From Litoreibacter arenae DSM 19593 (lineage in GTDB: Bacteria; Pseudomonadota; Alphaproteobacteria; Rhodobacterales; Rhodobacteraceae), in the NCBI RefSeq assembly GCF_000442275.2, contig NZ_KE557312.1, positions 248,001 to 312,000 of the forward strand: a stretch of DNA of 64,000 bases, given 5' to 3'. The translations under genes and the position numbers were made by a program. Shown here piece by piece: positions 1 to 64,000 of the stretch. Within the stretch, counting starts at the first letter, position 1; the number at the start of each line of letters is the position of its first letter. The notes beneath the pieces are model-generated. The model did not search any database. It saw only the letters and a program-made list of their open reading frames with translations, and was not told the DNA's origin.

Positions 1-103
1 GCGCCGTTTTGCCTGTTTTTTGGCGTCTGCGATGCGTCGGCTTTATGTCGGACTTTTGTCGGGCCGACCCTCCGGGGGAGGTATTTCCGGAAAAAAGAAG
101 CCG

Positions 104-577
104 TTAGAGCTTCGATGAGATGACGCCGGTGTTGAAGCCGCCCATGCGCAACTCTCCGAACAGCCGTTGGTATTCGATTTTCGGACATCGGTTCTGAATG
201 ACGGTCAGGCCCGCGCTCTCCGCCTTTTGCGCCGCCTCAGCGTGGATCACTCCGATCTGCATCCAGATCGTGCGCAAGTGGGGCAGGGTCGCTATGGCCT
301 CGTCCACGATGCCTGGAACTGCCTCGGGTCTGCGGAAGATGTCGACCATGTCGACATTCGCGGTGTCGGGAATATCGGAGAGGGAGGCCGCGATGGTTTG
401 ACCGAACAGGGTCTTGCCCGCATGGCCCGGGTTCACACCAATAACCGTGTAGCCTTTCAGCGTGAGATATCGCGCGACGTAATAGCTCGGCCGGACGGGG
501 TTGGTTGACACCCCGACACAGGCGATGACTTTGGTTGACTTCAAGACGTCGCGCAGATGTTCGTCGGAGTAATCCAT
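104..577 (-). CDS. CoA-binding domain protein (YccU-like)
   Basis: 157 aa, the usual size of the single-domain CoA-binding (YccU) family, which has a Rossmann fold like the CoA-binding part of succinyl-CoA synthetase. The glycine-rich loop is IACVGVSTNP near residues 18-27, followed by a conserved VNPG at the end of the second strand and the DMVDIFRRPE segment. No catalytic domain is attached, so the role is probably ligand sensing or CoA-thioester binding in the cytoplasm. It is transcribed away from the palindromic element and terminator upstream. The family is clear but the physiological role is unknown. Confidence 0.85.
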   Translation of the reverse strand: MDYSDEHLRDVLKSTKVIACVGVSTNPVRPSYYVARYLTLKGYTVIGVNPGHAGKTLFGQTIAASLSDIPDTANVDMVDIFRRPEAVPGIVDEAIATLPHLRTIWMQIGVIHAEAAQKAESAGLTVIQNRCPKIEYQRLFGELRMGGFNTGVISSKL

Positions 578-618
578 TGGTGAAATATGCGTTGGCGGTT
601 GTGATCGTGCAAGAACAG

Positions 619-650
619 AAAAAAGCGCCCGTGGCGGGGGCCACGGGCGC
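619..650 (-). terminator. Rho-independent terminator, minus strand
   Basis: An 11-bp perfect GC stem (625-635 with 640-650, loop of four G) is followed on the minus strand by six U (619-624). It would end transcripts from the zinc-ribbon gene/rlmB side before the CoA-binding gene. Confidence 0.75.
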
Positions 651-761
651 AGTCACGGAACGAGGGACAGTGTAGTCGGGCGCGCAGTTCCGGTGCAGCG
701 CCCATGCCATTGAGATGGGAAGGCTGGCGTGTGGTTTCCAGTGTTCTTACAAAATCGTGAA

Positions 762-868
762 CTAGAGCAGAAATCGGTAAATCTGAATCACTCAACGCTG
801 CCTGAAATCAAAGATTTCAACGCGTTGAGTGATGCGGTCTGTTGCAGATTAAACCGATTTCGCTTTAG
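762..868. repeat. 107-bp palindromic (MITE-like) intergenic element
   Basis: The ends are near-perfect inverted repeats: CTAGAGCAGAAATCGGT at 762 and CTTTAG-ending ACCGATTTCG at the right end. Inside lies a 12-bp perfect dyad, ATCACTCAACGC (787-798) with GCGTTGAGTGAT (822-833). Nested in that is GAAATC/GATTTC (803-808 and 812-817). The whole unit folds into one long hairpin. Its right end overlaps the last bases of the neighbouring minus-strand gene and supplies its TAA stop. No transposase is nearby, so a non-autonomous element or transcript-end structure are both possible. Confidence 0.6.
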
Positions 869-1146
869 TCGAAGATGTCTTCGATCTCGTCCCAAACCTC
901 TTCCAAGGCACGATGCCACAAAGGCTTGCTGCGTTTTCGCTTTTTTGGTTTTGGTTTTCTTACAAACTTTTGAGGTGCCGGTGCCGCTTTTCGGAGCTCG
1001 CGTTCAGGCGATTTCAGCCATTTCATTTCGTGCAGAGGGGCACCGCAACTGCCGCAGGCGAGCTCGTGACCATTGCGGGCGGTCGGTTTCAACATCGTGC
1101 GCCTGCCGCAATAGCAACAGGTGGCGATTTTGACGTTTGGACGCAT
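865..1146 (-). CDS. Small zinc-ribbon protein
   Basis: 93 aa. The N-terminal half has two CxxC knuckles (CCYCGRR near residue 10 and CGSCGAPLH near residue 32), typical of a four-cysteine zinc ribbon. A very basic linker (RKPKPKKRKRSKP) and an acidic tail (EEVWDEIEDIFD) follow, a layout suited to nucleic-acid or protein binding. It lies just downstream of rlmB on the same strand, so the two may be co-transcribed. The stop codon falls inside the palindromic element at 762-868. No specific function is recognised. Confidence 0.75.
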   Translation of the reverse strand: MRPNVKIATCCYCGRRTMLKPTARNGHELACGSCGAPLHEMKWLKSPERELRKAAPAPQKFVRKPKPKKRKRSKPLWHRALEEVWDEIEDIFD

Positions 1147-1155
1147 GCGGGCCTC

Positions 1156-1986
1156 TTAGCTGGGACGACCCACTGCATATAGGGAGACGGCCGCCGCATT
1201 CGAGACGTTGAGGGAGCCAAACGCACCCGCAGCGTCAATGCGCGCCAGCGTGTCGCAGGTTTCCTTGGTTTTGTCGCGCAGCCCGGGGCCTTCCGCACCG
1301 AGCACCAAGGCAATCGGCTGATCTTGGGAAATGTCTTGCAGCGATGTCTCGCCGGTCGCATCGAGACCTACCAGATGGTAGCCCATCTCTCGCAGGGCTT
1401 CCATTGTCGTGGCGAGGTTCTTGATGCGCAGATAAGGCTGGCGTTCCAAAGCGCCGGAGGCAGTTTTGGCCAAGGCGCCGGTTTCGGGGGCCGAATGGCG
1501 ATGTGGCGCGATCACGGCGCGTGCGCCGAACACTTCCGCGGAGCGCAGGATGGCACCCACGTTATGCGGGTCGGTTACGCGATCCAGCAGAACGACACGG
1601 GCATTCTGGCCGCGCGGAGCGCATAGATCGGTGAGGTTGCCCCAGTCGAGCGGTTTGACCTCCAATGCCGCACCCTGATGGACGGATTGCGGATCAATCG
1701 GCGCTGCGAATTTGCGCGGGTCGCTGATTTCCGGCTCCATACCGGATTTGGCGATGTCCTCGGCCAGCCGGTCGGCGGCGTTCTTCGTCACCACAAGACG
1801 CAGACGCTCGCGCATCGGATTGGCCAGCGCGTCGCGGACGGCGTGCAGGCCGAACAGCCATACGGTCTCGGCGGCGGCGGCCCGGCGGTCGCGTTCTTTC
1901 TGGATGACCCATGTGGGTTTTTTCTGCTTCATAAGCTGGTCTAGATCATCTGGCGCAGAAAAGCGCAAGCGCGTGGGTGTTTTCAT
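1156..1986 (-). CDS. rlmB: 23S rRNA 2'-O-methyltransferase (TrmH/SpoU family)
   Basis: 276 aa SPOUT-class methyltransferase, expected to methylate the 2'-O of G2251 in the 23S rRNA P-loop using SAM. An N-terminal substrate-binding domain starts near WLFGLHAVRDAL. The three SpoU motifs follow: motif 1 DPHNVGAILRSAEVFGA, motif 2 LVLGAEGPGL and motif 3 SLNVSNAAAVSLY near residues 255-270, which form the knotted cofactor site. The first ~40 residues are a basic extension. It is divergent from tRNA-Tyr, and the intergenic gap must hold both promoters. Confidence 0.88.
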   Translation of the reverse strand: MKTPTRLRFSAPDDLDQLMKQKKPTWVIQKERDRRAAAAETVWLFGLHAVRDALANPMRERLRLVVTKNAADRLAEDIAKSGMEPEISDPRKFAAPIDPQSVHQGAALEVKPLDWGNLTDLCAPRGQNARVVLLDRVTDPHNVGAILRSAEVFGARAVIAPHRHSAPETGALAKTASGALERQPYLRIKNLATTMEALREMGYHLVGLDATGETSLQDISQDQPIALVLGAEGPGLRDKTKETCDTLARIDAAGAFGSLNVSNAAAVSLYAVGRPS

Positions 1987-2026
1987 GTTGACGGGGCAGG
2001 GTAGGGCTTATATCCAGCCCGCCAGT

Positions 2027-2110
2027 GGGCGACAGGCCGCAAGGTGTGGCAGGGGACTGTAACTCCCTCGCGGAGACGCACGCCTGGTTCGATTCCAGGG
2101 TCGCCCACCA
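2027..2110 (+). tRNA. tRNA-Tyr (GTA)
   Basis: The acceptor stem GGGCGAC (2027-2033) pairs with GTCGCCC (2100-2106), followed by discriminator A and an encoded CCA. The anticodon loop CTGTAAC carries GTA. The variable arm is long, as expected for a class II bacterial tRNA-Tyr, and the T arm contains GGTTCGATTCC. About 84 nt in total. Confidence 0.93.
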
Positions 2111-2211
2111 CTTTCATCCATCACCCTTCATTTTTCGCGCGCGATTGCGCATGTGGCTTCCGGCTTTGACTTTTTTGCGTATGATGCGCGCAATCAAGAA
2201 AAAGAGACGTC

Positions 2212-3261
2212 ATGGCCAAGAGCACAAAGAAGCAGCCCCCCAAGCCGGCAAACAGGCCCGCGACAAAAAAAGCGAAACAGCCGCGTTTCAATATCATGAT
2301 GGTGGGGCAGGGCGGTCGTCTTCAATACGAGGCGCTTATGCTTGTTGCCTCGTTGCGGCACACAAACCCTGACTTCAAAGGCCGCGTGTTCGTCGCGGAG
2401 CCGCAGCAGAACCACCGCTGGGACCACGACCCGCGCATGGGCAATCACGATGTTCGGGCTTCTTTGGAAACGCTGGGTGCGGAAATCTTGCCGTTCGAGA
2501 ACAAGGTGTTCGGCTGTGGCTACCCCTATGGCAACAAGATCGAGGCGTTGCAGGTTTTGCCTGAAGGCGAGCCGTTTCTGTTTCTCGACACCGATACGCT
2601 GGTTGTCGACGATTTGAGCAAGGTGCCGTTCGATTTCGACCGGCCTACGGCGTCGATGAAGCGGGAGAATACATGGCCCCAGCAAGAGCTTTACGGGCCG
2701 GGGTACAACCAGATATGGGGTTCTCTCTACGAAAAGTTCGGGCTGGATTTTGAAAGCTCGCTGGATACCAGCTATCCGGACGAATACTGGCGGCGCTATC
2801 TGTATTTCAACGCCGGGTTCTTTTACTTTCGGTGCCCCAAAGAGTTCGGGGAGCGGTTTTTGGACTATGCCCGGCTGATACGGGACGAGCCGCCGGAAGA
2901 ACTGGTCTGTCAGGAAATGAAGCCTTGGTTGGATCAGGTGGCGTTGCCGTTGGTGATCCACTCGTTCGGGGGCGGGCGCGTGCCGGAGGTGTCCGATATG
3001 TTGGACCATGAGGTCACATGCCACTACCGCGTGTTGCCGCTGCTTTATGCGCGGGAGCGCGATGAGGTGGTGCGGGTGCTGGAAGAGGTGCTTGCGCCCA
3101 ACAAGCTCAAGAAAGTGCTGAAGCAATACGAGCCGATCCGGCGTATGGTCTATCAGAAGAAAGGCCATAAGGTGCGCGAGATGTTCGACCGCGAGAACCT
3201 GCCCCGGCGGGAGCAGGCAATGCGCAACCAGATCAAGCGCGCCAAATTGTGGATGCGGTAG
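2212..3261 (+). CDS. Putative glycosyltransferase-like protein with DTD motif
   Basis: 349 aa. The first ~25 residues are Lys/Pro-rich and basic. A Rossmann-like strand (FNIMMVGQGG) then opens a domain that carries FLFLDTDTLV; the DTD at residues 126-128 resembles the DxD metal/sugar-nucleotide motif of GT-A glycosyltransferases. The stretch YLYFNAGFFYFR resembles the acceptor-loop region of GT8-type enzymes. There is no signal peptide or membrane span. The C-terminal 60 residues are highly charged. It is a lone gene between tRNA-Tyr and hisE. The glycosyltransferase reading is inference; substrate and pathway are unknown. Confidence 0.6.
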   Translation: MAKSTKKQPPKPANRPATKKAKQPRFNIMMVGQGGRLQYEALMLVASLRHTNPDFKGRVFVAEPQQNHRWDHDPRMGNHDVRASLETLGAEILPFENKVFGCGYPYGNKIEALQVLPEGEPFLFLDTDTLVVDDLSKVPFDFDRPTASMKRENTWPQQELYGPGYNQIWGSLYEKFGLDFESSLDTSYPDEYWRRYLYFNAGFFYFRCPKEFGERFLDYARLIRDEPPEELVCQEMKPWLDQVALPLVIHSFGGGRVPEVSDMLDHEVTCHYRVLPLLYARERDEVVRVLEEVLAPNKLKKVLKQYEPIRRMVYQKKGHKVREMFDRENLPRREQAMRNQIKRAKLWMR

Positions 3262-3265
3262 CGCC

Positions 3266-3574
3266 CTAGTCGCGCGACGCTTTTTCCGCGATGCCGGACT
3301 GCGCGGTGCGTGCTTCAAGGACAGCCATGACATCGTTTAGCGGGACGTCCCGTGCGGCCAGCAGGACCAGCAAGTGATACAGGACGTCGGCGGCCTCGTT
3401 GGTCAGGTTGTCGCGGTCGTTCTTGACTGCGGCGATGATCGCCTCGATCGCTTCCTCGCCGAATTTCTCGGCGCATTTTTCGGGGCCCTTGGACAACAGC
3501 TTGGCGGTCCAGGAACTCTCCGGGTCGGCTGATTTGCGCGACGCGATGATGGTTTCCAGATCGTTCAAGGTCAT
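3266..3574 (-). CDS. hisE: Phosphoribosyl-ATP diphosphatase
   Basis: 102 aa, the normal size of a stand-alone HisE. It hydrolyses PR-ATP to PR-AMP and PPi, the second step of histidine synthesis. The all-alpha MazG-like fold is shown by the [14 protein letters not shown] helix with acidic metal ligands and by the [18 protein letters not shown] helix. The ATG at 3574 is chosen because it overlaps the hisF stop (ATGA), giving translational coupling. A longer open frame runs upstream but only through hisF codons. Confidence 0.93.
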
Positions 3575-4335
3575 GCGCCCAGCCTCATGTTCAGTCCCGC
3601 CTTGGCCATGTGGGCCTTGGCCTCGGCGATGGTGAACTCGCCGAAGTGGAAAATGGATGCGGCCAGCACGGCGTCTGCGTGGCCCTCGGTGACGCCCTCG
3701 ACCAAGTGGTCCAGCGTGCCGACGCCACCGGAAGCGATAACCGGCACGGACACGGCGTCTGCGATGGTGCGCGTGAGGGGCAGGTTGAAGCCCGCGCGGG
3801 TTCCGTCGCGGTCCATGGAGGTCAGGAGGATTTCGCCCGCGCCCTTGGCAGTGACGGTTTTGGCGAACTCGACCGCGTCGATGCCGGTTGGCTTGCGGCC
3901 GCCATGGGTGAAAATCTCCCACTTGCCGGGTGAGACTGTCTTGGCGTCAATCGCCACGACGATACATTGCGAGCCGAAGCGGTCAGCGGCCTCGGACACC
4001 ACGTCAGGGTTGGCGACGGCGGCGGAGTTGAAGCTGACCTTGTCCGCGCCGGCCAGCAACAGGTTCCGTACATCATGGTGAGTGCGCACGCCCCCGCCGA
4101 CGGTTAGCGGGATGTAGCAGGCCTCGGCCGTGCGGGTGACCACGTCGAACATCGTGCCGCGATTTTCGTGGGTGGCGTTGATATCGAGAAAGCACAGCTC
4201 ATCCGCGCCGGCTGCATCATAGGCTTTTGCCGCCTCTACCGGATCGCCTGCGTCGATAAGGTCTATGAAATTGACACCCTTGACCACGCGACCGTCCTTG
4301 ACGTCGAGGCAGGGGATGATGCGGGTTTTCAGCAT
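3571..4335 (-). CDS. hisF: Imidazole glycerol phosphate synthase, cyclase subunit
   Basis: 254 aa (beta/alpha)8 barrel. With HisH it converts PRFAR plus glutamine-derived ammonia to IGP and AICAR. The catalytic Asp is D11 in [11 protein letters not shown], and the second lies in [10 protein letters not shown] near residue 130. The phosphate-binding loops GGGVRT and VIASGGVGT are present. It overlaps hisE by four bases. Its partner hisH lies 2.1 kb upstream on the same strand, separated by hisA and small opposite-strand genes. Confidence 0.96.
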
Positions 4336-4455
4336 GGTAGGGCTCCGGTTGTCGGGGGCTGTTTAGCGGCAATCCCACGCCGATGCCAGAGACGTGATTG
4401 GCAGCCTTCGTTTGCTTGGTATGGTGTAGCGACATGAATTGAGAAGGAGAAAGAT

Positions 4456-4896
4456 ATGCGCCGAACTATTCTGTCCTTGATCGCGGTAGCTGGCTTTGCC
4501 CTGCCCGCGTCCGCCGATCTGGTCACCGTGAATTCCAGCAAGCCTGTTGCCGACACCATGGACGCGCTGGAAGCCGCAGTGGGGCAAGCCGGGGCGACCG
4601 TGTTCGCCCGCGTGGATCACCAGCAAGGTGCCGAGAGCGTCGATTTGCAGATGCCCGCCGCGCAAGTGTTGATTTTTGGCAATCCCAAGCTGGGAACGCC
4701 CGCAATGAACGCCGATATTCGCGCGGCGTTGTATCTGCCGATGAAAGTGGCGGTTTATGAGGCCGAGAACGGCTCTGTCCTGACCTACGAAGACCCCGCA
4801 GATATGCTGGATGATCTCGACATTCCGGAAGACGCGGAATACGTCAAGATGATGCAAGGGGCATTAGGCAAGCTGACAGCCGCCGCCGCCAAATAG
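4456..4896 (+). CDS. Exported DUF302 domain protein
   Basis: 146 aa with a cleavable signal peptide (MRRTILSLIAVAGFALPASA, cut near residue 20). The body matches the DUF302 fold: an N-terminal strand-helix with FARVDHQQGAE, then VLIFGNPKLGTPAM and the YLPMKVAVYEAENG segment. Members bind small ligands or metals in the periplasm, but the family function is unknown. A good AAGGAG ribosome-binding site lies just before the ATG. It sits on the opposite strand between hisF and hisA. Confidence 0.8.
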   Translation: MRRTILSLIAVAGFALPASADLVTVNSSKPVADTMDALEAAVGQAGATVFARVDHQQGAESVDLQMPAAQVLIFGNPKLGTPAMNADIRAALYLPMKVAVYEAENGSVLTYEDPADMLDDLDIPEDAEYVKMMQGALGKLTAAAAK

Positions 4897-4899
4897 GGG

Positions 4900-5622
4900 C
4901 TAGGCTTTCAGAAGGTCCAGCGCCTCTTTTAGGTCGATTGCGCCGTCGTAGAGCGCACGGCCTGAAATTGCACCGTCAAGCGGGGCGCCGGACGCCTTCA
5001 ATGCGCGCAGGTCATCCAGCGACGACACGCCGCCTGAGGCGATCACCGGAATGGAGACGGCGTGTGCCAGCGCCGCCGTTGCCTCGACATTCGGGCCTTG
5101 CATCGCGCCATCGCGGTTGATGTCGGTGTAGATCAGCGCGGCAACGCCTGCGTCCTCGAACTGACGGGCAAGGTGGGTGACTTCGATGTCTGTTTCCTCG
5201 GCCCAGCCGCGCGTTGCGACCATACCGTTTCGGGCGTCGAGTCCGATGGCGACCTGGTCCGGAAAGGCGCGGGCGGCCTCGCGGACGAGGTCGGGGTTTT
5301 CCACCGCGACGGTGCCGAGGATCACCCGAGCTAGCCCCTTACTCAGCCAACGCTCGATCGTTGCCATGTCACGGATGCCGCCGCCAAGCTGCGCGGGCAC
5401 AGTTGTTTGCGCCAGAATGGCATCGACCGCCGCACCATTGACCGGCTCCCCCGCGAATGCACCATTCAGATCGACCAGGTGCAGCCACTCGCAACCGCTT
5501 CGCTCGAACGCAAGCGCCTGTGCGGCAGGATCGTCGTTGAAGACCGTGGCCTGCTCCATTTCGCCTTTGTAGAGGCGCACACAATTGCCGTCTTTCAGGT
5601 CGATTGCGGGGTAGAGGATCAT
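4900..5622 (-). CDS. hisA: ProFAR isomerase
   Basis: 240 aa (beta/alpha)8 barrel that isomerises ProFAR to PRFAR in histidine synthesis. Catalytic D8 is in [14 protein letters not shown] and the second acidic site is in [15 protein letters not shown]. The phosphate loops are QLGGGIRD and IASGGVSS. It is paralogous to hisF in this window, as in other bacteria. Its stop is only a few bases from the convergent DUF302 stop. Confidence 0.95.
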
Positions 5623-5740
5623 GGTCAGCTGCCTTCGTGAGAGGAATATTCGTGCGGTCTATTCCACATCCGCGCCCCAACGTCACGCTTGATTTGCGCC
5701 CGTTATTTCGCACCATGGCTGTCAGGATAGGGAGGAAATC

Positions 5741-6127
5741 ATGAAATCACTTAGACTGGCGGCTGTGTTTGCAGTCGCATTCGCAGGGCAGGCATTGGCT
5801 GACCCGGCAGAGGGCGTCTGGCAAACACAGGTCGATGACGGTGCCTATGCGCATGTCACCATCAAGAAATGCGGTGCGGCGGTCTGCGGCACCATTTCGC
5901 GCACATTTAACGAGACCGGAGAATACAAGTCACCGAACCTCGGCAAGCAGATCGTCCGTTCGATGAAGCCGGTTGGTGGCGGCAAGTACGAAGGCAAAGT
6001 GTGGCGCCCGTCAAACAACAAGGTCTATATCGGCAAGATTGACCTTGCGGGAAACAGCCTGAAGCTGGCGGGCTGTATTGCTGGCGGTTTGTTGTGCTCG
6101 AAACAAACCTGGAAGCGCATCAAGTAG
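5741..6127 (+). CDS. Exported DUF2147 family protein
   Basis: 128 aa with a signal peptide (MKSLRLAAVFAVAFAGQALA). The mature part opens with PAEGVWQTQVDDGAYAHVTIKKCG, followed by CGTISRTFNETG and LKLAGCIAGGLLCSKQTWKRI, the beta-rich pattern of DUF2147. The four conserved cysteines fit a periplasmic disulfide-bonded barrel. A GAGG ribosome-binding site precedes the ATG and a strong terminator follows the stop. The function of the family is not known. Confidence 0.82.
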   Translation: MKSLRLAAVFAVAFAGQALADPAEGVWQTQVDDGAYAHVTIKKCGAAVCGTISRTFNETGEYKSPNLGKQIVRSMKPVGGGKYEGKVWRPSNNKVYIGKIDLAGNSLKLAGCIAGGLLCSKQTWKRIK

Positions 6128-6150
6128 ATCAAGTTTGACGAATGATCTTA

Positions 6151-6179
6151 AGGCCGGGGTAACTTCCCCGGCCTTTTTT
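6151..6179 (+). terminator. Rho-independent terminator after the DUF2147 gene
   Basis: AGGCCGGGG (6151-6159) pairs perfectly with CCCCGGCCT (6166-6174) across a six-base loop and runs into six T. It ends the DUF2147 transcript before the small lipoprotein gene. Confidence 0.9.
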
Positions 6180-6259
6180 ATGCGCGGATTCACCGAATCT
6201 TAGGTGCACCGGCGGATTGTTTCCGTAGGCCAAACAGTGGTCGGTATCAGGAGACAGCA

Positions 6260-6415
6260 ATGAAACTTGTATTGATTTTGGTAGGTGTCGGACTGCTTGC
6301 GATGGGATGCGCGCCAGCGGAGATGGCCATTCCGCTGGCCGGTGCTGACGGATGGCTGCAAGTTCTGGCGAACAGCGAGTCGCACGGTGTCCCGCTGCTG
6401 GCGGTGAACTGGTAG
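6260..6415 (+). CDS. Small putative lipoprotein (51 aa)
   Basis: A short ORF of 51 aa with a classic lipoprotein leader: MKLVLILVGVGLL then LLAMGC, where C17 would be lipidated. The mature peptide is only about 35 residues (APAEMAIPLAGADG...). A GGAGACA ribosome-binding site lies eight bases before the ATG. It is convergent with hisH, whose stop is four bases away, and occupies the same alternating-strand position as the other small exported genes of the his region. No function is recognised. Confidence 0.6.
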   Translation: MKLVLILVGVGLLAMGCAPAEMAIPLAGADGWLQVLANSESHGVPLLAVNW

Positions 6416-6419
6416 CGGC

Positions 6420-7067
6420 TCAGGGCGTCCATTTCAGGAAATTGCCGATCATGCGAAGGCCCGTGATCTGGCTTTTTTCCGGATGGAACTGAGTGCCGAT
6501 CATGTTGTCGCGCCCGACTATGGCTGTGATATCGCCGCCATAGTCCACATGCGCAAGGCGGTGGGCGGGATCATCGACCCGAAAGCTGTAGGAATGCACA
6601 AAATAGGCGTGGTTGCCGGAGGTGACGCCGTCCAGAACAGGGTGATGCACGCCGTCGTCGATGACGAGATCATTCCATCCCATATGCGGGACTTTCAAGG
6701 ACGGGTCGTTCGGCTCGATCTTGGCAATTTCGCCGCCGATCCAGTCAAAACCGCGCGTGTCTTCGTATTCGCGGCCCCAGGTCGCCATCATCTGCATGCC
6801 GACGCAGATGCCCATGAAGGGCCGACCTTTGTCGATGACGGAGGTCACGATCGCCTCGAACAATGACGCACGGTCGCGGGTCAGCGCGTTGCGGCACGCA
6901 GGGAATGCCCCGTCGCCCGGAAGTACGATCCGGTCAGCGCGCGCGACATCGTCGGGCTTGGAGGACACCAAAACCGCACCGCCGCCAACTTCGGCCGCCA
7001 TTCTCTGAAAGGCCTTCTCGGCGGAGTGGAGATTGCCGCTATCGTAGTCGACGAGAACGGTCAACAT
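6420..7067 (-). CDS. hisH: Imidazole glycerol phosphate synthase, glutaminase subunit
   Basis: 215 aa class I glutamine amidotransferase that feeds ammonia to HisF. The nucleophile is C88 in PFMGICVGMQMM, and the His/Glu of the triad are in GTQFHPEKSQ near residue 200. The start at 7067 (MLTVLVDYDSGN) is chosen because family members begin at this strand and GGGGA lies upstream. The frame stays open for 22 more codons without homology. It is followed upstream by hisB on the same strand. Confidence 0.94.
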   Translation of the reverse strand: MLTVLVDYDSGNLHSAEKAFQRMAAEVGGGAVLVSSKPDDVARADRIVLPGDGAFPACRNALTRDRASLFEAIVTSVIDKGRPFMGICVGMQMMATWGREYEDTRGFDWIGGEIAKIEPNDPSLKVPHMGWNDLVIDDGVHHPVLDGVTSGNHAYFVHSYSFRVDDPAHRLAHVDYGGDITAIVGRDNMIGTQFHPEKSQITGLRMIGNFLKWTP

Positions 7068-7101
7068 GCCCTGATTTCCCCGCGCACGACTTGATGCGCC
7101 G

Positions 7102-7689
7102 TCATAACGTGCCTTTGGTCGACGGAATGTCATCGGCCTTGCGAGGGTCGGTTTCGACCGCTTGGCGCAACGCCCGCGCCACGGCTTTGAAGGCAGCCTC
7201 TACGATGTGGTGGCTGTTGAACCCGTGCAGGCGATCAATGTGCAAGGTAATGCCGCCATGGGTGGAGAACGCCTGAAAGAACTCCCGCACCAGCTCGGTG
7301 TCGAAGCTGCCGATCTTGCCGGTCGGAATGTCGAGGTTGCAGATCAGAAACGGGCGCGCCGACAGGTCGAGTGCGCATCTTACCTGCGCGTCATCCATCG
7401 CAAGGTGACACTCGCCATAGCGGCGAATTCCCCGTTTATCGCCAAGCGCTTCGGCCAAGGCCTGACCGAGCGCGATACCCGTGTCCTCGACCGTGTGGTG
7501 GTCGTCGATATGCAGATCGCCCTCGGCGCGAATTGTCATGTCGATCAGCGCATGTCGTGCAAGTTGATCGAGCATGTGGTCAAAGAAACCAACGCCGGTT
7601 TTGTTGTCGAAACGACCTTCGCCATCGAGATTGATCTCGACGGAAATATCGGTTTCGGCGGTGCGACGCGTTATTTTTGCGGTCCGCAT
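7102..7689 (-). CDS. hisB: Imidazoleglycerol-phosphate dehydratase
   Basis: 195 aa, a monofunctional HisB without the phosphatase domain found in enterics. It dehydrates IGP to imidazole-acetol phosphate. Metal-binding motifs include [27 protein letters not shown] and [14 protein letters not shown]. The start [10 protein letters not shown] (7689) is supported by AGGAG eight bases upstream. The frame continues upstream through tRNA-Gly, so the longer reading is rejected. Confidence 0.95.
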
Positions 7690-7830
7690 GCGGATCTCCT
7701 TCGGACGGTTTGTCGCCTTATACGCAGGCCGGATCGTCAGGCCAAGTAGGCGTCGAAAATCGCGTGGGGAGTGTCGCGCTGTTGCCAATAACACTTTGAC
7801 TAAAGGCAGACCCTGACCCAGAAAACCAGA

Positions 7831-7859
7831 AAAGCCCCGGCATTCGCCGAGGCTTTTTC
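7831..7859 (-). terminator. Terminator downstream of tRNA-Gly
   Basis: AAAGCC-c-CGGC (7831-7841) pairs with GCCG-a-GGCTTT (7846-7856), with one mismatch and a 4-nt loop. A- and T-rich flanks on both sides make it usable in both directions; on the minus strand it ends the tRNA-Gly transcript. Confidence 0.75.
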
Positions 7860-7869
7860 TTGAACCAAT

Positions 7870-7944
7870 TGGAGCGGGCGAAGAGATTCGAACTCTCGAC
7901 CCTAACCTTGGCAAGGTTATGCTCTACCCCTGAGCTACGCCCGC
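7870..7944 (-). tRNA. tRNA-Gly (GCC)
   Basis: Read on the minus strand, the acceptor GCGGGCG (7938-7944) pairs with CGCCCGC before discriminator T and CCA (TGG at 7870-7872). The anticodon loop TTGCCAA carries GCC within an AACC/GGTT stem. The D arm GTAGCTCAGGGGTAGAGC and T arm GAGAGTTCGAATCTC are canonical. 75 nt. Confidence 0.96.
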
Positions 7945-8019
7945 ATCCGTTGGTGTTCGGTGATTTAGCGACGGCAGGCGTGGCCTGCAAGAGGGAATTT
8001 TGCGGTTTCGGCAAAAAAC

Positions 8020-8331
8020 TCACAAATCAATGCTGCCGTCGGGATTGGCATGTGGCTCGTCGTCGGGGGCATTCTCGGGTTCAGGCTTGCGTCTGATTAT
8101 TATGTCGCCGTTTGGCAAAACTTCCGGCGCTTCATAGGCGTTGAGGTCCGACATCTTCTCGGCAAGCTGCTTCATCAACGGGGCCATGTCTTGCGTGAAC
8201 CCCTCAAAAAGATCGCGGAAGTTCTCGGCAAGTGGAGCAAGCTCATCAAGACCGAATGTCCGGTCTCGTTCCTCAGCAGTAGCTGTCAGAGGCATCAAGG
8301 CGATGGTGCAGGCAAGCAGGTGTTTCATCAA
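8020..8331 (-). CDS. Small exported hypothetical protein
   Basis: 103 aa with an N-terminal signal peptide (MKHLLACTIALMPLTATA; the second Met is the likelier start). The mature part has an amphipathic helical segment (ELAPLAENFRDLFEGFTQDMAPLMKQLAEKM). A short beta segment (PEVLPNGDIIIRR) and an acidic Pro/Asp-rich tail follow. Small exported proteins of this shape recur in Rhodobacteraceae; I recognise no enzymatic motif. It follows the EEP hydrolase gene on the same strand with a 36-bp gap. Confidence 0.65.
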   Translation of the reverse strand: MMKHLLACTIALMPLTATAEERDRTFGLDELAPLAENFRDLFEGFTQDMAPLMKQLAEKMSDLNAYEAPEVLPNGDIIIRRKPEPENAPDDEPHANPDGSIDL

Positions 8332-8366
8332 ACCAATATGGACATTGGGCAGCGGGATTTCAATTT

Positions 8367-9377
8367 CTAGAGATCAATATCCAGTGTGACCGGAAAATGG
8401 TCTGAGGCCATTAGCAGCGCGTCGCGTAACTCTGGCGCGTTCCAGCATTCAGGGTCGTCGAACGGGTGCCAAATGTGCCATTTCGGGCTTTTCGCCGCGA
8501 GATCGGGCGACACCATGATGTAGTCGAGCAAGGCGTTCAGATACCGCTTCTCGGGGCGGACGTAGAACCGCGATGTCGTTGGGCGTGCGCCGAACGGCTG
8601 TGTCATGACTGCCTCGGCATGTGGATCGAACAAGAGCTGTTCGGGCTCCCCGGAGCGGCCCAGCACAATTTCGACGCCGGAGCGCCCGAAGAGCTTCTCG
8701 TAGCTGTCCAAACCGGGGCCGTCGTTGAAGTCGCCCAGCACGATGATCGGGTCGCCGGCGGTCAGGTGTTCCTCCACGCGGGAGCGGAGCCAGATACACT
8801 GGGCCAGTTGCTTGCGGCGGTTGGCGATGGATATGCGCATCGCGTCGGCATCGCCTTTAGCACCGTGGGGGGCTTTTGACTTCAGGTGCGCGCCGATCAT
8901 GCGCAGCTCGAACCCCGAAGCAGTCGTGAGCGCCACTTCAAGCGGAGGCTTGGAGAACACCACGTCGTCCATCTTGGCGTCGATGTCGAGATCCATGCGA
9001 AAGGTGCTGTCGAACCGTGGGGCGGTGTCGGAATGTCCGGGATCATGGCGGGCACTTACGATTGCCGGATCATAAAGCAACGCGATCTCTTGCTGGGTCT
9101 CGTTTGCAAAGCCGACGAGAGCGGCGGTTGTGCGCAAACCGAAATGCTCGGCAAAGTTTTCAAGCGCCACGCGGCCGGACCGCGTTGGAGAGCTGTCCGG
9201 CGCCTCGATCACCATGATAGCATCTGCGTCTATGGCTTGAAAAATCAGCCCCAAAGCCTGGGCCTGCATCGCTTTCGTGACATTGTGGCGGGACGACCAA
9301 CTGTCATCATGGACCAATTCGTTGCGGTCGTCGAAAAGGTAGCTGAACCATTCGACGTTGTAGGTTGCGATTCTCAC
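8367..9377 (-). CDS. Endonuclease/exonuclease/phosphatase (EEP) family protein
   Basis: 336 aa from a GTG start. The EEP (DNase I-like) fold is shown by RIATYNVEWF at the N-terminus, IMVIEAPD, a catalytic IVLGDFNDGPG near residue 220, LLDYIMVSPDL and a terminal ASDHFPVTLDI. These hold the metal-binding Asn/Glu and catalytic Asp/His. There is no signal peptide, so it is probably cytoplasmic. GTG at 9377 is preferred because it overlaps the upstream TGA by four bases (GTGA); an in-frame ATG lies 12 codons earlier. Substrate (DNA or a phosphoester) cannot be told. Confidence 0.8.
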   Translation of the reverse strand: MRIATYNVEWFSYLFDDRNELVHDDSWSSRHNVTKAMQAQALGLIFQAIDADAIMVIEAPDSSPTRSGRVALENFAEHFGLRTTAALVGFANETQQEIALLYDPAIVSARHDPGHSDTAPRFDSTFRMDLDIDAKMDDVVFSKPPLEVALTTASGFELRMIGAHLKSKAPHGAKGDADAMRISIANRRKQLAQCIWLRSRVEEHLTAGDPIIVLGDFNDGPGLDSYEKLFGRSGVEIVLGRSGEPEQLLFDPHAEAVMTQPFGARPTTSRFYVRPEKRYLNALLDYIMVSPDLAAKSPKWHIWHPFDDPECWNAPELRDALLMASDHFPVTLDIDL

Positions 9378-10063
9378 GCGACGGGTTCTCGCTCGGCCAG
9401 AATTTCTTCCCACGCGGCATTTATGCGGATCAGGCGCTTTTCGGCCATCCTCACCGCTTCGCGCGGCACGCCGCGCGCGGCCATGATGTCGGGGTGGCTG
9501 TCCTTGACGAGTTTACGCCATTGCTTGCGAATGTCTTCCAGCGCCATTTCCGGTGACGCATCCAGCACGGCATAGGGGTCCGGGGCCGCGTCCGGTACGA
9601 AACGCGCCCGCAAGCACCGGAACTCCGCGTCGGTGATCTTGAAAATTCTGGCGACGGCCAGAAGGAAATCGTCCTCCAGCGGGTGGTAGTTGCCGTCCGC
9701 CACCGCGATGTGGAACAGGCCTTCCATCAAGTCATAGAGCGTTGCGTGGTTGTCGTCGAACAGCGCTGCGATCTTGCGCGCGTAATCGTCGAACCCCGCA
9801 ACGTCCTGACGCGCCAGATTGAAGAGCCTTGCCGCGTGCGCTTCATCCTCTGCGGGGATGGAGAAGACCTCGCGGAAAGCGGCAACCTCGTCACGGGTTA
9901 CGCGCCCGTCCGCCTTTGCCATTTTTGCACCGAGAGCGATAACGGCGATTGTGAAGCCTACACGGCGTTCGGGCGGGGTGCGCAGGCGCTCGAACACCGC
10001 CGACAGGCCTTCGCCTGCGGCCAGTGCAGCGAGTGCGTTGGATATGCGAGTCCAGACTGACAT
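9374..10063 (-). CDS. TerB-like / J-domain co-chaperone (DjlA/DjiA type)
   Basis: 229 aa. Residues ~30-145 form an all-helical TerB-like domain with two acidic repeats (KMAKADGRVTRDEV and IAVADGNYHPLEDDFL), which may bind metal. Residues ~165-225 are a J domain (DPYAVLDASP... KLVKDSHPDIMAARG) with the essential HPD, so it should stimulate DnaK ATPase. Unlike DjlA it has no N-terminal membrane span. It is translationally coupled to the downstream EEP gene. Confidence 0.82.
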   Translation of the reverse strand: MSVWTRISNALAALAAGEGLSAVFERLRTPPERRVGFTIAVIALGAKMAKADGRVTRDEVAAFREVFSIPAEDEAHAARLFNLARQDVAGFDDYARKIAALFDDNHATLYDLMEGLFHIAVADGNYHPLEDDFLLAVARIFKITDAEFRCLRARFVPDAAPDPYAVLDASPEMALEDIRKQWRKLVKDSHPDIMAARGVPREAVRMAEKRLIRINAAWEEILAEREPVA

Positions 10064-10095
10064 GCGGTCAATACTAAACCAGCCGGTTCAGCTTG

Positions 10096-10587
10096 TCAGA
10101 CAAATTTCTGCATCAGCACAAGGTCAATGTAACGGTCAAATTTATAACCCGCCTCAGGGATCAGGCCGACATGTGCAAAGCCGAGTTTTTCGTGAAATTT
10201 TATGGCGTTGGCGTTTTCTGCCGATACGCCTGCGATCAAGCTATGCACACCTGTGGCTCGCGCTTGTGCCACCAAAGCTTCGACCAAGGCACGGCCAATA
10301 CCCCGACCATGCCATTCGGGCGCGACATGGACCGTGATTTCAGCGGTACGTGCATAGCCCGCGCCCGACCGGAAGGGGCCGAGTTTCGCGTAGCCGACGA
10401 CTGATCCGTCGCGATCTGCGATCAGATAGGGCCGCTCTTGGCGCTCATTCTCCGACAATGCTTTGAGCAAGTCCGCTTCGCTAAGCGGCGTAGGTGTGAA
10501 GGTAATTGTGGTGTCTGATATGATCGGATTAAGGATACCTGCAATGCTCGCCACGTCTTCGCTGCGGACGGGACGTATCACCGTCAT
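10096..10587 (-). CDS. GNAT N-acetyltransferase (phosphinothricin-acetyltransferase-like)
   Basis: 163 aa single GNAT domain. It opens with TVIRPVRSEDVASIAGILNPII, which matches the PAT/YncA subfamily. Acetyl-CoA motif A is VAPEWHGRGIGRALVEALV near residues 90-108, and FHEKLGFAHVGLIPEAGYKFDRYIDLVLM is the usual C-terminus. Homologues acetylate small amines such as phosphinothricin, methionine sulfoximine or sulfone. It overlaps the upstream VOC gene by four bases, so the pair is coupled. Confidence 0.82.
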   Translation of the reverse strand: MTVIRPVRSEDVASIAGILNPIISDTTITFTPTPLSEADLLKALSENERQERPYLIADRDGSVVGYAKLGPFRSGAGYARTAEITVHVAPEWHGRGIGRALVEALVAQARATGVHSLIAGVSAENANAIKFHEKLGFAHVGLIPEAGYKFDRYIDLVLMQKFV

Positions 10588-11207
10588 GTCAGGACGCGCC
10601 GTCCTTGCGGGGTGTCGAAACTGGCTGAAAGGCTCGGCGTCGCAGATGTTTCAAACAACAAGGTGTCGCGCGGCAGAAGCGGTGCTAGAGCCGCCGCCAT
10701 TTCCTCCGCTTGCGGGTGTTGTAGAACCAGCGAGCCCAACCTGACTCCTTGATCCGGCAGCGATGCCGCAGGGTGCATTGGGCCGTGCCACTGGATCAAT
10801 GCTGGCGCCCAGCCGTCCCAAGGCAGAACACCGTCATCGGGGATCGCCATTGTCCAGCGGAAATAGCCCCGCTGCAAGTCAACGGGTTCGCCAAACCCGC
10901 TTGGCAAAGCTGCCAGAGCCGCATCAAGGTCGTCGGTCGCCAAAATCCAGTTCGTCAGGCGCGGCGGGCCGGTGAAATTGTCGAGGTTGAACCAACGCGG
11001 CCTGTCTGGCGCAGGGGCGTCCGGATTGATCGTGATGACTTCAAAATATACCTCTGGTCCCAGCGACAAGAGTTTGTTGTGGGTGCCCATCTGCGGATGC
11101 TCGCCGCGCGTGGCAAGCTCGACGCCGAGGACGTCCTCGACCAACGCGGCACCAGCTTCGAGTGTTTCTGCCGCAAGGGCGAGGTGATCCAGTCTGAGAA
11201 GGTTCAT
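10584..11207 (-). CDS. VOC / glyoxalase-like domain protein
   Basis: 207 aa. The start MNLLRLDHLALAAETLEAGAALVEDVLGV is a typical vicinal-oxygen-chelate first module with a His metal ligand. The rest (THNKLLSLGPEVYFEVITI) fits the Glyoxalase_3-like subfamily. It is probably a cytoplasmic metalloenzyme or binding protein of unknown substrate. It is transcribed with the GNAT gene and is divergent from the 5-FCL gene across 65 bp. Confidence 0.75.
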   Translation of the reverse strand: MNLLRLDHLALAAETLEAGAALVEDVLGVELATRGEHPQMGTHNKLLSLGPEVYFEVITINPDAPAPDRPRWFNLDNFTGPPRLTNWILATDDLDAALAALPSGFGEPVDLQRGYFRWTMAIPDDGVLPWDGWAPALIQWHGPMHPAASLPDQGVRLGSLVLQHPQAEEMAAALAPLLPRDTLLFETSATPSLSASFDTPQGRRVLT

Positions 11208-11272
11208 GTCTCTACGTTAGGCACGGAATGCGGCTCTTGCCAAGAGGGCGAGAGCAGGGCAACAACACTGTC

Positions 11273-11860
11273 ATGAGTGATCTGACCGAAGTTAAAACCC
11301 TTGCCCGCAAAGCGGCGTTCGCGCGCCGAGAGGCAGTTAAAACGCCCCAGCGGGACGCGGCGGCGGCGGAGCATCTTTTGAAAGCGGTTCTCCCTCACAA
11401 AGGCCGACCATTGTCCGGCTTCCTGCCTATTCGCACCGAGATTGATCCCGTGCCCGTCATGGCTGCGATGGCCGCGTGGGGGCCGGTTTGCGTGCCCGTC
11501 ATCAAGGGCAAAGGACAGCCTTTGGAGTTTCACCGCTGGGAGCCGGGGTGCGAGATGGTCGATGGCGGCTTCGGCACATTTGTTCCCGCCAAGGCGGACG
11601 TGGTCGTGCCGCAAGTGTTGATCGTGCCACTGCTTGCGTTCGACCGCGCAGGTGGCCGCCTTGGATACGGTGGCGGCTTCTACGACCGCACGCTGGAGCA
11701 GTTGCGAAAAACACGCGAAGTCATAGCGATAGGCTACGCGTTCGCAGCTCAGGAGACACAGGATTTGCCGCTTGAGGCCACAGATCAACCTCTTGATCTG
11801 ATCGTGACGGACGAGGGCGTGTTGCAGCCGCAGGACAACCGCCCTAGGTCTGCTATATGA
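11273..11860 (+). CDS. 5-formyltetrahydrofolate cyclo-ligase
   Basis: 195 aa. It converts 5-formyl-THF and ATP to 5,10-methenyl-THF. The diagnostic signature is the phosphate loop GRLGYGGGFYDRTLEQL near residues 125-140. KAAFARREAV at the N-terminus and PLSGFLPIRTEIDP support the family. The start at 11273 (MSDLTEVKTLARK) is favoured over an in-frame ATG 15 codons earlier because the added residues look non-coding. It overlaps the next gene by four bases (ATGA). Confidence 0.9.
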   Translation: MSDLTEVKTLARKAAFARREAVKTPQRDAAAAEHLLKAVLPHKGRPLSGFLPIRTEIDPVPVMAAMAAWGPVCVPVIKGKGQPLEFHRWEPGCEMVDGGFGTFVPAKADVVVPQVLIVPLLAFDRAGGRLGYGGGFYDRTLEQLRKTREVIAIGYAFAAQETQDLPLEATDQPLDLIVTDEGVLQPQDNRPRSAI

Positions 11861-12678
11861 AGATTCTGTTTCTAGGTGATGTGATGGGGCGCGCCGGGCG
11901 TGCGGCCGTTGTCGAGCGGCTTGCCAAACTGCGCGCCGACTGGAAACTGGATTTTGTGGTTGTAAACGGGGAGAACGCCAGCTCCGGCGCTGGCTTAACC
12001 GGTGCCCACGCCAAGACACTTTTGGATGCGGGCGCGGACTGCCTGACGCTTGGGGATCACGCCTTCGACCAGCGTGACATGTTGCAATTCATCGAGACGG
12101 AGCCGCGCATTATCAGGCCGCTCAACTTCGCCAAGGACGCGCCGGGGCGCGGGCACGGCATCTTTGATGCGGGGCGGGGTCGTAAGATACTCGTCACTCA
12201 GGTTCTCGGGCAGGTGTTCATGAAGCGCCCGTTCGAGGACCCGTTTGGTAAGCTGGAACAAATCCTGAAGGCCCACCCGCGTGGCGGTATGGTGCAGGCG
12301 TCGCTTGTGGATGTGCATTGTGAGGCGACCTCCGAGAAAATGGCGATGGGCCACTGGTGCGACGGGCGGGCAAGCGTTTGCGTCGGAACGCACACCCATG
12401 TCCCCACCGCTGACGCGATGATATTGCCGGGCGGATGCGCATACTTGTCTGATGCGGGCATGTGCGGCGACTATCACTCCGTTATCGGAATGGAGAAAGC
12501 CGAGCCGATGCGCCGTTTTGTAACCGGAATGGTGAAAGGGCGGTTTTCGCCGGCCATGGAGGAGGCGACCCTATCAGGCGTCTATGTCGAGACCGACGAC
12601 CGCACGGGTGCCGCAACCCGTATCGAGCCAGTGCGTCAGGGCGGACGTCTGTCTCAATGCGGTCCCTTGCAGGGATGA
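11857..12678 (+). CDS. TIGR00282-type metallophosphoesterase (YmdB-like)
   Basis: 273 aa. The metal-binding pattern of the YmdB/TIGR00282 family is complete: LFLGDVMGRAGR, VVNGENASSGAG, LTLGDHAFDQRD, VDVHCEATSEK and VGTHTHVPTADA. Characterised YmdB hydrolyses 2',3'-cyclic nucleotides. It is cytoplasmic, with no signal peptide. Coupling to the 5-FCL gene is a common pairing in alphaproteobacteria. The exact substrate here is unproven. Confidence 0.88.
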   Translation: MKILFLGDVMGRAGRAAVVERLAKLRADWKLDFVVVNGENASSGAGLTGAHAKTLLDAGADCLTLGDHAFDQRDMLQFIETEPRIIRPLNFAKDAPGRGHGIFDAGRGRKILVTQVLGQVFMKRPFEDPFGKLEQILKAHPRGGMVQASLVDVHCEATSEKMAMGHWCDGRASVCVGTHTHVPTADAMILPGGCAYLSDAGMCGDYHSVIGMEKAEPMRRFVTGMVKGRFSPAMEEATLSGVYVETDDRTGAATRIEPVRQGGRLSQCGPLQG

Positions 12679-12815
12679 GCGTCGTTTGATTGCCCTAACA
12701 TGCCCGCTCGATACGCTATTCGCTTTGGGTTTTGGTGCCGTTCGCTATACTGCTCGACGGTCTTGCGTCTGTGCGGCCCGGTATACCTGCCGATCCTGAC
12801 TTCTTTGGAGACCTG

Positions 12816-14600
12816 ATGGAGCTTCTCGACCTTTCCCAAAATACGCGCGCTGTTCTTGCCCTGCTGGTCGTTCTGGGCATGTTCATTCTGTTCGTGCGGG
12901 AGACCTACCCGACCGAGGTCGTAGCCATTGCAGGCGCATCAGTGTTGCTCGCAACAGGCGTCCTACCCTACGATGCCGCGCTGTCCGTTTTGTCGAACCC
13001 TGCTCCCTGGACCATTGCGGCGATGTTCATCATCATGGGCTCGCTGGTGCGAACGGGCGCGCTGGAGTGGTTTACGCAGGTAGCCGACCGCAACGCGGCG
13101 CGGCGTCCCGCTCTGGCCCTGGCTGGAATGTTCGCCTTTGTGGTCATTTCGTCGGCAATCGTTTCCAACACACCTGTCGTTGTCGTCATGATCCCGGTCT
13201 TCGTGCAGCTGTCGCGGACCTTGGGCGTATCGGCATCAAAACTGCTTATACCCTTGTCCTATGCTGCGATATTGGGCGGCACGCTGACGCTTATCGGCAC
13301 CTCGACCAACTTGCTCGTCGACGGTGTAGCACGCAGCAATGGCTTGGCACCCTTCACCATTTTCGAGATCACGCCCTTGGGGATCGTATTGGTCGCGTGG
13401 GGGATGATCTACTTGCGGTTTATCGCGCCGCGCCTGCTGCCGGATCGGGACAGCATGGCGATGATGCTGTCGGACCGCTCGAAGATGAAGTTCTTTACAG
13501 AGGCCGCCATCCCGCCGGAAAGCAACCTGATCGGTCGGGACGTTCTCGACGTGCAGTTGTTCAAGCGCGAAGGCGTGCGGCTGGTCGACGTGGTGCGCGG
13601 GGACAGATCGCTTCGTCGTAACCTGCAAAACGTCACGCTGCAAACCGGCGATCGCGTGGTGCTGCGCACCGAGATGACGGAACTTCTGTCGCTGCAAAAC
13701 AACAAGGAACTGAAGCGGGTTGACCAGTTGTCGGCCGTCGAGACCTCCACGGTGGAAGTGCTGATCACACCGGGATGCAAGATGGTGGGCCGCTCTCTGG
13801 GCTCCATGCGCCTTCGTCGCCGTTACGGTGTGTACCCACTGGCGGTGCATCGCAGAAACCAGAATATAGGTCGCCAGCTGGATGAGCTGATCGTTCGGGT
13901 CGGCGACACGTTGCTGTTGGAAGGCGCGCAGGAGGACATCTCGCGCCTCGCCAACGATATGGAACTGGTGGACGTGTCGCATCCTTCCGCCCGAGCATAT
14001 CGCCGCTCGCACGCGCCGATTGCGATTGCTGCGCTGCTGGCGCTGGTCGCGTTGGCCGGTTTCGGTGTCGCGCCGATTTTCCTGCTGTCGATACTGGCTG
14101 TTGCGGTTGTGCTGTTGACCCGATGCATTGATGCAGACGAGGCATTCTCGCATGTCGATGGCAGTCTGCTGGCGCTTATTTTCGCGATGCTGGCCATCGG
14201 CGCGGCGCTTGAGGCATCTGGCGCAGTGACGCTCATCGTGGAAGCACTGGCACCTTGGATGATGAACCTGCCGCCGTTCTTCGTGATTTGGGGCATCTAC
14301 CTTCTGACATCCGTGCTGACCGAACTTGTGTCGAACAACGCGGTGGCCGTGGTTGTGACGCCGATTGCCATCGGGTTGGCATCTGCGATGGGGCTTGATC
14401 CGCGCCCCCTTGTGGTGGCGGTGATGATGGCCGCGTCTGCCAGCTTCGCCACGCCCATTGGCTACCAAACGAACATGCTGGTTTACGGCCCCGGCGGCTA
14501 TCGCTTTACGGACTTCATGCGCGTCGGAATTCCGCTGAACCTGTCGATTGGCCTGCTTGCATCTTTCGTCATTCCGATGATTTGGCCACTACAGATATAA
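12816..14600 (+). CDS. SLC13-family permease with two RCK_C domains
   Basis: 594 aa. N-terminal and C-terminal halves are hydrophobic transport modules with the paired SNT-type motifs (LIGTSTNLLVDG near residue 165; LVSNNAVAVVVTPIA near 500). Between them (about 210-390) lie two TrkA-C/RCK_C ligand-binding modules (for example IPPESNLIGRDVLDVQLFKREGVRLVDVVRG). This is the layout of DASS/sulfate-type anion transporters. The ATG at 12816, with GGAG upstream, is preferred over a start 28 codons earlier. Substrate (sulfate, tricarboxylate or other anion) is not determinable. Confidence 0.82.
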   Translation: MELLDLSQNTRAVLALLVVLGMFILFVRETYPTEVVAIAGASVLLATGVLPYDAALSVLSNPAPWTIAAMFIIMGSLVRTGALEWFTQVADRNAARRPALALAGMFAFVVISSAIVSNTPVVVVMIPVFVQLSRTLGVSASKLLIPLSYAAILGGTLTLIGTSTNLLVDGVARSNGLAPFTIFEITPLGIVLVAWGMIYLRFIAPRLLPDRDSMAMMLSDRSKMKFFTEAAIPPESNLIGRDVLDVQLFKREGVRLVDVVRGDRSLRRNLQNVTLQTGDRVVLRTEMTELLSLQNNKELKRVDQLSAVETSTVEVLITPGCKMVGRSLGSMRLRRRYGVYPLAVHRRNQNIGRQLDELIVRVGDTLLLEGAQEDISRLANDMELVDVSHPSARAYRRSHAPIAIAALLALVALAGFGVAPIFLLSILAVAVVLLTRCIDADEAFSHVDGSLLALIFAMLAIGAALEASGAVTLIVEALAPWMMNLPPFFVIWGIYLLTSVLTELVSNNAVAVVVTPIAIGLASAMGLDPRPLVVAVMMAASASFATPIGYQTNMLVYGPGGYRFTDFMRVGIPLNLSIGLLASFVIPMIWPLQI

Positions 14601-14701
14601 AGCGACGGCAGGTGCAATTATCCGGTTTTGTGAGGTTTTCCGGGATTTAACCTGCGAAGGGTAAGTTGTAAGCTGTGGATAACCAACCCGCCGGAGGTCA
14701 A

Positions 14702-15145
14702 ATGCGCGCCGTCACCTTTAGCCTTATCGCCGTCACCGCCTTCTCGGTTTCGGGCTGCGGATTCCTGCGCGATACCATCTTTGATCGAGGGGAGCCGTTT
14801 GAGGCTCCAGTGCTGCCACCCGAACGCCTGACACGCCCCGTGTCGGTCGAGTTGGAGGCCGACGCCGTTCTGGTGGCCATGGATGATGCAACGCAATGCC
14901 TTGGTGCCGCGGGCGCTGCGGGAATTGCGAATGGCTGGACAGGAACGCTGGTGGAGTGTCCGTATCCTTACACCTACGAGGTGGTCCTGGCCGCAGGCAC
15001 CTTGCCCGGTCGCGTGCTGTTGGAGGAGGTGATGGCTCCTGTGATCGTGGATGACACGACGGTGCCATTCCGCCCGCTTGCGGTTGTGACGATCACCGAC
15101 CCGAGCGGTCAATCCTACCGTTTCGAGAGCGGCGCAGGGTTCTAG
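14702..15145 (+). CDS. Putative lipoprotein
   Basis: 147 aa. The leader MRAVTFSLIAVTAFSVSGCG has a lipobox VSGC with C19 as the lipidation site. The rest is a small beta-rich domain of unknown fold (PVSVELEADAVLVAMDDATQCLGAAGAAG... FRPLAVVTITDPSGQSYRFESG). GGAGG sits five bases before the chosen ATG. It is sandwiched between two SLC13 permeases and is convergent with the second one, seven bases apart. Confidence 0.7.
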   Translation: MRAVTFSLIAVTAFSVSGCGFLRDTIFDRGEPFEAPVLPPERLTRPVSVELEADAVLVAMDDATQCLGAAGAAGIANGWTGTLVECPYPYTYEVVLAAGTLPGRVLLEEVMAPVIVDDTTVPFRPLAVVTITDPSGQSYRFESGAGF

Positions 15146-15151
15146 GCCAAC

Positions 15152-16933
15152 CTAAAGCGGCCAGAACGTCAGGATTGCCGGGATAGAGACGGCGACGACC
15201 AATATCTCCAGCGGCAAGCCCATACGCCAGTAATCCCCGAAGCTATAGCCGCCCGGACCAAGGATCAGCGTGTTGTTCTTGTGGCCGATCGGCGTCAGGA
15301 AGGCGCAGGACGCGGCGACCGCGACCGCCATCAGGAAGGGGTCGGGGTTCACTCCCAATGTCTGGGCCATGGTGATCCCCACCGGGGCCGCGACTATGGC
15401 GGTGGCCGTGTTGTTGAGCACATCGGACAACGTCATGGTGACCACCATCAAGATCGACAGCACAGCCCAAGCGGGCATGCCATCGGTTAGCCCCACCAAG
15501 GCCCCCGCAATCAATTCGGTCCCGCCAGAGGTTTGTAGCGCCGCGCCCAGCGGGATCATCGAGCCGAGCAGCACCACGACCGGCCATTCGATATGGGAGT
15601 ATAGTTCGGACAGCGGCACGATGCGGGCCAGCACGTAGGCCACCACGACAATGCCCAATGCGACAGGCAGATAGGTCAGACCGACCGACGCCGCCGCGAC
15701 CGCTGCGGCGAAGATGCCGATGGCCATCCACGTCTTTTTGTCTTGGGTGACAGCCAGACCGCGCGCTGCCAGTGGCAGAACACCCAGCCATTCTGTGACG
15801 TCATTCGCGTGGTCTTGTGGAACCAGCAGCAACAGTATGTCGCCGGGCTCGACAACGGTTTTGCGCACCTCTTCCTTGATTGTCTTGCCGCGTCGGGAGA
15901 TGCCCAACAGGACCGAGCGCTGTCGCCATGACAATCCGATACTCTGGGCTGTCTTGCCGTTGATACGGCTCTGCTCAGCGACCACAACCTCTATCACCTT
16001 GAGGCCATCGCCATCCGCGCGCAGGCGCTCTTCGCGTTTGGCGTCCGTAAAGTCCAGCGATAGCGTGGTGCGGAATTCATCCAGCGCATCGGGGGTCGCT
16101 TCCAGCACGAGCGTATCGCCGGTCTGCAACCTCGTATTCTGCGCCGTGCCGTAGCGCCGCTTGCCGTTTCTCACCAAACCAAGGATTGCGACGTCCGCCT
16201 TGTCGGCGTCTTCCCGCAACTCGCCAAGACGTTTGCCGATCAGCTTGGACTCTTCGGGCACCGTCAGTTCGGCGATGTAGTCGGCAAATTCATCCATTGG
16301 ATTGGACTGCTTGCCGTCTTGGTCAACTTGCGGGATCAGCCGCCAGCCGATAGCTGCAACGAAGATCAAACCGGCCAATGCCGTCACAACGCCCACAGGG
16401 GCGAAGTCGAACATTTTGAACGGCTCGCCCAGTATATCCCCGCGGATGGAGGCGATGATGATGTTGGGTGGTGTGCCGATCAGCGTCGCCATGCCGCCCA
16501 GAATGGTGGCGAAGGACAAAGGCATCAGCGACAGGCTTGGCGCACGCCCCGCCTTGCGGGCGGTCTGGATGTCGACGGGCATCAGCAGGCCCAATGCCGC
16601 GACGTTGTTCATGAATGCCGACAACACGCCGCCAATCGCCCCCATGATCGCGATATGCGCGCCGAGGGAGCGGGTGCTGTCCACCAAAGTCCGCGTGATC
16701 AGGAACACCGCGCCGGAGCGTACCAGCCCGGCCGAGACTACCAGCACCAGGGCCACCACAAGCGTTGCGGGATGCCCGAAGCCCTCGAAGGCCTGTGCCG
16801 GCTCCACGACGCCCAGCACCACACCGGCCATGAGTGCGGAGAAGGCGACAAGGTCGTAGCGCCAGCGGCCCCACAACAACAAAGCGAAGACGAAGCCGAA
16901 AAGCGAGAAGAGGATGATTTGATCTTGTGTCAT
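15152..16933 (-). CDS. SLC13-family permease with two RCK_C domains (second copy)
   Basis: 593 aa with the same architecture as the permease at 12816-14600. An N-terminal membrane half carries GTPPNIIIASIRG, two RCK_C modules follow (IPPE-like VPEESKLIGKRLGELREDA, and INGKTAQSIGLSWRQR), and the C-terminal membrane half has LNNTATAIVAAPVGI. About 11-12 membrane spans are expected. The two permeases are clearly related but diverged, and they point toward each other around a lipoprotein gene. Substrate is unknown. Confidence 0.82.
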   Translation of the reverse strand: MTQDQIILFSLFGFVFALLLWGRWRYDLVAFSALMAGVVLGVVEPAQAFEGFGHPATLVVALVLVVSAGLVRSGAVFLITRTLVDSTRSLGAHIAIMGAIGGVLSAFMNNVAALGLLMPVDIQTARKAGRAPSLSLMPLSFATILGGMATLIGTPPNIIIASIRGDILGEPFKMFDFAPVGVVTALAGLIFVAAIGWRLIPQVDQDGKQSNPMDEFADYIAELTVPEESKLIGKRLGELREDADKADVAILGLVRNGKRRYGTAQNTRLQTGDTLVLEATPDALDEFRTTLSLDFTDAKREERLRADGDGLKVIEVVVAEQSRINGKTAQSIGLSWRQRSVLLGISRRGKTIKEEVRKTVVEPGDILLLLVPQDHANDVTEWLGVLPLAARGLAVTQDKKTWMAIGIFAAAVAAASVGLTYLPVALGIVVVAYVLARIVPLSELYSHIEWPVVVLLGSMIPLGAALQTSGGTELIAGALVGLTDGMPAWAVLSILMVVTMTLSDVLNNTATAIVAAPVGITMAQTLGVNPDPFLMAVAVAASCAFLTPIGHKNNTLILGPGGYSFGDYWRMGLPLEILVVAVSIPAILTFWPL

Positions 16934-17051
16934 TCGCCATGTCTACCGGCCTTTGGCGCAGGCCGGAAGCGGGGAATGCGCGGCGGCATCTTGCGGATTG
17001 CATGACGCTTGAATAAAAGCGGGCCGATACCGCATTTAATGGGAGAGACCC

Positions 17052-17792
17052 GTGGCCGGCCACTCGAAATGGGCAAACATTCAACACCGTAAGGGGCGTC
17101 AGGATAAGCTGCGCTCCAAGCTGTTCTCGAAACTTGCCAAGGAAATCACCGTTGCTGCGAAAATGGGCGACCCCGACCCCGACAAGAACCCGCGCCTGCG
17201 TCTGGCGGTGAAGGAGGCCAAGTCGCAATCGGTTCCAAAGGACGTGATCGACCGCGCGATCAAGAAGTCGCAAGGCGGCGACGCCGAGAATTACGATGAG
17301 ATCCGCTACGAGGGCTACGGCCCCGGGGGTGTGGCTGTCATCGTCGAGACGATGACCGACAACAAGAACCGCACCGCGTCTACCGTGCGCTCCACCTTCA
17401 CGAAGAATGGCGGCAATCTGGGCGAGACGGGCTCTGTAGGCTTCATGTTCGACCGCAAGGGGCAGGTGATATATCCCGCCTCGGTGGGCGACGCGGACAC
17501 CGTGATGATGGCGGCAATTGAGGCGGGTGCCGAAGATTGCGAAAGCACCGAGGACGGGCACATCATCATTTGCGCCGACACCGACCTGAACGCGGTGGCA
17601 ACTGCGCTGGAAGCGGAGTTGGGCGAGTCGGAGTCGACCAAACTCATCTGGCAGCCGACCACGACGACGGAGCTGGATCTGGAAGGCATGACCAAGCTGA
17701 TGAAGCTGATTGATGCGTTGGAGGACGACGACGACGTCCAGACCGTCACGGCCAATTTCGAGGCCAGCGACGAGGTCATGAGCCAGCTCTGA
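17052..17792 (+). CDS. YebC/PmpR family protein
   Basis: 246 aa from a GTG start. The N-terminus [26 protein letters not shown] is the YebC hallmark, and the [15 protein letters not shown] and [22 protein letters not shown] motifs follow. Family members act as transcriptional regulators, and recent work links some of them to relief of ribosome stalling at proline stretches. GGGAGA lies seven bases upstream of the GTG. A strong terminator follows. Confidence 0.93.
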
Positions 17793-17819
17793 GTCAACTT
17801 TAGAGACACCTCATACATG

Positions 17820-17847
17820 GGGCGCGGCTTACGGCTGCGCCCTTTCT
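17820..17847 (+). terminator. Terminator after yebC
   Basis: GGGCGC (17820-17825) pairs with GCGCCC (17837-17842), extended inward by a G-U and two GC pairs, and is followed by TTTCTCT. It lies between the convergent yebC and argP genes. Confidence 0.8.
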
Positions 17848-18729
17848 CTATTCCGCCTCTTGGATCAGCATGGATCGGGCATGCCGCATAACCGACCGCG
17901 TGAGCGGCAACAGCGGCTCCGCCGTCAGTCGCGACACCTGCCAGTAGAGCGGCACATCGAGCGGGGCGTCCGGCGCAACCTGCACCAAACTGCCAGAGGC
18001 CAGCTCTTTCCGGCTCAGGCTTTCGGGATTCATCCCCCAACCTATGCCGAGACAGGCCGCCTCGACGAAGGCATGGGAGGAGGCCAGCCGGTGTTTCGGA
18101 AGGGTAACGGGGCGACCTGCGACGGCCTTGGCCCAGTCGGACTGCAACCGGTCCTTGTCATTGAACGTCATCGACGGCGCGCGCTCAAATGCTTCCGGTG
18201 TCGGGCCGTCGGGCATGTGGTGCGCCATGAATTCAGGTGAGGCCGTAGCGAAATAGCGCATGGCCCCCAAACTATAGCTGTCGCAGCCTTGTACGGGTCC
18301 GGGATGGCCGGTGACCGCCGCCGCAACTTCGCCCGCCCGCAACCAGTCGGCGCTGTGATCCTGATCGTCGATGATCAGGTCGTAGAGAAAATCCGGATGT
18401 TCCGCCAAGGCGGGCAAAAGCCATGTGGCAAGGCTGTCGGCATTGACGGCAATTCGCACGGGAGTAGGCTCCAAGGGCGAGCCAAGGCCGAAATCCAAGG
18501 CCTTTTCCATCAGCCGCACCTGATCTGCGTGGGTTGCCAACCGCCTGCCTGCCTCTGTTCCGGAGCACGGCTGGCCGCGTTTGACCAATACCGTGCCGAC
18601 GCGTTCTTCCAGCTGCTTGATCCGCTGAGACACGGCGGATTGCGTCACACCAATCTGGGCGGCGGCCGCATCAAAGCTGCCGGTGCGTATCACCGCGCTG
18701 AGCGCTTCCAACTGGCTATAATCATACAT
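17848..18729 (-). CDS. argP: LysR-family regulator ArgP
   Basis: 293 aa LTTR. The winged HTH is at the N-terminus (LEALSAVIRTGSFDAAAAQIGVTQ, then SAVSQRIKQLEERVG), with a periplasmic-binding-like effector domain after residue ~90. The subfamily-typical opening MYDYSQLEAL and its position divergent from a LysE/ArgO exporter identify it as ArgP (LysG), which senses basic amino acids and activates the exporter. The 92-bp gap contains a GCTAAT/ATTAGC dyad suited to LTTR binding. Confidence 0.87.
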   Translation of the reverse strand: MYDYSQLEALSAVIRTGSFDAAAAQIGVTQSAVSQRIKQLEERVGTVLVKRGQPCSGTEAGRRLATHADQVRLMEKALDFGLGSPLEPTPVRIAVNADSLATWLLPALAEHPDFLYDLIIDDQDHSADWLRAGEVAAAVTGHPGPVQGCDSYSLGAMRYFATASPEFMAHHMPDGPTPEAFERAPSMTFNDKDRLQSDWAKAVAGRPVTLPKHRLASSHAFVEAACLGIGWGMNPESLSRKELASGSLVQVAPDAPLDVPLYWQVSRLTAEPLLPLTRSVMRHARSMLIQEAE

Positions 18730-18736
18730 AAGAAAC

Positions 18737-18762
18737 GCTAATCATACTTTAGAAATATTAGC
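18737..18762. promoter_or_regulatory. Dyad in the argP-argO intergenic region
   Basis: GCTAAT (18737-18742) and ATTAGC (18757-18762) are inverted repeats 14 bp apart in an A/T-rich stretch eight bases from the argP start. This is the expected place for autoregulatory LTTR binding that also drives argO. Assignment to ArgP is by position only. Confidence 0.45.
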
Positions 18763-18821
18763 TAGTTTATTTCGGGTTGCGTGCGTAGGTAGCAGCCATT
18801 CCTCTCTCCAAGGTCCTGAAC

Positions 18822-19424
18822 ATGCCCGTCTTTCTCTCTGGTCTCGTCCTCAGTTTCACGCTGATCATGGCAATCGGCGCGCAGAACGCGTTTGTTTTGC
18901 GGCAAGGGTTGCGGCGCGAGCATGTCATATTGTGCGTCTCTATCTGCGCGGTCTCGGATGCAGTGCTCATTACGCTGGGCGTGACCAGCTTTGGCATCCT
19001 TAGCGCGCAGATGCCGTGGCTGGGGCCAATCATGCGCTACGGTGGAGCGGCGTTCTTGCTGGTCTACGGGGCCATATCTTTCAAGTCCGCGCTGACCAGC
19101 ACCGACGCGCTGACCGTTGAGGGCCGTGCCCGCAGTGACTGGCGCAAGGTGGCAGTGACCCTGTTGGCGCTGACATGGCTCAATCCGCATGTGTATCTGG
19201 ACACGGTGATCCTGCTAGGCTCCATCGCCGCGCAATACGGAGAAGACCGTGCCGTGTTCGGGGCAGGGGCGGTGCTTGGCTCCTTCGCGTTTTTCATCGT
19301 GCTTGGTTTCGGCGCACGGCTTCTGGCCCCGCTGTTTGCCCGTCCCAAAGCATGGCGGGTGCTGGATGCCCTTGTCGGGGCAACCATGTGGACAATTGCG
19401 GCGAGCTTGCTCATCAACGGATAG
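18822..19424 (+). CDS. argO: LysE/ArgO basic amino-acid exporter
   Basis: 200 aa inner-membrane protein with about six spans. It opens FLSGLVLSFTLIMAIGAQNAFVLRQGL, the LysE/ArgO signature (GAQNAFVLRQG), and has ALTWLNPHVYLDTVILLG mid-sequence. It exports lysine or arginine (and canavanine-like analogues) using the proton gradient. Its divergent argP neighbour is the known regulatory pairing. The fully conserved family pattern supports the name; the preferred amino acid is not certain. Confidence 0.88.
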   Translation: MPVFLSGLVLSFTLIMAIGAQNAFVLRQGLRREHVILCVSICAVSDAVLITLGVTSFGILSAQMPWLGPIMRYGGAAFLLVYGAISFKSALTSTDALTVEGRARSDWRKVAVTLLALTWLNPHVYLDTVILLGSIAAQYGEDRAVFGAGAVLGSFAFFIVLGFGARLLAPLFARPKAWRVLDALVGATMWTIAASLLING

Positions 19425-19463
19425 CCCTTGCACATGACCGCGCCAAAGGGTCAGGTGGCCCAT

Positions 19464-20363
19464 ATGGCGCAATCGCAAAACAGGCCCGTCGCGGGCGTTC
19501 TCTGGATGCTGGTGACCGGCGTGATGTTCGTCGCGGTCACAGCCATCGTGAAATATGTCGGTGACGATCTGCCCGCAGCGCAGGCCGCGTTTCTGCGCTA
19601 TCTGCTTGGTCTGGTGTTTCTCATCCCCATGATCGGCCCGATCCGGCGAGCCAAGCTGAGCGCGCGGGCGCTCAGGCTGTTTGGGCTTCGGGGTGCGATG
19701 CACACGATCGGTGTCGCGCTATGGTTCTTTGCCATGACCAAAATCTCCATCGCGGAGGTAACTGCCATGAATTACCTGGCGCCGGTCTATGTCACGATAG
19801 GGGCCGCGTTTTTCTTGGGCGAAAAGCTGGCCCTGCGCAGGATCATGGCGATCGTTTTCGCGCTTGTTGGTGCCATGGTGATCTTGCGTCCGGGATTTCG
19901 CGAGTTGTCCCCTGGCCACCTTGCCATGCTTGTGACAGCCGTCATGTTCGCAGGCTCTTATCTGACAGCCAAGGTTATGGCGGATGAGGTCAGCCCCGCT
20001 GTCGTTGTCGGTATGCTCTCGATCACAGTCACCATTGGGTTGGCACCGCTGGCTGCGATGGTCTGGGTGACGCCAACGCTGGCGCAGCTTGGCTGGATGT
20101 TCGTGCTGGCCTGCTTTGCCACCACCGGCCACTACACGATGACCTTGGCCTTTCAGGCCGCGCCGGTCACGGTGACACAACCGGTCACCTTTTTGCAGTT
20201 GTTCTGGGCGGTTCTTCTGGGCGCATTCGTCTTCGATGAGGGGATCGACGGCTGGGTCATTTTTGGCGGATTGATCATTCTAGCCGCTGTCAGCTTCATT
20301 ACATGGCGCGAGGCGATGCTGAAACGTGCGACCACCCCACCGGTTCCCGCGACCAAAGTCTAG
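19464..20363 (+). CDS. DMT-superfamily (EamA) exporter
   Basis: About 299 aa with ten predicted membrane spans in two EamA repeats (RPVAGVLWMLVTGVMFVAVTAIVKYVG... and GHLAMLVTAVMFAGSYLTAKVMA...). These carriers export metabolites or amino acids. The ATG at 19464 is chosen for the AGGTGG just upstream; in-frame ATG 19434 and TTG 19428 are alternatives. It follows argO by 40 bp on the same strand and its stop overlaps the convergent exoD stop by four bases. Substrate unknown. Confidence 0.8.
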   Translation: MAQSQNRPVAGVLWMLVTGVMFVAVTAIVKYVGDDLPAAQAAFLRYLLGLVFLIPMIGPIRRAKLSARALRLFGLRGAMHTIGVALWFFAMTKISIAEVTAMNYLAPVYVTIGAAFFLGEKLALRRIMAIVFALVGAMVILRPGFRELSPGHLAMLVTAVMFAGSYLTAKVMADEVSPAVVVGMLSITVTIGLAPLAAMVWVTPTLAQLGWMFVLACFATTGHYTMTLAFQAAPVTVTQPVTFLQLFWAVLLGAFVFDEGIDGWVIFGGLIILAAVSFITWREAMLKRATTPPVPATKV

Positions 20364-20929
20364 GTCAGCAAACTGAAAACGCCATAGAGTGCTGCGACGC
20401 TGAAAGCACCCGCGAACAGCATCAGCACGCCGTTTTGGAACAACAACGCAAGCCCGATACACAAGATCGCGCTCATCGGCAGCGAGGACGCCCACGGGAT
20501 GACCTCCATCGGCGGCACCACCATGCAAAGCCCGAGTACCACCGTCGCAGCAACACGTCGCGCGGGCTCTTCCACCAAAAGGTGAAAGCGTTTGCCGGAC
20601 AGCTTGTCGTCCACCCATTTCGCGTAGGGCCGCATCGCCTTGAGCGTTTTCTCCGTCTTGTCGTCAGGAACGGATCGGCGTGCGATGACGTCCGGAATCC
20701 ACAGATGCGAACGCCCGAGCACGATTTGAGCCGCGAACAAGGCGGCGAACATGGCCAACACAGTCGGCACCCCGGGCACGCTGCCTATGGGCGATAGCTC
20801 GATCAATGGCGGAACGATCAGAAAGGGCGCAGTGCCGCGATGTTCAAGTCGCTCGACGACGTCGCCTACGGTACGGCCATCATCCATTTCCTCAAGCTCG
20901 TCGATGATGTCGATAACGCTTTCAGACAC
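20360..20929 (-). CDS. Exopolysaccharide synthesis ExoD family protein
   Basis: 189 aa from a GTG start (VSESVIDIIDELEEM). ExoD family features are the TVGDVVERLEHRGTAPFLIVPPLIELSPIGSVPGVPT block and several C-terminal membrane spans (VAATVVLGLCMVVPPMEVIPWASSLP). Rhizobial ExoD affects exopolysaccharide production and alkali tolerance. GTG 20929 is preferred because a strong AAGGAG lies seven bases upstream; upstream in-frame ATGs run toward the BetI operator region and lack such a site. Confidence 0.8.
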   Translation of the reverse strand: MSESVIDIIDELEEMDDGRTVGDVVERLEHRGTAPFLIVPPLIELSPIGSVPGVPTVLAMFAALFAAQIVLGRSHLWIPDVIARRSVPDDKTEKTLKAMRPYAKWVDDKLSGKRFHLLVEEPARRVAATVVLGLCMVVPPMEVIPWASSLPMSAILCIGLALLFQNGVLMLFAGAFSVAALYGVFSLLT

Positions 20930-21000
20930 GTTGCCAATCTCCTTCGTGTTCAACGTGACGCGGCCACGCATGGTTCCGAGGGGACGACACATGTTTATTG

Positions 21001-21014
21001 ATTGACGCGTCAAT
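21001..21014. promoter_or_regulatory. BetI-type operator
   Basis: ATTGACGCGTCAAT is a 14-bp perfect palindrome located 22 bp before betI, in the gap shared with divergent exoD. It matches the TTGA...TCAA core of BetI operators. BetI is a TetR-type repressor released by choline, so this site probably controls betI-betC-betB-betA. Confidence 0.75.
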
Positions 21015-21036
21015 TAAAAACCGACAATTGTGGCCC

Positions 21037-21609
21037 ATGCCCAAGCTTGGAATGGAACCCATACGCCGCGAGGCGCTTGTCACCGCCGCGATAGCCGAAA
21101 TCGGCGCGGCGGGGTCGCTTGACGTGACAGTCAGTGCGATTTCGAAACGTGCGGGCATGTCCTCGGCTTTGGCGCATCATTATTTCGGCAACAAGGACCA
21201 GATTTTCCTTGCCGCCATGCGCCATATCCTTGCCGGTTTTGCAGTTGAAGTGCGCAGCCGTCTAAGCATGGCAGACACCCCACGCGACCGCTTGACGGCG
21301 CTTGTCGAGGCGAGCTTCGCTCAGTCATGCTTTGATCCCGAAGTTATCAGCGCTTGGCTTAACTTCTACGTAAAGGCCCACAGCAGCCCTGACGCCATGC
21401 GCCTATTGCGGGTGTATCAGCATCGCCTGCGGTCAAATTTGATCCACACGCTGCGCCCGATAGCGCGTGAGCCGGAAGCGCTTGCCGACACCATCGCGGC
21501 CCTGATTGACGGGCTTTATATTCGCGCGGCGCTTGGTGCGGTAAAAACCAACGATCCTGCATCCGCGATCCTCGCATTCACCGCCCCCCATCTTGAGGAC
21601 GAAAGATGA
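21037..21609 (+). CDS. betI: TetR-family repressor of the betaine operon
   Basis: 190 aa. The start MPKLGMEPIRREALVTAAI is nearly the family consensus, which selects ATG 21037 over one 13 codons earlier. The HTH lies in VTVSAISKRAGMSSALAHHYFGNKDQIF (residues ~30-55), and the C-terminal ligand domain follows. BetI represses choline oxidation genes until choline is present. It overlaps betC by four bases (ATGA). Confidence 0.93.
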   Translation: MPKLGMEPIRREALVTAAIAEIGAAGSLDVTVSAISKRAGMSSALAHHYFGNKDQIFLAAMRHILAGFAVEVRSRLSMADTPRDRLTALVEASFAQSCFDPEVISAWLNFYVKAHSSPDAMRLLRVYQHRLRSNLIHTLRPIAREPEALADTIAALIDGLYIRAALGAVKTNDPASAILAFTAPHLEDER

Positions 21610-23114
21610 CCCAGCCCAATTTCCTGATCTTCATGGTCGATCAGTTGAACGGCACATTCTTCCCCGACGGCCCCGCCGACTGGCTGCATGCGCCCAACCT
21701 CAAGCGACTGGCTGCGCGATCTACCCGCTTCAAGAACGCCTACACCGCGTCCCCCCTCTGCGCACCGGGGCGGGCGAGCTTCATGTCGGGGCAGTTGCCT
21801 TCCAGAACCGGCGTCTATGACAATGCGGCGGAGTTTTCCTCCGCCATTCCGACCTTCGCACACCACTTGCGTCGCGCGGGCTACCAGACCTGCCTGTCGG
21901 GCAAGATGCACTTTGTCGGGCCGGATCAGTTGCACGGCTTTGAAGAACGCCTGACGACCGACATCTACCCCGCCGATTTCGGCTGGACGCCAGACTACCG
22001 CAAACCCGGCGAGCGGATCGAGTGGTGGTATCACAACATGGGCTCTGTCACGGGGGCCGGAGTGGCCGAGATCAGCAACCAGATGGAATATGACGACGAG
22101 GTCGCCTACCACGCGACCCGCAAGATCTACGATCTGGCTCGCGGCAATGACAGCCGCCCTTGGTGTCTTTTGGCGAGCTTCACCCATCCGCATGACCCCT
22201 ATGTAGCGCGAAAGAAATACTGGGACCTGTATGAGGATTGCGCACATCTGATGCCGGAGGTCGGCCCGATCCCATATGAGGATCAGGACGCCCATTCCAA
22301 GCGTATTCTGGATGCCAACGACCGCGATAACTACAACATCACCGAAGACCACATCCGCCGCGCCCGCCGCGCTTACTTCGCCAACATCTCCTATCTGGAC
22401 GACAAGATCGGCGAGGTGATGGAGGCGCTGGAGGCCACCCGTCAGGATGCCACGATCCTGTTCGTGTCCGACCATGGCGACATGCTGGGGGAGCGGGGGT
22501 TGTGGTTCAAGATGAGCTTCTACGAGGGCTCGTCGCGCGTGCCGTTGATGGTGGCCTCGCCCGACATGACGCCGGGTCTGGTCACTGATCCTGTCTCCAA
22601 TATCGACATCTGCCCGACGCTTTGCGATCTGGCGGGTGTGGATATGTCGGAGGTTATGCCATGGACCGACGGCCAGTCGGTCGTCCCCTTGGGCAATGGC
22701 GAGGGCCGTGATGCGCCGGTTGCCATGGAATACGCCGCCGAGGCCAGCTACGCGCCGCTGGTATCTCTGCGCTATGGGAAGTGGAAGTTCAACCGCTGTG
22801 CGCTTGATCCCGACCAGCTGTTCGACCTCGATGCCGATCCGCACGAGTTGACCGATCTGGCGAGTGACCCCGCTCACGCTGGCACGTTGTCCTCGCTTCA
22901 AGCCAAGGCCGAGGCCCGGTGGGATCTGGACGCCTACGACGCCGCCGTCCGCCATAGTCAAGCGGGTCGCTGGGTGGTGTACGAGGCCCTGCGCAAGGGC
23001 GGCTACTACCCGTGGGACTACCAGCCGCTGCAAAAAGCCTCAGAGCGCTACATGCGCAATCATATGGACCTGAACACCCTTGAGGAAAGCCAACGCTTTC
23101 CACGAGGCGAATAA
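21606..23114 (+). CDS. betC: Choline-sulfatase
   Basis: 502 aa alkaline-phosphatase-fold sulfatase. C52 in [12 protein letters not shown] is the residue converted to formylglycine, and metal ligands are in FMVDQLN and [13 protein letters not shown]. It hydrolyses choline-O-sulfate to choline and sulfate in the cytoplasm (no signal peptide). The C-terminal [23 protein letters not shown] is typical of BetC. It is coupled to betI and followed by betB and betA, so choline-sulfate is used as an osmoprotectant precursor. Confidence 0.95.
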
Positions 23115-23140
23115 TCACTAGACCGGAGCCGTTTATCCCC

Positions 23141-24595
23141 ATGCGAAACGCACAACCTACCGCCAGCCATTTCATCAACGGCGCCTATGTCGAAGACACC
23201 GAAGGCGCTCTGATCGAATGCGTCTACCCTGCAACCGGCAAGGTGATTGCCACGCTGCACGAGGCCACGCCGTCAATCGTGGACCAAGCCCTGAGCGCCG
23301 CCAAGGCAGGGCAGAAAATCTGGGCCGCGATGACAGGCACCGAGCGGGGACGCATCCTGCGCCGTGCGGCAGACATCATGCGCGAGCGCAATCGCGAGTT
23401 GTCGGAACTCGAAACGCTGGACACCGGCAAGCCCTTGCAGGAAACCCTGGTGGCCGACGCTACCTCGGGGGCCGATGCGCTTGAGTATTTCGGCGGCCTC
23501 GCAGCTACTCTGACAGGTGAGCATATACAGCTGGGCCAGGACTGGGTCTACACCATCCGCGAACCGTTGGGGGTGTGCGTTGGAATTGGCGCGTGGAACT
23601 ACCCGACGCAAATCGCCTGCTGGAAAGGCGCACCTGCGCTGGCTTGTGGCAACTCCATGGTGTTCAAGCCATCCGAGACGACGCCGCTCTGCGCCCTCAA
23701 GGTGGCCGAGATCCTGCACGAGGCGGGCTTGCCCGCTGGCGTCTACAATGTGATCCAAGGCCGTGGTGCCGTTGGCGCGTCGCTGGTGACGGACCCGCGC
23801 GTCGCGAAGGTTTCGCTGACGGGTTCTGTGCCGACAGGCCGGAAGGTCTACGCCGCCGCCGCCGAGCGGATGAAGCACGTCACGATGGAGTTGGGCGGAA
23901 AATCCCCGCTCATCGTCTTCGACGACGCGGATATTGATAATGCGGTCTCCGGCGCGATCCTTGGCAATTTCTATTCGTCAGGTCAGGTGTGCTCCAACGG
24001 CACGCGGGTCTTCGTGCAAAAGGGGATCAAGCAGGCGTTCTTGGCTCGTCTGAAAGAGCGGCTTTCGGGCGCGGTCATGGGCGATCCGATGGACGAGGCG
24101 ACAAATTTTGGTCCCATGGTCTCCGCCGATCAGATGAACATCGTCTTGGGCTACATCAACAAAGGCACCGAGGAAGGCGCAACGCTGGTCGCAGGTGGCA
24201 AGATGGCCGACCGTGAGGGCTATTTCGTGGAGCCAACGGTTTTCGCCGACGTCACCGACGACATGACCATTGCCCGCGAAGAGATTTTCGGCCCCGTCAT
24301 GGCCGTGTTCGACTTCGACACAGAGGAAGAGGTCATGGCGCGCGCCAACGACACAGAATTTGGCCTTGCTGCGGGTGTGTTCACCAACGATCTGACCCGT
24401 GCGCACCGCGTAGTCGCGGGGTTCGAGGCAGGGACGTGCTACATCAACACCTATAACCTCGCGCCGGTGGAGGCACCGTTCGGGGGCACGAAGGCCTCCG
24501 GTGTCGGGCGGGAGAACTCGAAAGAGGCGATCAATCACTATTCCGAGGTGAAGACCGTCTACGTCGCTATGACACCCGTCGAGGCTCAATTCTAA
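23141..24595 (+). CDS. betB: Betaine-aldehyde dehydrogenase
   Basis: 484 aa NAD(P)-dependent aldehyde dehydrogenase making glycine betaine from betaine aldehyde. Landmarks are FNGS-like [18 protein letters not shown], the catalytic Glu in MELGGKSPL and the catalytic Cys in [14 protein letters not shown] (near residue 286). [12 protein letters not shown] and [21 protein letters not shown] follow. Context between betC and betA fixes the substrate. It starts 26 bp after betC, and its stop abuts the betA start. Confidence 0.95.
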
Positions 24596-24596
24596 A

Positions 24597-26255
24597 ATGC
24601 AGGCAGATTACGTTATCGTGGGCGCTGGTTCGGCCGGCTGCGCCATTGCCTACCGTCTGGCGGAGGCCGGTAAATCGGTGTTGGTGATCGAGCACGGCGG
24701 CACCGATTGGGGGCCGTTCATCCAGATGCCCGGCGCGCTGAGCTACCCCATGAATATGTCACGCTACGATTGGGGCTACCGCTCCGAGCCGGAGCCGCAC
24801 CTGAACAATCGCCAATTGGTGACCCCGCGCGGCAAGGTCGTCGGCGGCTCGTCTTCAATCAACGGGATGGTGTACGTGCGTGGCCACGCTTGCGACTTCG
24901 ACCATTGGGCGGAGCAAGGGGCGGATGGGTGGTCCTATGCCGACGTGCTGCCCTACTACAAGCGCATGGAAAACTGGTCCGACGGGGGGCGCGGAGGCGA
25001 CCCCGACTGGCGCGGCAAAGACGGGCCGCTGCATGTATCGCGCGGCCCCGGTCGAAACCCGCTGACCAAAGCCTTTATCGAGGCGGGGCGGCAAGCAGGC
25101 TATCAGGTCACACCGGACTACAACGGCAAGCAGCAAGAAGGTGTCGGGCCGTTCGACGCCACGATCAAGAACGGGCGTCGCTGGTCGGCGGCGAACGCCT
25201 ACTTGCGTCCCGCGTTGAAGCGCGAGAATTGCACGCTCGTTCAAGCACTGGCGCAAAAGATTGTCATTTCTGACGGGCGCGCCACCGGTGTCGAGGTCAA
25301 GCGTGGCGGCAAAACCGAGGTGATCGAGGCCCGCAAGGAGGTCATCCTGACCGCTTCGTCGATCAACTCCCCAAAACTGCTGATGCTGTCGGGCATTGGT
25401 CCGGCAAAGCACTTGGCCGAACACGGAATTGAGGTCGTCGCCGATCGTCCGGGCGTCGGACAGAACCTGCAAGACCATCTGGAACTCTACCTGCAAATGG
25501 CCGCCTCCAAGCCGGTCAGCCTCTACCGCTACTGGAACATCCCGGGCAAAGGCTGGGTCGGCACGCAATGGCTGCTGGCAAAACTGGGCCTCGGCGCGTC
25601 AAACCAGTTTGAATCCGGCGGGTTCATCCGCTCCAAGGCGGGCGTGCGCTATCCCGACATCCAGTTTCATTTCCTCCCCATCGCCGTGCGCTACGACGGT
25701 CAGGCAGCGGCGGAGGGTCACGGCTATCAAGCCCATGTCGGGCCGATGCGCTCCAAATCGCGGGGGCAGGTCACCTTGCGGTCAGCCGATCCTGACGACG
25801 CACCGAAGATCGAGTTCAACTACATGTCGCACCCCGACGATTGGGACGAGTTCCGCACCTGTATCCGTCTGACGCGGGAGATATTCGGGCAAGACGCATT
25901 CGCCGCCTATACCCGCCACGAAATCCAGCCCGGCGCGGAAGTGCAGACGGATGCGCAACTCGACGCCTTCATCGCCGAGCACGCCGAAAGCGCCTATCAC
26001 CCTTGCGGGACCGCCCGAATGGGGCGCAGCAATGACGCGATGGCGGTGGTCGATCCGGAATGCCGCGTGATCGGGGTGGATGGCCTGCGCCTCGCCGACA
26101 GCTCGATCTTTCCGCGCATCACCAATGGCAACCTCAACGCGCCGTCCATAATGGTGGGCGAGAAAGCCGCAGACCACATCCTTGGACGCGATCCGCTCCC
26201 CGCCGACAACTCGGAGCCTTGGATACATCCCAATTGGCGCACCGAACAAAGGTGA
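24597..26255 (+). CDS. betA: Choline dehydrogenase
   Basis: 552 aa GMC-family FAD oxidoreductase oxidising choline to betaine aldehyde. The N-terminal [15 protein letters not shown] dinucleotide fold, the [23 protein letters not shown] signature and [20 protein letters not shown] are present. The C-terminal active-site region [10 protein letters not shown]... [18 protein letters not shown] is complete. It is the last gene of the bet operon; no choline transporter gene (betT or an ABC system) is seen in the window. Confidence 0.95.
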
Positions 26256-26313
26256 CGGAACGAAATGAGAACAGCCCTTTTCTAGCGGACCGGTTCACGC
26301 TATCTTGCGCGTC

Positions 26314-28710
26314 ATGAGCAGTTTCAACGACGAAGACGCCTTTGAGGCCGCGAGCCTCCCGTTGTCGCAACGCGCCATGGGCGCGGCAATGGGCGCACGT
26401 GCGGCCCCGTATCTGGACGGACTGAACCCCGCGCAACGCGAGGCGGTGGAGACGTTGGACGGCCCCGTCCTGATGCTTGCGGGGGCGGGTACCGGTAAGA
26501 CCAAGGCTCTGACCGCCCGTATCGCTCATCTGCTGACGACAGGTCGCGCACGGCCCAATGAAGTGCTGGCGGTGACTTTTACCAACAAGGCCGCGCGGGA
26601 GATGAAGAATCGCGTCGGTGCATTGTTGGGCGAGGCGGTTGAGGGCGTCCCATGGCTCGGCACGTTCCACTCCATCTGCGTCAAGCAATTGCGGCGACAT
26701 GCCGAACTGGTGGGGTTGAAGTCGAACTTCACCATTCTGGACACGGATGACCAAATCCGGCTGCTGAAACAGTTGATCGTGGCCGAAGGCGTCGACGACA
26801 AACGCTGGCCTGCGCGGATGCTGGCGGGGCTGATCGACAGCTGGAAAAACCGTGCTTGGACGCCGGACGCGCTGCCCGCTTCGGAAGCTGCGGCGTATAA
26901 TAACCTCGGCGGCAAGCTCTACGCCCAATACCAAGACCGCCTGCGCACGCTGAATGCCTGCGACTTCGGCGACCTGCTGCTGCACATGGTAACGATCTTT
27001 CAGAACCACCCGGACGTGCTGCAACAATACCAACGCTGGTTCCGCTACATCTTGGTGGACGAGTATCAGGATACGAACGTCGCCCAGTATATGTGGCTGC
27101 GACTGCTGGCCGCCTCGCACAAGAATATCTGCTGTGTCGGCGACGACGACCAGTCGATTTATGGCTGGCGCGGCGCGGAGGTAGGCAACATTTTACGCTT
27201 CGAAAAGGACTTCGAGGGCGCAAAAATTGTCAAATTGGAACAAAACTACCGCTCGACCGAGCATATCCTTGGTGCCGCCTCTGGCGTGATTGCAGGCAAC
27301 AAGGGCAGGTTAGGCAAGACGCTGTTTACCGAAGCCAAGGGCGGCGAAAAGGTCCGTCTGATCGGCCATTGGGACGGCGAGGAAGAGGCCCGCTGGATCG
27401 GCGACGAGATCGAGTCGATGCAACGCGGCACGCGCGGGATGAAACCCATCAGTCTCGATCAAATGGCGATCCTTGTGCGCGCCTCACACCAGATGCGCAG
27501 CTTTGAGGACCGGTTCCTGACCATTGGCTTGCCATACCGCGTCATCGGCGGCCCGCGCTTCTACGAGCGTTTAGAAATCCGCGACGCGATGGCGTATTTC
27601 CGGCTGATTACCAGTCCGGCCGATGATCTTGCCTTCGAGCGGATCGTGAACACGCCCAAACGCGGGCTTGGCGATAAGGCGGTCCAGAAAATCCAGGTCA
27701 TGGCCCGCAGTAATGGCGTGTCGCTGGTGGACGGCGCGCGGCTGCTGCTGGAGACCAAGGGACTTGGCGGAAAGGGCGCTAAGGAGCTTGCCAAACTGCT
27801 CGATGGTCTGGACCGTTGGGGATCAGCGGCGCGGATCGGGGATATGTCGCATATTGAGGTGGCCGAGATGGCGCTGGAGGAGTCCGGCTACACCGAAATG
27901 TGGCAAAATGACAAGACGCCGGAAGCCCCCGGACGGCTCGACAACCTCAAGGAACTGGTCAAAGCGCTGGAGCAGTTCGAGAACCTGCAAGGGTTCTTGG
28001 AGCACATCGCGCTCGTCATGGACAATGACAGCGAGGACGCGACGGAAAAGGTCTCAATCATGACGCTCCACGCAGCCAAGGGCTTGGAATTTCCTGCCGT
28101 GTTCCTGCCGGGATGGGAAGACGGGTTATTCCCGTCGCAACGCTCCATGGACGAATCCGGCCTCAAGGGATTGGAAGAGGAGCGCCGCCTTGCCTATGTG
28201 GGCATCACCCGCGCGGAAGAGCTGTGCACGATTTCCTTCGCAGGCAACCGCCGCGTCTACGGCCAATGGCAAAACGCGCTGCCGTCACGTTTCATCGACG
28301 AATTGCCCGAGGAGCATGTGGAGGTGCTGACGCCTCCGGGTTTATACGGACACCAAGGCTCCATGATGAACCAGGCCTCGCCCGATTTGCAGGCAATGGC
28401 GGAAAGCGATCTGCACGTCGCGGCGGCGAAAGCCAATGTCTACAACTCGCCGGGCTGGCGACGGCTGCAAGAGCGCCAGTCCAGCCGCGGCATGTCCCAG
28501 CCACGCGAAAGCAAGAACATGGTGATCGACGCGCAAGCGGTGTCGTCATTCACCGTGGGTGACAGGGTGTTTCATCAGAAATTTGGCTATGGTGAGATCA
28601 TGGCCGTGGAAGGCGACAAGCTCGACGTGTCCTTCGACAAGGCGGGTGACAAGAAGGTTGTGGGCAAGTTCCTTGTTGCCGCCGACAGCGCGGGCGATGT
28701 GCCGTTCTAG
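26314..28710 (+). CDS. ATP-dependent DNA helicase UvrD/PcrA
   Basis: About 798 aa SF1A 3'-5' helicase. LNPAQREAVETLDGPVLMLAGAGTGKT contains the Q motif and Walker A; also seen are VDEYQDTN (Walker B), DDDQSIYGWRGAEVGN, EQNYRSTE and VSIMTLHAAKGLEFPAVF. The C-terminal tail GDRVFHQKFGYGEIMAVEGDKLDVSFD is the Tudor-like domain of PcrA that contacts RNA polymerase. The ATG at 26314 (MSSFNDEDAF) is preferred to a TTG three codons upstream. Roles are nucleotide-excision and mismatch repair and replication-transcription conflict. Confidence 0.9.
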   Translation: MSSFNDEDAFEAASLPLSQRAMGAAMGARAAPYLDGLNPAQREAVETLDGPVLMLAGAGTGKTKALTARIAHLLTTGRARPNEVLAVTFTNKAAREMKNRVGALLGEAVEGVPWLGTFHSICVKQLRRHAELVGLKSNFTILDTDDQIRLLKQLIVAEGVDDKRWPARMLAGLIDSWKNRAWTPDALPASEAAAYNNLGGKLYAQYQDRLRTLNACDFGDLLLHMVTIFQNHPDVLQQYQRWFRYILVDEYQDTNVAQYMWLRLLAASHKNICCVGDDDQSIYGWRGAEVGNILRFEKDFEGAKIVKLEQNYRSTEHILGAASGVIAGNKGRLGKTLFTEAKGGEKVRLIGHWDGEEEARWIGDEIESMQRGTRGMKPISLDQMAILVRASHQMRSFEDRFLTIGLPYRVIGGPRFYERLEIRDAMAYFRLITSPADDLAFERIVNTPKRGLGDKAVQKIQVMARSNGVSLVDGARLLLETKGLGGKGAKELAKLLDGLDRWGSAARIGDMSHIEVAEMALEESGYTEMWQNDKTPEAPGRLDNLKELVKALEQFENLQGFLEHIALVMDNDSEDATEKVSIMTLHAAKGLEFPAVFLPGWEDGLFPSQRSMDESGLKGLEEERRLAYVGITRAEELCTISFAGNRRVYGQWQNALPSRFIDELPEEHVEVLTPPGLYGHQGSMMNQASPDLQAMAESDLHVAAAKANVYNSPGWRRLQERQSSRGMSQPRESKNMVIDAQAVSSFTVGDRVFHQKFGYGEIMAVEGDKLDVSFDKAGDKKVVGKFLVAADSAGDVPF

Positions 28711-29303
28711 GCCGGTGCCAGTATCGGATAAAGTGACGCGATCAGCAGCGTTGCCATCACCCAGTTGAAGACCCGCAATCGCGTCGGATTTGTCAGGATA
28801 CGACGCATCTGCTGGCCCAGCACGGTCCATGTCGACACGGACGGGCCATTTACGGCCCCGAAGATCACCGCGACAAGCGCCACGGCCGCAACCGATTGCG
28901 TCGGCGCGTAGACGGTGACGGCAGTGAGCGCCATCGCCCACGCCTTCGGGTTGACCCACTGGAAGGCGGCGGCTTGCAGGAACGTCATCGGCGTGCCGCC
29001 GGCCTCTCCCTGCTTCGGGGGCGCGGCATTGGCGATTTTCCAAGCGAGCCAAGACATATATGCGGCTGACGCCACTTTCAGGATCGTGTGGCTGATAGGA
29101 TAAAGCTCGAAGACCTGCACCAGTCCGATTCCGACCAAAAAAACCATCAGCATAAAGCCGATGCTGATCCCAAGCATATGCGGCACGCTACGCCGGAATC
29201 CGAAATTTGCACCCGACGCCATCAGCATCAGGTTGTTCGGCCCCGGCGTGATGGAGGACACGAACGCGAAGATGACGAGAGCGGTGAAAATTTCGTAGGT
29301 CAT
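28707..29303 (-). CDS. LysE/RhtB-family translocator
   Basis: 198 aa, six predicted membrane spans. The N-terminal FAFVSSITPGPNNLMLMASGANFGFRRS carries the TPGPN motif typical of RhtB/LeuE amino-acid exporters. ATG 29303 is selected because the family begins here; the longer frame upstream crosses the divergent promoter. It is divergent from an Lrp/AsnC gene, a frequent regulator-exporter pairing. Its stop overlaps the helicase stop by four bases. Exported substrate unknown. Confidence 0.84.
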   Translation of the reverse strand: MTYEIFTALVIFAFVSSITPGPNNLMLMASGANFGFRRSVPHMLGISIGFMLMVFLVGIGLVQVFELYPISHTILKVASAAYMSWLAWKIANAAPPKQGEAGGTPMTFLQAAAFQWVNPKAWAMALTAVTVYAPTQSVAAVALVAVIFGAVNGPSVSTWTVLGQQMRRILTNPTRLRVFNWVMATLLIASLYPILAPA

Positions 29304-29376
29304 GACGAAAAGACTACGCGCTGCGTCGCGCATTGAGGTTGCGTATTGTGTTCTTTTTCGTCTATTTCTGCAACTT

Positions 29377-29829
29377 ATGACAGCTCTGTATCTGATTAAC
29401 GACAACATATTGCGCGAGCTGAGCCGCGACGGCCGGATCAGCAATCTTGAACTGGCCGATCGGGTTGGGCTGTCACCCTCTGCCTGTCTGCGTCGTGTGC
29501 AAGAGCTAGAGCGCCGTGGAATTATCAAGGGATATCGTGCGGTGCTGGATCATGCTCGGCTGGGTGCGGGGTTCGTTGCCTATATCGGCGTCGGCCTTTC
29601 CGATCACTCAAAGACCTCGCAAGAAGCTTTCGAGCGCTCCATTTCCCGAAGCCCCGAGGTACGCGAGTGCCACAACGTTACCGGAACGGTCGAATACCTG
29701 TTGCGTGTGGAGTGTGCCGACCTTGCCGCCTACAAGTTTTTCCACACTGATGTTCTGGGTGCCCTACCACAAGTGCGGTCGCTTACGTCCTATGTGGTGA
29801 TGGGATCCCCGAAAGACGAACGCGCCTGA
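29377..29829 (+). CDS. Lrp/AsnC-family transcriptional regulator
   Basis: 150 aa. The N-terminal HTH (NDNILRELSRDGRISNLELADRVGLSPSACLRRVQELER) and the C-terminal RAM ligand-binding domain (FVAYIGVGLSDHSKT... ECHNVTGTVEYLLRVECADL) are complete. It probably senses an amino acid and controls the divergent LysE-type exporter across the 73-bp gap. The start MTALYLINDN is chosen over a far-upstream ATG that overlaps the exporter start. It is convergent with the small-RNA hairpin array. Confidence 0.86.
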   Translation: MTALYLINDNILRELSRDGRISNLELADRVGLSPSACLRRVQELERRGIIKGYRAVLDHARLGAGFVAYIGVGLSDHSKTSQEAFERSISRSPEVRECHNVTGTVEYLLRVECADLAAYKFFHTDVLGALPQVRSLTSYVVMGSPKDERA

Positions 29830-29848
29830 AATCCTGAAGTCGAAACAC

Positions 29849-29884
29849 AAAAAAACGGTGATGCAGGGAGGGCGCATCACCGTT
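29849..29884 (-). terminator. Terminator that is also the last CCUCCC-loop hairpin
   Basis: The 11-bp stem 29854-29864/29874-29884, read on the minus strand, ends in seven consecutive U (29855-29849). The loop reads GCCCTCCCT, so the terminator doubles as the fifth anti-SD loop of the array. Confidence 0.8.
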
Positions 29885-30047
29885 CTTATGTGCGGCTCCG
29901 ATCAGGGAGGAGGAAGATCGTTGCCGTATTTCGGGACAACCTCGGGAGGAGGTGAAGCTGTTCCGATCTGGTCAGTGGCGGCACCTAAGGGAGGAGGAAG
30001 GTGCCGCCACCAAAGCGAACCCGGCTTAAGGGAGGAGGAAAGCCGGG
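29849..30047 (-). ncRNA. Tandem CcsR/cuckoo-type sRNA hairpins (five CCUCCUCCC loops)
   Basis: On the minus strand, five consecutive hairpins follow the DUF1127 gene and each shows a CCTCCTCCC or CCCTCCC loop. In transcription order: stem 30020-30027/30040-30047 (8 bp); stem 29975-29985/30000-30010 (11 bp perfect); 29932-29938/29959-29965 (one mismatch, inner ACCTC/GAGGT); 29899-29903/29916-29920 extended by CGGC/GCCG; and 29854-29864/29874-29884 (11 bp). This matches the CcsR (cuckoo) RNAs of Rhodobacter sphaeroides, processed from a DUF1127 (CcaF1) transcript and induced by stress through RpoH sigma factors. The loops are anti-Shine-Dalgarno-like. Processing boundaries cannot be set from sequence. 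Confidence 0.82.
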
Positions 30048-30056
30048 AGCGCGAAC

Positions 30057-30269
30057 TCAATTCTTGTAAGCTGCCTCATAGGCGACCGATTTTACGTTGG
30101 AGGGGCTCAGGCCCAGATCAGCCAACTCGCGGTCGCTCAGAGTCTGAAGCTCGTTCAGCGTCGTGCGATAAACGCGGTATTTTGCGTGACGTTCCGCAAG
30201 GTCGTTTTTGAATGCTACCAGACGTTCGATCAGTGTCGGTGCGGTGCGGATACTCGTTGTGTAAGCCAT
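30057..30269 (-). CDS. DUF1127 small protein (CcaF1-like)
   Basis: 70 aa, basic. The C-terminal half is a DUF1127 domain (YRTTLNELQTLSDRELADLGLSPSNVKSVAYEAAYKN). In R. sphaeroides the homologue at this position, CcaF1 (RSP_6037), is an RNA-binding protein translated from the precursor of the CcsR small RNAs and affects RNA processing. Here too the ORF is directly followed by the hairpin array, nine bases after its stop. AAGGAAAAT lies upstream of the ATG. Expression by an RpoH-type sigma factor is likely from the comparison, not shown by the sequence. Confidence 0.85.
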   Translation of the reverse strand: MAYTTSIRTAPTLIERLVAFKNDLAERHAKYRVYRTTLNELQTLSDRELADLGLSPSNVKSVAYEAAYKN

Positions 30270-30346
30270 GTCTATTTTCCTTTTCGATCTCGGGTTTCTC
30301 TGTCAGCGGTCTGACGCCCTCGTCTCTGTTGCCTTCAATCTAGGGA

Positions 30347-30396
30347 AATGCTGCGCTGCAACAATAGCCATATTGGCAATGCTGCTATGCAGCATT
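30347..30396. promoter_or_regulatory. Two PhaR-like CTGC-N3-GCA(G) boxes
   Basis: AATGCTGCTATGCAGCATT (30378-30396) is a perfect 8-bp dyad with a 3-bp spacer and fits CTGC-N3-GCAG, the reported PhaR (PHA-granule regulator) site in Rhodobacter/Paracoccus. A second, imperfect copy, AATGCTGCGCTGCAACA, starts at 30347, exactly 31 bp away. Both lie 80-130 bp upstream of the DUF1127/sRNA transcript start codon, where a -35/-10 pair (TTGTTG...CTAGAT) can be drawn. Confidence 0.45.
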
Positions 30397-30420
30397 TGCA
30401 TGGCTTAACACTTTGTTTTT

Positions 30421-30447
30421 GTTACCTTACGTCAATTAATTGGTAAC
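30421..30447. promoter_or_regulatory. GTTACC/GGTAAC dyad upstream of mrp
   Basis: GTTACC (30421-30426) and GGTAAC (30442-30447) are inverted repeats 15 bp apart in the A/T-rich gap between the sRNA locus and mrp. It may be an operator for either; no regulator is assigned. Confidence 0.3.
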
Positions 30448-30606
30448 GGTTCTGTGATCTTCGTTTGCGCTACCATCGCGGCCGATCAGTGTGCGGCACG
30501 AGAAGCGACAGCGAAACAAATGCGACCGATTGCCTTGTGGGGTTGCCCTTGGCGGCGCGGGCGCTCACTTAGGCATGGACGTAAATGACCGAAGACAGGA
30601 AGCCCC

Positions 30607-31665
30607 ATGACCTTGACCCGCGACGCCATTCTCGACGCCTTGCGCGTGTTGAAACTGCCAGACGGGGAGGACATCGTCGCCAAGGACATGATCCGCGCCT
30701 TGGCGATCGACGGGGGCACCGTGCGTTTCGTCATCGAAGCCGCGCCGGAGGTGGCCAAGCATCTTGAGCCGTTGCGCGCAGCCGCCCAACAGATTGTGGA
30801 ACGCATGGACGGCGTCGAAGGTGCATCGGTATTGCTGACCGCGCATTCGGACAAGAAGCCGCCCTCGTTGAAGGCCGGCAAGCACCCGGAGCCGCAGGCA
30901 GGGCCCACAAAGCCCAAAGGCGTAGCGCGGATTTTGGCTGTCGCGTCAGGCAAGGGCGGCGTGGGCAAGTCCACGCTGTCATCCAACCTTGCCGTGGCGT
31001 TGGCAAAGCAAGGTCGCAAGGTCGGGTTGCTGGACGCCGACATATACGGCCCCTCCCAGCCCCGCATGATGGGTGTCAGCAAACGCCCTGCGTCGCCGGA
31101 CGGCAAAACCATCATCCCGCTGAAGGCCCACGGAGTCACCATGATGTCCATTGGCCTGATGATGGACCCCGACAAAGCCATCGTCTGGCGCGGGCCCATG
31201 CTTATGGGGGCCTTGCAGCAAATGCTGGGGCAGGTGGAGTGGGGAGAGCTCGACGTGCTGATCGTCGACTTGCCCCCCGGCACCGGCGACGTGCAGCTGA
31301 CCCTTTGCACCAAGTCGGAGTTGACGGGCGCCATCGTGGTCTCCACCCCGCAGGACGTGGCGCTGCTCGATGCGAAAAAGGCCATTGATATGTTCAACAC
31401 CCTGAAGACCCCCGTGCTGGGGCTCGTCGAGAATATGTCTATGTATATATGTCCCACCTGCGGGACAGAGGCGCATATCTTTGGCCATGGCGGCGTGAAG
31501 GACGAGGCCGATCGGATGGGTATCCCGTTCCTTGGTGAAATCCCCCTTGATATAGATGTGCGCCTGTCCGGCGATAGCGGCACCCCGATCGCGGCGGGCG
31601 ACGGGCCGGTGGCGCAAGCCTATGCCAGGCTGGCTGAGGGGCTGGTCAAGGGTGGCATGGCCTGA
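30607..31665 (+). CDS. Mrp/NBP35-family Fe-S cluster carrier ATPase
   Basis: 352 aa. Residues 1-~85 form a MIP18/DUF59-type N-terminal domain. A deviant Walker A, ASGKGGVGKSTLSSNLAVAL, follows near residue 117, then LLDADIYGPSQPRMMG. The CxxC in ICPTCGTEAHIFG would bridge a [4Fe-4S] cluster between two subunits. It delivers clusters to apoproteins in the cytoplasm. It stands alone between the sRNA locus and the cell-wall cluster and has its own terminator. Confidence 0.92.
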   Translation: MTLTRDAILDALRVLKLPDGEDIVAKDMIRALAIDGGTVRFVIEAAPEVAKHLEPLRAAAQQIVERMDGVEGASVLLTAHSDKKPPSLKAGKHPEPQAGPTKPKGVARILAVASGKGGVGKSTLSSNLAVALAKQGRKVGLLDADIYGPSQPRMMGVSKRPASPDGKTIIPLKAHGVTMMSIGLMMDPDKAIVWRGPMLMGALQQMLGQVEWGELDVLIVDLPPGTGDVQLTLCTKSELTGAIVVSTPQDVALLDAKKAIDMFNTLKTPVLGLVENMSMYICPTCGTEAHIFGHGGVKDEADRMGIPFLGEIPLDIDVRLSGDSGTPIAAGDGPVAQAYARLAEGLVKGGMA

Positions 31666-31700
31666 CCGCACCTCGAATTAACTTCAGTTTTGCTGAGACG

Positions 31701-31730
31701 AACCGCGCAAGGGCAACTTTGCGCGGTTTT
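31701..31730 (+). terminator. Terminator after mrp
   Basis: AACCGCGCAA (31701-31710) pairs perfectly with TTGCGCGGTT (31719-31728), with an 8-nt loop and a TTTT tail. Confidence 0.8.
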
Positions 31731-31795
31731 CCGCGCGTGGCCTGTGGATAACTTGCTTTGCGAATCAAAATCGGCTCAAAACGAGGTGATTCGGA

Positions 31796-31860
31796 TGGGA
31801 TTTCATGGGAACGGCTACGGATTTAGCTCTGAAACCACATCATTATGGGAAATTGTGGGA
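31796..31860 (+). promoter_or_regulatory. MraZ-type TGGGA direct repeats, plus-strand array
   Basis: TGGGA occurs at 31796, 31806, 31846 and 31856, all in the same 10-bp phase (TGGGA-N5-TGGGA twice). This is the direct-repeat pattern bound by MraZ upstream of dcw clusters. It lies 410-480 bp before mraZ, in the ~600-bp gap after mrp. That gap also holds a DnaA-box-like TGTGGATAA (31743-31751) and otherwise no gene I can support. Confidence 0.6.
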
Positions 31861-31973
31861 AAAAGTTCCAAGAAATTCCTACACCACATTTAGTGTTGAT
31901 ATCGCGCCATGCCACCAATTGAGCCAAAAATTTGGCGTAATCTACTGGTAGTGGCGGTTCGGGATCATCCACT

Positions 31974-32018
31974 TCCCACGCAGTCCCGTAAAAACCCATT
32001 GATTACCATGGTGTCCCA
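31974..32018 (-). promoter_or_regulatory. MraZ-type TGGGN direct repeats, minus-strand array
   Basis: On the minus strand, TGGGA (32014-32018), degenerate TGGTA (32004-32008), TGGGT (31994-31998), CGGGA (31984-31988) and TGGGA (31974-31978) sit at exact 10-bp pitch with 5-bp spacers. This is the canonical MraZ box arrangement, here inverted with respect to mraZ and about 255 bp upstream of its start codon. MraZ is known to repress its own dcw promoter by binding such repeats. Confidence 0.7.
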
Positions 32019-32199
32019 TGGCACAAAGTTTCCACGATGAGGACGGAACGACAACAAGGGGCGACCAAGAACCCCAAGGCGACCAAAAGGTTTCATACAG
32101 GCACCGATCTTCATTGAACTACGTTTGACTCTGCGCGAGCAGACATCCCCCCAGGTGGCGCGGGTCAAACACCTCCCTAGACGGGAACGAGGGCGGCGG

Positions 32200-32223
32200 G
32201 TTGATCAGTGGCAGCAGATCAAC
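32200..32223. promoter_or_regulatory. GTTGATC/GATCAAC dyad near the mraZ start
   Basis: GTTGATC (32200-32206) and GATCAAC (32217-32223) are a perfect 7-bp inverted repeat 10 bp apart, about 50 bp before mraZ. It could be an operator or a leader hairpin in the dcw transcript. Confidence 0.35.
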
Positions 32224-32271
32224 TCGTCGTTTTCCGTTTAAGGGCCGAATATAAAAAGGGTGGCGCGGACA

Positions 32272-32784
32272 GTGGCACAACGGTTCAGAGGCGAAAGCGT
32301 CCACAAAGTGGACAGCAAGGGCAGGGTGTCTATCCCGGCCCTGTTTCGCCGTGTTCTGGAGGCCTCCGACCCCGATTGGACCGAAGGTCTCAGCCCCAAT
32401 GTCGTCATCGTATATGGCGGCAAATCCCAGAATTACCTTGAGGCCTATACCCAAGAGGCCATCAAAGAGGTCGACGAGAAGATCGCTCGCTTGCCACGCG
32501 GCTCCAAGCCCCGTCGCGCGCTGGAGCATCTGTTCAACGCCCAATCCCTGCCCACGCAGACCGACGACACAGGCCGTCTCGTGCTACCCGCGAAACTGCG
32601 CGAAAAGGTCGGCATCAAGGGTGAGGCCAAGTTCGTCGCCATGGGCGACACGTTCCAGATCTGGGCGCCGGACGCCTTCGACGACCGCAACGCGGATATC
32701 GAGGATTGGCTGGACGAGCAGGGCGACGATTTCGATCCGCTCGAATTGTTGGAGATGGCACCGGAGCCATCGGTCGCGGAGTAG
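32272..32784 (+). CDS. mraZ: Division/cell-wall cluster regulator MraZ
   Basis: 170 aa from GTG 32272 ([29 protein letters not shown]); GTG 32260 is an alternative four codons upstream. Two AbrB-like swapped-hairpin domains each carry a [16 protein letters not shown] motif (residues ~16-25 and ~95-105). MraZ forms ring-shaped oligomers that bind TGGGN repeats and repress the dcw operon; two matching arrays lie upstream. It is the first gene of the cluster, four bases before rsmH. Confidence 0.92.
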
Positions 32785-32788
32785 GCCT

Positions 32789-33778
32789 ATGTCTGCAAGA
32801 GTGCCGCGTGAGACCAACCCCGATGCGCCGCACCTGCCGGTTCTTATTGACGCCATCCTTGATCAAGTGACGCCGCAAGGCGTCTGGGTCGACGGCACCT
32901 TTGGCGCTGGAGGATACACCAAAGCGTTCCTCGACAAGGGTGCCAAAGTCATCGCCATCGACCGCGACCCGCTGGTCTTCGACATGGCCGCCGAATGGGC
33001 TGGCAACTACCCCGATCTGGTCCTCAAACGCGGCACGTTCTCCGAACTCGACACAATCGCGGGGGAGTTGGTCGACGGCGTGGTGCTGGATCTCGGCGTC
33101 TCCTCCATGCAGCTTGATCAGGCCGAACGCGGCTTCTCTTTCCTGCGCGACGGGCCGCTGGATATGCGCATGGGGCAGGACGGCCTCAGCGCCGCCGATC
33201 TGGTCAACGAAGGCTCCGAAGCCTTGCTGGCCGACATTCTGTTCCAATACGGCGAAGAACGCGCCTCCCGCCGCATCGCCAAGGCGATCATTGGGGCGCG
33301 CCCTATCACCACGACGGCGAAACTCGTCGAGGTGATCGAAAGCGTTCTGCCCAAAGGCAAGCCGGGTCACAGCCATCCTGCGACCCGAAGTTTCCAAGCG
33401 ATCCGCATCGCGGTGAACGACGAATTCGGCCAGCTTATCAGCGGTCTGGAAGCCGCGGAACGCGCCCTGAAGCCCGGCGGCGAGTTGGCGGTGGTGACAT
33501 TCCATTCGCTCGAAGACCGCATCGTCAAGAAATTCCTGCAGGCCCGCGCCGGCAAAAGCGGCGGCGGCTCCCGCTACGCGCCCGAGCAGCAGACCGATGA
33601 ACCGACATTCGAGCTGATTACCCGCAAAGCGGTGACGGCGGACAAGGACGAGCTGGCACGCAACCCGCGCTCCCGCTCGGCCAAATTGAGGATAGGGCGG
33701 CGCACCGACGCCCCCGCAGCAGACAAGGGGCGGGCCGGATTGGGCCTGCCCAAACTGACAGGACAGGAGCTTTTGTAA
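32789..33778 (+). CDS. rsmH: 16S rRNA (cytosine1402-N4)-methyltransferase
   Basis: 329 aa. It methylates N4 of C1402 in the 16S rRNA decoding site. Family motifs are [41 protein letters not shown] (SAM site), [41 protein letters not shown] and [15 protein letters not shown]. The ATG ([15 protein letters not shown]) lies four bases after mraZ, and the stop overlaps the ftsL start (TAATG). Confidence 0.95.
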
Positions 33779-34152
33779 TGCGTGGACTACTTTACACAGT
33801 GTCGGCCCTTGCGGTCATGGGGTTGGGCTACTGGGCCTATTACGAGAATTACCAAACACAAGACGCTCTGCGCACGGCCTCCGGTCTGCAGCGCGAAATC
33901 GGCTCCTCGCGCGAAACCCTGTCCGTGCTGGCTGCCGAATGGGCCTACCTCAACCGCCCCGAACGCCTGCGCGATCTGGCGGACCTGAACTTCCCCGACC
34001 TACAGCTCTTGCCGATCACACCCGACCAGTTCGGTGACGTGGCGCAGGTGACCTTTCCCGCGCCCGAGGTCGAGTTGAACCTTGACGAAATCAACGGCGC
34101 CGTCGATGTGCGCGGCAACTATCTGGCCGAGGATGGGGAGCAATACCCATGA
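33778..34152 (+). CDS. ftsL: Cell-division protein FtsL
   Basis: 124 aa bitopic membrane protein with one N-terminal span (LLYTVSALAVMGLGYWAYY) and no long cytoplasmic tail. A short periplasmic coiled coil follows (TASGLQREIGSSRETLSVLAAEWAYLNRPERLRDLAD). The NRPERL motif is typical of alphaproteobacterial FtsL. It joins FtsB and FtsQ to activate FtsW-FtsI. It is coupled to rsmH (TAATG) and ftsI (ATGA). Confidence 0.88.
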   Translation: MRGLLYTVSALAVMGLGYWAYYENYQTQDALRTASGLQREIGSSRETLSVLAAEWAYLNRPERLRDLADLNFPDLQLLPITPDQFGDVAQVTFPAPEVELNLDEINGAVDVRGNYLAEDGEQYP

Positions 34153-35933
34153 TCCGTACCCCGCTGCGCCCTCTGGCGCGAATTCTGCAAGCAAGACAGA
34201 AGGGTGAAAACCCCGACCGCATCGAGCGTGAGAACATCCGCCTGCGGCATGAAGAAATGCGCGACAAGATGCGCCAACGCGCCGAAAGCCGCCTGCTGTT
34301 CGTGGGCGTGTTCTTCGTTCTGGCCTTTTCCATGGTCGGCGCACGAATGACCGTGCTGGCGTCGTCCGAGGCGGTGGAGCCCCGCGCTTCTGCCTCTGGC
34401 GCGAACATCGTCGCGCAACGCTCTGACATCGTGGACAGAAACGGCCGTGTGCTGGCGACGAACCTGATTACCAACTCGCTCTACGCCCAGCCGCATCTGA
34501 TGATCGAGCCGGACCGCGCCGCCAAGGAACTGGTGGCGATCTTCCCCGACCTGAAGCTGGAGAAGCTGCAAAAGGACTTCACCGGCAAGCGCAAGTTCCT
34601 GTGGATCAAGAAAAAGCTTAGCCCCGAGCAGATGCAGGCCGTCCATGATATCGGCGACCCTGGCCTGCTGTTCGGCCCGCGCGAAATGCGTCTTTATCCT
34701 AACGGCAAGCTGGCCGCTCACGTCTTAGGCGGTGCGAGCTTCGGTCGCGAAGGCGTCCATTCCGCCGAGGTCATCGGCACTGCTGGCGTCGAAAAAGCCT
34801 TCGACGCCTACCTGCGCGACCCGGCCATGGACGGCGCCCCCCTGCGTCTGTCCCTCGACATGACAATTCAGGCCGCGTCGCGTCAGGTGCTTGAAGGCGG
34901 CATGAAACTGATGAACGCCAAGGGGGCGACCAGCATCCTGATGGACGTCCACACGGGCGAGGTCATCTCGATGGTTTCCCTGCCGGATTTCGATCCGAAC
35001 ACCCGCCCCAACGGGCTGATCAAGGGCGACCCGTCCGACAGCCCGCTGTTCAACCGCGCAGTGCAAGGCGTCTACGAGCTCGGCTCCACCTTCAAGATCT
35101 TCGCAGCCGCACAGGCGCTGGAGCTTGGTCTGGTGAACCCCAACACCATGATCAACACAAAAGGCCCGATGCAAAAGGGTCGCTTCCGCATCCGCGATTT
35201 CCACAATTACGGCCCACAACTCAGCGTCACGGATGTGATCGTGAAGTCCTCTAACATCGGCACCGCCCGCATGGCGTTGGATATCGGGGCGACGCGGCAA
35301 CAAGAGTTCCTGAAGTCGCTGGGTTTCTTCGAGTCCACGCCTGTCGAGTTGGTCGAGGCCCCCGGTGCCAAACCGCTTCTGCCAAGCAAATGGGCAGATA
35401 TCCACACGATGACAGTGTCTTACGGGCACGGCATGGCCGCCAGCCCGCTGCATCTTGCGGCGGCCTATTCCACGATGGTCAATGGCGGCACACTGGTGGC
35501 ACCGACGCTTCTCAAGACGCAAGCCGTTGAGAAAGGCCCGCGCGTGATCTCCGAACGCACCTCCGCGCAGGCCCGCGAAATGCTACGCTCGGTGGTGGAA
35601 CGGGGCACGGCGTCCTTCGCCCGCGTCGAGGGCTACGAAGTCGGCGGCAAGACCGGCACCGCCGACAAGCCCAAGCCGCGTGGCGGGTACCACAAGGACA
35701 AGGTGATCGCGACCTTTGCGTCGGCCTTCCCCATGTCGGACCCGAAATACGTGCTGATCGTCACCCTTGACGAGCCGTCCGAGAATTCCGGCGACAAGCC
35801 CCGCCGCACCGCAGGCTGGACCGCCGTTCCGGTTGCCGCTGAAATGATCCGTCGCACAGCACCCCTTTTGGGCTTGCGGCCCGCGCTTGATCGCGGTGAA
35901 TTGAGCGAAGTCGTAAACACGGCGTCCGAATAG
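34149..35933 (+). CDS. ftsI: Septal peptidoglycan transpeptidase (PBP3)
   Basis: 594 aa class B penicillin-binding protein. A single span lies near residues 48-66 (LFVGVFFVLAFSMVGARMTVL). The dimer domain starts at RSDIVDRNGRVLATNL. The transpeptidase motifs are STFK (in GSTFKIFAAAQ, near residue 313), SSN (SSNIGTARMAL) and KTG (GGKTGTADKP). It cross-links septal peptidoglycan with FtsW. It overlaps ftsL by four bases and precedes murE by 39 bp. Confidence 0.94.
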   Translation: MIRTPLRPLARILQARQKGENPDRIERENIRLRHEEMRDKMRQRAESRLLFVGVFFVLAFSMVGARMTVLASSEAVEPRASASGANIVAQRSDIVDRNGRVLATNLITNSLYAQPHLMIEPDRAAKELVAIFPDLKLEKLQKDFTGKRKFLWIKKKLSPEQMQAVHDIGDPGLLFGPREMRLYPNGKLAAHVLGGASFGREGVHSAEVIGTAGVEKAFDAYLRDPAMDGAPLRLSLDMTIQAASRQVLEGGMKLMNAKGATSILMDVHTGEVISMVSLPDFDPNTRPNGLIKGDPSDSPLFNRAVQGVYELGSTFKIFAAAQALELGLVNPNTMINTKGPMQKGRFRIRDFHNYGPQLSVTDVIVKSSNIGTARMALDIGATRQQEFLKSLGFFESTPVELVEAPGAKPLLPSKWADIHTMTVSYGHGMAASPLHLAAAYSTMVNGGTLVAPTLLKTQAVEKGPRVISERTSAQAREMLRSVVERGTASFARVEGYEVGGKTGTADKPKPRGGYHKDKVIATFASAFPMSDPKYVLIVTLDEPSENSGDKPRRTAGWTAVPVAAEMIRRTAPLLGLRPALDRGELSEVVNTASE

Positions 35934-35972
35934 GCGAAAGGCCTCTCGGGGGCGGCATACCAGAGGGGCAGT

Positions 35973-37454
35973 ATGGCACGCACACGCGCAAGCCTGAACG
36001 AATTGGGGCTGACCGCCCAAGGCGGGGCGGAGGCAGAGGTCACCGGCCTGTCCGTGGACAGCCGCTTGGTCAAACCGGGGCATCTGTTTGCCGCCTTGCC
36101 CGGCTCCAACATGCACGGGGCGGAGTTCATCCAGTACGCCTTGCGCATGGACGCCGCCGCGATCCTGACCGATCCCGAAGGCGCGTCGATTGCCGAGGAT
36201 GAGCTGTCCGCCTCCAACGCTGCCCTGATCGTCACCGAAGATCCCCGCCAAGCGCTCGCCTACGCCGCCGCTTTGTGGTTCGGCGCACAGCCCGGCACGA
36301 TGGTCGCGGTGACGGGCACCAACGGCAAAACCTCCGTCGCCAGCTTCACCCGCCAGATCTGGCTGGAACTGGGGTTGGAGGCGGTCAACTTCGGCACCGC
36401 AGGCGTCGAAGGCGTCTACACCGCCGCCATGACCCACACCACGCCAGAGCCGATCACCCTGCACAAACTGCTGTCAGACATGGCAGGCCAAGGCGTCACC
36501 CACGCGGCGATGGAGGCATCCAGTCACGGATTGGAGCAACGCCGCCTCGACGGGGTGCATCTGGTGGCGGCGGGGTTCACGAACTTCACGCAAGATCACC
36601 TAGACTACCACGCCACATTCCAAGACTACTTCAACGCCAAGGCGGGGCTGTTCCGCCGCGTGCTGGCACAAGACGGCGTCGCGGTTATCAACATGGACGA
36701 CCCCAAAGGCGCGGACATGGCGGCAATCGCCAACGAGCGTGGGCATCGCCTGCTGCGCGTCGGCAGCGGCGACGCCTGCGACCTGCAACTTCTGAACCAA
36801 CGCTTTGATGCCACAGGGCAAGACCTGCGTTTCTCCTTCGGTGGCGAGGTGCATCAGGCGCGGCTCGATCTCATCGGCGGCTTTCAAGCCTCCAACGTCA
36901 TGGTCGCCGCAGGTCTGGCCATCGGGTCAGGGGCCAAACCCGCCGACGTGTTCCAGACCTTGCCGATGCTCACAACCGTGCGGGGGCGGATGCAAAAGGC
37001 CGCAACCCGTGCCAATGGCGCGGCGGTCTTCGTGGACTACGCCCACACGCCTGACGCTCTGGCCACCGCGCTCAAGGCCATGCGCCCGCATGTCATGGGC
37101 CGACTGATCGTCGTGTTCGGCGCTGGTGGCGATCGCGACAAGGGCAAGCGCCCGTTGATGGGGGCAGCGGCCCGCGACAATGCAGACGTGGTGTTCGTGA
37201 CCAACGACAACCCGCGCTCCGAAAACCCTGCCAAGATCCGCGCAGCCATCATGGAGGCCGTCCCAAGCGCCACCGAGGTGGGCGACCGCGCCGAAGCCAT
37301 CCTGCGCGGCGTCGATGCGCTCGGGCCAGGCGACACGCTGCTCATCGCGGGCAAGGGGCACGAGACCGGCCAGACCGTTGGCGACGACATCCTACCTTTT
37401 GATGACGTGGAGCAAGCCAGCGTCGCCGTGGCAGCATTGGAAGGACAGCTATGA
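35973..37454 (+). CDS. murE: UDP-MurNAc-L-Ala-D-Glu:meso-DAP ligase
   Basis: 493 aa Mur ligase adding the third stem-peptide residue. ATP-binding VTGTNGKTSVASFTRQI, the substrate-domain VDSRLVKPGHLFAALPG at the N-terminus and FVTNDNPRSENPAKI are present. The DNPR motif marks meso-diaminopimelate specificity, as expected for a Gram-negative. The start matches the family N-terminus. It overlaps murF by four bases. Confidence 0.95.
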   Translation: MARTRASLNELGLTAQGGAEAEVTGLSVDSRLVKPGHLFAALPGSNMHGAEFIQYALRMDAAAILTDPEGASIAEDELSASNAALIVTEDPRQALAYAAALWFGAQPGTMVAVTGTNGKTSVASFTRQIWLELGLEAVNFGTAGVEGVYTAAMTHTTPEPITLHKLLSDMAGQGVTHAAMEASSHGLEQRRLDGVHLVAAGFTNFTQDHLDYHATFQDYFNAKAGLFRRVLAQDGVAVINMDDPKGADMAAIANERGHRLLRVGSGDACDLQLLNQRFDATGQDLRFSFGGEVHQARLDLIGGFQASNVMVAAGLAIGSGAKPADVFQTLPMLTTVRGRMQKAATRANGAAVFVDYAHTPDALATALKAMRPHVMGRLIVVFGAGGDRDKGKRPLMGAAARDNADVVFVTNDNPRSENPAKIRAAIMEAVPSATEVGDRAEAILRGVDALGPGDTLLIAGKGHETGQTVGDDILPFDDVEQASVAVAALEGQL

Positions 37455-38872
37455 CGCTCTGGACATCGGACGAGGCCGTTGCGGCCACCGGCGGCACCAC
37501 CGCCACCCCTTGGGAAGCCACCGGCGTTTCCATCGACACCCGCACGCTGGAGCCGGGCGATATGTTCGTCGCCCTCAAGGACGTGCGCGACGGGCATGAC
37601 TTCGTCGCGCAGGCGCTTGCGAACGGCGCTGCCTGTGCGCTGGTTTCCCGCATCCCAGACGGCGTCCCTGCGGACGCCCCGCTGCTCGTCGTAGACGATG
37701 TGTTAACCGGCCTGGAAGCGCTCGGTCGCGCCGCCCGCGCCCGCACCGACGCGAAAATCATCGGCGTCACCGGCTCCGTCGGCAAGACCTCCACCAAGGA
37801 AATGCTGCGCACCGCATTGACGGGGCAGGGCAAAATCCACGCCGCCGAGAAAAGCTACAACAACCACTGGGGCGTGCCGCTGACCTTGGCGCGGATGCCC
37901 AAGGATACCGGTTTCGCCGTGATCGAGATCGGCATGAACCACCCCGGTGAAATCGCCCCGCTTGCCAAGCTGGCCCGCCCGCATGTGGCGCTTATTACAA
38001 TCGTCGCGCCTGCGCATCTGGAGGCTTTCGCCTCCGTCGAAGACATCGCCCGCGAAAAGGCCGCGATCTTCGATGGGTTGGAGGACGGTGGCATCGCGAT
38101 CATCAACGCCGACCTCGACACCACGCCCATCCTGCGCGACCTCGCCCCCGCCGCGTGTCAGACTTTCGGCACCACGGAAGGCGCGGACTGGCAGTTGCTG
38201 GACGCCGTGACCTCCGCCTCCGCCACGTCCTGCCGAGCGCGTCACGCTGGCGAGGCGATCCTGTTCAAGCTCGGCGCACCGGGGCGGCATTTCGCAATGA
38301 ATGGCTTGGCCTGCCTTGCCGCAGCGCAGGCCGCAGGTGCCGATCTTGGCCGTGCCGCCGTCGCACTCAGCGACTGGACCCCGCCTTCAGGGCGCGGACA
38401 ACGCCGTTTCATCCATCTCGACGCGCAAATGCCCGAGCAGGGCATCGACCTGTTCGACGACGCCTACAACGCGAACCCCGCCTCCGTCGGCGCGGCGCTC
38501 GACGTACTCGCCGCCGCCACGCCCCCCGATCCGGCAGGTCGCAAGGTCGCCATTCTTGGCGACATGAAGGAATTGGGTCCGACCGAAATCGCGCTGCACG
38601 CAGGCTTCGCCCGCCACCCCGCCATGGACGAGATCACGCAGGTCCACTGCGTCGGCCCGCTGATGAAGCACCTTTATGACGCGCTGCCGTCCTCCAAACA
38701 GGGCCTCTGGGCCGCCACCAGCACAGAGCTGGCAGACAGCCCGCTGGCCCTCGTCAGGGCGGGTGATGTGCTGATGATAAAGGGCTCTTTGTCGATGAAA
38801 ATGGCACAGATCGTTGACGCCGTCGCAAAATTGGGTCAATCCGTAGCCGATAATCAAGAGGGACACCGCTAG
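37451..38872 (+). CDS. murF: UDP-MurNAc-tripeptide:D-Ala-D-Ala ligase
   Basis: 473 aa, ATP-dependent ligase that completes the UDP-MurNAc-pentapeptide. Key stretches are GVSIDTRTLEPGDMFVALKD (substrate domain), IGVTGSVGKTSTKEMLRTAL (P-loop), KSYNNHWGVPLTLARMP and LFDDAYNANPASVGAALDVL. It is coupled to murE upstream and its stop abuts the mraY ATG. Confidence 0.95.
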   Translation: MTLWTSDEAVAATGGTTATPWEATGVSIDTRTLEPGDMFVALKDVRDGHDFVAQALANGAACALVSRIPDGVPADAPLLVVDDVLTGLEALGRAARARTDAKIIGVTGSVGKTSTKEMLRTALTGQGKIHAAEKSYNNHWGVPLTLARMPKDTGFAVIEIGMNHPGEIAPLAKLARPHVALITIVAPAHLEAFASVEDIAREKAAIFDGLEDGGIAIINADLDTTPILRDLAPAACQTFGTTEGADWQLLDAVTSASATSCRARHAGEAILFKLGAPGRHFAMNGLACLAAAQAAGADLGRAAVALSDWTPPSGRGQRRFIHLDAQMPEQGIDLFDDAYNANPASVGAALDVLAAATPPDPAGRKVAILGDMKELGPTEIALHAGFARHPAMDEITQVHCVGPLMKHLYDALPSSKQGLWAATSTELADSPLALVRAGDVLMIKGSLSMKMAQIVDAVAKLGQSVADNQEGHR

Positions 38873-39958
38873 ATGTTGTATTGGCTCACCGCGTTCTCAG
38901 ACGGCGGCGATTTCTTTAACCTGTTTCGCTACATCACTTTTCGCGCCGGTGGAGCCTTCTTCACGGCGCTGATTTTCGGCTTCATGTTCGGCCGTCCGCT
39001 CATCAACCTGCTCAAACGCAAGCAACGCAACGGCCAGCCGATCCGCGATGACGGGCCGGAAAGCCACCTCATCACCAAGCAGGGCACGCCCACCATGGGC
39101 GGGGTGCTGATCCTTGGCGCGCTGATCGTCTCGACGCTGCTGTGGGCGCGGCTCGACAACGGCTTCGTGTGGATCGTCCTCGGGGTAACTGTGGCCTACG
39201 GGGCGATCGGCTTTGTCGACGACTACGCCAAGGTCACGTCCAACTCCCATGCGGGGCTGTCCGCACGTATCCGGCTGTTCCTCGGCTTCATCATCGCCGC
39301 GGTTGCGGGGTATTTCGCCACCGTTGTGCACCCCGACGATCTGGTGAACCAACTGGCGCTGCCGGTGTTCAAGGACACGCTGATCAACCTTGGTTTCATG
39401 TTCATTCCCTTTACCATGATCGTAATCGTGGGCGCTGCCAACTCCGTCAACCTCACCGACGGGCTGGACGGGCTGGCGATCATGCCGGTGATGATCGCCG
39501 CCGCCACTTTGGGCGTGATCGCCTACGCCGTGGGCCGCGTCGACTTCACCGAATATCTGGGCCTGCACTACGTCCCCGGCACCGGCGAGCTTCTGATCTT
39601 CATGGCGGGCCTCATCGGCGGCGGCCTTGGCTTCCTGTGGTATAACGCGCCCCCCGCCGCCGTGTTCATGGGCGACACCGGCAGCCTCGCCTTGGGCGGC
39701 GCGCTTGGCACCATCGCGGTCCTGACCAAGCACGAACTGGTCATGGCCATCGTCGGCGGCCTCTTCGTGGTCGAGACGCTATCGGTCATCATTCAGGTGC
39801 TCTACTTCAAGCGCACCGGCAAGCGGGTGTTCCTGATGGCCCCCATCCACCACCACTTTGAGAAAAAGGGCTGGGCAGAGCCGCAAATCGTGATCCGTTT
39901 CTGGATCATCTCCCTGATCCTCGCGATGATCGGGCTTGCGACCCTGAAAGTCCGGTGA
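38873..39958 (+). CDS. mraY: Phospho-MurNAc-pentapeptide translocase
   Basis: 361 aa with ten membrane spans. It transfers phospho-MurNAc-pentapeptide to undecaprenyl phosphate to make lipid I. The Asp-rich sites are [10 protein letters not shown] and [16 protein letters not shown], and [12 protein letters not shown] and [13 protein letters not shown] are further family signatures. It overlaps the following SDR gene by four bases (GTGA). Confidence 0.96.
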
Positions 39959-40611
39959 AACAGGCGCTCATCACCGGCGGCAATCGCGGCATCGGCAAGG
40001 CGATAGCGGCGGGCCTGCGTGATGCGGGGCTTCATGTCATTATCGGCGCACGTGACCCCGATCAGGGCCGCGCTGCCGCAGCCGAGCTTGGGGTGACTTA
40101 CAAACGGCTGGACCTCGCCGACCCGACCTCCATCAACGAGGCGCGGCCATGGGTCGGACAACTCGATGTGCTGGTGAACAATGCCGGTATCCTTGAAGAG
40201 GTGCCGCTGTTCGACGGCGGCACCAATTTCGAGCGCAGCCTGCAAACCATGCTGCAAGCCCCCTACGAGCTGATCCGCGCCGCACTCCCCGGCATGAAAG
40301 CCAGCGCCTATGGCCGCATTGTCAATGTATCATCAGACTGGGGCAGCTTTGCCGAAGGGCTCGGCGGCGGCGGGGCCTATGCGGTTGCCAAGGCGGGCCT
40401 GAACGCCCTGACGCTCCGTGCTGCGCAGGACCTGCCTGCGACCATCAAGATCAACGCCATGTGCCCCGGTTGGGTGAAAACCCGCATGGGCGGCGCCAGC
40501 GCGACCCGCTCGCCGGAAGAGGGAGCGGACACCGCGATCTGGCTCGCCACTTTGCCGCATACCGGCCCCACCGGCGGCTTCTTCCGCGACCGTCAGCCGA
40601 TAGACTGGTAG
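39955..40611 (+). CDS. Short-chain dehydrogenase/reductase within the dcw cluster
   Basis: 218 aa from a GTG start that overlaps the mraY stop. Classical [18 protein letters not shown] (cofactor loop), VLVNNAGI, the catalytic Ser in [11 protein letters not shown] and Tyr-x3-Lys in [38 protein letters not shown] follows the substrate loop. The second strand ([10 protein letters not shown]) with Arg suggests NADP preference. It is co-transcribed with cell-wall genes but is not a known dcw enzyme, so its substrate is open. Confidence 0.88.
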
Positions 40612-40674
40612 CTCCATGCCTCATGCCGAGATAGAATACTTCGCCGATCACAGCAACCTGCAAGGGGCCGCCAC

Positions 40675-42078
40675 ATGATACCCGTTCAAGGATATTCCGG
40701 CGCGACCGTCGCCGTTCTGGGGCTTGGCCGCTCCGGTCTGTCCGCCGCCCGTGCGCTGCGCGAGGGCGGGGCGGAGGTCATTGCGTGGGACGACAACGAG
40801 GCCGCCCGCGATAACGCGCAGGCCGAGGGTTTCGCCATCGCCGACCTGTCCAAGCAAGGCGCACTGGACGGCGCTGCCGTCCTGATCGTCTCGCCGGGCA
40901 TCCCTCATCTCTACCCGCAGCCCAACAAGGTGGTGCGTGCCGCGTGGGAGGCGGGCGTCCCCGTCGACAACGACATCTCGCTGTTCTTCCGCTCCTTCGC
41001 CACCTCCGAGTGGGACAATTTCGAGCGCATCCCCAAAATCATCGCCGTCACCGGCTCCAACGGGAAATCCACCACCTCCGCCCTGATCCACCACATCCTT
41101 GAACACGCCCAACGCCCCACCCAGCTTGCGGGCAATATCGGGCGCGGGGTGCTGGACATGGACCCGGCCATCGACGGCGAGGTCGTGGTGCTGGAGCTTT
41201 CCAGCTACCAAACCGACCTCGCCCGCGCGCTGACGCCAGACGTGGCGGTGTTCACCAACCTCTCCCCCGACCATCTGGACCGCCACCACGGCATGGGCGG
41301 CTACTTCGCCGCCAAGCGCCGCCTGTTTTCCGAAGGCGGCCCCGACCGCTGCATCATCGGCGTGGACGAGGACGAGGGGCAATATCTCGCCAACCAGATG
41401 GCCGGAGGCGCCACCGACGACCGCGTGATCCGCGTCTCCAGCGGGCGCAAGCTGACGGGCGATGGCTGGAACGTCTTCGCCAAGAAGGGCTTCCTCGCCG
41501 AATGGCGCAAGGGCAAGCAAATGGCTTCCATCGACCTGCGCGCGGTTCCTGGATTGCCCGGTGCCCACAACCACCAGAACGCCTGCGCCGCCTACGCCGC
41601 CTGCCGAAGCGTGGGCCTTGCCCCCCGCGTCATCGAGGCCGCGTTCCACAGCTTTGCGGGCTTGCCGCACCGCTCCCAACTGGTGGGCGAGAAGGATGGC
41701 GTGAAGTTCGTCAATGACAGCAAGGCCACCAATGTCGACAGCGCCGCCAAGGCGTTGCAGGCCTTCACCAACATTCGCTGGATCTGCGGCGGGCTTGAGA
41801 AAGAGGGCGGCTTGGGCGGCCTGCTGCCCCATCTGGGCGGCGTTACCAAAGCCTATGTGATCGGCCGCGAGGCCGCGAATTTCGCCATGCAGCTGGGCGA
41901 TCTGCCCCACGAGGTCTGCACCGACATGGCCACCGCCGTCGCCCGCGCCGCCGCTGATGCGGTCAAGGGCGACACCGTCCTGCTGGCCCCCGCGGCGGCC
42001 AGCTTCGACCAATACGACAACTTCGAGCGCCGCGGCGAGGACTTCATCGCGCAGGTAGAAACCCTAACGAAAGCCTAG
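40675..42078 (+). CDS. murD: UDP-MurNAc-L-Ala:D-Glu ligase
   Basis: 467 aa. It adds D-glutamate to UDP-MurNAc-L-Ala. The N-terminal [17 protein letters not shown] Rossmann start, the central [21 protein letters not shown]-loop, [29 protein letters not shown] and [15 protein letters not shown] are diagnostic. It begins 63 bp after the SDR gene, and its stop overlaps the convergent DUF1428 gene by four bases. Confidence 0.95.
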
Positions 42079-42431
42079 CCCGTCGTGTCGAGTATCGGCT
42101 CAAATCCGCCCCACATCATGCGCTTGCCGTCGAACGGCATCTCGGACATTTCCTCCCAACGCTTGTCGGTCTGCATCTTTTGCGCAGCCGCATGGTAGGT
42201 TTCCTTGTCGGGCCATTCGATCCATGAGAACACGACCGTTTCACCGTCTTCCGCTTTCACGGCCATCTTGAAGTCGGTCACCTTGCCGTCGGGCACGTCG
42301 TCCCCCCAGGCCTCCACGATCCTGAGCGCGCCGTAGTCCTTGAAAATCGGGGCCGCCATCTCGGCCAACTTGCGGTAGGCATCCTTGTTCTTGATCGGGA
42401 CGGGGATAAGCAGTCCTTGAATATAGCTCAT
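42075..42431 (-). CDS. DUF1428 family protein
   Basis: 118 aa ferredoxin-like (dimeric alpha/beta barrel) protein. It opens [49 protein letters not shown], the DUF1428 pattern, and contains [17 protein letters not shown]. The function of the family is unknown. It is on the minus strand inside the cluster, breaking the murD-ftsW run. The 278 bp to the next gene shows no clear gene or terminator. Confidence 0.85.
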
Positions 42432-42709
42432 TTGGTATCTCCCTTATGCGCAATCTCGCGCAGTTATTGTCCCACTATCCATGGCGCAAATCTACGTTCT
42501 TCTGCGCAAGCGACGAGCCTCCTCCCCATCGTTTCCCGCACGCGGCTGTTGCAGAAATCTGGCAATGTTCCGCCTTTACGCTAGGTCATGACACGTCGCG
42601 TTTGAATTTTAAGCGCGTTTATCTTACGAAAAGCCAGTGTGCTGGCTGTAGAAGGACTGGACCCCGGCAGTAATGGGTCAGTCGGCATAATCGTTTTCGA
42701 TGGGGTTCC

Positions 42710-42895
42710 GTGATCGACCATTCTTCCTCCCTCCCGCTATTGCTGATCCTCAGCGTGATTGGTGGCGCCGTTGCCGCCAGCGTCTGCATGATCTTCGGTG
42801 CGGGCTGGCTGCTGGCGTTTGGCGCTTACAGTCTTGGCGGGGCGTTGATCTTCGTCATAACGGGGTTGTTGGTCTCACGAACCAAAAACCGCTAA
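42710..42895 (+). CDS. Small membrane protein (61 aa)
   Basis: 61 aa from a GTG start. Two hydrophobic segments (LPLLLILSVIGGAVAASVCMIF and GWLLAFGAYSLGGALIFVITGLLV) form a hairpin, and the tail SRTKNR is basic, so the C-terminus is probably cytoplasmic. The stop overlaps the end of the convergent GFA-like gene. No family is recognised. The coding call rests on hydrophobic pattern and position and is moderate. Confidence 0.55.
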   Translation: MIDHSSSLPLLLILSVIGGAVAASVCMIFGAGWLLAFGAYSLGGALIFVITGLLVSRTKNR

Positions 42896-43488
42896 ACGGC
42901 CTTCCGCGCATACGCGGCCTCGCGCTCTGCTTCATTCAGCACATACGGCTTCACCACCGCCCGCCCGTCCGCGCCAAAGAACGGCGTCTGCTTCCACCGT
43001 CCGCTGATCCGCTCCGCCGCGATGGCACGAACGGTGCGGGCGATGAAGCCCAGCATACTGCCGGACGGCTCCGTGACAGGCTCCAATGCCTGCTCGGGCC
43101 TGTAGCGGAAGCGGGTCGGACCAAGCGCCTTCGGCTCCGCCACATTGGCGACCAGAAACCCCACAAAGCTGATCTTCGGATTGCCCACCATGTTGCAAAT
43201 CGGCGTGTTGCAGCATTTGGCATGCCATCGGTACAGCCCCTTCGGCGCAAGTTGCAGCAGGGCCAACTGATCCTTGCCCGCCGTGATCTCCACCCGCGCG
43301 GGCTGGGTCTGGTATATCTCCGTCCCGCCCTTCGCATCCGTCACCACCCCGAATTTTCCCAGATGCCGCGCAAAGGCCTGACAGTCGGCACAATAGCACA
43401 ACCCATGGTTGCCATTCTTCGCATCCGCCCCGCGCAGCCGCGCCTGAAACGCGCCGCATTGGCAACTCACCGTCACATCATCGCTCAT
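42892..43488 (-). CDS. GFA-like zinc-binding protein (DUF6151 type)
   Basis: 198 aa. The N-terminus VTVSCQCGAFQARL and LCYCADCQAFARHLG provide the CxC and CxxC zinc sites of the glutathione-dependent formaldehyde-activating (GFA) fold, and HAKCCNTPICNM gives more cysteines. The start 43488 (MSDDVTVSCQCG) has GGAGGGCGG upstream. Members are of unknown function despite the GFA name. It is divergent from ftsW. Confidence 0.78.
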   Translation of the reverse strand: MSDDVTVSCQCGAFQARLRGADAKNGNHGLCYCADCQAFARHLGKFGVVTDAKGGTEIYQTQPARVEITAGKDQLALLQLAPKGLYRWHAKCCNTPICNMVGNPKISFVGFLVANVAEPKALGPTRFRYRPEQALEPVTEPSGSMLGFIARTVRAIAAERISGRWKQTPFFGADGRAVVKPYVLNEAEREAAYARKAV

Positions 43489-43545
43489 TTGCCGCCCTCC
43501 AAGCAGATTTAAGCCGAGTATTGCCCCAACTAGAGACTGGATTGC

Positions 43546-43560
43546 ACGGCAATTTGCCGT
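43546..43560. promoter_or_regulatory. Dyad between the GFA-like gene and ftsW
   Basis: ACGGCAA-T-TTGCCGT is a perfect 7-bp inverted repeat in the 132-bp divergent gap, about 60 bp before the ftsW ATG. It is a candidate operator; no regulator is known. Confidence 0.35.
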
Positions 43561-43620
43561 TACAGTTTGCGCATAGACCCGAACAATCGGGCGATCGAGG
43601 CAGTTAAGGCGGTAATTCTC

Positions 43621-44790
43621 ATGACTGAGATGGTGTATGGCACCGCTCTGGTGCATCCAGGCGAGCCGATTTTACCCAAGTGGTGGCGTACTTTGGATCG
43701 CTGGTCGATGACCTGCGTGTTCGCGCTGTTTGGCATTGGACTCCTGTTGGGCCTCGCGGCGTCGCCGCCTCTGGCCGAAAAGAACGGCCTTGACCCGTTC
43801 CACTACGTCTCGCGTCAGGCCTTCTTCGGCTGCCTCGCCATGTGCGTGATGATCGCGGTGTCGATGATGTCGACCCACATGGTCCGCCGCCTTGCCACCT
43901 TGTTTTTCCTCGTCACGCTGGTCGCGCTGATGCTGCTGCCGATATTCGGCACTGATTTTGGCAAAGGGGCCACGCGCTGGTATTCGCTGGGCTTTGCGTC
44001 CTTGCAGCCGTCCGAATTCCTCAAGCCGGTGTTCATCGTCACCTCCGCATGGCTGATCGCGGGCAGTCAGGAAATCAACGGCCCGCCCGGCAAGCTCTAT
44101 TCCTTCATCCTGACGCTGGTGGTCGTGGGCTTCCTCGCCATGCAGCCCGACTTTGGCCAAGCCTGCCTGGTGCTGTTCGGCTGGGGTGTCGTCTATTTCG
44201 TGGCCGGTGCGCCGATGATCCTGCTGATCGGCATGGCGGGCCTCGTGACCTTCGCAGGCGTCACCGCCTATTCCATGTCCGAACACTTCGCCCGCCGCAT
44301 CGACGGCTTCCTCAGCGCCGAGGTCGATCCGACCACCCAGCTTGGCTACGCCACCAACGCCATCCGCGAGGGCGGCTATTTCGGCGTCGGCGTGGGCGAG
44401 GGGGCGGTGAAATGGTCCCTGCCGGACGCGCATACCGACTTCATTATCGCCGTCGCCGCCGAGGAATACGGCCTCGTCATGGTGCTGGCGATCATCATCC
44501 TTTACGCGATTTTCTCGGTGCGCTGCCTGCACCGCCTGATGAAGGAACGCGATCCATTCATTCGACTCGCAGGCACCGGCCTCGTCGCCATGTTCGCCAT
44601 GCAGGCCATCATTAATATGGGCGTCGCCGTGCGCCTTCTGCCCGCCAAGGGCATGACACTGCCCTTCGTGTCCAACGGCGGCTCGTCGCTAATCGCGGGA
44701 GGCATCGCGCTTGGCATGTTGCTGGCCTTCACGCGGCAACGCCCGCAAGGCGAGATGCGCGACATCCTCCTGAAAAACCGGAGGGCCTGA
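43621..44790 (+). CDS. ftsW: Septal peptidoglycan glycosyltransferase FtsW
   Basis: 389 aa SEDS-family polytopic protein with ten spans. It polymerises lipid II at the septum with FtsI. Family motifs include FGKGATRWYSLGFASLQPSEFLKPVF, AMQPDFGQACLVLFGWGVVYF, EGAVKWSLPDAHTDFIIAVAAEEYG and LPAKGMTLPFVSNGGSSL. ATG 43621 (MTEMVYGTALVHPGEP) is preferred over an upstream in-frame ATG. It is followed three bases later by murG. Confidence 0.94.
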   Translation: MTEMVYGTALVHPGEPILPKWWRTLDRWSMTCVFALFGIGLLLGLAASPPLAEKNGLDPFHYVSRQAFFGCLAMCVMIAVSMMSTHMVRRLATLFFLVTLVALMLLPIFGTDFGKGATRWYSLGFASLQPSEFLKPVFIVTSAWLIAGSQEINGPPGKLYSFILTLVVVGFLAMQPDFGQACLVLFGWGVVYFVAGAPMILLIGMAGLVTFAGVTAYSMSEHFARRIDGFLSAEVDPTTQLGYATNAIREGGYFGVGVGEGAVKWSLPDAHTDFIIAVAAEEYGLVMVLAIIILYAIFSVRCLHRLMKERDPFIRLAGTGLVAMFAMQAIINMGVAVRLLPAKGMTLPFVSNGGSSLIAGGIALGMLLAFTRQRPQGEMRDILLKNRRA

Positions 44791-44793
44791 GCC

Positions 44794-45891
44794 ATGTCGA
44801 CAGCCCCCCTCCTTGTCATAGCCGCAGGCGGTACCGGTGGGCATATGTTCCCCGCCCAAGCGCTGGCCGAGGCGATGCTGGCGCGGGGCTGGCGCGTGAA
44901 ACTGTCCACCGATGCGCGTGGCGCGCGCTACACCGGCGGCTTTCCCCATACGGTCGAAATCGAGCAGGTCAAATCCGCCACCCCCGCCCGTGGCGGCATC
45001 GCAGGCAAACTCACCGCCCCGTTCAAACTGGCCTCCGGCGTGCTGTCCGCCATGATGGGGTTCCGCCGCGATCGGCCCACGGTCGTCGTGGGTTTCGGCG
45101 GCTATCCCAGCTTTCCGGCAATCTCGGCCGCCTACCTCATGCGCTTGCCTCGCGCGATCCACGAACAAAACGGCGTGCTGGGCCGCGTCAATCAGGCCTT
45201 CGCCAAACGCGTCGATGCCGTCGCCTGCGGCACTTGGCCGACCGCGCTGCCGGAAGGTGTGGATGGCATCTTCACCGGCAATCCCGTGCGCCGTGCCGTG
45301 CTGGACCGCGAGGCGGCCATGTATATCCCCCCCGGTGACTACCCGATGAGCATCGTGGTCATTGGCGGCAGCCAGGGCGCGCGCATCCTGTCCGACGTGG
45401 TGCCGAACGCCATCACGCAACTCCCCGAGGCGATGAAAGCCAACCTGCGTGTCTCGCATCAGGCCCGCGACGAGGACGCCGCGACCGCGATGGAAATTTA
45501 CGCCCGCGCAGGCATCGACGCCGACGTGCAGCCCTTCTTCACCGATGTGCCCGCCCGCTTTGCGGAGGCGCAACTGGTCATCTCCCGCGCAGGCGCGTCC
45601 TCCGTCGCCGATATCTCCGTCATCGGCCGCCCGTCCATCCTGATCCCCTATGCCGCCGCCACCGCCGACCACCAGACCGCCAACGCCCGCGGGCTGGTCG
45701 AGGCCGGCGCGGCGATCATGATCCCCGAAAGCAAGCTGACCGCCGACAGCTTTGCCGACAGCATCGAAACCGTCCTCACCAATCCAGACGGGGCGCTGCA
45801 AATGACCCTTGCCGCGCTGTCCGTGTCCCGCCCTGACGCGACGGAACGGCTGGTGGAAATAGTAGAAACTCTCGCAAAGAAGAGCCCATGA
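44794..45891 (+). CDS. murG: Lipid II synthase (GlcNAc transferase)
   Basis: 365 aa GT28 glycosyltransferase on the inner face of the membrane. It adds GlcNAc to lipid [20 protein letters not shown] (first G-loop), [28 protein letters not shown] and [13 protein letters not shown] are characteristic, and the late [14 protein letters not shown] contacts the sugar nucleotide. It overlaps murC by four bases. Confidence 0.95.
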
Positions 45892-47300
45892 ACGCAGCAG
45901 CTACAAAACTCCCCCTTGAACTCGGGGCCATCCACTTCGTCGGCATTGGCGGCATCGGCATGTCCGGCATCGCCGAGGTGCTTCTGAACCTTGGCTATAC
46001 CGTCCAGGGCTCCGACGCCAAGACCTCCAAGATCACCGATCGGCTGGCCGAGCTGGGCGCCACCATCTTCGAGGGTCAACGCGCCGAAAACCTCGAAAAC
46101 GCCGACGTCGTCGTCATTTCGTCGGCCATCAAACGCGGCAATCCCGAACTCGACGCCGCCCGTCAGAAGGGCCTGCCGGTCGTCCGCCGCGCCGAGATGC
46201 TGGCCGAGCTGATGCGCCTGAAATCCAACATCGCCGTCGCTGGCACCCACGGCAAGACCACGACGACCACCATGGTCGCGGCCCTGTTGGACGCAGGCGG
46301 CATCGACCCCACGGTCATCAACGGCGGTATCATCCACGCCTACGGCTCGAACGCCCGCGTCGGGCAGGGCGAGTGGATGGTGGTCGAGGCCGACGAGTCC
46401 GACGGCACCTTCAACCGCCTCCCCGCCACCATCGGCATCGTCACCAATATCGACCCCGAGCATATGGAACACTGGGGCGACTTCGATACCCTCCGTCAGG
46501 GCTTCCTCGATTTCGTCTCCAACATCCCGTTCTACGGCCTCGCCGTGTGCTGCACCGACCACCCCGAGGTGCAATCCCTCGTCGGCAAGATCACCGACCG
46601 CCGCGTCGTCACCTTCGGCTTCAACGCGCAGGCCGATGTCCGCGCGGTCAACCTGAGCTACAAGGCGGGCGTCGCCCATTTCGACATCGCGCTGCAAAAC
46701 GATGGCACGGTTATCAAGGGCTGCACCCTGCCCATGCCCGGCGATCACAACGTCTCCAACGCGCTCAGCGCGGTCGCTGTCGCCCGCCATCTGGGCATGA
46801 AAGCCGAGGAAATCAAAACCGCGCTGGCCAATTTCGGCGGCGTCAACCGCCGCTTCACCAAGGTGGGCGAGGTGGGTGGCGTCACCATCATTGATGATTA
46901 CGGCCACCACCCGGTCGAAATCGCCGCCGTCCTCAAAGCCGCCCGCCAAGCCACCGAGGGTCGCGTCATCGCCATCCACCAGCCGCACCGCTACTCGCGC
47001 CTGCACTCGCTGTTCGATGACTTCTGTTCCTGCTTCAACGACGCCGACGTGGTCGGCATCGCCGACGTCTTCGCCGCAGGCGAAGAGCCCATCGAAGGCG
47101 CCTCCCGCGACGATCTGGTCGCAGGCCTCCTGCGCCACGGCCACCGCCACGCCCGCGCCGTGATGGACGAGGACGACCTGCTGCGCCTCGTGCGCGAACA
47201 GGCCCGCGAGGGCGATATGGTCGTCTGTCTGGGCGCAGGCACGATCAGCGCCTGGGCCACCGCGCTTCCCGCCCGCTTGGCCGACAAGGGTAACAAATGA
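45888..47300 (+). CDS. murC: UDP-MurNAc:L-alanine ligase
   Basis: 470 aa. It adds the first amino acid to UDP-MurNAc. Conserved blocks are [66 protein letters not shown] and [18 protein letters not shown]. The C-terminal [18 protein letters not shown] is complete. Its stop overlaps the start of a 27-codon ORF (ATGA). Confidence 0.96.
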
Positions 47301-47380
47301 CTGACTTTATTAATGCCCGACGCCGCGCCATGATGGCGGGGCTGGAGTTGGATATGCCCGAGAACCGGGTGGGGTTGTGA
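47297..47380 (+). CDS. 27-aa coupled ORF between murC and the DUF2484 gene
   Basis: A very short reading frame ([10 protein letters not shown]... PENRVGL) whose ATG overlaps the murC stop and whose TGA overlaps the next ATG (TGATG). This double overlap would pass ribosomes from murC to the DUF2484 gene. The peptide is basic at its N-terminus and of unknown role. It could be only a coupling device or a decayed gene end. Confidence 0.4.
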
Positions 47381-47649
47381 TGAGTATGTCTCTGATAGGA
47401 GCCTTTCTATGGCTTATCGTTGCAAATGTGCTCGCGATGCTGCCGTCGCGCGACAACCACTGGCGTCGCGCCTACGCGCTGATCGCCATCGGTGTGCCGC
47501 TCTTGGGCTGGGTAACCTATGAGAACGGCCCGCTGGTCGGCCTGATCTGCCTCGCCGCCGGGGCAAGCATGCTCCGCTGGCCCCTGCGCTACCTCGCCCG
47601 CCACGTCAGCCGCCGCCTCCCCCGCAAAACCGCCCCGCCCGCCGAGTAG
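47380..47649 (+). CDS. DUF2484 membrane protein
   Basis: 89 aa with two to three membrane spans (MSLIGAFLWLIVANVLAML, AYALIAIGVPLLGWVTY, PLVGLICLAAGASML). It ends in a basic tail (RWPLRYLARHVSRRLPRK). DUF2484 genes in Rhodobacteraceae lie between murC and murB, which supports the call and predicts murB next. Here murB is 16.3 kb away. The stop codon is the TAG of the GTAGGGCGGGG repeat that begins the insertion. Confidence 0.8.
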   Translation: MSMSLIGAFLWLIVANVLAMLPSRDNHWRRAYALIAIGVPLLGWVTYENGPLVGLICLAAGASMLRWPLRYLARHVSRRLPRKTAPPAE

Positions 47650-47766
47650 GGCGGGGTTCACCCCGCCACCCGCGCGCGCGTGGGGTGGGTGGTCCCCACC
47701 CACCTTGCCACGGATGCCACCTCACGAAATGGTAGAGATTTCCGAGACAACCGACCGCAAGAGTCT
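47646..47766. repeat. Left boundary repeat: REP-like hairpins plus a truncated gene start
   Basis: Two palindromes, GGCGGGG-TTCA-CCCCGCC (from 47650) and GGTGGGTGG-TCC-CCACCCACC (ending at 47704), are followed by ATG 47729 and 13 codons MVEISETTDRKSL. After these the frame hits a stop. The same order, diverged, occurs at 62111-62246 before the intact 529-codon gene. The 817-bp stretch from here to tctC otherwise holds only relics and a promoter region. Confidence 0.75.
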
Positions 47767-47794
47767 GCGCCAGAATGGTTGTTTTGGCCCATAG
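47729..47794 (+). pseudogene. 5' remnant of a second copy of the Ala-rich 529-aa gene
   Basis: The first 13 codons (MVEISETTDRKSL) match MVEISEITDRKSL of the gene at 62208 with one change. Then the sequence diverges (RQNGCFGP) and stops at TAG 47792-47794. The break near 47766 marks the left edge of the inserted DNA. Confidence 0.65.
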
Positions 47795-48031
47795 AGGCAG
47801 TTCTATTAAGTTCTGTCGACCGCCTAAATTACAGCCGACATTGGCGCCGCTGAAGCAAAAGCTCACGTCGTCCCGCAGCGCTGACCTTTGCCAATCTAAA
47901 TGCTGCGCTCTCACGATAACCTCCGTTTTGGGGAAGCTAAATCGTAGCGTCGCAATGCTATAGGAATGACGGCTTTAGGCCGTCTTAAGTAGAGATCATG
48001 GCGCCACTACGCGTCGGCGATCTTGCTAACG

Positions 48032-48118
48032 GTTGTCCCCGCATTTCTAGTCGTGACTGGCCCTGGTTCTGATCCGATCTGGTTCGGCGTCCTGTTGGTT
48101 TCAGTAGTTGAGATCGGG
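48032..48118 (+). pseudogene. Fragment of a TRAP large permease (DctM) gene
   Basis: One frame reads VVPAFLVVTGPG then SDPIWFGVLLVSVVEIG and a stop. The DPIWFGVLL...VVE.G string is a hallmark of the DctM C-terminal region, normally followed by LITPP. Only about 29 codons are recognisable, with a premature stop and no start, so this is a degraded relic. It is not a copy of the intact dctM at 60224, which has a different sequence here. Confidence 0.6.
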
Positions 48119-48225
48119 TGATTCACGTCGCTGATCGTGCCAAATGTGGGGCCTCAGCGCCTTTGCGGCAACACAAAGCCTGCTAGCCAGATTTAGAGGT
48201 ACGGTACGTATTGGGTATAGTTTTT

Positions 48226-48269
48226 TTGAATAACCATATCGGCTCGATATACTGGGTTTTCGTATCGAG
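48226..48269 (+). promoter_or_regulatory. Promoter and dyad upstream of tctC
   Basis: A sigma70-like pair, TTGAAT (48226-48231) and TATACT (48248-48253), has a 16-bp spacer. Overlapping the -10 is the inverted repeat CTCGATA (48243-48249)/TATCGAG (48263-48269), which contains GATAT-N11-GTATC (48246-48266). The position suggests control of the tct-sulfatase operon, with a leader of about 200 nt. Confidence 0.5.
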
Positions 48270-48272
48270 ATC

Positions 48273-48383
48273 ATGGAAGCTCTGGAGTCTCAGCCGTTTC
48301 AGCGGCAGGGGTATTCATGGGGTGACAGCTGGAAATTGGTGAATCTGGGAAATGGCGAGCACGCGCATTTTTGGCGGCGATAA
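48273..48383 (+). other. Unassigned 36-codon open frame in the tctC leader
   Basis: ATG 48273 to TAA 48383 encodes MEALESQPFQRQ then GYSWGDSWKLVNLGNGEH and AHFWRR. It has no clear ribosome-binding site and no recognised family. It could be a relic or a leader peptide in the predicted 5' untranslated region of tctC. Confidence 0.2.
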
Positions 48384-48467
48384 GCGGTCGGGATCCTCAC
48401 GTCAGCAATTGTGAAGTAGGTTCGCCAGCCCGCAACTAAGTCTGACTAATCCAACGGAGGAAATAAG

Positions 48468-49418
48468 TTGAAACTCACGACACTGATGAAGACCGCCGCG
48501 ATTGCGACCATGATCGCGATCCCGGGTGCCGCACTTGCACAATGGGCGCCAAGTGGCCCGATCACATTGCAAATTGGATTTGGCGCTGGTGGGTCCACTG
48601 ATACGCTAGGTCGCGCGATTGCTGCGGCAGTAGAGGAAAATACAGGTTGGGACGTGGTCGTCGAGAACAAGCCCGGTGGCGGTGGCGTCGCGATGCTGTC
48701 CACTTTGGTCAATGCCGAAGCAGATGGCTCGAAAATTGGCATGGGGGTCACAGTCGCAACGATCATGAACCTCGCGATGCGGGGCGACAAACTGCCTTTC
48801 AAAATTGATAGTTTTGACCATCTGGCCACGGTTGTTCTGGCGCCCGTGTCAATCATCGCCCGCGCTGACGCTCCTTATGACACGTTTGCAGAATTCGTTG
48901 CATTCAGCAAAGAGAACGGCGGCTCGCTGATGGGGTTTGATGGCGGACCGCAGCGCCTGATTATGCAATCTATCAACAACACAACCGGCAGTCAGGTTGA
49001 GCTTGTGTCAAACCAAAGCGGTGCTGAAATCATCAAAGGCCTGCTTGGTGGACAACTGGATGCCGGATTTAGCGCAGGCGAGCATATCCAGTATCTCGAG
49101 TCTGGTGATCTGAAAATGTTGGGGGTCGCGACGCAGTCGCGCCATCCGTATTCACCAGACACCGAAACCCTGGTCGAGCAGGGGTATCCTTACTCTGTTG
49201 AGCCATATTTCTATCTGGCAGCTCCGGCTGGTTTGGACCCGGAGGCCAAGGATGCGCTTGCTACAGCGATTGACGAGGCCATCAAGTCCGATGCCTTGGA
49301 TGAATTGATCGAAAACGTCATGCAAACCAAAGCGAGCAATCTTGGCCCTGAAGGGACCGAAGCCAAATTGAACAGTGGCTTGGCTGATGCATTCGCTCTT
49401 ATTGAGGCAGCCAAGTAA
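48468..49418 (+). CDS. tctC: Tripartite tricarboxylate transporter substrate-binding protein (TctC/Bug)
   Basis: 316 aa from a TTG start with GGAGG eight bases upstream. A signal peptide (KLTTLMKTAAIATMIAIPGAALA) gives a periplasmic protein. The Bug fold is shown by ITLQIGFGAGGSTDTLGRAIA, VVVENKPGGGGV and MQSINNTTGSQVELVSNQSGAE, the usual ligand-loop regions. It captures a carboxylate solute for TctAB. First gene of tctC-tctB-tctA-sulfatase. The ligand cannot be read from sequence; Bug proteins bind diverse mono- to tricarboxylates and aromatic acids. Confidence 0.9.
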   Translation: MKLTTLMKTAAIATMIAIPGAALAQWAPSGPITLQIGFGAGGSTDTLGRAIAAAVEENTGWDVVVENKPGGGGVAMLSTLVNAEADGSKIGMGVTVATIMNLAMRGDKLPFKIDSFDHLATVVLAPVSIIARADAPYDTFAEFVAFSKENGGSLMGFDGGPQRLIMQSINNTTGSQVELVSNQSGAEIIKGLLGGQLDAGFSAGEHIQYLESGDLKMLGVATQSRHPYSPDTETLVEQGYPYSVEPYFYLAAPAGLDPEAKDALATAIDEAIKSDALDELIENVMQTKASNLGPEGTEAKLNSGLADAFALIEAAK

Positions 49419-49477
49419 ATGAAGCGTACTATGGCCGGGCCTTGGGGCTCGGTCATATGTTGTAGATCGGACGCCAC

Positions 49478-49897
49478 ATGACAGCAGAGCGCATCTATAC
49501 GGCAATTCTCGTTTTTCTCGGTCTCGGCTTCCTGTTCATTGCGTTGCCTCAACAAGTAGAGAGCGTTGGCTACGGGCGCATTGTTCCGGCAACCGTCCCA
49601 ACGATTGCCCTGTGGGTCATCATCATCGCCGGCATCGTGCAGTTCTTTACGAGCAAGGAATGCATAGAACTTCATCTCGCAGATAGTTTCCGCGTCATCG
49701 CTTTTGTTGCAATTCTTGTTGTGGCGGTTTGGTTGATAGAGAAGTTCGGCTTTGAATACTTCGCGCCTGTTTTTGCCTTGTCGATCATGCTCTTCATGGG
49801 CGAACGCCGTTGGTACTGGCTCTTGTTCGCCGCATTCGTGATGCCCTTGGGCATTTGGTTCTTGGTCGAGAACGTACTTAACCGCGTCCTGCCCTAG
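49478..49897 (+). CDS. tctB: Tripartite tricarboxylate transporter small membrane subunit (TctB)
   Basis: 139 aa with four hydrophobic segments: YTAILVFLGLGFLFIALP, TIALWVIIIAGIVQFF, VIAFVAILVVAVWLI and WYWLLFAAFVMPLGIWFLV. Length and topology match TctB, and position between tctC and tctA settles the call. It ends 11 bp before tctA. Confidence 0.87.
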   Translation: MTAERIYTAILVFLGLGFLFIALPQQVESVGYGRIVPATVPTIALWVIIIAGIVQFFTSKECIELHLADSFRVIAFVAILVVAVWLIEKFGFEYFAPVFALSIMLFMGERRWYWLLFAAFVMPLGIWFLVENVLNRVLP

Positions 49898-49908
49898 AAG
49901 GACTATCA

Positions 49909-51411
49909 ATGGACTTTGCAACGATTATAGCGGGACTGACAGACGCGCTGACACCTCTCAATCTGCTGTTCGTTCTTGCAGGTGTTTTTGTGGGTCAGTT
50001 TGTTGGCGCCATGCCGGGGATCGGGCCGGTGATGGCAATGGCCATTGCTATCCCGTTTACCTTCGCGCTCAATCCATTGCCTGCGATAGGATTTTTGGTT
50101 GGTGTGAACAAGGGCGGCTTAATTGGTGGGGCCATACCTGCGATTTTGCTTAACACACCCGGAACGCCTGATGCCGCAGCAACTGCGATTGATGGTTATC
50201 CCCTGACGAAACAGGGCAAACCGCTCAAAGCCATGAAAATGGCTTTGTATGCGTCTGTGACCGGAGACACCTTCAGCGATATCGTTCTGATTACGGTTGC
50301 TGCTCCTCTGGCAATCTTGGCGTTGCAATTGGGGCCCGTTGAAATTTTCGCGCTTATGGTCTTTGCGTTCTCGCTAATTTCCGGCCTCATCGGGGACTCG
50401 ATAAGCAGAGGTGCGATTGCAACCGCGCTTGGCCTGTTGGCGGCAACCGTCGGTCTTGATCCAGAACATTCGACACCAAGGTTCTTGTTCGGAATGTTCC
50501 AGCTTTACGACGGGTTTCCAATTGCCTCTGTCGCAATCGGATCCCTCGCTGTTTCAGAAATAACGCTGCGCGTCGCGCGCATGCGCGGCAAAATGCGGCC
50601 TGCTGTCGTAATCCCGAAGAATCAAACCAAGGACCAAAAGTCGGTCAGCTTTGCGGAATATTGGGCCTGTCGGTTTGTTCTTTTGAGAGGGTCGCTCATT
50701 GGCACATTCATCGGTGCTGTTCCGGGCATGGGATCAACCGCTGCGGCTTTTATGAGTTACGCCTCAACCAAACAAACCGCAAAGGATCCATCTTCCTTTG
50801 GCAAAGGTGACCTGCGCGGCATTGCGGCTACGGAATCTGCCAACAGTTCGGTGGCTGGGGCGGACTTTATACCTCTGCTTACGTTGGGGCTTCCCGGTAG
50901 TGCGTCCGCTGCCATTATGATCGGCGCCTTCCTTATCCAGGGCATTCAGCCAGGACCCTTGCTGTTCGAACAACAAGGGCAACTGGTTTACGGCATATTC
51001 GGTGCAATGATTATGGCCAACGCCTGCAATCTGCTTTGTGGGCTCTTTGGCCTTCGGCTTTGGAGCAAGTTGATTACTGCGCCGGAGTCTGTGGTGTTTT
51101 CCATCGCGCTCGTCCTCTGTGTCACGGGCGTCTATCTGGCAACGGGAGGGGCGTTTGGCGTTTTCGTCATGATCCTGTTCGCCGTGATCGGTGTCATCAT
51201 GACGGTGCTGCGATATCCGCTTGTTGTCTTTATCATCGCATTCTTCCTCGGACCCAGATTTGAACTGTCTCTGGGGCAAACCGCAACCATCCTGCGCGGA
51301 GATGTCTGGAACCTTGCCAACCATCCGGTTGCTGTCGTTCTATTTGCGATGTCGATTTTCTCGATCTACTGGCTGGGTATCAAAAAGAGGCGGCGGAAAG
51401 CGTCAGATTAG
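49909..51411 (+). CDS. tctA: Tripartite tricarboxylate transporter large permease (TctA)
   Basis: 500 aa, 11-12 membrane spans. TctA signatures are VFVGQFVGAMPGIGPVMAMAIAIPFTF near residue 25, PAILLNTPGTPDAAATAIDGYPLTKQG, GTFIGAVPGMGSTAAAFMSYA and the duplicated glycine-proline loop in LTLGLPGSASAAIMIGAFLIQGIQPGP. It forms the secondary transporter with TctB and TctC. The sulfatase gene follows 30 bp later. Confidence 0.93.
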   Translation: MDFATIIAGLTDALTPLNLLFVLAGVFVGQFVGAMPGIGPVMAMAIAIPFTFALNPLPAIGFLVGVNKGGLIGGAIPAILLNTPGTPDAAATAIDGYPLTKQGKPLKAMKMALYASVTGDTFSDIVLITVAAPLAILALQLGPVEIFALMVFAFSLISGLIGDSISRGAIATALGLLAATVGLDPEHSTPRFLFGMFQLYDGFPIASVAIGSLAVSEITLRVARMRGKMRPAVVIPKNQTKDQKSVSFAEYWACRFVLLRGSLIGTFIGAVPGMGSTAAAFMSYASTKQTAKDPSSFGKGDLRGIAATESANSSVAGADFIPLLTLGLPGSASAAIMIGAFLIQGIQPGPLLFEQQGQLVYGIFGAMIMANACNLLCGLFGLRLWSKLITAPESVVFSIALVLCVTGVYLATGGAFGVFVMILFAVIGVIMTVLRYPLVVFIIAFFLGPRFELSLGQTATILRGDVWNLANHPVAVVLFAMSIFSIYWLGIKKRRRKASD

Positions 51412-51441
51412 CCTCTGACTGCCAGAATTTCAGGAGCTGAA

Positions 51442-53055
51442 ATGCCCAAGAAAATACTCTTCATCATGTGCGATCAACTGCGGTTTGATTATTTGGGGTG
51501 TACGGGCCACCCAAGCATCAAAACGCCGAACATCGACGCATTGGCGGCGCGCGGTGTCCGGTTCGACAGGACTTATGTGCAATCCCCCATATGTGGCCCC
51601 AGCCGGATGAGTTTTTACACCGGCAGGTATGTGCGCAGCCACGGGTCCACATGGAACAGCTATCCGTTACGGGTAGGGGAGATGACCCTCGGAGACCACC
51701 TCAGGCCACTGGGTGTGCGCACTGTCCTCTGCGGCAAGACCCATATGCGCGCGGACCTTGAGGGCATGGAGCGTCTGGGCATCGACATGTCCAGCGACAT
51801 CGGCGCATTGGTTGCTGAATGCGGGTTTGAGGTCTGGGATCGCAGTGACGGGGTCGTGCCGGACGGGGCGGCCGGGAACCCGTCCAAATACAAAGACCAT
51901 CTCCGCGCCCGAGGCTACGGGGGCGAAAACCCTTGGCATTCGGCGGCGAATTCGGGGAAGTCCGATGACGGCGAGATCTTGTCAGGTTGGCTTTTGAAGC
52001 ATGCAGCCGAGCCTGCGGCAATTGCAGAGGAAGACTCCGAGACGCCCTATACCACGACCCGCGCAATCGAGTTTATGGAGCAGGCCAAGGACGACAGCTG
52101 GTGCCTGCATCTGAGCTACATCAAGCCGCATTGGCCCTACATTGTGCCCGCGCCCTACCACGATATGTACAGTGAAAGGGATATCATTTCAGTCAAACGG
52201 TCCGATGCTGAATTGAAAGACCCGCATCCCTTGATGGCAGGCTATTATGGATATCGCTATTCGCACGCGTTCCGTCGTGATGATGTGCGCAATGCCGTCA
52301 TTCCTGCTTACATGGGTCTGATTACCCAGATTGACGACCAGATCGGGCGTCTGATGACCTACCTCAAGCAGAGCGGCCAACTGGACGAGACGCTGATCGT
52401 ATTTACCTCCGATCACGGCGATTACCTTGGCGATCACTGGATGGGGGAGAAGGAGTTGTTCCACGATCAATCCGCCCGCATTCCGATGATCATCGTCGAC
52501 CCAAGCGAAGGCGCGGATGCAACGCGGGGGCAGGTCATCACGGATCTGACCGAGGCAATTGATCTTGCCCCGACATTTGTGGAGTTCTTTGGTGGCAAAG
52601 TGCCGGATCATATTCTTGAAGGTCGGTCGCTGCTTCCTTCACTTCACGGCAATGCCGGCCCCGCCCGCGAATACGTCATCTCGGAATATGACTATTCATC
52701 CCGTCCGCATCTTCGCCATCTCAGCCCCGATGCCAAGTCCTGCCTCTTGACGATGGTCTTTGACGGGCGATGGAAGATGATCTGGGTCGAGGGTCATCGG
52801 CCCATGCTCTACGATCTGGAGACAGACCCCGATGAATTCAATGATCTTGGTGCAGATGAAAATCACAGCGCCGAGATCATGCGATTGTCAAACGCGATGT
52901 TCGATTGGGCGCGCAGACAGCACAACCGTGTCACGTTGTCGGACGAGAAGATCGACAACGACATGTGCCACGATGATGCGGTTGAAGGTGTTTACCTTGG
53001 GTTCTGGGATGAAGATGAACTCGCCGCCTGGAAAGCGGACAATTCACCCGATTGA
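51442..53055 (+). CDS. Sulfatase-superfamily enzyme (arylsulfatase / phosphonate monoester hydrolase-like)
   Basis: 537 aa, no signal peptide, so cytoplasmic. The formylglycine site is CGPSRMSFYTGR (the Cys near residue 50), preceded by IMCDQLRFDYLG with metal-binding Asp and followed later by TSDHGDYLGDHWMGEK. Stretches such as KPHWPYIVPAPYHDMY, GLITQIDDQIGRLMTYL and EAIDLAPTFVEFFGGKVP resemble the phosphonate monoester hydrolase/arylsulfatase branch rather than BetC. It probably frees an imported ester. Sulfate, phosphodiester or phosphonate as leaving group is undecided. No maturation enzyme gene is in the window. Confidence 0.85.
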   Translation: MPKKILFIMCDQLRFDYLGCTGHPSIKTPNIDALAARGVRFDRTYVQSPICGPSRMSFYTGRYVRSHGSTWNSYPLRVGEMTLGDHLRPLGVRTVLCGKTHMRADLEGMERLGIDMSSDIGALVAECGFEVWDRSDGVVPDGAAGNPSKYKDHLRARGYGGENPWHSAANSGKSDDGEILSGWLLKHAAEPAAIAEEDSETPYTTTRAIEFMEQAKDDSWCLHLSYIKPHWPYIVPAPYHDMYSERDIISVKRSDAELKDPHPLMAGYYGYRYSHAFRRDDVRNAVIPAYMGLITQIDDQIGRLMTYLKQSGQLDETLIVFTSDHGDYLGDHWMGEKELFHDQSARIPMIIVDPSEGADATRGQVITDLTEAIDLAPTFVEFFGGKVPDHILEGRSLLPSLHGNAGPAREYVISEYDYSSRPHLRHLSPDAKSCLLTMVFDGRWKMIWVEGHRPMLYDLETDPDEFNDLGADENHSAEIMRLSNAMFDWARRQHNRVTLSDEKIDNDMCHDDAVEGVYLGFWDEDELAAWKADNSPD

Positions 53056-53061
53056 ACGCAC

Positions 53062-53092
53062 GCATCCAACGCGCGCCACGCGCGTTGGATGC
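53062..53092. terminator. 14-bp perfect hairpin between convergent operons
   Basis: GCATCCAACGCGCG (53062-53075) pairs perfectly with 53079-53092 over a 3-nt CCA loop. It sits between the ends of the tct-sulfatase operon and kynU. There is no U-run, so it is a bidirectional stop or mRNA-end stabiliser rather than a textbook terminator. Confidence 0.6.
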
Positions 53093-53105
53093 ATGAGTGC
53101 AGTTA

Positions 53106-54362
53106 TTAGGTGACTGCGCGGCGTTCTTTGAACTCCGGACGGTCCCATTCGCCTGTTTCCATCACCTCGCGGATATGCGCCACCGAGTCCCAGATATCGA
53201 CGTAGCGCACATATGGTGCGGCAAAGCCAAAGCGCAGAATGTCCGGCGCGCGGAAATCACCTACCACGCCGCGCTCGATAAGGGCTTGAACGATGGCATA
53301 GCCGTTCTCATGGGTTAGCGACACCTGAGAACCACGTGTCTCGGCGTCCTTGGGGCTGGCAAGCTCAAACCCCATGCCGCCAAGTTCTTGCTCAACGAGG
53401 GCGATGAACAAATCCCCTAGCGCCATGTTCTTTTGACGCAAGACGGTCATGTCCACGTCTTTGAACGCCTCCATCGCTGTTTCCAACGCCAGCGTCGCCA
53501 ATTGGGACGCCGTGCCGGTCAGCATCTGGTCGATGGTGGGGTGTGGTTTGTACTCTTGGGTGAAGCTGAAAGGCTCGGCATGGCCATGCCAGCCGCGCAA
53601 GGGTTGGTTCATATCGTCAAAATGGCGTCGCGCCACAAAGACGAAGGCGGGCGCGCCGGGGCCGCCGTTCAAGTATTTGTATCCACAACCAACAGCAAAA
53701 TCGGCGTTACATTCGTTCAACTGGACTGGCAACGCACCTGCTGAATGGGCCAGATCCCAGATAACCAGACCGCCAAGATCCTGGGCGCGTTTGGTGATGC
53801 CCGGCATGTCATAGATACGGCCCGACTTGTAATGCACATGTGTCAATTGAACGAGCGCGAGGTCTTCACCCGCCGCATCAATCGCGCTTTCCACCTCTTC
53901 GGGCATGACACACCGCAACTCGCAGCCCATCATCTCGGCCACTTCGGTGTTGATATACACGTCCGTCGGGAAGTTCCCGATCTCGGAGACGATGATCTTG
54001 CGATCCTTGCGCATCCGCAGCGCGCCGACCAGCAGCTTGAACAAGTTGACCGAGATGGAGTCGCACACGATGACCTCATCGTCATCGGCACCAATAATGC
54101 GCGCAATCGCAGCGCCAGCGCGTTGCGGGGCAGGATACCAATCGGCATCGTTCCAACTGCGGATCAAGCCTTGACCCCATTCCTTCTTCACCGCCTTCTC
54201 CAACCGCTCCATCACGCCGAGCGGCAAAGCACCAAGTGAGTTGCCATCAAGATAAATATCATTAGCTGGCAACTCAAAACGGTCGCGAAGGTGGGCAATG
54301 GGGTCAGCGCTGTCCATTTCGATTGTGTCGGCGCGGGTGATTTTTGCTGAATGAGCATTCAT
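53106..54362 (-). CDS. kynU: Kynureninase
   Basis: 418 aa PLP-dependent hydrolase that cleaves kynurenine or 3-hydroxykynurenine to (3-hydroxy)anthranilate and alanine. Diagnostic blocks are IYLDGNSLGALPLGV, RSWNDADWYPAP, SEIGNFPTDVYINTEV, IWDLAHSAGALPVQLNECNADFAVGC and GCGYKYLNGGPGAPAFVFV, which holds the PLP-binding Lys. The start MNAHSAKITRAD (54362) with AGGAA upstream is preferred. It is downstream of the aldehyde dehydrogenase on the same strand, 35 bp apart. Confidence 0.93.
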   Translation of the reverse strand: MNAHSAKITRADTIEMDSADPIAHLRDRFELPANDIYLDGNSLGALPLGVMERLEKAVKKEWGQGLIRSWNDADWYPAPQRAGAAIARIIGADDDEVIVCDSISVNLFKLLVGALRMRKDRKIIVSEIGNFPTDVYINTEVAEMMGCELRCVMPEEVESAIDAAGEDLALVQLTHVHYKSGRIYDMPGITKRAQDLGGLVIWDLAHSAGALPVQLNECNADFAVGCGYKYLNGGPGAPAFVFVARRHFDDMNQPLRGWHGHAEPFSFTQEYKPHPTIDQMLTGTASQLATLALETAMEAFKDVDMTVLRQKNMALGDLFIALVEQELGGMGFELASPKDAETRGSQVSLTHENGYAIVQALIERGVVGDFRAPDILRFGFAAPYVRYVDIWDSVAHIREVMETGEWDRPEFKERRAVT

Positions 54363-54397
54363 TGGTCTATTCCTGATGTTCGTTATCTTTGTTGAGG

Positions 54398-55828
54398 TCA
54401 CACAATCTTCGATGAATGCCACACGTTCTTGACGATCATGTAATTGTCCAGCCCTTCCGAGCCACCCTCACGACCATAGCCGCTGGACTTTACCCCGCCA
54501 AAGGGCGTCTCGGGCATCGAGGCTTCAAGAGTGTTGATGGACAGGTTTCCGACCTCGACCTCGTCAATCAGGCGGTCGATATAATCCGCGCGGTTGGTGA
54601 AAGCATAGCCGGCAAGCCCGTAGGGCACGGAATTGGCACGTGTGATTGCATCATCAAGGGACGTCACAGGGTTGATAACAGCAACCGGCCCAAAAGGTTC
54701 TTCCTGCATGATACGCGCATCATCCGGGACATTGACCAGCACTGTTGGCTCGAAAAAATAGCCGGAGTTGCCAAGGCGTGCGCCACCTGTTGCCACCGTT
54801 GCGCCTTTGGCGCGGGCATCTTCAACCAGCGCCGTCAAGGCCGGGACGCGTCGATCATTGGCGAGCGGTCCCATTTCGACGCCCGCCTCCATGCCGTTGC
54901 CGACCACGGTCTGGGCGGCACGCGCAACGAAGGTGTCCGTGAACTGCTCAAAGATCCCTTCATTGACAAAGAAGCGTGTGGGCGAGGTGCAAACCTGACC
55001 CGCATTACGCATCTTGCGGATCGCCCCGGAGGTGGCAGCTGCTGTGACGTCCGTATCTTCACAAACGATGACCGGCGCGTGCCCACCAAGTTCCATCAGC
55101 ACAGAGGTCATGTTCTCGGAGGCAAGCGTCGTCAGATGACGGCCAACGGGGGTCGAGCCGGTGAACGCCACAAGGCGCACGGGGTCTTGCGGGATCAGGT
55201 GGCTGGAAATTTCGGCAGGATCACCAAACACAAGGTTCAGCACACCGGCAGGCAGCCCCGCATCTTCAAAGGCGCGCGCAATATGGACGGCGCCAGCAGG
55301 CGTCTCTTCCGCCGCTTTGAGGATGATCGAGCAGCCAGAGGCCAAGGCCCCCGCAATCTTGCGCGCAGGCTGGCTCATCGGGAAATTCCATGGCGAAAAG
55401 GCCGCGACCACGCCGATCGGTTGATGGTGGACGGAAAATTTGTGACCGCGTGCCGCAGGAATGATCCGGCCATAGGTGCGCATCGCTTCGCCCGCATCCC
55501 ATTCAAAGAATTCGGCGCCGCGGATCACTTCCAGTCGAGCCTGCGCAAGCGGCTTTCCGTGCTCCAAAGTGATCGACTGCGCAATCTCCTCCTGGCGTTC
55601 ACGCATCAGCGCCGCAGCTCTCAGGATTGTATCACCACGCTCGCGGGGGGATGTTGCACTCCAGATCCGAAACCCCTTTTCGGCGGCGTCCAATGCATCA
55701 TCAAGATCGCTTTTTTCGGCGTAAGGCAACCTTCCAAGCTCTTGTTCCGTCGCCGGGTTAACCACGGGCATATCGCGACCTGTGGTTCTCCATTCACCTG
55801 CTATAAACAATTTCAGCTCTGGATACAT
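54398..55828 (-). CDS. NAD(P)-dependent aldehyde dehydrogenase
   Basis: 476 aa ALDH. Landmarks are FSPWNFPMSQPARKIAGALASGC, FTGSTPVGRHL, the catalytic Glu in LMELGGHAPVIV, the catalytic Cys in RNAGQVCTSPTRFFV and EEPFGPVAVI. Overall closest in pattern to succinate/2-oxoglutarate-semialdehyde dehydrogenases. Next to kynU and the nbaC-type dioxygenase it could oxidise 2-aminomuconate semialdehyde, but that is inferred from context. Start 55828 (MYPELKLFIAGEW) has GGAG upstream. Confidence 0.85.
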   Translation of the reverse strand: MYPELKLFIAGEWRTTGRDMPVVNPATEQELGRLPYAEKSDLDDALDAAEKGFRIWSATSPRERGDTILRAAALMRERQEEIAQSITLEHGKPLAQARLEVIRGAEFFEWDAGEAMRTYGRIIPAARGHKFSVHHQPIGVVAAFSPWNFPMSQPARKIAGALASGCSIILKAAEETPAGAVHIARAFEDAGLPAGVLNLVFGDPAEISSHLIPQDPVRLVAFTGSTPVGRHLTTLASENMTSVLMELGGHAPVIVCEDTDVTAAATSGAIRKMRNAGQVCTSPTRFFVNEGIFEQFTDTFVARAAQTVVGNGMEAGVEMGPLANDRRVPALTALVEDARAKGATVATGGARLGNSGYFFEPTVLVNVPDDARIMQEEPFGPVAVINPVTSLDDAITRANSVPYGLAGYAFTNRADYIDRLIDEVEVGNLSINTLEASMPETPFGGVKSSGYGREGGSEGLDNYMIVKNVWHSSKIV

Positions 55829-55903
55829 TGATCTCGCACTCCTTGATTTTTCGCGTCCAGTTCGGTCAATGTTGGAGGCCAATTCAAGTGAATTGAGCGG
55901 ATA

Positions 55904-55928
55904 CTGGTATCAGTTTCAAGAATACCAG
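55904..55928. promoter_or_regulatory. LysR-type dyad upstream of the ALDH-kynU operon
   Basis: CTGGTAT (55904-55910) and ATACCAG (55922-55928) form a perfect 7-bp inverted repeat with an 11-bp spacer, the T-N11-A architecture of LTTR sites. It lies about 75 bp before the ALDH start, just after the lysR stop. Confidence 0.6.
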
Positions 55929-55931
55929 AGC

Positions 55932-56876
55932 TCATCTTTCTTTTGCGGCAACGTGCAGCGCGTCTTTGAAAGCCTGTCCGGCAGGTGAAAGACTATTGTC
56001 GCTGCGGTAGGTCAGGCCGATCGGACTTTGGCCAAACGGAACGTCCCAATTCAGGGCGGTGAGGTATCCGTTATCGACGTCTTGCTGGACGACTTCAGCA
56101 GGCATCAAGCCGATCCAGTCGCTGGATTGCAGCATTGCCCTGTTGGCGAGATAGGAGACAGACTCGATCGCGAACGGGGGCGTATACTGACCTTGGCTGA
56201 TAAAGAACTGGTCAATCTGGCGGCGCATGGTGGTCTCAACCGGGGGCAATATCCATCCAAACGGCTTGATTTGATTGAATGGTAGCGACTTGACCTGAGC
56301 CAGCGGGTGGTCATTGCCAACAACCGCTGTGACACGGTCCTCGAACAGTTTTTCCTGTTTCAATCTATCGCGATGCCGATGCGACGGAAGTCGCCCAACG
56401 ACCAGATCAATTTCCCCCGATAGCAGCGCAGGCATCAGAACTTCATTGGTCCCTTCGTTAATCTTGATTGCAACCTTGGGCCGGTCCCGCAGCACTTTCG
56501 CAATTGCGGCCGGTAGCAGTTTTGTCGACGCCGCAAGTAACGTCCCCACGACAACCCGTCCGCTATTGCCTTCGTTCAAGTCATCCAGTTCCTGTGCCGC
56601 GTTAGACACTTGTGCAAAGATCAACTTGCCATGACGGATCAGGGTTTCACCAAAGACGGTGGGCACAACCCCGCGATTGGTGCGGGTGAAGAGCTTCACT
56701 TCGAAGTCGATTTCAAGGTCCTGGATCATCTTTGTCGCGGCGGGTTGCGATATGCTCAATTCACGCGCGGCGTTCTGGATGTTGCCATGATTGCCGACGG
56801 CAACCAGCAGCCGGAGCTGGCGCAATTTCAGCCGCGTCAAGGCGCGATCCACTATGCGGGAATGCTTTGCGATCAT
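55932..56876 (-). CDS. LysR-family regulator of the island
   Basis: 314 aa LTTR. The winged HTH is at ALTRLKLRQLRLLVAVGNHGNIQNAARELSIS, then QPAATKMIQDLEIDF; the effector domain runs from about residue 95 (SGRVVVGTLLAASTKLLPAAI). The HTH resembles the GbpR/PcaQ-like group (RQLRLLVAV...ISQPAATKMI). It is divergent from the DHDPS-like operon and upstream of ALDH-kynU. Matching dyads lie on both sides, so it probably controls both and itself. Confidence 0.88.
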   Translation of the reverse strand: MIAKHSRIVDRALTRLKLRQLRLLVAVGNHGNIQNAARELSISQPAATKMIQDLEIDFEVKLFTRTNRGVVPTVFGETLIRHGKLIFAQVSNAAQELDDLNEGNSGRVVVGTLLAASTKLLPAAIAKVLRDRPKVAIKINEGTNEVLMPALLSGEIDLVVGRLPSHRHRDRLKQEKLFEDRVTAVVGNDHPLAQVKSLPFNQIKPFGWILPPVETTMRRQIDQFFISQGQYTPPFAIESVSYLANRAMLQSSDWIGLMPAEVVQQDVDNGYLTALNWDVPFGQSPIGLTYRSDNSLSPAGQAFKDALHVAAKER

Positions 56877-56978
56877 TGACAGGCCACCTCTACAAATCTG
56901 CCCGGCCTTTCGTTGAAACCAGTTTTCATATCATTATCCCTTGGTTGGTGCCGACTTAACCGGAATTGATAGCCTCTT

Positions 56979-56999
56979 GATATAGCTAATAATGATATC
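56979..56999. promoter_or_regulatory. LysR-type dyad in the lysR / lyase divergent gap
   Basis: GATAT (56979-56983) and ATATC (56995-56999) are inverted repeats exactly 11 bp apart, 84 bp before the DHDPS-like ATG and about 100 bp before the lysR ATG. Same spacing and related arms as the dyads at 55904 and 48246. Confidence 0.6.
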
Positions 57000-57083
57000 T
57001 AGTTCTGGTGTTTCGTGTTGGCAATGCTGTTTCAATGCGGCCTTCTGAACTTGAACACTGGTTTTCCAACACAGGTCGGACCG

Positions 57084-58620
<1,537 letters not shown>

Positions 58621-58640
58621 ATAATCAATAACGAAGTTGA

Positions 58641-59630
<990 letters not shown>

Positions 59631-59649
59631 TGCGTCTGGTTTTGTGTGG

Positions 59650-59676
59650 AAAGGCGCGAGGCAATCTCGCGCCTTT
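59650..59676 (+). promoter_or_regulatory. Intercistronic hairpin between dctP and dctQ
   Basis: AAAGGCGCGAG (59650-59660) pairs perfectly with CTCGCGCCTTT (59666-59676) around GCAAT, with no long T-run after it. Such stem-loops behind a binding-protein gene protect its mRNA or reduce read-through, giving more DctP than membrane subunits. Confidence 0.7.
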
Positions 59677-59693
59677 CTGATAGGGAACTGACA

Positions 59694-60227
59694 ATGCTCT
59701 ACCGTATTTCAGCAACATGGGCGCGCGTGGAACTTTGGGCGGCAGCGGTTCTGGCTGTCTGCGTCACGCTATTGGTTCTTCTAAATGTTGTGACACGAAA
59801 TACAGGTAACGCCCTGTTCTGGGTCGATGAACTCGCAATTTATGCAATGGCCTGGATGACATTTCTCGGTGCGTCCGCCGCGCTGCATTACCGCAATTCC
59901 GTGGTGATTACATTGTTGCCCGACGCAGTTTCTCTGCGCACCAAGGCCGTGATCGTCAAAATCGTGGACATCATCGTCTTCGGTTTTGCATTGGCTATGC
60001 TGTGGTTCTGCTGGCGGTGGTTCATGCCCTTAGAGCTTGCGCGGGCAGGGTTTGACACCAAGATATTTCAGGGCAACACGTTTAACTTTATCTACGCCGA
60101 GCCAACGTCCACGCTTGGCATTCCAAAGTACATTTTCTGGAGCGTCATGTGGCTGTTCGCCTTGGGGGCGACGCTGCATTCCACAATGCACCTGATGACC
60201 GCGCCTTCACAGATTGAAAAATCATGA
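59694..60227 (+). CDS. TRAP transporter small permease (DctQ)
   Basis: 177 aa with four spans (WARVELWAAAVLAVCVTLLVLLNVVTRN; LFWVDELAIYAMAWMTFLGASAAL; VDIIVFGFALAMLWFCWRWF; YIFWSVMWLFALGATLHSTMHL). The WVDELAIYAMAWMTFLG motif is the DctQ signature. Start 59694 (MLYRISATWARVELW) is preferred over an ATG that lies inside the hairpin region. It overlaps dctM by four bases. Confidence 0.9.
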   Translation: MLYRISATWARVELWAAAVLAVCVTLLVLLNVVTRNTGNALFWVDELAIYAMAWMTFLGASAALHYRNSVVITLLPDAVSLRTKAVIVKIVDIIVFGFALAMLWFCWRWFMPLELARAGFDTKIFQGNTFNFIYAEPTSTLGIPKYIFWSVMWLFALGATLHSTMHLMTAPSQIEKS

Positions 60228-61483
60228 GCCCTGTCGTCTTCCTGGTGGCGCTGCTGCTATCCGTACCGGTCGCTATTGTCCTCGTCATCACTGCGGCTTG
60301 GTACATTTGGGAAAGCGGAAACACTGTTCTGTACGACAGCTTCGCCCAGAAAATGTTCGGTGGGCTGGAAAACTACGGCCTTCTCGCAGTTCCTTTGTTC
60401 ATGCTCACCGGAGAATTGATGAACGAAGGCGGGATGACCAAACGCCTGATCAATATGGCGCGTGTTTTCGTCGGCGGATTTCGGGGCGGGTTGGCGTATA
60501 TCAACCTCCTCGCCAATATGTTTATGGCGGCAATCATCGGGTCGGCAACCGCCCAGATCGCCGTGATGTCGCGCGCAATGGTTCCTGCAATGGAAGCAGA
60601 AGGGTACAACCGCGGATTTGCGGCGGCCACCACTGCGGCGGGCGGTTTGTTGGCGCCTGTTATTCCGCCGTCGATGATGTTTGTGATCTTCGGGGTTCTG
60701 GCGCAGGTCCCGATTGGAGAGATGTTCATCGCAGGAATTATTCCGGGTTTATTGCTGACAGGTGCTTTTGCATTGGTCATCACACTTGTCGGCTTGCAAC
60801 AGCAGTTTCCAAAGGACGTGTGGATGTCGCGCAAAGAGGCCGGCCGAGCGCTGCTCGAGGCAATGCCCGCCCTTCTTATCCCACTGGCGATCATCGGTGG
60901 CATCTTGTTTGGCATCGCGACCCCGACAGAATCCGCCGCCATCGCATCCTTGATCGCTTTCCTTGTGGGGTGGCTCTTCTATCGAGAGTTGAAGCCGCGC
61001 CAATTGGCGAAGATGTTCAAACGCACAGCGGTAAACGCGTCGATGATTATTTTCATGATCTCGGCCGCAAGCGTTTTTGGCTGGGTCATCATCTACGGGG
61101 AGCTGCCACAGAAACTTGCAGGGTTCATTACATCAATCACGTCTGATCCGTTTGTGTTCTTCCTGATCGTCAATCTTGCTTTGCTGTTGGTCGGAATGGT
61201 GATCGACGGCATCGCCGCAATAATTCTCATCACCCCGATTTTGTTGCCCATTGCAACGGGCAATTACGACATAAGCCCGCACCAGTTTGGTGTCGTCGTG
61301 TGTTTGAACCTTGTCCTTGGACTTCTGACACCGCCAGTCGGGATCGGGCTCTATATTGCGTCGTCGATGAGCGACACATCAGCGGGTGCCATTCTCAGGG
61401 CCCTATGGCCATTTCTCCTCGCTGTCGCTGTGGTTCTGGTTCTGCTGAGCTATTTCGCCAGTCTGTCGACGTTTCTGATCTAG
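60224..61483 (+). CDS. TRAP transporter large permease (DctM)
   Basis: 419 aa, about 12 spans, sodium-coupled secondary transporter subunit. DctM features are YGLLAVPLFMLTGELMNEGGMTKRLI, SATAQIAVMSRAMVPAMEAEGYNRGFAAATTAAGGLLAPVIPPSMMFVIFG, IATPTESAAIASLIA and NLVLGLLTPPVGIGLYIASS. It is the last gene of the lyase-nbaC-dctPQM operon. Confidence 0.94.
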   Translation: MSPVVFLVALLLSVPVAIVLVITAAWYIWESGNTVLYDSFAQKMFGGLENYGLLAVPLFMLTGELMNEGGMTKRLINMARVFVGGFRGGLAYINLLANMFMAAIIGSATAQIAVMSRAMVPAMEAEGYNRGFAAATTAAGGLLAPVIPPSMMFVIFGVLAQVPIGEMFIAGIIPGLLLTGAFALVITLVGLQQQFPKDVWMSRKEAGRALLEAMPALLIPLAIIGGILFGIATPTESAAIASLIAFLVGWLFYRELKPRQLAKMFKRTAVNASMIIFMISAASVFGWVIIYGELPQKLAGFITSITSDPFVFFLIVNLALLLVGMVIDGIAAIILITPILLPIATGNYDISPHQFGVVVCLNLVLGLLTPPVGIGLYIASSMSDTSAGAILRALWPFLLAVAVVLVLLSYFASLSTFLI

Positions 61484-61578
61484 GTGGCAAAAGCTGAAAT
61501 AGCCCTTAATCGCAAAGGATTGTTTTTGTTTCATGGGGGGTAGTGACCCTCTTTGACGCGTGCCTTGCACAAAGGGCG

Positions 61579-62019
61579 TCACGGTTCCAACTCAAAGTTC
61601 TGGCCATAACGAATATTGCAACCGTTGAGATCAATAGCATCGAATTCTCGCATGCCCCACGGACAGTTCTTTGGTGGGGTTGATATGTTTACACCGTTGC
61701 TTCTGGCACGCTGATACATCCCATCCAAATTGCTGATACCGAAATAGAGCCAATTCTCGCCAAGTTGCGGAACCCCGGTTTGGAAATGCAGGCAAGCGGC
61801 ACCGAACAAAATTGCGCCATGACTTGGTGGCTGTCCCGAAAGAAACCTGACCATAAAATCCGGCTTTTCGACGTACCAGCGACAGGCGTCAGCCACATCT
61901 GGTACAGCCAATGCCGGATAAACTGCTGAAAATTCGATGAGGTCAAGCGGGTGGACATGTCTGGCTGCCTGCTTTGCCACACGCCTCATCTCTCTACATC
62001 GAAGAGGGCCCAATTTCAA
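61579..62019 (-). CDS. VOC-family protein
   Basis: About 146 aa (an internal Met may be the true start). A single vicinal-oxygen-chelate module: YPALAVPDVADACRWYVEKPDFMVRFLSG, then AILFGAACLHFQTG, ENWLYFGISNLDGMYQRARSNGVNI and MREFDAIDLNGCNIRYGQNFE, the bleomycin-resistance/glyoxalase-like layout. His/Glu metal ligands are not all obvious, so it may bind rather than catalyse. It is on the opposite strand at the island's right edge and could belong to either side. Confidence 0.72.
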   Translation of the reverse strand: MKLGPLRCREMRRVAKQAARHVHPLDLIEFSAVYPALAVPDVADACRWYVEKPDFMVRFLSGQPPSHGAILFGAACLHFQTGVPQLGENWLYFGISNLDGMYQRARSNGVNISTPPKNCPWGMREFDAIDLNGCNIRYGQNFELEP

Positions 62020-62110
62020 AAGCTCCTATTCAGCCACGCGCCGCAAAGGTCTGAATCGTCCGCAGAGCCGCCTTCAATCTGAAATCCCCACACCCTCTGC
62101 CAAGTCCCCG

Positions 62111-62246
62111 TAGGACGGGCCTCACCCCGCCACCCCACGCGCGCCCCGTAGGGTGGGCGGTCCCATCCACCTTGCCACCCATGCCGCGTCAAGCCATGGT
62201 GGCCGGAATGGTAGAGATTTCCGAAATAACCGACCGCAAGAGCCTT
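62111..62246. repeat. Right boundary repeat: REP-like hairpins plus the start of the Ala-rich gene
   Basis: This segment follows the same order as the left repeat at 47646-47766: GTAGGACGGGCCTCACCCCG, then CCGTAGGGTGGGCGGTCCCA, then the ATG and first codons of the 529-aa gene. The two copies are clearly alignable but diverged, with small indels between the hairpins and the ATG. A third REP copy (GTAGGGCGGGGTTCACCCCG) lies at 63811 behind the gene. Confidence 0.7.
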
Positions 62247-63797
62247 GAGGCGTGGCTGCTGGAGCAGGACGATCCCAAAGCCGTATCAGCGATAATCGCC
62301 CATCGCGCCGCGATGCGGGTTTTGCCGATTGCGTGGCAGTGGTTTTCAAAGGTCACACACAAATCTGATATGGCAACTTTGCGTGTTTTAAGAGCACCTT
62401 TGACTTCTGAGGTTGCTTGCTTCGCAACCATTTTTGTGGCCGCTCCCATCGCCGCTGCTCGTGCGGCCGACGTCGCGGTCACTTACGCTGGCACCGCCGC
62501 CGATACCGCCGCCGCGAGAGACGATACGGTCGCACGCGCCGATGCTGCCGCCGCTCGTGCTGCCGCGTCCGCTATCTCTCACGCTGCTAAAGTCTCCGGT
62601 GCCGCCGATGCCGCCGCTGAACCCACCTTAGTTGCCATCGCGCGCGTCGCGGCAGCTGAATACTCGACGTCCATTAACCTCAATATCTGGCCCCACATCC
62701 GCCGCGACTGCAGCGCATATCTGGCGGGGGAGGATTTCACCTCCGCCCATCTCTGGCCCGGCGACGGCAACCCACTCGCGCAGGTTTGGGAGGCCCTGAA
62801 GAAAGACCTCTCCAAACCCGCAGGCTCCGAGGCCACAGCCCGCGGCGAAACAGGTCTCGACTGGTCCTTCTGGATCGACTGGTACGACCGCGCCCTCACC
62901 GGCACCGAGGACCGCTGGGACATGCTCACCGAAATCGCCCTGCTCGACAGCAAAGTCTGGGAAGGTGAAGCGTCGGTCCTGATGGACGAGATCAACAAGA
63001 TTTGGAGAATGCACTCTGCGGCGGCAGCGCCTAATGGCGAGGAGCTATCAGTCAACTCTGCGAACGGGCGATACCGCGTCACGCCTGCTGTCGCCGACAC
63101 TGCTGAACTCTACGCGGAAACGCGCGGCAAGCTGTCGGCGGTCCTCAGCCTTCCCGCATTTCAGGAACCGTTGGAAAACCAATACACGGCGTTACGCGAA
63201 GAACTGGACATGTTGCGTAACGCAAACGCAACACATGACGATGCTCCGCGCATGTTGCATTCAACCTGCGTCCGCGCTCGGGCACGCCTCCGCGTCAAAT
63301 TTCAAAACGAAGTCTGTCCCACTCCCGAGGAAGACGCCAATTCCCTCGACCTTCTTGGGTCGGTAGAGGAGGTGATCTCAGACCTGGTCAGCCAGAACGA
63401 GAAGGTCAAACAAGCCGTCATCGCCAAGGCGAAGGTCTCGTTTGAACTGCATGGGGACCGCGCCGAAATCATCGCAGAAGCAGATATGCAGTTGGCTGAG
63501 ATATCCGAGGGCCTTTTGGCCACACAAATGCCCGAACTGGCAGAGGTCATTCGAGACCCGTCGGCTTCCGACGATGAAAAGGCCGAGGCGCTTTACGTCA
63601 GTGCGGCGCGTCTTTTGCGCGTCGGTGTTATCGAGGCGTACAAAGGCAGCAAGTCGGTCGTTGGCGAAATTGAATGGTGGTCGGAGCGCGGGGTGAAACT
63701 GACGGTCAATGCTGGAAAGATCGTCGGAGCATCTGCTGCCGTCACCTCTCCACTCTGGCTTGAGAACGCACTCAAAGTCATCTTGACCCTACTCTGA
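62208..63797 (+). CDS. Ala-rich hypothetical protein upstream of murB
   Basis: 529 aa from ATG 62208 (starts 4, 9 or 12 codons upstream are possible). Residues ~70-155 are an Ala-rich, likely helical, imperfect repeat (AARAADVAVTYAGTAADTAAARDDTVARADAAAARAA). A Trp-rich block (GLDWSFWIDWYDRALTGTEDRWDMLTEIALLD) comes next, then a long charged helical region (DLLGSVEEVISDLVSQNEKVKQAVIAKAKVSFEL) and a hydrophobic C-terminus (WLENALKVILTLL). No family with known function is recognised. A truncated paralogue start is at 47729. Confidence 0.65.
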   Translation: MVEISEITDRKSLEAWLLEQDDPKAVSAIIAHRAAMRVLPIAWQWFSKVTHKSDMATLRVLRAPLTSEVACFATIFVAAPIAAARAADVAVTYAGTAADTAAARDDTVARADAAAARAAASAISHAAKVSGAADAAAEPTLVAIARVAAAEYSTSINLNIWPHIRRDCSAYLAGEDFTSAHLWPGDGNPLAQVWEALKKDLSKPAGSEATARGETGLDWSFWIDWYDRALTGTEDRWDMLTEIALLDSKVWEGEASVLMDEINKIWRMHSAAAAPNGEELSVNSANGRYRVTPAVADTAELYAETRGKLSAVLSLPAFQEPLENQYTALREELDMLRNANATHDDAPRMLHSTCVRARARLRVKFQNEVCPTPEEDANSLDLLGSVEEVISDLVSQNEKVKQAVIAKAKVSFELHGDRAEIIAEADMQLAEISEGLLATQMPELAEVIRDPSASDDEKAEALYVSAARLLRVGVIEAYKGSKSVVGEIEWWSERGVKLTVNAGKIVGASAAVTSPLWLENALKVILTLL

Positions 63798-63810
63798 AAA
63801 TTGTGGCGTA

Positions 63811-63834
63811 GGGCGGGGTTCACCCCGCCACCCC
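63811..63834. repeat. REP-like hairpin before murB
   Basis: GGCGGGG-TTCA-CCCCGCC with flanking GTAG and ACCCC is nearly identical to the hairpin at 47650. It lies between the Ala-rich gene and murB; the rest of this ~150-bp gap shows nothing else clear. Confidence 0.6.
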
Positions 63835-63944
63835 ATGCCCGAAAACGTGCCATACGTTTTGCCGACACAATGCCGACGCTTTGCAGACCGCCGTTTTTGC
63901 CTTTCCCCTTGCCCATCCAGCCCCGCTTCCGTAGCACGGAATCC

Positions 63945-64000
63945 ATGACCGATTTCCCCACTCCGCGCGGCACCCTGACGCCTGATCGCCCCCTCGCGGA
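63945..64000 (+). CDS. murB: UDP-N-acetylenolpyruvoylglucosamine reductase (5' end only)
   Basis: Partial. ATG 63945 opens MTDFPTPRGTLTPDRPLA, which matches the conserved N-terminus of Rhodobacteraceae MurB (x-x-x-PTPRG-x-L-x-x-x-RPLA). The gene continues past the window. Its identity rests on 18 codons plus the expected order murC-DUF2484-murB. It would reduce UDP-GlcNAc-enolpyruvate to UDP-MurNAc. Confidence 0.72.
   Translation, partial: MTDFPTPRGTLTPDRPLA

Follow-up and report, generated by a model that had tools for sequence, protein, structure and literature searches.

Tryptophan breakdown, NAD synthesis and nitrobenzoate degradation branch at 3-hydroxyanthranilate (3-HAA). To our knowledge, no bacterial lower pathway other than the ACMSD route is known for this compound. 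The lower pathway of 2-nitrobenzoate degradation (nba/onb) proceeds through the OnbC, OnbD, OnbE and OnbF steps, as described in an excerpt of PMC5817917. Both the nba/onb pathway and the kynurenine ACMSD route open 3-HAA to 2-amino-3-carboxymuconate semialdehyde (ACMS) with the same dioxygenase as the module described here. After that step the module differs, in that an aldehyde dehydrogenase (ALDH) or a molybdenum hydroxylase, a lyase of the DHDPS fold and an aspartate dehydrogenase (AspDH) replace ACMSD, 2-hydroxymuconic semialdehyde dehydrogenase, RidA and the FAH/aldolase enzymes. The NahE/PhdJ hydratase-aldolases of the DHDPS family catalyze a hydration and then a retro-aldol reaction through a Schiff base. 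We report that a gene block of Litoreibacter arenae DSM 19593 appears to belong to a widespread bacterial route that dismantles 3-HAA by enzymes other than those of the textbook route, and that is undescribed as far as we found.

Results

Gene Content of the Block

The window, which is the whole 64,000-nucleotide stretch of DNA that was analysed, carries the following genes in the block:

48468..49418, + strand, tctC, TctC solute-binding protein of a tripartite tricarboxylate transporter (Pfam PF03401, 104.9 bits)
49478..49897, + strand, tctB, TctB small permease (PF07331, 42.1 bits)
49909..51411, + strand, tctA, TctA large permease (PF01970, 437.4 bits)
51442..53055, + strand, class I sulfatase of the SpAS1/SpAS2 arylsulfatase type, sulfatase/PMH-like (PF00884; PDB 4upi, 661.7 bits; 4upl, 648.5 bits)
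53106..54422, - strand, kynU, kynureninase (TIGR01814, 304 bits, cut-off 246.4; 1qz9, 407 bits)
54398..55882, - strand, ALDH of the SSADH/alpha-ketoglutaric semialdehyde dehydrogenase type (PF00171, 516.8 bits; 5x5t, 507.9 bits)
55932..56876, - strand, LysR regulator, PcaQ-like (TIGR02424, 227.3 bits, under the 303.8 cut-off)
57084..58037 (open reading frame from 57015), + strand, DHDPS-fold lyase (PF00701, 118.1 bits)
58078..58620, + strand, nbaC, 3-hydroxyanthranilate 3,4-dioxygenase (TIGR03037, 269.2 bits, cut-off 145.95; 1yfu, 257 bits)
58656..59630, + strand, dctP, TRAP solute-binding protein DctP (PF03480, 175.8 bits)
59646..60227, + strand, dctQ, TRAP small permease DctQ (PF04290, 65.2 bits)
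60224..61483, + strand, dctM, TRAP large permease DctM (PF06808, 353.2 bits)

All of the genes named in the initial annotation (TctABC, TRAP, the sulfatase-like gene, kynU, nbaC, ALDH and the DHDPS-family gene) are present, and its reading of the block as a system that opens the ring of 3-HAA and includes genes for uptake is supported. The LysR regulator on the minus strand was unnamed there. The open reading frames listed for kynU and ALDH probably extend too far upstream, the likely starts being 54362 and 55828, respectively, while the conserved start of the lyase is 57084, inside the frame 57015-58037.

ALDH, the DHDPS-like gene and nbaC lie together in one block in the window genome, and this neighbourhood is not a matter of chance, because many genera carry the block. 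With slightly better than even confidence, we regard the block, and above all positions 53106-61483, as a 3-HAA catabolic module with a lower pathway unlike the known ACMSD route.

The Dioxygenase and the Lyase

NbaC scored over both curated cut-offs (TIGR03037, listed above; NF009763, 278.2 against 220 bits). The alignment with 1yfu showed the ligand residues R46, H50, E56, H94, R98 and E109, and the two CxxC pairs (C124/127 and C161/164) are present; we take these to be the iron and substrate ligand positions and the cysteine pairs of the family. Since NbaC is a normal 3-HAA dioxygenase by sequence, it should open the ring to ACMS.

The lyase is the marker of the module. Its Schiff-base lysine is Lys177 (numbered from 57084), and the positions of the catalytic triad are occupied by Lys59, Phe124 and Trp150. 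In 81 of 81 aligned lyases, a set that includes one duplicate or more (the G252 copy and L108), the Schiff-base lysine is kept and the DHDPS triad Thr-Tyr-Tyr is changed to Lys-Phe-Trp, so that T44, Y107 and Y133 of Escherichia coli DapA correspond to K, F and W, and the position of R138 is deleted. Alignment A2 comprised 66 of the 80 module loci and the window sequence. This triad is catalytic in DapA and is accompanied there by the arginine. The identification of the lyase as 4-hydroxy-tetrahydrodipicolinate synthase (DapA) was rejected on the replaced triad and on a TIGR00674 score under the cut-off (89.8 against 206.15 bits).

The predicted model of the lyase had a pLDDT of 89.8, and Foldseek matched it to DHDPS/NAL folds with TMq 0.77-0.82 among the 50 matches listed. 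The lyase thus shares its fold and Schiff-base lysine with the DHDPS/N-acetylneuraminate lyase superfamily, but it is 18-26% identical to the solved structures among the matches listed. No NahE/PhdJ chain was named among the matches listed in three comparisons. The chemistry of NahE/PhdJ is the same as that proposed for the lyase, while the substrate of the lyase would be aliphatic and bear several carboxylates. At least 547 relatives of the lyase were found at E ≤ 1e-3, of which the best 80 were examined for module genes.

Distribution of the Module

The core of the module is NbaC, ALDH and the DHDPS-fold lyase, with an adjacent AspDH in most relatives; the sulfatase is not part of it. Across 289 genomes of the class, nbaC was found in 17 of the 18 genomes bearing the lyase (DHDPS+) and in 9 of the 271 without it (Fisher test, 4.6e-20, kinship ignored). 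The two genes lie on different contigs in five draft genomes (G007, G065, G099, G185 and G279). Orthologues of ALDH and of the LysR regulator occur in 68 and 53 of the 80 module loci, respectively. In a larger set of 97 loci (the 80 and 17 further ones), which like the set of 104 used below holds at least one duplicate (the G252 copy/L108), 70 carry ALDH (≥50% identity), 16 carry a molybdenum hydroxylase, 11 carry neither and none carries both. We infer that the hydroxylase stands in for ALDH in other lineages. It may instead hydroxylate a heteroaromatic compound, but it replaces ALDH across loci. The best NCBIfam match of the hydroxylase is glyceraldehyde dehydrogenase alpha, under the cut-off (562 against 790 bits).

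KynU was rejected as the core, since it is present in only 25 of the 80 loci (14 and 11 in two gene clusters). The upstream genes vary, and therefore 3-HAA is probably the common entry. Locus counts were obtained by tblastn with identity thresholds, because spurious antisense open reading frames in GC-rich loci hid nbaC in some of them.

Kynureninase and Sulfatase

At E ≤ 1e-8, the genome yielded no kynureninase besides the window KynU. This KynU has Trp and Gly-Thr at the preference-setting positions, which we take to be kynurenine-type residues; kynureninases that prefer 3-hydroxykynurenine have His and Asn there. The hydroxykynurenine substrate suggested initially is thus disfavored by these residues. 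All 14 gamma KynUs have Gly-His-Phe in the loop (opposite the Trp, His in 11, Glu in 2 and Gln in 1) together with Ser-Asn, and the Phaeobacter KynU of L120 combines His with Gly-Thr. Tryptophan dioxygenase (TDO) is absent from the block, as the initial annotation stated, but a copy is present on contig C4 of the window genome (PF03301 over the cut-off), and part of the argument built on its absence therefore falls. The C4 gene adjoins a large open reading frame that by eye resembles valS. A search of the window genome for KMO at E ≤ 1e-8, run without a positive control, gave no match; its query was a KMO-like protein of a gamma locus called from context only (Pfam FAD_binding_3; best NCBIfam match VioC, under the cut-off).

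The sulfatase has a C-x-P-S-R formylglycine-type motif at residue 51, and no signal peptide was seen by eye. It matches 4upi and 4upl, the SpAS1/SpAS2 enzymes of Ruegeria (Silicibacter) pomeroyi, over the whole length, and 4UPI is SpAS1, an arylsulfatase, according to an excerpt of PMC5870055. By homology and motif it is a SpAS-type arylsulfatase, for which hydrolysis of a sulfate ester is predicted, and an O-sulfated precursor feeding the block is possible.

The initial annotation made this enzyme the defining step of a block that degrades an O-sulfated kynurenine or 3-HAA derivative, a version that we find doubtful. A sulfatase adjoins kynU in 5 of the 80 module loci, in differing gene order and always with nbaC and DHDPS, so its expected co-occurrence with kynU/nbaC does exist. 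The two genes are 5-8 bases apart in L088, L110 and L222 (tblastn), and L226 has the order TctCBA-sulfatase-TDO-like-hydrolase-kynU. Furthermore, among 15 sulfatase genomes a DHDPS-like gene was found in two, both with a kynU-linked sulfatase, and a pre-formed masked hydroxyl would explain the lack of a KMO match. On the other hand, 75 of the 80 module loci have no sulfatase within the stretch examined, and, of 244 genomes of the order, 132 contain a member of the family (E ≤ 1e-120). The order has 29 other sulfatase loci in the set, of which 3 have kynU near the sulfatase and 26 have none in the stretch examined, only five of the 29 being examined beyond 1.5 kb. G295 has a sulfatase-kynU pair but no DHDPS-like gene, and the sulfatase-linked KynUs carry Trp/Gly-Thr, residues of the kynurenine type, in 9 of 9 checked. 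The sulfatase was thus rejected as the core of the module and is not supported as the heart of the pathway. SpAS-type sulfatases are linked to kynU in a minority only, and the window sulfatase is a lineage-specific addition adjoining kynU. In a plasmid copy from Phaeobacter, TctABC genes also come after kynU. No clear marine source of sulfated kynurenine appeared among the open-licence PubMed Central matches listed.

Enzymes of the Classical Route

None of the 18 DHDPS+ genomes, including that of the window, gave a match to ACMSD (E ≤ 1e-40), which was found at ≥50% identity in 4 of the 9 nbaC+ DHDPS- genomes, each time adjoining nbaC. In the 104 module loci, Variovorax queries with identity thresholds detected no ACMSD, no 2-hydroxymuconic semialdehyde dehydrogenase, neither of two FAH-family enzymes, no aldolase and no acetaldehyde dehydrogenase, and RidA in one locus (L029). 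L127 breaks off within a gene annotated as FAH-family. Three classical loci contained ACMSD, RidA, FAH, aldolase and acetaldehyde dehydrogenase, with no DHDPS or AspDH seen. The 4-hydroxy-2-oxovalerate aldolase, which the classical branch requires, gave no match (TIGR03217, E ≤ 1e-30) in 16 of 18 DHDPS+ genomes, namely the window genome and 15 of the 17 others, while G194 and G287 do carry it; it is present in only 2 of 4 true-ACMSD genomes. Canonical nba genes elsewhere in the window genome, which is 99.96% complete, were rejected on a search that covered ACMSD and the TIGR03217 aldolase, neither of which was found. The initial annotation had missed that ALDH, the DHDPS-like lyase and AspDH take the place of the ACMSD route of the textbook.

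Aspartate Dehydrogenase and MMSDH

AspDH is present in 66 of the 80 module loci and was not found in the other 14, nor in 12 of the 17 further loci, some of which are short. In the tree, the module-linked AspDHs fall into two or more separate AspDH lineages. For this tree, the length/stop filter left 65 of the 71 AspDH-bearing module loci, which with 7 plasmid copies made up 72 linked sequences; of the 30 loci L155-L184, 22 were used, five duplicated linked copies and were left out, L187 (own copy) took the place of L157, and L176 and L180 failed the filter. AspDH is not among the genes of the window block, and a remnant between lysR and the lyase was excluded because the gap of 207 bases leaves no room for a gene. 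The only AspDH of the window genome is on another contig and groups with the larger linked lineage. It may serve the module, or it may serve the other Tct operon in which it sits.

At the genome level, AspDH was found in 15 of 18 DHDPS+ and 8 of 10 DHDPS- genomes searched, and at ≥46% identity in 14 of 18 and 2 of 10, respectively; none was found at E ≤ 1e-12 in G099, G127 and G224, which are 74-93% complete. Since genome-level presence is not specific, the weight rests on adjacency. MMSDH was found in the window genome and 14 others of the 18 DHDPS+ genomes (15 of 18), and not in G007, G060 and G127.

Discussion

On balance we favor a lower route of oxidation and then C-C cleavage, with last steps that we infer; the order of the ALDH and lyase steps, and the products, are proposed from chemical reasoning. 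NbaC would open 3-HAA to ACMS, and ALDH (the molybdenum hydroxylase in other lineages) would oxidise the aldehyde of ACMS to 2-amino-3-carboxymuconate, which would stop the spontaneous closure of ACMS to quinolinate. The lyase would then bind C2 as a Schiff base through its lysine, hydrate C4 and cleave the C3-C4 bond to give malonate semialdehyde and oxaloacetate or iminosuccinate, with no carbon lost as CO2 ahead of the cleavage. MMSDH would take malonate semialdehyde to acetyl-CoA, and AspDH would reductively convert the C4 product to L-aspartate, consuming the NADH from ALDH. KynU, the TRAP and Tct transporters and the sulfatase would be feeders, through uptake of 3-HAA itself or of a kynurenine-type compound, possibly O-sulfated, that is converted to 3-HAA. 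The full proposal is tentative, namely a carbon-conserving second 3-HAA route in which an aldehyde oxidation and a DHDPS-fold lyase with a new active site yield C4 and C3 pieces and AspDH recovers the ring nitrogen in L-aspartate; in this genus, the route would start from an O-sulfated kynurenine-type compound that is taken up and desulfated.

The lyase could instead do the work of ACMSD and RidA, with a C2 Schiff base freeing ammonia and the beta-carboxylate leaving as CO2, after which ALDH would make 4-oxalocrotonate and the usual hydratase/aldolase steps, encoded elsewhere, would finish. We consider this scheme improbable. A Schiff base makes decarboxylation easy, KdgD sets a precedent for a decarboxylating enzyme in the DHDPS family, the 104 loci lack ACMSD and, but for L029, RidA, and ALDH resembles semialdehyde dehydrogenases. 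However, these loci hold no Variovorax-type FAH or aldolase, the adjacent AspDH is left unexplained, and the TIGR03217 aldolase is missing from most DHDPS+ genomes, an argument weakened by its distribution among true-ACMSD genomes and by possible HpaI-type replacements. It is very unlikely that ACMS from NbaC closes to quinolinate for NAD synthesis with the neighbours incidental: nadA lies near nbaC-kynU-KMO-like genes and AspDH in four gamma loci, an NAD-synthesis context, L053 has an NrtR-like regulator and the AspDH annotation has an NAD-biosynthesis GO term, but ALDH and the lyase are the conserved part of the loci, the importer and LysR regulator point to catabolism, and, since quinolinate forms from ACMS without an enzyme (excerpt of PMC10143591), ALDH, the lyase and the TRAP/Tct/ABC transporters would have no role.

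The gene combination is named in no open-licence PubMed Central paper among the matches listed, nor in those listed for the topics of the sulfatase and of sulfated hydroxykynurenine, and a term search of PMC9007349 gave nothing on the module. If the route of oxidation and C-C cleavage is true, many marine and soil Proteobacteria would use a second 3-HAA route, and the lyase would represent new chemistry in a well-studied fold. Moreover, possibly hundreds of 'dihydrodipicolinate synthase family' annotations would gain a testable function, and the module would provide a genetic marker for marine tryptophan/kynurenine turnover.

Gene Content of the Block

The genes that the initial annotation had listed for the block were all present. 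The window (contig C9, positions 248001-312000) belongs to a genome of 3.68 Mb that is 99.96% complete. The block lies between murC on one side and an ORF without a family match on the other, and family matches gave the following order:

tctC, tctB, tctA and sulfatase gene, in that order, + strand
kynU (kynureninase), aldehyde dehydrogenase (ALDH) gene and LysR regulator gene, after the sulfatase gene, - strand
DHDPS-family gene (57084..58037), nbaC (3-hydroxyanthranilate dioxygenase) and dctPQM, after the LysR regulator gene, + strand

Both KynU and NbaC exceeded the curated cut-offs, and the sulfatase was homologous over its full length to 4upi/4upl. PMC5870055 names 4UPI as SpAS1, an arylsulfatase. 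A 541-aa ORF after dctM (62172-63797) had no Pfam or NCBIfam match. Tryptophan dioxygenase (TDO) had been called absent, which holds for the block but not for the cell, as TDO is encoded on contig C4, adjoining an ORF that by eye resembles valS.

A Conserved Module and Its Probable Exclusion of the ACMSD Route

Queried with the DHDPS-like protein (E ≤ 1e-40), 289 genomes of the class gave orthologues sharing 57-87% identity in 17 genomes besides that of the window, plus one paralogue at 33% identity in G102 (locus L020). Scanning named genomes with a 15-sequence alignment gave 547 relatives at E ≤ 1e-3; the best 80 of these 547 were kept, and they came from Alphaproteobacteria (roseobacters and others) and from Gammaproteobacteria (Woeseiaceae and others). 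In these 80 loci, tblastn detected nbaC in 69, ALDH in 68, aspartate dehydrogenase (AspDH) in 66, LysR in 53, DctM in 32, TDO in 12, the sulfatase in 5, and Mo-hydroxylase in 3. Genes like kynurenine monooxygenase (KMO) were found in 17, a label which rests on gene context (Pfam FAD_binding_3; best NCBIfam match VioC, far below cut-off). The 17 further loci contained nbaC in 11, ALDH in 2, AspDH in 5, and Mo-hydroxylase in 13. Several of the loci missing nbaC or AspDH were short contigs. The typical roseobacter arrangement was ALDH< LysR< AspDH< DHDPS> nbaC> dctPQM>, which was seen in an annotated plasmid copy of Ruegeria and, with an inserted DMT transporter, in one of Pukyongiella. The Shinella locus carried an ABC transporter and kynU, that of Phaeobacter TctABC, TRAP and kynU, and that of Paroceanicella a Mo-hydroxylase. 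Many plasmids of Phaeobacter and its relatives bear the DHDPS-like gene, and on one of them (L120), typed as conjugative, the block lies beside repABC.

The gene nbaC was present in 26 of the 289 genomes: in 17 of the 18 with the DHDPS-like gene (the exception being G224), compared to 9 of the 271 without it (Fisher 4.6e-20, uncorrected for kinship). The classical lower pathway was traced with the Variovorax ACMSD adjoining nbaC (L123) as the query, at E ≤ 1e-40. Matches of at least 50% identity adjoined nbaC in G001, G122, G175, and G184; G226 also had such a match, yet no nbaC was found there, and eight other genomes had weaker matches (29-35% identity). None of the 18 DHDPS-positive genomes gave a match with this query and cut-off (Fisher 0.008 among nbaC-positive genomes, uncorrected for kinship). 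Across 104 module loci, Variovorax-type ACMSD, 2-hydroxymuconic semialdehyde dehydrogenase, FAH enzymes, the aldolase, and acetaldehyde dehydrogenase were all undetected, and RidA occurred once (L029); at L127 an annotated FAH-family gene is interrupted by the locus edge. In contrast, the classical loci of Variovorax, Cupriavidus pauculus, and Caballeronia all carried ACMSD, RidA, FAH, aldolase, and acetaldehyde dehydrogenase, and DHDPS and AspDH were seen in none of them. A C. metallidurans locus (L122) had nbaC and kynU with neither gene set. The sequence data give good support to the presence of a variant 3-hydroxyanthranilate (3-HAA) module, to the exclusion of the ACMSD route. Among the publications listed from the open-licence literature, none names this gene combination.

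The Enzymes of the Module

An alignment of the lyase proteins also included DapA and NanA of E. coli, taken from the K-12 record. In all 81 family rows, which include at least one duplicate, Lys, Phe, and Trp occupied the positions of DapA T44, Y107, and Y133, R138 was missing, and K161 was retained; in DapA the first three form the catalytic triad and K161 is the Schiff-base lysine. The AlphaFold model (mean pLDDT 89.8, pTM 0.88) resembled DHDPS and NAL structures among the 50 matches listed, with TMq of 0.77-0.82 at 18-26% identity. The lyase therefore retains the DHDPS fold and the Schiff-base lysine but carries a new triad, which a substrate other than that of DHDPS would lead one to expect. 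We infer that the lyase cleaves 2-amino-3-carboxymuconate. The G102 paralogue, with Asn/Val/Phe in place of the DHDPS triad and the lysine kept, is another, uncharacterised branch.

Among 97 loci, 70 had the ALDH (≥50% identity), 16 the Mo-hydroxylase large subunit, none both, and 11, several of them short contigs, neither at these thresholds. The simplest reading is that one aldehyde-oxidising enzyme was swapped for another. The top-scoring model of the Mo-protein was glyceraldehyde dehydrogenase alpha, under cut-off; its closest solved relatives include quinoline 2-oxidoreductase, and ring hydroxylation is conceivable.

The module-linked AspDHs matched curated aspartate dehydrogenase models and the L-aspartate dehydrogenase 2dc1. 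In a tree of 95 rows (rooted for drawing only, with long branches and bootstrap not fully settled), one group (99/92) held 67 linked rows and the single AspDH of the window genome, a second (99/100) held the linked copies of Shinella, Sinorhizobium, Paroceanicella, and Ensifer, and the L026 copy took a third position. AspDH was thus recruited repeatedly beside the lyase, which suggests aspartate, or its imine, as a product. Any AspDH was found in 15 of 18 DHDPS-positive genomes versus 8 of 10 DHDPS-negative genomes searched, and at ≥46% identity in 14 of 18 versus 2 of 10; its mere genomic presence is non-specific and weighs against leaning hard on it. The copy of the window genome lies on another contig:

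G000:C7:147885-148634 (L187 8852-9634), AspDH gene, upstream of tctCBA on contig C7

Its neighbours are, by eye, tctCBA, an AtuA/DUF1446-like ORF, and a GntR-like regulator. From the tree, our guess is that it acts in the 3-HAA pathway; AspDH-tctCBA is possibly a second catabolic operon making or using iminosuccinate. In Pukyongiella an aspartate ammonia-lyase gene lies about 9 kb downstream, a placement that is suggestive only.

Proposed Reactions

The C7 ring-opening product of NbaC, ACMS, would be oxidised to 2-amino-3-carboxymuconate, whose imine form is a 3-substituted iminosuccinate. The lyase would form a Schiff base at C2, followed by hydration at C4 and a retro-aldol cut of C3-C4 that releases malonate semialdehyde together with either oxaloacetate or iminosuccinate. 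AspDH would then yield L-aspartate, spending the one NADH gained from ALDH. Malonate semialdehyde can be accepted by MMSDH, which was found in 15 of the 18 DHDPS-positive genomes, the window genome included; as a common enzyme it offers a consistency check only. A decarboxylating route would require 4-hydroxy-2-oxovalerate aldolase, which was not found in 16 of these 18 genomes, the window genome among them, and was present in G194 and G287 as well as in four of the nine nbaC-positive, DHDPS-negative genomes. Since only two of the four genomes with true ACMSD have this aldolase, its absence is an imperfect test. The exact reactions proposed here, ending in aspartate, are tentative, with a chance somewhat short of even.

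The Question of a Sulfated Substrate

A sulfatase search of the order (E ≤ 1e-120) matched 132 of 244 genomes. Around 29 sulfatase genes outside the window, kynU lay within 1.5 kb of two (L195, L212). In wider stretches around six sulfatases, including the second copy of the window genome, kynU was near three (L222, L223, L226). L223 reads Rieske oxygenase-sulfatase-alpha/beta hydrolase-KynU, and L226 (2270-9800) TctCBA-sulfatase-TDO-like-alpha/beta hydrolase-KynU, the TDO-like protein being below the TIGR03036 cut-off; with the sulfatase ahead of the TDO-like gene, the substrate may resemble a sulfated hydroxytryptophan. Among 15 sulfatase genomes, the two with the DHDPS-like gene (G393, G409) both had a kynU-linked sulfatase, and the third such sulfatase was in G295, without the DHDPS-like gene (Fisher 0.029). 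All five module loci with a sulfatase contained kynU. In some lineages, therefore, desulfation and KynU appear to be genuinely linked. No KMO was found in the window genome with the KMO-like query; a substrate bearing its sulfate where the 3-hydroxyl will later be would make such an enzyme unnecessary.

The KynU residues speak against this reading. All nine sulfatase-linked KynUs checked had Trp and Gly-Thr, a type that presumably prefers kynurenine, where all 14 gammaproteobacterial KynUs had a Gly-His-Phe loop and Ser-Asn. This rule is indecisive, because the KynU encoded next to nbaC in C. metallidurans shares the residues of the window KynU and that of Phaeobacter L120 combines His with Gly-Thr. 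A sulfated substrate for the window block ranks below the proposed reactions in likelihood and is on balance unlikely.

Upstream Feeders and the Entry Point

In four gammaproteobacterial loci (L053, L058, L074, L086), NadA was near genes for AspDH, NbaC, KynU, a KMO-like protein or TDO, with an NrtR-like regulator as well in L053; kynurenine breakdown may there be connected with NAD synthesis. The feeder is KynU in some roseobacters and TDO-KMO-like-KynU in gammaproteobacterial loci. In Sinorhizobium mexicanum (L126 4951-6708), genes for DUF4863, an NAD(P)H oxidoreductase, and a flavin reductase precede the module. We read the DUF4863 and flavin reductase genes as those for the mutase and nitroreductase that act in nitrobenzoate degradation, and regard this set as a candidate nitrobenzoate upper pathway coupled to the new lower pathway. 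Because the feeder genes vary while NbaC, the lyase, and an aldehyde-oxidising enzyme stay, in most cases joined by AspDH, 3-HAA is probably the shared entry point of the module.
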